From contig CAMASZ010000004.1 in NCBI GenBank assembly GCA_945861125.1, positions 1 through 20,805 on the forward strand: DNA of 20,805 nt, read 5' to 3'. Below, one piece after another: positions 1 to 20,805 of the stretch. The DNA is from Rickettsia typhi (lineage in GTDB: Bacteria > Pseudomonadota > Alphaproteobacteria > Rickettsiales > UBA1997). The position numbers were made by a program, and so were the translations under genes. Below the pieces are notes generated by a model that saw nothing but the letters and a program-made list of their open reading frames with translations, made no database searches and was not told the DNA's origin. Each line of letters begins with the position of its first letter. The stretch's first letter is position 1.

Positions 1-164
1 TCACGAATTGAAGAAATATCTGCAGATCTAGTTATAGATTGTGCTGAGGCTAATCTCATTTGTGCAACTAATCTTGAGCTTTGCGTAACTCCGGCAACTA
101 AAATGCCAATAATCAAAATTACTATTGATAACTCAATTAAAGAGAAGGCAAGTTTTTTATTCAT
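1..164 (-). CDS. prepilin-like protein, N-terminal part (runs off left edge)
   Basis: The visible 54 codons begin with a short basic stretch (MNKKLA), then FSLIELSIVILIIGILVAGV, the signature of type IV prepilins and type II secretion pseudopilins. It has Phe at +1, Glu at +5 and one hydrophobic helix. The residue before the cleavage site is Ala, not the usual Gly. The N-terminus is almost the same as that of the complete gene at 13905-14759, including the following TQSSRLV.QMRL stretch, so that gene shows what the missing part may look like (a LamG-like lectin fold). The start codon overlaps the 3' end of virB9 by 8 bp (157-164), which implies co-transcription and perhaps translational coupling. 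Product and C-terminal domain cannot be decided because the gene is cut by the window edge. Confidence 0.8.
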   Translation of the reverse strand, partial: MNKKLAFSLIELSIVILIIGILVAGVTQSSRLVAQMRLASAQSITRSADISSIR

Positions 165-1023
165 AATTTTTAAATAATTTTATCATTTTGTTGTTATAAA
201 TACATAATAGTGAATTTCCTAGTCTTAATGTAAATTGTCTAGCAGTTGTTGGAACTACAATATATTTATCTCGAACTGTGTAGTTAACCGGACTCTCTAT
301 ACCATTAGAATCAACAATATTTATATTAGGAACTGTAGAGTTATTATTGCTGAACTGGAAATGGGTTTCATTGCCATCGTCATAGACTTTAAGAGGGGTT
401 ATGTCATCAGACTTGCCAGCAAGACTATAATCGAAGTTTAGCTTAAGATCTTCGGGATTTCTATCAATTATACCCGGCAACTCTTCATCAACTCTTGCTT
501 TTGGCGTTGGTGTTTTTATAACCGCAACGTTGGTAGGTAGAGCACTCGGCAATGTTTTTTTGGCAGATGGTATCTTTGCGGCTATATTGGGAACTGATAA
601 TTGAGGAGGTATTGGTAATGGTTGCCCAACTTGTGGATAAAAAAATCTGACGGTATAAACTAAATCTTCATCAGCCTTACCGGTAAATTCATCTGATCTG
701 ATGTCAAAATGGTAAGTTCTTTTGTTGGTGATGATGGTCATGTTAGTATGGGCCGCTACTTCCAGAGGTCTGATAAAAATTCTTTTGCCAGATGGAGTTA
801 ATCGCCATGCAAAAGCTTCTCCTATTGAGATCATTTCAATTTCTTCATCATCAGAAAATTCAATGAAAGATTGATAGTTGTAATAAAATTTTAATTCATA
901 AACCTCGTTTGGATTATATACCAAAGTTCTAATTCTAGAATCGGTGGTTATTGGGGTTTGTGCAAGCGCAGATCCGCTAATAACAAATAGAAGTATAATT
1001 ATTTTAAATATAAACCGAATCAT
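157..1023 (-). CDS. virB9: type IV secretion system protein VirB9
   Basis: VirB9 is the periplasmic/outer-membrane component of the VirB7-VirB9-VirB10 core complex. This 288-residue protein starts with a signal peptide (about residues 1-21, ending SALA before QT). Its N-terminal domain carries family-typical stretches: RIRTLVYNPNEVYEL, EFSDDEEIE, AFAWRLTPSGKRIFIRPLE and HTNMTIITNKRTYHFD. A proline-rich linker lies at about residues 130-180. The C-terminal beta domain (about 190-288) includes YDDGNETHFQF, NYTVRDKYIVVPTTARQFTL and RLGN. The length is normal for the family, so it looks intact. It lies 23 bp downstream of virB8, and virB10, virB11 and virD4 do not follow; a prepilin gene follows instead. 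This is consistent with the scattered T4SS islets known in Rickettsiales (rvh system). Confidence 0.93.
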   Translation of the reverse strand: MIRFIFKIIILLFVISGSALAQTPITTDSRIRTLVYNPNEVYELKFYYNYQSFIEFSDDEEIEMISIGEAFAWRLTPSGKRIFIRPLEVAAHTNMTIITNKRTYHFDIRSDEFTGKADEDLVYTVRFFYPQVGQPLPIPPQLSVPNIAAKIPSAKKTLPSALPTNVAVIKTPTPKARVDEELPGIIDRNPEDLKLNFDYSLAGKSDDITPLKVYDDGNETHFQFSNNNSTVPNINIVDSNGIESPVNYTVRDKYIVVPTTARQFTLRLGNSLLCIYNNKMIKLFKNYE

Positions 1024-1046
1024 GCGGCTAAAATTAATTGAATTAT

Positions 1047-1700
1047 TTAATAACTAAATATCTCTTCAGTAACAGTGTATTTATTGACCTGAAAACCAAG
1101 AGGATTGATCATTCTTTCTTCCATTGAAAGTTGTATTTCAGGAGTAAAAAAGAATGAAATTGTTGCTACTTCATCTTTTGATATAATTTGAGTAGATTTG
1201 TCGCTGGTAATTTGTCTGTTAATTCTTATTAAAGCATTGTTAGAGTCCTGAAATTGTACAGACTTAACCCTAACATTTATTTTTGAATCAGCTCCCAATT
1301 CTCTGGGATTAATTCTTGTTTTAAATTCATTGTAAACCGCAGGAAGTGAGAACAATCTTACTTCTTCAGCATCTTGTTTGTATGTTTTTGGGTCATAACC
1401 ACTGGCAGATCTTATGTATTTATTAACAAAATATTTTCGCATCACTTGATCTCCTGTAAAATTTTCAGAAGAAAGTTGTTTTACAACTGTAGCAATGCCG
1501 GTTTTTTCTTCAATTTCAACCACATATGGCTCAAGAGATTTTGAAGACATTATTGATTTTACAAAAATTACCGAAATAGCAACAGAAAACATTGATATAA
1601 TTGTAAAAAGCAACAAAATGTTTCGTTGTACTACAACTATTTGGTAACGATTAGTATACCAGCTTTTTATTTTTGTTTTATCTTTTGAATCTTCACCCAT
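1047..1700 (-). CDS. virB8: type IV secretion system inner-membrane protein VirB8
   Basis: VirB8 is a bitopic inner-membrane assembly factor of the T4SS. The 217-residue product has a short cytoplasmic N-terminus with the common KSWYTNRYQ.VVVQRN start, one membrane helix at about residues 26-49, and an NTF2-like periplasmic domain. Typical stretches include LEPYVVEIEEKTGIATVV, YVVN/FVNKYIRSASGYDP-like sequence at 90-104, and a C-terminal NPLGFQVNKYTVTEE. The length fits the family. It is the first gene of a minus-strand unit with virB9 23 bp downstream. The upstream 321-bp gap separates it from divergent rodA, so its promoter must be there. VirB8 and VirB9 are expected to act in the same envelope complex. 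Confidence 0.92.
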   Translation of the reverse strand: MGEDSKDKTKIKSWYTNRYQIVVVQRNILLLFTIISMFSVAISVIFVKSIMSSKSLEPYVVEIEEKTGIATVVKQLSSENFTGDQVMRKYFVNKYIRSASGYDPKTYKQDAEEVRLFSLPAVYNEFKTRINPRELGADSKINVRVKSVQFQDSNNALIRINRQITSDKSTQIISKDEVATISFFFTPEIQLSMEERMINPLGFQVNKYTVTEEIFSY

Positions 1701-2021
1701 TTGATTGCTAAATTTTATAAATATTTATTTTAAACATATGCACCTAATGTGCTTGAGACGTGTCGTCTAAATTAGCGCGATTACAGATATTTACGTAATG
1801 ATGCTAAAACCACTTACAAGAATATTTCTGTTATATTTAATTTAGATATAACAAATAATATAATAAATAACTAAAAATTTTCTAACTCAAGTATTTTTAT
1901 TGATATTTTTAATTAATTCAAATTTTATCTTTGAATTTTATTTATTAATAACATTTTTGCTTTTAAATTTTATCATTATTTTGCCTAAATCATTAAATTA
2001 AAAATAAATTAAAGTTTATAA
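1701..2021. other. divergent intergenic region virB8 / rodA
   Basis: This is 321 bp of very AT-rich DNA between two divergent transcription units, with no open reading frame worth calling. It contains two adjacent small palindromes near the virB8 side: GCAC-ctaat-GTGC (1740-1752) and AGACG-tgt-CGTCT (1756-1768). On the rodA side, TTGCCT (1981-1986) and TAAATT (2005-2010) are separated by 18 bp and could be a promoter, but in DNA this AT-rich such matches are weak evidence. Promoters for both units must lie here. Confidence 0.5.
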
Positions 2022-3176
2022 ATGAATTTTATTAATGACGAAAAAATTTCAACGTTACAAAAAATAGATCGCTTAAACTGGCTTCTTATAACTCTTATAA
2101 TTTCATTAGCATTTATAGGTTTTATAATGTTATATTCGGCTGGCGGTGGTTCTTTTAGGCCTTGGCTGATCAGACAATTTGGTTTTTTTTGTTTGTTTTT
2201 TCCTTTAATGATATTTATTGCAGTTACCGATATAAAAATATGGTTTAAGCTATCTTATTTGTTTTATGCCGTTGCCTTAACTTTGGTTCTGTTGGTTGAT
2301 ATAATTGATGGAATAGGACATAACGCAATGGGCGCAACTAGATGGTTTAAAATTGGACCAATTAAAATTCAGCCTTCAGAAATTATGAAGGTTTGCACAG
2401 TTTTTGCGCTTGCTAAATATTATTATAATATTGAAGTTGGTAGTATTGATAAAAATAAACATTTGATAATCCCATTACTGATAATTCTAGCGCCAGTGGT
2501 TTTAATTTTTTTACAGCCAGATTTGGGGACGGCAACTATATTATTGATGGTCGGAATCTCAATATTATTTCTTGCTGGAGTTGGCATTGGGAAGTTTATT
2601 TTTGCAGGAATGGTAACTCTGATTTCGATACCTTTTATATGGATATTTTTTCTTCATGATTATCAAAAAAAAAGAGTTTTAACTTTTTTAAATCCAAATG
2701 AAGATCCGCTTGGCAGTGGTTATAATATAATTCAATCAAAAATTGCAATTGGTTCTGGAGGAATGTTTGGCAAGGGTCTTTTAAATGGAACTCAAGGGCA
2801 ATTAGATTTTTTGCCAGAAAAGCAAACAGATTTTATTTTTACAATGCTTGCTGAAGAGCTTGGATTTATTGGGGCAACAATTACAATTGTTATTTGTTGT
2901 ATTATAGTAGGAATTTGTATACACATTGCAAATAATACCAAGCATCAATACGGAAAATTATTTATAATGGGTGTGGTTAATATATTTTTTATTCATATGT
3001 TTATTAATATGGGTATGGTGATGGGGGTAATACCAGTTGTGGGCGCTCCCTTACCATTTGTATCGTATGGTGGTACAATTATGGGTGCGATGATGATAGG
3101 TTTTGGTATGGTTTTGAATATAGATTTAAATCGTAATGTTGATTTACAAAATTTAAAAAAGAGAATTATTATATGA
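2022..3176 (+). CDS. rodA: RodA, SEDS-family peptidoglycan glycosyltransferase
   Basis: RodA polymerises lipid II into glycan strands in the elongation machinery, together with a class B penicillin-binding protein and MreB. The 384-residue polytopic protein shows SEDS landmarks: GATRWFKIGPIKIQPSEIMK (residues 104-123), FLQPDLGTA (163-171), DPLGSGYNIIQSKIAIGSGG (228-247), LPEKQTDFIF (264-273), AEELGF, and the C-terminal PVVGAPLPFVSYGGT (338-352). D270 matches the catalytic Asp of SEDS polymerases. The single-domain length and the start motif favour RodA over FtsW. It overlaps gltX by 4 bp (ATGA at 3173-3176), so the two are probably translated together. No strong Shine-Dalgarno sequence precedes the start. 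Its presence implies that this organism still builds a sidewall. Confidence 0.93.
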   Translation: MNFINDEKISTLQKIDRLNWLLITLIISLAFIGFIMLYSAGGGSFRPWLIRQFGFFCLFFPLMIFIAVTDIKIWFKLSYLFYAVALTLVLLVDIIDGIGHNAMGATRWFKIGPIKIQPSEIMKVCTVFALAKYYYNIEVGSIDKNKHLIIPLLIILAPVVLIFLQPDLGTATILLMVGISILFLAGVGIGKFIFAGMVTLISIPFIWIFFLHDYQKKRVLTFLNPNEDPLGSGYNIIQSKIAIGSGGMFGKGLLNGTQGQLDFLPEKQTDFIFTMLAEELGFIGATITIVICCIIVGICIHIANNTKHQYGKLFIMGVVNIFFIHMFINMGMVMGVIPVVGAPLPFVSYGGTIMGAMMIGFGMVLNIDLNRNVDLQNLKKRIII

Positions 3177-4519
3177 CCATTAAAGTTCGTTTTGCACCCT
3201 CTCCAACTGGCTTTTTGCATGTTGGTAATATTCGCGTTGCTATAATTAATTTTTTATATGCTAAAAAAAATAATGGCCAATTCTTGCTTAGATATGATGA
3301 TACTGACTCACAAAGGGTTCGAGATGAATATTCAAAAATGATCGCCAAAGATATGGCTTGGTTAGGTTTAGAATATGATGATTTTTTTAGGCAATCTAGT
3401 CGTTTAAATCGATATGAAGAAGCGAAAAATTTGTTAATAAAAAAAGGTCGTCTCTATGAATGTTTTGAAACTCCTGAAGAATTAAATTTACAACGAAAGT
3501 CACAAATAATATCTGGCATTGCTCCAGTTTATGATCGAAGCGCACTTCGTCTTAGTAGCGAACAAAAGCAAATCTTGCGTAATCAAGGTCTAAAGCCTCA
3601 CTATCGTTTTTTATTGCTTGATGGCGAAGTTTCTTGGCAAGATAAAATAAAAGGTAAAATCACTTATCAGGGTCGCCATTTTTCTGATCCGGTTTTAATT
3701 CGCGAAGAAGATGGTAATGGTTTTGGTATTCCAACCTATACTTTTTGTTCGGTAGTGGATGATATTGATTATAAGATAACCGATATAATTCGTGGCGAAG
3801 ATCATATTACTAATACCGCGATACAAATTCAAATTTTTGAAGCATTGGGTGCTTCACCTCCTGATTTTGCACACTTGTCATTAATTAAGGCATCAGAAGG
3901 AAAAATTTCTAAAAGGGAGGGTGGTTTTGATATAAAGTCGCTTAGAGAAGAGGGTTATGAGGCCATGTCAATAGTGAATTTGCTATCTCAAATTGGTACT
4001 TCGCAATCATTAAAAATTTACACAGATTATGCAGAGCTAATTAATAATTTTTCTTTCGATAAATTTTCTAAGTCAGCTACCAATTACGATATTTCTGAAT
4101 TATTGAATATTAATCAAAAGCTATTGCAAACCTATGAATTTAATGAGATTAATGACATATTAAAGCGAGAAAATAAAACGATATCACAAAAATTATGGAG
4201 CCCAATTAAAGCAAATATATTTTTTTTAAAAGAGATTGATGAATGGATAGAAATATGCTCGGATAATTTTAAATATGAAAATAATCAAAAAGATAAAGAG
4301 TTTCTAAATCAATGTTTAGAAGTCTTGCCAGCTGATACTGGTAATGAGAATAGCTGGAATATTTGGTTAGATAATATTAAAAAAATATCGGATCGCAAAG
4401 GAAAAGATCTTTTTATGCCAATTCGTTTAGCTTTAAGTGGCAGAGAGCATGGGCCCGAGTTAAAAAATTTGGTTAACTTAATTTCTAGAGAACAAATAAT
4501 TCGTAGATTAAATTTCTAG
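3173..4519 (+). CDS. gltX: glutamyl-tRNA synthetase (GltX1 type)
   Basis: Class I aminoacyl-tRNA synthetase that charges tRNA with glutamate. The 448-residue protein has RFAPSPTGFLHVGN (residues 6-19; HVGN is the HIGH motif), FLLRYDDTD (37-45), SVVDDIDYKITDIIRGEDHI, and the KMSKS-type motif KISKR (244-248). No zinc-binding Cys cluster is visible after the Rossmann insertion, where ECFETPEEL is found. That matches the shorter GltX1 form of rickettsial genomes. Those organisms often carry two GltX proteins, one of them charging tRNA-Gln for the GatCAB route; which substrate this copy uses cannot be told from this window. It is coupled to rodA by a 4-bp overlap. Its stop codon also overlaps that of convergent dusB. 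Confidence 0.92.
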   Translation: MTIKVRFAPSPTGFLHVGNIRVAIINFLYAKKNNGQFLLRYDDTDSQRVRDEYSKMIAKDMAWLGLEYDDFFRQSSRLNRYEEAKNLLIKKGRLYECFETPEELNLQRKSQIISGIAPVYDRSALRLSSEQKQILRNQGLKPHYRFLLLDGEVSWQDKIKGKITYQGRHFSDPVLIREEDGNGFGIPTYTFCSVVDDIDYKITDIIRGEDHITNTAIQIQIFEALGASPPDFAHLSLIKASEGKISKREGGFDIKSLREEGYEAMSIVNLLSQIGTSQSLKIYTDYAELINNFSFDKFSKSATNYDISELLNINQKLLQTYEFNEINDILKRENKTISQKLWSPIKANIFFLKEIDEWIEICSDNFKYENNQKDKEFLNQCLEVLPADTGNENSWNIWLDNIKKISDRKGKDLFMPIRLALSGREHGPELKNLVNLISREQIIRRLNF

Positions 4520-5526
4520 TTTTTTAACTCTGTTTTTATAAGCGCTTTTTCATAAAAATTAGTAATTAACTGAATAATTTCGTCAACTTTTTTTTCTTCA
4601 TTATTAATAACGGCAATGCAGTTAATTTTTGCCCTAAACTCTGCCGAATCTTTTATGCCAGAACTGTACCAACCAATGTGCTTCTTTGCCATTGATAATC
4701 CTGTTTGCACTCCATAGTGATCAATCATTTCATAAAGATGTTTTAAAACTATTTGCAATTGTTGTTGTAGATTTGGAATTTTAATTGGCTGACAATGATT
4801 TAGTTCGCTACTGATTTGATTAATTAGCCAAGGTTTGCCGTAACAAGCTCTTCCTATCATGACGCCGTCAGCATTTGATAATTCTAAAGCTTTTTTAGCG
4901 TCTTGAGAATTTTTTATATCGCCATTAGCTATAACTGGGATTTTTACTGCTTCTTTTACTTTGGCGATAGCTTGCCAATTAGCGTTACCATTATACATTT
5001 GGCATCTAGTTCGGCCGTGAACAGTAAGCATTTTTATGCCTACATTTTCAGCATTTTTAGCGAGGGTTGGAGCATTAAGATTTTCTGAATTCCAGCCGAG
5101 CCTCATTTTCATTGTGACGGGAATTTTTACGGCTTTAACAACGCTTTCCATGATCTTGGTGGCAAGAGCTTCATCTTTCATTAAGGCGCTACCAGCAAAA
5201 CTATTAACTACCTTTTTTACCGGACAACCAAAATTAATATCAATGATATCTGCACCTAAATCTTCATTTAATTTGGCAGCTTCGGCCATTACTTCGGGAT
5301 CGCATCCAGCCAATTGAACTGACATCGGATATTGATCTGAATCTTTTTGGCATTTTTTTAATGATTCACGAGTCTGTAAAATCATTGCTTTTGATGCAAT
5401 CATTTCTGATATAACCAAAGAACTACCAAAGCTTTTTACTAGGCGACGAAAAGGTAAGTCAGTAACTCCAGACATCGGAGCCAGTAAAACATTATCGCGA
5501 AGAGTTATTTTGCCAATATTAATCAT
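4516..5526 (-). CDS. dusB: tRNA-dihydrouridine synthase DusB (NifR3 family)
   Basis: An FMN enzyme that reduces specific uridines in tRNA to dihydrouridine. The start at 5526 gives 336 residues beginning MINIGKITLRDNVLLAPMSG, which aligns with DusB N-termini. The longer frame up to 5574 would run into the upstream tRNA gene and is rejected. Visible landmarks are APMSGVTDLPFR (16-27), INFGCPVKKV with catalytic Cys101, K140 in TMKMRLGW, H170 in LTVHGRTRCQMYNG, IPVIANGDI and GVMIGRACYGKPW, all parts of the TIM barrel and FMN site. It lies 16 bp downstream of tRNA-Arg on the same strand, so a tRNA-modifying enzyme and a tRNA share a transcript. Its 3' end overlaps gltX by 4 bp at the palindrome CTAG, which serves as both stop codons. 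Confidence 0.93.
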   Translation of the reverse strand: MINIGKITLRDNVLLAPMSGVTDLPFRRLVKSFGSSLVISEMIASKAMILQTRESLKKCQKDSDQYPMSVQLAGCDPEVMAEAAKLNEDLGADIIDINFGCPVKKVVNSFAGSALMKDEALATKIMESVVKAVKIPVTMKMRLGWNSENLNAPTLAKNAENVGIKMLTVHGRTRCQMYNGNANWQAIAKVKEAVKIPVIANGDIKNSQDAKKALELSNADGVMIGRACYGKPWLINQISSELNHCQPIKIPNLQQQLQIVLKHLYEMIDHYGVQTGLSMAKKHIGWYSSGIKDSAEFRAKINCIAVINNEEKKVDEIIQLITNFYEKALIKTELKN

Positions 5527-5542
5527 TTTTAATTTTTTTAAA

Positions 5543-5617
5543 TGGTGCTTCCGGCATGACTCGAACATGCGCACATGGTTTAGGAAACCACTGCTCTATC
5601 CCCTGAGCTACGGAAGC
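5543..5617 (-). tRNA. tRNA-Arg (anticodon CCT)
   Basis: On the minus strand a complete cloverleaf of 75 nt can be folded: acceptor GCTTCCG/CGGAAGC, D arm GCTC/GAGC, anticodon stem GTGGT/ACCAT with loop TTCCTAA (anticodon CCT, reads AGG), T arm GCATG/CATGC with loop TTCGAGT, discriminator A, and CCA encoded in the DNA (5545-5543). The first tRNA base at 5617 is also the last base of the ugd stop codon, and dusB begins 16 bp after the CCA end. The tRNA therefore lies inside a protein-coding transcript and must be cut out by RNase P and 3' processing. Confidence 0.96.
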
Positions 5618-6927
5618 TAGTAGTCTTTTTGTCCTATGAAATAATAATTTAAGCCAAGTTCTAGCATTTTATTTTCATCATATAAATTTCGTAAATCAAA
5701 AATTTTTAGCGGTTTATTTATATTGTTAATTTGTGCGAAATTAATTGATTTATATTGTTCCCATTCGGTAGCAATTATTATTAAATCAGCATTTTGACAG
5801 GCCTCATAAATATCCTCGCAGAATTTGATATTGCCGTGTTCTGCTAATTCTTTTTTGGAATTTGCAATAGCAAAAAAATCATGGGCATAAATTTTGGCAT
5901 TATTTTTTGAAAGTTCTTTAGCAATTGCAATTGCTGGACTATAGCGAATATCATCAGTGTTTGCTTTAAAAGCCAAACCAAGTAAGGCAATTTTTTTATT
6001 TGCTAGTTTTTGATCAAGTATTTTTTTAATTCTAGTGATGATAGATTTTATCCTTGTTTGGTTTGAATCAATAACAGATTTTATAATTGATAAATTTACA
6101 TTTTTGCTTTGAGCTAGATTTAAAATAGCGCTTATGTCTTTTGGAAAGCAGGAGCCGCCGAAGCCTGGACCTGGATTAAGAAATTTTTCACCAATTCGAG
6201 AATCTTTGCCAATAGCTATTGATAAGTCTTTAATATTGCCACCAACTTTCTCGCATAGATCAGCAATTTCATTAATAAAAGAAATTTTAGTAGCTAAAAA
6301 TGAGTTTGAAGCATATTTAATTAGTTCGGCAGTGATTATATTGGTATGAAAAATCTTATCATTAGAGAAATATTGATAAGTTTTGCTTATAATATCTTTA
6401 GCTCTTTTATCTTCAGTGCCAATAACTATACGATCAGGATTCATAAAATCTTCAACAGCAGATCCTTCGCGTAAAAACTCGGGATTTGATGCTACAGAAA
6501 AATCAAGATCAGGATTAATTTCTTTTATCAAATTTTTAATTGCATAACCAGTGCCAGCAGGAACGGTAGATTTATTGATTATTAATTTATAAGAAGTAGC
6601 AAATTGGGCTATTTCTTTGGCAACATTAAAAACAAATGATAAATCAGCGCTACCATCTTTATTTTCTGGAGTTCCAACTGCAATAAATATTATATCAGAA
6701 TTTAATAATTCTGATTTTAAATCATTACTGAATTTAATTCTATTGCTTTGCTTTACTTCTTGTAAAATTTCGCTTAAGCCATTTTCATAAATTGGGATTT
6801 GGCCCTTATTTAATTGGTCAATTTTTTCTATGTTGCTATCAATACATATTACTTCATGACCAATTTTAGCTAAGCAAATGCCAGATACTAATCCAACATA
6901 GCCAGTGCCAACTACCATTATTTTCAT
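5617..6927 (-). CDS. ugd: UDP-glucose 6-dehydrogenase
   Basis: Oxidises UDP-glucose to UDP-glucuronate with two NAD+, feeding surface polysaccharide or lipid A modification. The 436-residue protein has the Rossmann motif VVGTGYVGLVSG (5-16; G7, G9, G12), FIAVGTPENKDGSADL (81-96), the stretch STVPAGTG (120-127), SNPEFLREG (148-156), ELIKYASNSFLATKISFINE (201-220, K204), NPGPGFGGSCFPKD (251-264, catalytic Cys260) and the C-terminal GLAFKANTDDIR domain. Length is normal for bacterial Ugd. It starts 1 bp after the thioredoxin-like gene stops and ends on the first base of tRNA-Arg, so it is the middle of a compact minus-strand unit. The GDP-mannose dehydrogenase family is related, but the motifs fit Ugd better. 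Confidence 0.92.
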   Translation of the reverse strand: MKIMVVGTGYVGLVSGICLAKIGHEVICIDSNIEKIDQLNKGQIPIYENGLSEILQEVKQSNRIKFSNDLKSELLNSDIIFIAVGTPENKDGSADLSFVFNVAKEIAQFATSYKLIINKSTVPAGTGYAIKNLIKEINPDLDFSVASNPEFLREGSAVEDFMNPDRIVIGTEDKRAKDIISKTYQYFSNDKIFHTNIITAELIKYASNSFLATKISFINEIADLCEKVGGNIKDLSIAIGKDSRIGEKFLNPGPGFGGSCFPKDISAILNLAQSKNVNLSIIKSVIDSNQTRIKSIITRIKKILDQKLANKKIALLGLAFKANTDDIRYSPAIAIAKELSKNNAKIYAHDFFAIANSKKELAEHGNIKFCEDIYEACQNADLIIIATEWEQYKSINFAQINNINKPLKIFDLRNLYDENKMLELGLNYYFIGQKDY

Positions 6928-6928
6928 T

Positions 6929-7516
6929 TTAATTTATATTTTGTTTTGAAAGTAAAAAATCTTTAATTTCATTTATAGAAAATTCTTGAAGATTGCCGTA
7001 ATAGCGCATTACAACATTGCCATTTTTATCGATGATCCAAGTTTCAGGAACTGCTTCGACTTTGGCAATTTTAGTAAATAAACCAATACTATCAGTTGCA
7101 ACTTTTTTGTAAGGATTTTGATTTTCTTCTAGATATTTTTTGGTGTTTGCATCAATGTCTCGCCACGCTATTCCGTATATATCAACAATCTTTTCTTGCT
7201 GTAATTTGAGCAGCAGATGATGTTCAGCGTGGCAGGTTGTGCACCATGATGCAAAAAAATTGATCACTGAATATTTGCCAAGCAAATCTTTTTTTGAGAA
7301 TTTAATTTTGTTGTTATATAAATCTTTTATAGAAAAATCAGGAAGATTGAGATTAACTTTTTGAAAACCAATATTTTCTTCATTGCTGGAGTTGCGCCAA
7401 GATTCTGGATCGCTAAGATTTTCACTGCGATTACTTTTGTTGTTAATGTTGTAAGTAGAAGTTGCTATAACTACAATTAAGATAACTAAAATTGTAAAAG
7501 GAATAAATTTTTTCAT
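6929..7516 (-). CDS. CcmG/DsbE/TlpA-like membrane-anchored thioredoxin
   Basis: A periplasm-facing thiol-disulfide oxidoreductase of 195 residues. Residues 1-20 form a signal anchor (MKKFIPFTILVILIVVIATS). The thioredoxin domain follows from about 57, with NFFASWCTTCHAEHHLL holding the active-site CTTC (92-95), GIAWRD, and the cis-proline loop AVPETWIID (P157). The WCxTCxAEH context and the VPET loop resemble CcmG/DsbE, which reduces apocytochrome c or CcmH, but TlpA-like roles cannot be excluded. The start at 7516 is preferred over the upstream 7603 Met because the extra 29 residues would lie inside tgt on the opposite strand and would precede a natural signal anchor. It shares a 5-bp intergenic space with divergent tgt and leads the ugd-tRNA-dusB unit. 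Confidence 0.85.
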   Translation of the reverse strand: MKKFIPFTILVILIVVIATSTYNINNKSNRSENLSDPESWRNSSNEENIGFQKVNLNLPDFSIKDLYNNKIKFSKKDLLGKYSVINFFASWCTTCHAEHHLLLKLQQEKIVDIYGIAWRDIDANTKKYLEENQNPYKKVATDSIGLFTKIAKVEAVPETWIIDKNGNVVMRYYGNLQEFSINEIKDFLLSKQNIN

Positions 7517-7518
7517 AA

Positions 7519-8661
<1,143 letters not shown>

Positions 8662-8687
8662 TATTCCTCATATTCAAATTCTAAGTC

Positions 8688-8897
8688 TTATACCAAATCC
8701 CATCTTTAAATATTCAATAGGATATTCAAATTCTAACTTAATATTTTTGAGATAAAAATCTTCAAAAAGCCTCAGCTGTATGGATATACAGCTTCATTTT
8801 TTAAAGATTTTTATCTCAAAAATCGTGTCGTTGCCCTAGGGCATGACTGGCAAAAATATTTTGTTATAATTTGATTTAAAGATGAGATTTAGTATTA
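8688..8897. repeat. palindromic MITE-like element A with inverted ends
   Basis: This 210-bp intergenic element is bounded by imperfect inverted ends: left TTATACCAAATCCCATCTTT (8688-8707), right, read on the other strand, TAATACTAAATCTCATCTTT (8897-8878). Both continue with AAA. Inside is a 79-bp imperfect palindrome (8744-8822) and a 12-bp perfect palindrome TGCCCTAGGGCA (8832-8843). No credible protein is encoded. Parts recur in elements B and C in opposite orientation: the AGCTGTA.GGATATACAGCT hairpin in B, and the AAGTTAGAATTTGAATATCC segment in C. The layout resembles non-autonomous miniature transposons or Rickettsia palindromic elements, but I could not match it to a named family. Confidence 0.8.
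8744..8822. repeat. 79-bp imperfect palindrome inside element A
   Basis: The arms are 19 bp perfect complements, TTTTTGAGATAAAAATCTT (8744-8762) and its reverse complement (8804-8822). After a loosely paired 10-11 nt middle, an inner perfect 8-bp stem follows, AGCTGTAT/ATACAGCT (8774-8781 and 8786-8793), closed by a GGAT loop. A transcript in either direction could fold into one long hairpin, about 150 bp downstream of tgt on the plus strand. Confidence 0.85.
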
Positions 8898-8984
8898 TAT
8901 TTTTGGAAATAATTTTTTAAAAAATGTTTCAATTATAAATAAATGATTTCTTTTTATTTTGAATTATTTTTTTGGAAATAGATT

Positions 8985-9041
8985 GATACCAAATCCAATT
9001 TTTAAATATTTTTTTAGAATTTTAAAGATAGAATTTGATAG
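8985..9041. repeat. element D: 57-bp remnant with facing inverted ends
   Basis: The left end GATACCAAATCCAATTTTTA (8985-9004) faces a right end that reads CTATCAAATTCTATCTTTAA on the other strand (9041-9022). Both match the ends of element A, with about 17 bp between them. It looks like a minimal or internally deleted copy. Between it and the next gene (9042-9145) only an inverted repeat ATTGCAA/TTGCAAT (9047-9053, 9063-9069) stands out. The promoter for the secreted protein gene at 9146 should lie there. Confidence 0.6.
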
Positions 9042-9145
9042 CGCCTATTGCAAAATTAGTAATTGCAATCTGTAATTTTTGAATTCAATTTGGATTTAAT
9101 TTTGATGCCTTACAAATTCTGTTAATGTTTGAATTAAAGTAAATC

Positions 9146-9949
9146 ATGAAAAAAATAATAATTTTATTTCTTATCAGTCATTTTGCAGTAAATGCCTATG
9201 CTCAAGATTCTGTAATTAACTCACCAGACGAAGGGCGATCAATGGAAAAAAGGCGCGAAGAAATCGGAGGTGATTGGCGAAACAGAAGTAACAATCCCAA
9301 TAACCAAGAAAACAGAAATAAAGAGCAATTTAAAAAGGATTGGCAAAATAAATATCAAAATGCTTCGCCAGAAGAAAAACAAACAATGGAAAGAAGGCGT
9401 GAAGAAATCAATGGTGCTAACAGCGGAAGTGTTCCAAATCAAAATCCTTCAGCAAATCCTCCAGCTAGACCTAATTTTATGGAAAATATATCTCCTGAAA
9501 AAAAGGAATTAGTAAAAAAAGAGTTAGAGCGTCATCGTCAGGCCATGAAGAATATTGCTGGTATAGATATTTTGTTTGCAGATGAAGAGAAAAATTTGTC
9601 GCCAGATGTAAAAAAACAAAGATCAGAAAAAAATCGCCAAATAATGGATGGACTCTCTAATGAAAAAAAGCTTCAGGTTAAGCAAGAATTTGATCTTCAT
9701 CGTCAAACAATGAAAAACATCACTGGAATTGATATGCCTATTATGGGTGGCGATAAAAGATTTGATAATGACGCCAAGCAGAATTGCAAAATGCAAGAAG
9801 TTTCAAAAGAAGAAATGGAAAAGCATCGGAAAATAATGGAAAGTTTATCTGCCGATAAAAAAGCTTTGGTAAAAAAGGAAATGGAGCGTCATCGTCAAGA
9901 AATGAAAAATATTACGGGCGTTGAGTTGCCAATGCCGAAATGTCAATGA
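9146..9949 (+). CDS. secreted Lys/Glu-rich helical repeat protein (267 aa)
   Basis: Function unknown. Residues 1-19 are a clear signal peptide (MKKIIILFLISHFAVNAYA, then QD), so the mature protein is exported. The N-terminal half (20-110) is Asn/Arg/Glu rich with two copies of an M(E)RRREEI motif (33-40 and 81-88). The rest has three copies of one unit, 'S..KK.LVKKE.ERHRQ.MKNI.GI', at about 116-140, 171-195 and 235-259. Each is preceded by a charged helix, the later ones containing (K/N)(H)R.IM. Two mature Cys, C214 and C266, could form a disulfide. It is the first of three paralogous genes on this strand. The LS/LT-xx-(Q/K) helix starts recall Spy/CpxP-type LTxxQ periplasmic proteins, but this is only a resemblance. 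Nucleotide identity with the next gene suggests recent duplication. Confidence 0.85.
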   Translation: MKKIIILFLISHFAVNAYAQDSVINSPDEGRSMEKRREEIGGDWRNRSNNPNNQENRNKEQFKKDWQNKYQNASPEEKQTMERRREEINGANSGSVPNQNPSANPPARPNFMENISPEKKELVKKELERHRQAMKNIAGIDILFADEEKNLSPDVKKQRSEKNRQIMDGLSNEKKLQVKQEFDLHRQTMKNITGIDMPIMGGDKRFDNDAKQNCKMQEVSKEEMEKHRKIMESLSADKKALVKKEMERHRQEMKNITGVELPMPKCQ

Positions 9950-9957
9950 TATAAAAC

Positions 9958-9983
9958 AATCTTCGCATTTTGTTGAGAAGATT
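9958..9983. other. hairpin between paralogous genes
   Basis: A 7-bp perfect inverted repeat AATCTTC/GAAGATT with a 12-nt loop lies 9 bp after the stop codon of the 267-residue gene. It lacks a following T-run on the plus strand, so it is a weak terminator candidate or an mRNA-stabilising hairpin. Confidence 0.4.
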
Positions 9984-10040
9984 AAAATTATCATGATTTA
10001 TATAATTTTATTAACCTACTAACTTTAATCTCTAAAATAT

Positions 10041-10385
10041 ATGAAAAAACTTATCACATGCGCTTTTTTAATGGCTCTTTATTCTAATTATTCTATGGCA
10101 GAAAATGTTGCTGGTAGTCCTTCGCAAGATTACAACTTAAAAAATAAAGAAGGTAAGCAAATGCTTACACCGGAAGAGTATGAAAAAAAATATCAAAAAA
10201 AGAAAGAGAGAGATGAAAGATACAACAATGCTTCTCCAGAAGAAAAAGCCAGAATGGATAAACATCATCAAATTATGGAAAAGTTAACTCCGGAGCAAAA
10301 AGAATTGGTTAAAAAAGAAAGAGAGCGTCATCGTCAAGAAATGAAAAAAATCACTGGTGTTGATATTTGGCAAGAAAAGCAGTAA
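10041..10385 (+). CDS. secreted Lys/Glu-rich helical repeat protein (114 aa), paralog
   Basis: Function unknown. A short form of the preceding gene: signal peptide 1-20 (MKKLITCAFLMALYSNYSMA, then EN), a charged linker with LTPEEYEKKYQKKKERDERY (42-61), then one full two-helix unit. The first helix is NASPEEKARMDKHHQIMEKL (63-82) and the second TPEQKELVKKERERHRQEMK (83-102), followed by KITGVD. The unit matches the last unit of the 267-residue protein almost residue for residue, and a stretch of about 26 bp covering ERHRQEMK is identical in DNA. The only Cys (C7) is in the signal peptide. It lies 91 bp downstream of its paralog, and 10386-10452 after it is plain AT-rich DNA. It is probably periplasmic or secreted, predicted almost wholly helical. 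Confidence 0.85.
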   Translation: MKKLITCAFLMALYSNYSMAENVAGSPSQDYNLKNKEGKQMLTPEEYEKKYQKKKERDERYNNASPEEKARMDKHHQIMEKLTPEQKELVKKERERHRQEMKKITGVDIWQEKQ

Positions 10386-10452
10386 TTTTATACTTTAAAA
10401 TTATTTTAAGCTTATAAGATTTTTAAACTAATTCTAAAAGTTTCAGTTTTTT

Positions 10453-10780
10453 GTAGTGCTAGGCGTTGCCACCGCTACTCTAGAAAATATCGGGACTAAG
10501 CCATCTCTTCTGCGCAACTAACCTAAATATATTTTCATTAAATAATTTTGTTAGCCGTTATTAGCCGAAGAATTTGCGTTAAGTTTTGTGGCCGTATCGT
10601 CGCGTTAGCGCGACTGATAAATAAGACTTGTCGCGTTAGAATGAAGCTGTATATCCGTACAGCTGAGGCTCGTGTTGCTCGCTTTAGTGCGACTGAAAAA
10701 TTTTTTAGAGATTTTTGTGCCAAAAATATGAAGTTAGAATTTTATTTTTTTTAAACTTTTAAAGATGGGATTTGGTATTA
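10453..10780. repeat. composite repeat element B (left edge uncertain)
   Basis: The gap between the second and third secreted-protein genes holds DNA with higher GC than its surroundings. The right end, read on the minus strand, is TAATACCAAATCCCATCTTT (10780-10761), the same end as element A. Before it come the AAGTTAGAATTT segment, an AGATTTTT.T.CCAAAAATAT.AAG segment shared with C, and AGCTGTATATCCGTACAGCT (10645-10664), which matches A with one change. Added modules are a hairpin GTCGCG-TTAG-CGCGAC (10599-10614), partial copies at 10630-10639 and 10677-10694, and a stem GTAGTG/CGCTAC at 10453-10478. A weak 68-codon frame (10548-10754) lies wholly in repeats and is not called. The left inverted end is not clear. 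Confidence 0.65.
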
Positions 10781-10813
10781 GATCAATATTAAATAAGTTA
10801 TATATATAAATTT

Positions 10814-11227
10814 ATGAAACTAATTTTAGAAAAAGCTTTTTTAAATCATTGTTTAGGAAAATTAAAATTTCCTAATTTGTTGTTGATATTGTTGTTTCTT
10901 TCTAATGCCGTACAAGCTCAAGACACAAGAAGCGCTGTGGCTAATGCAAATTCTAAAGCTGTAGAAAAAAAGCAAGCGAATCCAAAACCGATTTCTCCAC
11001 AACAAGTTGAGAAAAATCTTGAATCAAAATTTGATTGCGAAGAGTTTAAGAATTTCCAAAAGGAACAAAAGAATAGAGCGCAAAAAGTTCAGCAGATTTT
11101 TCAAAATCTTTCGCCGCAACAAAGAAAACTTATTGAGGCTGAGAATCTTCGCCATGAAGCTGAGATTAATAAAATTATGGGTATCAAAAGTAAAAAAATT
11201 GGTCAAAATGATGTTAAGTCTAGATAG
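10814..11227 (+). CDS. secreted helical protein, divergent paralog (137 aa)
   Basis: Function unknown. The N-terminus is long for a signal peptide: a charged stretch (1-20), then a hydrophobic core NLLLILLFLSNAVQA (21-35) with a cleavage-like AVQA/QD junction. The mature part is Gln/Lys/Asn rich. Its last third, IFQNLSPQQRKLIEAENLRHEAEINKIMGI (95-124), keeps the spacing of the unit in the two upstream genes (LS/LT-P-x-Q-x-K-x-x, then RH, then I-x-x-I-G), although identity is low. One mature Cys (C75). It lies downstream of repeat element B and upstream of element C. No Shine-Dalgarno sequence is visible before the ATG. It is probably an older member of the same secreted family; a lipoprotein or unrelated helical protein is possible. 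Confidence 0.75.
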   Translation: MKLILEKAFLNHCLGKLKFPNLLLILLFLSNAVQAQDTRSAVANANSKAVEKKQANPKPISPQQVEKNLESKFDCEEFKNFQKEQKNRAQKVQQIFQNLSPQQRKLIEAENLRHEAEINKIMGIKSKKIGQNDVKSR

Positions 11228-11249
11228 CTAAAAACTTGCCATGTTTAAA

Positions 11250-11387
11250 TTATACCATTTCAATCATAATAAAAAGTTTTGCTCGCGTTAGCTACGACTA
11301 AAAAATTTTTTAGAGATTTTTTACCAAAAATGTGAAGTTAGAATTTGAATATCCTGCTCAAACATTTTAAAATTGGAAATGGTATAA
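11250..11387. repeat. element C: 138-bp element with inverted ends
   Basis: The left end TTATACCATTTCAAT (11250-11264) and the right end, read on the minus strand, TTATACCATTTCCAAT (11387-11372) are inverted repeats of each other and share the TTATACCA tip with element A. The inside has a GCTCGCGTTAGCTACGACTA module (11281-11300), then a TTTTTTAGAGATTTT segment like B, and the AAGTTAGAATTTGAATATCC segment (11336-11355) like A. No protein is encoded. It closes the repeat-bracketed cluster of secreted-protein genes. Confidence 0.75.
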
Positions 11388-11410
11388 GCAGTGGCATTGA
11401 TATAATCCTG

Positions 11411-11557
11411 CTATCTGCTATATTTCCAAACTTTCTGAATAGTTTCTGAAGCAAATTTTGCTTTCTGACCGTTTTCGCTAACATAGTTTTTAACCTTGGT
11501 TACAAAGGGCATTAACAATGAGATAATTATAGCTAAGATCATAATTCTTATTATCAT
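11411..11557 (-). CDS. small membrane protein, 48 aa
   Basis: A short frame of 48 codons not recognised as any known family. It has one strongly hydrophobic segment at the N-terminus (MIIRIMILAIIISLLMPFV, 1-19) followed by a basic, amphipathic tail of about 29 residues (TKVKNYVSENGQKAKFAS, then ETIQKVWKYSR). This fits a single-pass membrane microprotein or an uncleaved signal anchor. It is divergent from eno, and the 169 bp between them hold a palindromic promoter-like box. Bases 11388-11410 separate it from element C. The ordered hydrophobic-then-amphipathic composition supports real coding, but no Shine-Dalgarno sequence is seen and conservation in relatives would be the test. Confidence 0.55.
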   Translation of the reverse strand: MIIRIMILAIIISLLMPFVTKVKNYVSENGQKAKFASETIQKVWKYSR

Positions 11558-11649
11558 AACAATTTAAATGAAGTTGAAAGCTTTAAAATTCAATATCCTA
11601 CGAAGCACTAGGCTAGCAAACATCATACCATAATTTAATCTAAAATTTT

Positions 11650-11677
11650 TTGCAACTTTAAAAAGGCTTGGTATTAT
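11650..11677 (+). promoter_or_regulatory. candidate eno promoter with palindromic -10 region
   Basis: TTGCAA (11650-11655), a 16-bp spacer and TATTAT (11672-11677) resemble a sigma-70 promoter about 50 bp upstream of the eno ATG. The -10 lies in the perfect interrupted palindrome TGGTA-tta-TACCA (11670-11682), which on the minus strand reads TATAAT toward the 48-residue gene. It may therefore serve both directions. A second TATAAT (11705-11710) lies 16 bp before the eno start without a good -35. Confidence 0.45.
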
Positions 11678-11726
11678 ACCATAGTTTTTCAAGTCAATAC
11701 CTTCTATAATAATTTTTAAAAAATTA

Positions 11727-13013
11727 ATGACCAAGATAAAAAGCATTAAAGCAAGACAAATACTTGACTCAAGGGGTTTTCCAACTTTAGAAGCTGAAGT
11801 GATATTAGACAATGATGCAATGGCAATATGCAGTGTTCCTTCGGGAGCTTCAACTGGAAAATTAGAAGCACATGAATTGCGCGACAATGATCAAACAAAT
11901 TTTCTTGGCAAAAGCGTTCTTAAGGCGGTAGCAAATGTTAATACTGTTATAAAGCAAGAGTTGGTTGGTAAGGATTTATCAGATCAATCGCAATTAGATA
12001 AAATTCTTATAGATTTAGATGGAACACAAAATAAGAGTAAATTGGGGGCTAATGCTATTTTAGGTGTCTCTTTAGCTTCTGCCAAGGCTTATGCGCGATC
12101 AAATAGAAAGCAGTTTTTTGAATATTTGGTTGATTCAAAAAACTACATAATGCCAGTACCAATGATGAACATAATCAATGGTGGAAAGCATGCCGATAAT
12201 AAAATTGATATACAAGAATTTATGATTGCTCCAATAGGAGCCGATTCCATGGCGCACGCTATTCGTATGGGTGCTGAAGTTTTTCATAATTTAAAAAATT
12301 TACTAAAAGAAAAATTTTATAACACTAATGTTGGTGACGAAGGTGGCTTTGCCCCTAATATTAACTCCGCTAGTGAAGCTCTTGATTTTATTTGTAAAGC
12401 AATTGAAAAATCTGGCTACAAAGTTGGTAAAGATATAGTGTTGGCTCTTGACTGCGCTTCATCAGAGTTTTATGAGGGCGGTTTGTATGAAATGAAAAGC
12501 GAGGGTAAAAGACTTAATCATGAGCAAATAGTAAAATATTACGAAAATTTAGTTAATTCTTATCCAATTTTTTCAATAGAAGATCCCTGCGCTGAAGATG
12601 ATTTTGATGGTTGGAAAAATATAACTAATGTTTTGGGATCAAAAATACAGCTAGTTGGCGATGACTTATTTGTTACTAATCCAAAAATTCTTGCTAATGG
12701 CATAAAGCAAAATATGGCTAATGCAATATTAATAAAAGTTAATCAAATTGGAACTTTAACTGAAACTCTAGAAGCTATCAATTTGGCAAAATCATCTAAT
12801 TACAACAATATTATATCGCATCGCTCTGGCGAAACCGAAGATTCAACAATTGCTCATATTGCGGTTGCTACTTCTGTTGGTCAAATCAAAACCGGTTCAT
12901 TATGTCGCTCTGATAGAACTGCTAAATATAATGAATTAATCAGAATTGAAGAATATTTGGGCGATAGAGCTAAATATGCAGGTAAATCAATTTTAAAACA
13001 TGACAAGAATTAG
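11727..13013 (+). CDS. eno: enolase
   Basis: Converts 2-phosphoglycerate to phosphoenolpyruvate in lower glycolysis and gluconeogenesis; cytosolic, Mg2+-dependent. The 428-residue protein keeps [14 protein letters not shown] (9-22), [17 protein letters not shown] (37-53), [11 protein letters not shown] (108-118), [11 protein letters not shown] (201-211, E205), metal ligands D242 ([10 protein letters not shown]), E285 ([10 protein letters not shown]) and D312 (VGDDLFVTN), K337 in [10 protein letters not shown], and SHRSGETED. All catalytic positions look intact and the length is normal. It overlaps the next gene by 14 bp, so both are surely on one transcript. Its presence separates this organism from Rickettsia species, which have lost glycolysis. 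Confidence 0.95.
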
Positions 13014-13857
13014 TTTTTTAAACGGAAAGTTTTTACCGCATGATCAATGTTTGGTTCATATTGAAGATAGGGGGTTTCAGTTTGCTGATGGCGCTTATGA
13101 AGTTACTTTGTTTAAAAATGGTAAATTAGTAGATGGTCTTGCTCATATGCAGAGGTTTATGCGAAGTCTTAGTGAGCTTAAAATTGAACATAATTTTACA
13201 ATAGAGCAATTGCAAAAAATTCAAATTGAGCTTTTTGCTAAAAATAACATAGTTAATAATGCTATTTGTTATATTCAAATCACTAGAGGTATGGCCAATC
13301 GAGTTCCTAATTGTCCAAAAAATATTGAGCCAACAATATCTGCTACCGTTTCTATTGCAAATCCAATTTCTGTTGAAGAATTTAATAATGGCTTCACAGT
13401 AATGACCCATGAAGATATTCGTTGGAAAAGATGCGATATAAAAACTGTTAACCTTTTAGCCTCTTCTATGATAAATCAAAAGGCAAAAGATAATGGATTT
13501 CATGACGCAATAATGATTCGTGATGGAGTTGTTACTGAAGCGACATTCGCTAATGTTTTTATAATTGATAAAGATAATAATTTAATTACTCATCCCGCTG
13601 ATAATAACATTTTGTGCGGAATTACTCGCAATAGATTGATAGAAATTGCTAAAAAAATTAATATCAAAGTAATTGAAAAGAAATTCAATCTTTTAGAAGT
13701 AATGCAGGCAAAAGAGTTGTTTTTAAGCAGCTCTGGATGGATTATAAGACCAGTTTTTAATGTTGATGGCAAAGAGATTTCTTATAATAAAAATGGCGAT
13801 AAATTAAAATATACAAGAATTTTAGCCGATGCTTATCAAAAATTTATTGACGGTTAG
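13000..13857 (+). CDS. dat: D-amino-acid transaminase (class IV aminotransferase)
   Basis: A PLP enzyme of fold type IV that interconverts D-alanine and D-glutamate with their 2-oxo acids, supplying D-amino acids for peptidoglycan. The 285-residue protein has [20 protein letters not shown] (6-25), FADGAYEV (28-35), [17 protein letters not shown] (141-157) with the PLP lysine K148, [10 protein letters not shown] (179-188, E180) and [21 protein letters not shown]. The RCDIK context around the lysine fits D-amino-acid transaminase better than IlvE or PabC, although class IV enzymes are easily mixed up. It starts 14 bp inside the end of eno. With RodA in the same window, a role in cell wall supply is a reasonable inference. 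Confidence 0.85.
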
Positions 13858-13904
13858 AGTGATAAATCAAAACCAATCTATTTTAATTTTAAACGTTATA
13901 AATA

Positions 13905-14759
13905 TTAAGAAACTTTAATGCTCCATTTTTTGCCAAGATATTGCTCAATAGATTTTCTTTCTTCAGTTTTTAATGCTCGATCAAAAATAATAATTTCACC
14001 TATTTGTCCGTTCATATATTCGGTACTGTAAGTTACGCCTATAGTGTTATTTATGGCAGTGCTGGCACGATTGGATGAGGCAACACTTCCTTTGGAAACC
14101 CCATCAACAAAGCCCTCTCTAGTTGATAGATTATAGGTGAAGCTAAAAATCTGCATTTTTTTAACAACGGTTGCTCCATTAATAACAAGATCAACGAACC
14201 ACCAATAATTATTAAATACTCCGCCGGTAGGATCGTATCTAAAAGAGTTGGTTTGATTGTTTCCGCCATAGGTTCCAGACCCCATAACGCCACATTGACA
14301 AAATGCTTCAGTGCGAGCAACAAAAAATATAGTATAGGGTGAGTTATTAAATGGAATTGTTCCATCGGGCATGTTAAAGAAATCTTGGTTAATAAATTTT
14401 ACAACTGGTAAACCAGTTTGTTCATCAAATCCATATTGTGGTTTGTTGGCATCAACTGTTTGATAGGCATCATCTTTTACCGAAGATTGAATATTTAAAT
14501 CAAACCAATTGCGCAGTAGTGCTTGATTATCAGCTTCTCCTTCTAAAAAACTTTTTTCTGATGTTGATTCATACCAAGCTACTAAATCTTTTATAGAATT
14601 TACTGGAGATGAAGTTGTTATTGATCTTGCAGTTGAAAGCCTCATTTGTCTGACTAGTCTTGAGCTTTGAGTTACTCCAGCTACAAGAATTCCGATGATT
14701 AAAATTACTATTGATAATTCAATTAATGAAAAAGCAAGTTTATGATGATTTTTTTTCAT
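13905..14759 (-). CDS. prepilin-type protein with C-terminal LamG/concanavalin-like domain
   Basis: A 284-residue exported protein with a type III (prepilin) signal: MKKNHHKLA, then FSLIELSIVILIIGILVAGV with Glu at +5 and Ala, not Gly, at -1. The pilin-like helix (10-45) is followed by a LamG/concanavalin-type beta domain (about 55-284). Landmarks of the latter are DLVAWYES at its start, PVVKFINQDFFNMP, YTIFFVARTEAF, SFTYNLSTREGFVDG, and the closing IGEIIIFDRALKTEERKSIEQYLGKKW typical of such domains. A CQC motif (155-157) could bind metal or form a disulfide. It is the last gene of a tight operon after dsbA-like and mlaF, 7 bp downstream of the latter. A paralog starts at 164 on the minus strand. 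No pilus assembly genes are in the window, so it may be a type II secretion minor pseudopilin or a surface lectin; the exact role is unknown. Confidence 0.85.
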   Translation of the reverse strand: MKKNHHKLAFSLIELSIVILIIGILVAGVTQSSRLVRQMRLSTARSITTSSPVNSIKDLVAWYESTSEKSFLEGEADNQALLRNWFDLNIQSSVKDDAYQTVDANKPQYGFDEQTGLPVVKFINQDFFNMPDGTIPFNNSPYTIFFVARTEAFCQCGVMGSGTYGGNNQTNSFRYDPTGGVFNNYWWFVDLVINGATVVKKMQIFSFTYNLSTREGFVDGVSKGSVASSNRASTAINNTIGVTYSTEYMNGQIGEIIIFDRALKTEERKSIEQYLGKKWSIKVS

Positions 14760-14766
14760 GCTAAAT

Positions 14767-15525
14767 TTATTTGAAAAAGTTTATCGGACCGCTTGCTCTA
14801 CCGTGAATAAATTGATCAAGATAAAGATTGCCAGAAGAGTACATTTCTTTTACACTGCCAAACCAGATAATTCTGCCTTCATGGAGCATGGCAATTTTAT
14901 CGGCAATTTTTCGTGCAGAATTCATGTCATGAGTTATTGTTATTGTTGTTGCTCCTAATTGTTTTGAATTTGATATTATTAAATCATTAATTACATCTGC
15001 CATTATTGGATCAAGTCCGGTTGTTGGTTCATCAAAAAAAATAATTTCAGGATTACTAGCAATCGCTCTAGCTAAAGATGCTCTTTTTTGCATGCCTCCA
15101 GAAAGTTCTGAAGGTAATAAGTCGGAAATTTTTTCGCTAAGACCAACGGCACGAAGTTTGCTGATAGCAATTTCTTTAGCATCTTTTTTATTAATTTGTT
15201 TTTGATTTATTAAGCGAAAAGCTACATTTTCCCATATTGATAAAGAGTCAAACAAGGCTCCACCTTGAAAGAGAAAGCCGATTTTTTCCATTAATTTGTT
15301 TCTTTTGTTTTCTGAGATTTTTGCAACTTCCTCTTCGTCAATTTTAATGCTACCAGATGTTGACGGGATAAGGGTTGAGATTATTTTTATTAAAACAGAT
15401 TTACCACTTCCAGAGCCACCTAAAATAACTACTGATTCTCCTTTGTTGACCTTGAGATCGATTCCTTTTAAAACTTCTTTAGTGCCGAAGTTTTTTTTAA
15501 TATCTTGAACTATGATTTTAGCCAT
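14767..15525 (-). CDS. mlaF: MlaF-type ABC transporter ATPase (phospholipid trafficking)
   Basis: ATP-binding subunit of the MlaFEDB-type system that moves phospholipids between inner and outer membranes. The 252-residue protein shows Walker A GGSGSGKS (36-43), Q-loop FQGGALFDSLSIWENVAF (86-103; this sequence is characteristic of MlaF/Ttg2A), signature SELSGGMQKRASLARAIA (139-156), Walker B IIFFDEPTTGLDP (161-173) and switch His H199 in TITHDM. The end has the MlaF-like FIHGRASGPI. Its partners mlaE and mlaD are not adjacent, so they must be elsewhere. It is 5 bp downstream of the dsbA-like gene and 7 bp upstream of the prepilin-LamG gene. Confidence 0.9.
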   Translation of the reverse strand: MAKIIVQDIKKNFGTKEVLKGIDLKVNKGESVVILGGSGSGKSVLIKIISTLIPSTSGSIKIDEEEVAKISENKRNKLMEKIGFLFQGGALFDSLSIWENVAFRLINQKQINKKDAKEIAISKLRAVGLSEKISDLLPSELSGGMQKRASLARAIASNPEIIFFDEPTTGLDPIMADVINDLIISNSKQLGATTITITHDMNSARKIADKIAMLHEGRIIWFGSVKEMYSSGNLYLDQFIHGRASGPINFFK

Positions 15526-15530
15526 TAAAT

Positions 15531-16295
15531 TTACTCCGCAAGTTTTTTCTCGATGATTTTTTGTAAGGTTTGGTAATCAACGTAACCCTCGGAAACTTCT
15601 TGGTTGATGAAGAAGCTTGGCGTAGATTTTATTTGCAATGATTTTGCAACGTCCATTCTATCTCGAAGTATTCTGTCTTGAAGAGATTTGTCGTTGATGC
15701 ATTTTTTGAAGCTTTCGCTGTCCATTCCATCAAGCTTTAAAATTGCTTCTAATTTTTCTAAAAATTTTTGATCAAAAGCCCAACTATCTTGGGTTTTGAA
15801 CAGAATTTTGATAGTTGCATAATACTTATCGGTAGGATTTTCTTTATTTTCTCTGGCGTGGCAAATTGATAACATTGCTGAACTTAACGCTGGATGATTT
15901 AACGGAAAGCTTCGAAATATAAATTTTATTTTACCAGTTTCAATATATTCACTCTTTATTTTTTCAAAAGCTTCGCGATGAAATGATGAACAATGCGGGC
16001 ATGATAATGACGCATATTCGATAAAGGTTACTTTGGCATCAGGGCTACCAAGAACATAGTCTGATGGTAAAACTTTGAGAATATCGCTCTCTTTTTTGGT
16101 TTTACCATCAGTTTCATTAACTGCCTTATTTACAGGATCTTGCTGATTTTGTTCTGGTTTAATTTCTTCAGCGGTTTGTTTAGAGTATTTAAATGATGTT
16201 TTATTCTTATAATTATTGATAATAATTATTGCAAAAGCAGTGATTACAATAGCTGAAATAATTATCACAACTAATTTAATAGAGGATTTTTTCAT
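15531..16295 (-). CDS. DsbA-like periplasmic thiol-disulfide oxidoreductase
   Basis: Introduces or shuffles disulfides in exported proteins. The 254-residue protein has an N-terminal signal anchor (MKKSSIK, then hydrophobic 8-26), a low-complexity charged linker (30-72), and a thioredoxin/DsbA-fold domain. VTFIEYASLSCPHCSSFHREAF carries the active-site CPHC (99-102), FIFRSFPLNHPAL follows, a helical insert spans 145-220, and the cis-proline is P226 in IKSTPSFFIN. The family is the 'DsbA/DSBA oxidoreductase' common in alphaproteobacteria. It may be the disulfide donor for nearby exported proteins with Cys, such as the LamG pilin (CQC) or VirB components, but that is inference. It is first in the operon, divergent from the glycosyltransferase across 95 bp. 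Confidence 0.9.
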   Translation of the reverse strand: MKKSSIKLVVIIISAIVITAFAIIIINNYKNKTSFKYSKQTAEEIKPEQNQQDPVNKAVNETDGKTKKESDILKVLPSDYVLGSPDAKVTFIEYASLSCPHCSSFHREAFEKIKSEYIETGKIKFIFRSFPLNHPALSSAMLSICHARENKENPTDKYYATIKILFKTQDSWAFDQKFLEKLEAILKLDGMDSESFKKCINDKSLQDRILRDRMDVAKSLQIKSTPSFFINQEVSEGYVDYQTLQKIIEKKLAE

Positions 16296-16390
16296 GAGTT
16301 ATAATTTAATTATTTTAAAAAATTTATTCTTAGTTTATAATGCCTATTTAATAATGATAAAATTTTTTTAAAGAATAAATCAATAAAATT

Positions 16391-17176
16391 ATGATTCCAA
16401 TTTCTGTTTTTATAATTGCTAAAAATGAAAGCGATCGAATTGGTAAAATAATTGATAGTGTAAAAAGTTTTGCCAATGAGATTATACTTATTGATTCTGG
16501 CAGTTCTGATAATACTTGCGAAATAGCGCAATCAAAGGGTGTCAAGGTTATTTTTAATGAATGGAAGGGTTACGGTCAGCAGAAAATTTTTGGTGAAGGT
16601 CAATGTAAAAATGACTGGATTTTAAATATTGATGCTGATGAAGAAGTTTCAAAAGATCTTAATTTGGAAATAAAAAATATTTTCTCAAAACAACAAGAAT
16701 CTGACATAGCTGGTTATAGAATAAAAATAGTTAATAAATTTCGTTTCGAGAAAGTTCCAAAGAAGTTAGCTTATTGCTATAATCAATTTCGGTTGTACAA
16801 CAAGAAATATGCTGGATTTAAGAATAGCTCAATTCATGATTCTGTAGAACTAAGGGACAAAAAATACAAAATTTTACAATTAAGAAATATTATTTATCAT
16901 CAATCCTTTCGATCTTTTTCGCATTGGATTGAAAAAGCTAATTCTTATTCTCAAATGCAAGCTTTTGAATCATTTAAGGCAGGCAAATCACCATCATTAT
17001 TAAAGATTTTTTTTACTCCGACTTTTGCTTTTTTAAAAGCCTATATTGTTAGAAGATATTTCATATATGGGGTTGATGGAATAATTTATAGTTATATATT
17101 TGCATTCTCACGATTTTTAAAAATGATTAAAACCAGAGAACTATTTTTAGGAGATGAATTTGCTAATAAAAAATAA
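16391..17176 (+). CDS. family 2 glycosyltransferase, WaaE/KdtX-like
   Basis: A GT-A fold sugar transferase probably acting in LPS core or surface glycan synthesis. The 261-residue protein has ISVFIIAKNESDRIGKIIDSV (4-24), EIILIDSGSSDNT (30-42), WKGYGQQK (58-65) and WILNIDADEEVS (76-87) with the nucleotide/metal motif DADE (81-84). A C-terminal half follows with HDSVELRDKKYKI, YHQSF and an amphipathic, partly hydrophobic tail (205-250) that likely contacts the inner membrane. The WKGYGQQK and IDADEE contexts match WaaE/KdtX-type beta-glucosyltransferases; the acceptor sugar is unknown. Its final five sense codons plus stop form the left part of a terminator-like hairpin. It may use UDP-glucose, the same pool used by Ugd. 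Confidence 0.88.
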   Translation: MIPISVFIIAKNESDRIGKIIDSVKSFANEIILIDSGSSDNTCEIAQSKGVKVIFNEWKGYGQQKIFGEGQCKNDWILNIDADEEVSKDLNLEIKNIFSKQQESDIAGYRIKIVNKFRFEKVPKKLAYCYNQFRLYNKKYAGFKNSSIHDSVELRDKKYKILQLRNIIYHQSFRSFSHWIEKANSYSQMQAFESFKAGKSPSLLKIFFTPTFAFLKAYIVRRYFIYGVDGIIYSYIFAFSRFLKMIKTRELFLGDEFANKK

Positions 17177-17198
17177 TTTATTAGCAAAACAATTTTTT
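17159..17198 (+). terminator. terminator hairpin at the end of the glycosyltransferase gene
   Basis: A perfect 12-bp inverted repeat, TTTGCTAATAAA (17159-17170) and TTTATTAGCAAA (17177-17188), has a 6-nt loop that contains the stop codon. It is followed four bases later by a run of six T (17193-17198). The left arm is coding sequence (F-A-N-K). This is the best intrinsic terminator in the window and separates the glycosyltransferase gene from tRNA-Thr. Confidence 0.7.
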
Positions 17199-17216
17199 AA
17201 AAATCTTCTATAATTA

Positions 17217-17291
17217 GCTATCGTAGCTCAGGGGTAGAGCACTTCATTGGTAATGAAGAGGTCGCGGGTTCGATTCCCGCCGGTAGCACCA
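17217..17291 (+). tRNA. tRNA-Thr (anticodon GGT)
   Basis: A 75-nt cloverleaf: acceptor GCTATCG/CGGTAGC (one T-G pair), D arm GCTC/GAGC, anticodon stem CTTCA/TGAAG with loop TTGGTAA (anticodon GGT, reads ACC and ACT), T arm GCGGG/CCCGC with loop TTCGATT, discriminator A, encoded CCA (17289-17291). It stands alone between the glycosyltransferase terminator and the symporter gene. A TATAAT at 17209-17214 is too close to be its -10 unless the transcript has no leader. Confidence 0.96.
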
Positions 17292-17454
17292 TTTTTGGTG
17301 ATTAAATTTAATAATGGTAATACTTATAAATCATAACTTTTCTTTGTAAATTTTATTGTTGATTAATTTTTTGTTCCTTGTTTATTTTATTTGTGTATTT
17401 GATATCTACTTAAGTCATAAAAAAGAATCGCCAACATTAAATTTTTTGTAAAAA

Positions 17455-17473
17455 TGAATTCATGATGAATTCA
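17455..17473. promoter_or_regulatory. 19-bp perfect palindrome upstream of the symporter gene
   Basis: TGAATTCAT-G-ATGAATTCA is a perfect inverted repeat with 9-bp arms and one central base, 37 bp before the symporter start. Size, symmetry and position suit an operator for a dimeric regulator. No regulator gene is in the window, and the other sequence of the 218-bp gap (17292-17509) shows nothing more than AT-rich DNA. Confidence 0.5.
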
Positions 17474-17509
17474 CAACAATCCTAAAAATAAAATAATTTT
17501 AATTCTATC

Positions 17510-18925
17510 ATGATTTTTATTAGTTTTGGCTTATTTATGCTATCTTTTATATTTATTGGATTGCTTTCAACAATAAAAAGCAAACGCACCAGCGAAGATT
17601 ATCTTTTGGCAAGCTATTCTGAAAAGCCGTGGTTAATTGCATTGTCAGCAGTTGCAACCAATAATAGTGGCTATATGTTTATTGGTGTTATTGGTTACAC
17701 TTATGTTAATGGCATATCTTCTTTATGGATTTTATTATGTATAATAATTGGCGATTTATGTGCTTCCTTTTTTGTTTATAAAAATTTGAGAATTGTTTCT
17801 CAAAAAGCTAAGGCTCTTAGTTTTCCTGAAGCACTAAGCAAATGGAGCGGTGAAGAGTATAAAATTATTAGAATTTTATCGGCAGTAATTTTGATATTAT
17901 TTTTAAGTGTCTATGCGGCAGCTCAACTTAGAGCTGGAGGCAAGGCTTTACATGTTTTATTTGGTTGGAATAATTTGATTGGTTCGTTAATTGGAACAAT
18001 TATTGTTATTGCTTATTGCGCTTCTGGAGGAATTAGGGCTTCAATATGGACTAATACAGCTCAATCTTTTGTAATGATTTTTTCGATGGCAGTATTGTTC
18101 TATATGGCAATTAATAAGATTGGCGGTTTTGCAGATTTTATAAATAATTTAAAAACTATTTCTCCAAATTATTTTAGTATTTATCCAGTCAATCAAATTG
18201 ATAATAAAAATCTTGGCTTAGCGTGTTTTTTATTTGGTTGGTTTTTCGGGGGTTTTGGAATTATTGGTCAACCTCACATTATGACTAGCTTTATGGCTAT
18301 GAATAAGCCAGAAAGTATTAATAAAATTCGTATTTATTATTACAGCTGGTATATAGTTTTTTTTCTTTTAACCATAGGAGTTGGTTTGGCTTCAAGAATT
18401 TTGCTTCCTTATTATCAAGGTTTTGATCCAGAGCTAGCGTTACCAACCTTATCACAAAATATTTTACCCGAAATATTAGTAGGATTTGTTTTGGCGGGAT
18501 TATTTTCGGCAACCATGTCAACTGCTGATTCGCAAATTATATGTTGTGCTGGAGCCATAACCAATGATTTAATGCCATCAAAAAGAAATAACTATATGGT
18601 AGCTAAAAAATCAACTATTGTGGTTGCTATTTTTGCAATGATAATTTCGGTGGTTGATAGTCAAAGCGTTTTCTCGCTAGTAATGTTAGGTTGGCTAGCT
18701 TTAGCCTGCTCTTATTCACCATTGATAATCATTTATTGTTTTGGTGGCAAAATGTCAGAAAAATTGGCTCTAATTTCGATGATTACTGGATTTTCATCAA
18801 TGATGATCTGGAGATATTTAGGTTTGGGTGCAATTATTTATGAGGCTGCTCCGGGAATTATCTTTGGATTAATGCCTTATATTGTTTCCAAAATTAAATG
18901 TCATATTTTAGCCAAAAATCTCTAA
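17510..18925 (+). CDS. PutP-like sodium:solute symporter
   Basis: A member of the solute:sodium symporter family most like the proline transporter PutP. The 471-residue polytopic protein has the transmembrane segments and family stretches expected: PWLIALSAVATNNSGYMFIG (40-59), a GWFFGGFGIIGQPHIMTSFMAM stretch (243-264), LFSATMSTADSQ (331-342) and YEAAPGIIFG near the C-terminus. The Na2-site residues of PutP (A337, S340, T341) are kept as A334, S337, T338. The position of essential Asp55 in E. coli PutP is Asn here (N51 in ATNNSG), while Ser57 is kept (S53). The coupling ion or substrate may therefore differ. It is preceded by a 19-bp palindrome and followed by a remnant repeat. Probable role: uptake of host proline or a related compound. 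Confidence 0.85.
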   Translation: MIFISFGLFMLSFIFIGLLSTIKSKRTSEDYLLASYSEKPWLIALSAVATNNSGYMFIGVIGYTYVNGISSLWILLCIIIGDLCASFFVYKNLRIVSQKAKALSFPEALSKWSGEEYKIIRILSAVILILFLSVYAAAQLRAGGKALHVLFGWNNLIGSLIGTIIVIAYCASGGIRASIWTNTAQSFVMIFSMAVLFYMAINKIGGFADFINNLKTISPNYFSIYPVNQIDNKNLGLACFLFGWFFGGFGIIGQPHIMTSFMAMNKPESINKIRIYYYSWYIVFFLLTIGVGLASRILLPYYQGFDPELALPTLSQNILPEILVGFVLAGLFSATMSTADSQIICCAGAITNDLMPSKRNNYMVAKKSTIVVAIFAMIISVVDSQSVFSLVMLGWLALACSYSPLIIIYCFGGKMSEKLALISMITGFSSMMIWRYLGLGAIIYEAAPGIIFGLMPYIVSKIKCHILAKNL

Positions 18926-18935
18926 AATTTTTTAC

Positions 18936-18959
18936 TTATACAAATACCATATTTAAATA
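18936..18959. repeat. element E: single end of the palindromic repeat family
   Basis: TTATACAAATACCATATTT followed by AAATA matches the left end of element A (TTATACCAAATCCCATCTTT, then AAATA) with one missing base and two changes. No opposite end is seen nearby. It lies in the 51-bp space between the convergent symporter and ankyrin genes, where an insertion would be harmless. Probably a solo remnant, though chance similarity in AT-rich DNA is possible. Confidence 0.45.
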
Positions 18960-18976
18960 AAATTTATAGTAAAAAT

Positions 18977-20805
18977 CTAACTAACTATGCATCGAGAATT
19001 TGTAATACTTAGTCTTGCTTCAGATAAAGCTGTTCCTGGTCTTTGATGCAAAGATTCGGTAAATTCTGAAAGGATTAAATTTTCTAAGTTTTCTGATTCT
19101 AAAGAATTTTGACAGATGTTTAATATTCTAATAACATCTTGTCGGGCGCAATTTTCTGAAAATTCTTCATCTGAATTACTTGAATTCATTTTGATAGTTG
19201 TAATTTGAGTAGAAATTTCTTCAGCCAAGGTTATCAATTCTGATGGAGTTTTTTTTATAATTGCGCTTAGATTACTGGGACTAATAGTAAGATCATAAAA
19301 ATCTTTTAAATTAGTATGAAATTGAAAATTATCAACCTCAACAGCTTCAATTATTTGCTCTTTAGAAAGGGTGCAAAATTTTTCTGTTGTATCTATGTAT
19401 GAATAAAATTTTAAAAGTACCAACCCATTGATGAGTTCTTTTTTTAACTCTTTTTGATATAAAGAAATTCTACTAGTTTCTGTTAAATCAGAAACTAATT
19501 CAGGTTGAGTATTGGTGAGTGATTGATGTCGCGTTATTGACTCTTGAACATGTTGCATAAAATTAGTTTTTTCTTGAAAAAGTTTTAATTTATCATTTTT
19601 TACTTCAATATTTTCTGAATCAGAGAAAAATTTTAACATCTTTACAATTCCTTCATGTCCATTTTGAGATGCTATCATAAGAGGGGTTGCACCATCTTCC
19701 ATAGCTTTATTAACATCTGCTTTTCCTGCAATTAAGGCTTTGATTGCTTCAGCATGTCCATTTTTAGTAGCAATATAAACGGGGGTTGCACCATTATTTC
19801 TAGCTTTATTAACATCTGCTCCTCCTGCAATTAAGGCTTTGATTGCTTCAGCATGTCCATTTTGAGATGCTATCATAAGAGGGGTTGCACCTTGACTATC
19901 AACTAAATTAACATCTGCTTTTCCCTCAATTAACGCTATGATTGCTTCAGCATGTCCAATTTGAGATGCTATCATAAGAGGGGTTGCACCATTATTTCTA
20001 GCTTTATTAACATCTGCTCCTTTTTCAATTAACGCTTTGATTGCTTCAGCATGTCCATTTTGAGCAGCAATATAAACGGGGGTTGCACCATCTTCCATAG
20101 CTTTATTAACATCTGCTCCTCCTGCAATTAAGGCTATGATTGCTTCAGCTTGACCATTTTGAGCAGCAATAAAAACAGGGGTTGTACCATCTTTCATAGC
20201 TTTATTAACATCTGCTTTTCCTGCAATTAAGGCTTTGATTGCTTCGGTATGTCCCTCTTGAGCAGCAATATAAACAGTGGTTGCACCATCTTCCATAGCT
20301 TTATTAACATCTGCTCCTCCTGCAATTAACGCTATGATTGCTTCAGCATGTCCAATTTGAGATGCTATCATAAGAGGGGTTGCACCTTGACTATCAACTA
20401 AATTAACATCTGCTTTTCCCTCAATTAACGCTATGATTGCTTCAGCATGTCCATTTTGAGTAGCAATATAAACGGGGGTTGCACCATCTTCCATAGCTTT
20501 ATTAACATCTGCTCCTCCTGCAATTAAGGCTTTGATTGCTTCAGCTTGACCATTTTGAGCAGCAATATAAACAGGGGTTGCACCATTTTCCATAGCTTTA
20601 TTAACATCTGCTCCTCCTGCAATTAACGCTATGATTGCTTCAGCATGTCCATTTTGAGAAGCTATCATAAGAGGGGTTTTACCATTTTCCATAGCTTTAT
20701 TAACATCTGCTCCTCCTGCAATTAAGGCTTTGATTGCTTCAGCATGTCCATTTTGAGCAGCAATAAAAACAGGGGTTACACCATTATTTTTAGCTTTATC
20801 AACAT
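18977..20805 (-). CDS. ankyrin-repeat protein, C-terminal part (start beyond right edge), with C-terminal CIVS
   Basis: The frame is open through the right edge, so the Met at 20692 is not the real start; the part seen has 608 complete codons. It holds at least twelve 33-residue ankyrin repeats, consensus 'NGATP.(Y/M)IA.QNGHAEAI.ALI.G.ADVNKA', from the edge to about 19640. A non-repeat region of about 210 residues follows, Glu/Ser/Leu rich and probably helical, for which I recognise no domain. The last four residues are C-I-V-S, a fit to the eukaryotic CaaX box (X = Ser favours farnesylation). No signal peptide can be judged because the N-terminus is missing. Ankyrin proteins of Rickettsiales are often T4SS or T1SS effectors acting in host cells, and VirB8/VirB9 lie in the same window. 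Repeats are almost identical in DNA, which shows recent duplication or conversion. Confidence 0.92.
   Translation of the reverse strand, partial: VDKAKNNGVTPVFIAAQNGHAEAIKALIAGGADVNKAMENGKTPLMIASQNGHAEAIIALIAGGADVNKAMENGATPVYIAAQNGQAEAIKALIAGGADVNKAMEDGATPVYIATQNGHAEAIIALIEGKADVNLVDSQGATPLMIASQIGHAEAIIALIAGGADVNKAMEDGATTVYIAAQEGHTEAIKALIAGKADVNKAMKDGTTPVFIAAQNGQAEAIIALIAGGADVNKAMEDGATPVYIAAQNGHAEAIKALIEKGADVNKARNNGATPLMIASQIGHAEAIIALIEGKADVNLVDSQGATPLMIASQNGHAEAIKALIAGGADVNKARNNGATPVYIATKNGHAEAIKALIAGKADVNKAMEDGATPLMIASQNGHEGIVKMLKFFSDSENIEVKNDKLKLFQEKTNFMQHVQESITRHQSLTNTQPELVSDLTETSRISLYQKELKKELINGLVLLKFYSYIDTTEKFCTLSKEQIIEAVEVDNFQFHTNLKDFYDLTISPSNLSAIIKKTPSELITLAEEISTQITTIKMNSSNSDEEFSENCARQDVIRILNICQNSLESENLENLILSEFTESLHQRPGTALSEARLSITNSRCIVS

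Follow-up and report, generated by a model that had tools for sequence, protein, structure and literature searches.

The host-prenylated ankyrin effector is a kind of protein already known from Legionella. According to PMC5506055, the Dot/Icm system of Legionella pneumophila delivers AnkB, an F-box protein for which three ankyrin repeats are mentioned; the host farnesylates its Cys at position -4, and AnkB needs this residue to function. The Pel or CMP prenylated effectors of Legionella are also T4SS effectors with a C-terminal CaaX; the available portion of PMC13081727 shows Cys-dependent localisation for them and counts, in Legionella AA100/130b, seven Pel effectors with CaaX among about 368 injected effectors (~2%). 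The consensus of farnesyltransferase, as given in excerpts of PMC11152559, is a CaaX in which a2 is aliphatic and X is Ser, and in humanized yeast all viral CaaX tails evaluated there, including CVVS and CLLS, were modified by the human enzyme; the paper makes no mention of CIVS itself. Among the Rickettsiales, RARP-1 and RARP-2 (PMC9352585 and PMC11077975, in their excerpted text) and the Orientia Anks (from paper listings) are ankyrin proteins of host-associated bacteria with a T4SS; the words "CaaX" and "prenyl" are absent from PMC11077975, and "CaaX" is absent from PMC9352585. Among the literature matches listed, none describes, in its listing or excerpts, a Rickettsiales effector that is prenylated. 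Wolbachia titre has been linked to host CAAX-processing genes, and their exploitation by ankyrin proteins is called unknown in the passages at hand (PMC5645465); an added CAAX tag was used in PMC10047532, also represented by excerpts. Two papers pairing CIVS with farnesyl were judged irrelevant from their excerpts.

The window, by which we mean the whole stretch of 20,805 nucleotides analysed here, contains an ankyrin protein with such a C-terminus together with T4SS genes (Table 1). Judging from sequence comparison, it belongs to an uncultured Rickettsiales clade with a VirB/D4-type T4SS. An enolase scan returned 80 loci (best 72% identity), the top ones from uncultured MAGs, many of them titled Rickettsiales or Alphaproteobacteria, whose isolate names seem to denote lake or other water samples. 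Five MAG contigs with an enolase 64-72% identical to that of the window (L003, L005, L009, L026 and L034) are titled 'Rickettsia typhi'. Rickettsia is not known to have an enolase, and these titles are presumably mislabels. The order Eno-DAAT-pilin-MlaF-DsbA-GT2 was complete in 5 of the 36 loci examined (L009, L012, L017, L019 and L022), and parts of it occurred in others. The presence of a T4SS islet in the window, noted when the DNA was first read, was borne out by VirB8 and VirB9. All 13 sister genomes likewise contain VirB9-type genes, with two copies in 12 of the 13, and a VirD4-type coupling protein was found in 13/13. Together, the T4SS genes of the window and of its sister genomes make delivery of the ankyrin protein into a eukaryotic host plausible. 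The clade may, by analogy, have an intracellular habit or a Deianiraea-like life attached to its host; the latter is reported for Deianiraea and suspected for Gamibacteraceae (PMC9352585, in part). An ATP/ADP translocase (PF03219) had no match in the 13 sister genomes, with the control genomes silent too.

Table 1. Positions, strands and supporting matches of the features discussed, numbered from the first nucleotide of the window.
Feature	Positions	Strand	Remarks
VirB9-type T4SS gene (CagX family)	157-1023	-	PF03524, 3.2e-53
VirB8-type T4SS gene	1047-1700	-	PF04335, 8.3e-39
Sodium:solute symporter, convergent neighbour	17510-18925	+	PF00474, 1.9e-54; 51 bp between its end and the stop of the ankyrin ORF
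Ankyrin-repeat ORF, 608 residues seen	18977-20803	-	Runs off the window at its 5' end; stop codon TAG, 18977-18979
CaaX-like C-terminus, C605-I-V-S608	18980-18991	-	Cys codon at 18989-18991; tail identical in P0002
Non-ankyrin C-terminal region, residues 392-608 (217 residues)	18977-19630	-	No Pfam match
Ankyrin repeat array	19654-20803	-	About 11.6 similar 99-bp units; TRF period 99, 83% matches, score 1478

Two further features of the neighbourhood were recorded. Three small ORFs lie between Tgt and enolase on the forward strand (9146-9949, 10041-10385 and 10814-11227); they have a common repeated motif (LVKKE-ERHRQEMKNITG-like), starts that by eye resemble signal peptides, and no Pfam match, and several sister loci have similar stretches in the corresponding position. 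On the reverse strand, 13905-14759 encodes a type IV pilin-like protein with the prokaryotic N-terminal methylation motif and a weak LamG/concanavalin-like match below the curated cut-off, possibly a lectin-like pilin; several sister loci retain a counterpart of it between DAAT and MlaF. The symporter was matched in 8 of the 13 sister genomes, with at least 55% identity in 7 of the 8. No ankyrin match stood beside it in 10 sister loci with flanks of up to 1.5 kb.

With its ankyrin repeats and its Rickettsiales genome, the product of the ankyrin ORF is a Rickettsiales ankyrin-repeat protein. No start codon for it lies in the window, and the N-terminus and any secretion signal lie beyond. The Pfam match is to Ank_2 (9e-98), and AlphaFold2 predicted with high confidence an ankyrin superhelix of 12 helix pairs at about residues 11-390. 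The region that follows was predicted to be helical at low confidence and mostly coil past residue 586, with pLDDT below 50 for the last 69 residues (540-608); the alignment held six sequences, and low confidence may have other causes. A match of this region to Utp5 among solved structures was weak (E 0.0045) and was taken as chance.

The protein ends SITNSRCIVS-stop. In the ankyrin frame, the minus strand over 18977-19000 is AAT TCT CGA TGC ATA GTT AGT TAG (N S R C I V S stop). The first-pass annotation had reported an ankyrin protein ending in NSRCIVS at this place and a match to the farnesyltransferase consensus; the coordinates and the frame proved exact, and at the true C-terminus there is a Cys at -4, an aliphatic residue at both a1 and a2, and a last residue of the farnesyltransferase type. 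All frames past the TAG close within about 25 codons and the symporter gene then follows, so no longer C-terminus is hidden downstream. The residues before CIVS are polar and predicted to be unstructured, as expected of an accessible substrate. Inspection by eye of the residues near CIVS showed no second membrane signal (a strong polybasic stretch or a neighbouring Cys).

The protein is like AnkB in combining ankyrin repeats with a C-terminal CaaX in a bacterium with a T4SS, and AnkB had been rightly named as the precedent for an ankyrin effector with such a tail (PMC5506055, excerpted). It differs from AnkB in its long array of similar repeats, its C-terminal region without a Pfam family, its VirB/D4-type T4SS and the lack of an F-box match. 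Within the residues encoded in the window, the Pfam scan (E ≤ 0.001) gave ankyrin families only, with no F-box. Because the part seen has no F-box, we consider that, on this part, the protein is not a member of the AnkB family. The Pel and CMP effectors differ in coming from another bacterial order and in their Cys-dependent localisation (PMC13081727, in part), whereas the window protein is known by its motif.

We propose, at a probability of about 0.42, that this is a T4SS-delivered ankyrin protein whose tail is farnesylated by the host and which is held at host membranes. The VirB/D4-type T4SS would deliver it to a eukaryote, the host being likely a protist; there it would come into contact with the host cytosol, and the host farnesyltransferase would take the flexible CIVS tail as substrate. 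The last three residues would then be removed and the end carboxymethylated. Tethered to host membranes, the ankyrin superhelix would bind partners there, presumably to some benefit of the bacterium. By analogy with described substrates, the tail would probably be prenylated if it met a farnesyltransferase. That the modification is functional is a somewhat more tentative claim, which we hold at rather less than even odds. The first-pass annotation had argued that the tail makes sense only in a host; this is supported in part, by the motif, the ankyrin protein and the T4SS genes, and no sign of selection for the tail was seen.

The strongest competitor comes close to an even chance in our estimate: an ordinary ankyrin protein of the clade may have acquired CIVS by chance, perhaps by the addition of four codons to an old -NSR end, and carry no lipid anchor. 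The rarity of the motif bears on both readings. As background we used 777 distinct ORFs of at least 100 aa, read from stop to stop and some of them spurious, from the related loci L001-L032 and L081-L169 (936 kb, overlaps included). From the residue frequencies at the last 30 positions, strict motif ends (C[ILVA][ILVM][SMQACT]) are expected in 1.5e-4 of proteins, or about one in 6,500. For one given protein this makes coincidence improbable, and this protein is of a kind in which such a tail could serve a purpose; for a genome of an assumed 1400 genes it amounts to about 0.2 chance ends. The CaaX motif, four residues long, was moreover chosen post hoc, after the sequence had been read, and someone scanning many windows will come upon chance CaaX ends. 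None of the 777 related ORFs ended in the strict motif, and 15 had any Cys at -4.

Ankyrin proteins as a class gave the same picture. At E ≤ 1e-10, 55 ankyrin places were found, in 13/13 sister genomes. We read 56 distinct sister ankyrin ORFs, left out 9 that were cut by locus ends, and found a Cys at -4 in none of the 47 complete ones, which cover all 13 genomes; all 47 being without the motif favours coincidence. A wider set (P0001-P0125, 125 proteins) included the window protein, its metagenome relative P0002, the L081 protein under two identifiers and the best 120 listed of 6495 ankyrin matches. Seven of these records, some of which may be truncated, have a Cys at -4; C-aliphatic-aliphatic-X was found in P0001 and P0002 only, and P0035 ends in CNIS, a looser form of the motif. 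The motif is rare per protein, and it is no regular feature of the clade or of ankyrin proteins as a class.

The possibility of an extended -NSR end gains weight from the ends of the sister ankyrin ORFs. Ends of the form [SGQ]R occurred in 7/49 ankyrin ORFs versus 13/728 others (Fisher P = 1e-4, 777 ORFs; a post hoc comparison among related genomes). Since TNSR fits this habit, a four-codon extension (TNSR + CIVS) is a real rival. A diverged ortholog ending in -NSR was not found, though, and the extension is a guess. The [SGQ]R ends of the clade's ankyrin ORFs (L081-L137) are possibly a T4SS export feature.

Relatives of the protein say little about constraint on the tail. Of 1238 candidates in a protein search, P0002, from a JGI metagenome, alone reached E ≤ 0.001; its cluster has 5 member sequences, of which the representative was used for comparison. 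Its last 238 residues are identical to those of the window protein, the repeats differ, and both proteins are cut on the 5' side. P0002 is probably another allele, or another assembly, of the same species. Both alleles keep CIVS, a point against coincidence, though the two are identical there; because of this identity, the P0002 tail is uninformative on constraint. The number and make-up of the ankyrin repeats differ between P0002 and 19654-20803, either by rapid repeat turnover or by assembly collapse.

Diverged orthologs of the C-terminal region were sought in genome contigs, viral contigs and 262 genomes of the order, and none was confirmed. The order-wide search of the 262 genomes gave five weak places, of which only L081 was recognised as an ankyrin protein. 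The match in L083 falls within an ORF that by eye is GyrA-like, and it looks like chance, that in L085 was judged chance from its ORF list, and those in L082 and L084 contain stops. Matches in L087 and L088, which lie opposite other ORFs, and in L089, with stops inside the match, were dropped.

Four proteins, P0004-P0007 (702, 442, 626 and 653 aa, respectively), have a repeat consensus similar to that of the window protein, and the alignment showed shared segments in the C-terminal region; P0004 and the L081 protein of genome G001 are practically the same. In its C-terminal region the window protein is marginally similar to this L081 family, with an E value of 0.04 from the search of one genome, a BLASTP E of 0.12 for the window/L081 pair, a profile score of 8.5 bits that 3 of 2000 shuffles exceeded, and a hhalign probability of 36 (P 3.7e-4, 48 columns). 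We consider homology probable, if marginal, mainly because architecture and segment order are shared. P0004-P0007 run 55-60 residues past the last aligned column of the window protein, or 81-86 from a shared anchor, and end in SPSR, SPATP, FQRD and SQRE, none of them a CaaX. If they are homologous, the CaaX would have been gained in the lineage of the window or lost outside it. These four probable relatives without the motif add to the case for coincidence. Orthologs that keep the region without the Cys had been named in advance as evidence against a functional tail, and P0004-P0007, which lack the Cys motif, go some way in that direction; they do so weakly because their similarity is marginal.

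It is unlikely that the C-terminus is mainly a T4SS export signal, polar and with Arg near its end, in which CIVS is tolerated and perhaps incidentally prenylated but unneeded: a terminal R is commoner in sister ankyrin ORFs (9/49 versus 41/728 others, P = 0.003, post hoc), but for R or K anywhere among the last three residues the difference is not significant (32/49 versus 366/728, P = 0.054), four end features were tried post hoc, and the sister ORFs are not independent.

For host farnesylation of the tail, the frequency of such ends among real effectors matters. Were 0.1-0.5% of Rickettsiales effectors CaaX-ended, a rate we assume, a strict motif in one effector would more often be real than chance; but the sister sample has no such case (0/47), and delivery of the protein is itself putative. 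Missing conservation is not strong counter-evidence, because in one AnkB strain allele a frameshift removed the CaaX and a different motif was gained (PMC5506055, excerpted), which shows that such tails can turn over. The protein is a credible candidate for a host-prenylated effector, and coincidence is about as likely. Whether it is a host-farnesylated Rickettsiales effector that evolved AnkB's trick independently, in another order, with another T4SS and probably against a protist, is a possibility on which we would lean towards no.

If the proposal is true, host prenylation would be a convergent anchoring device of host-associated bacteria, used in two distant orders with different types of T4SS. 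It would also indicate where an ankyrin protein of an uncultured symbiont acts that is otherwise unreadable.
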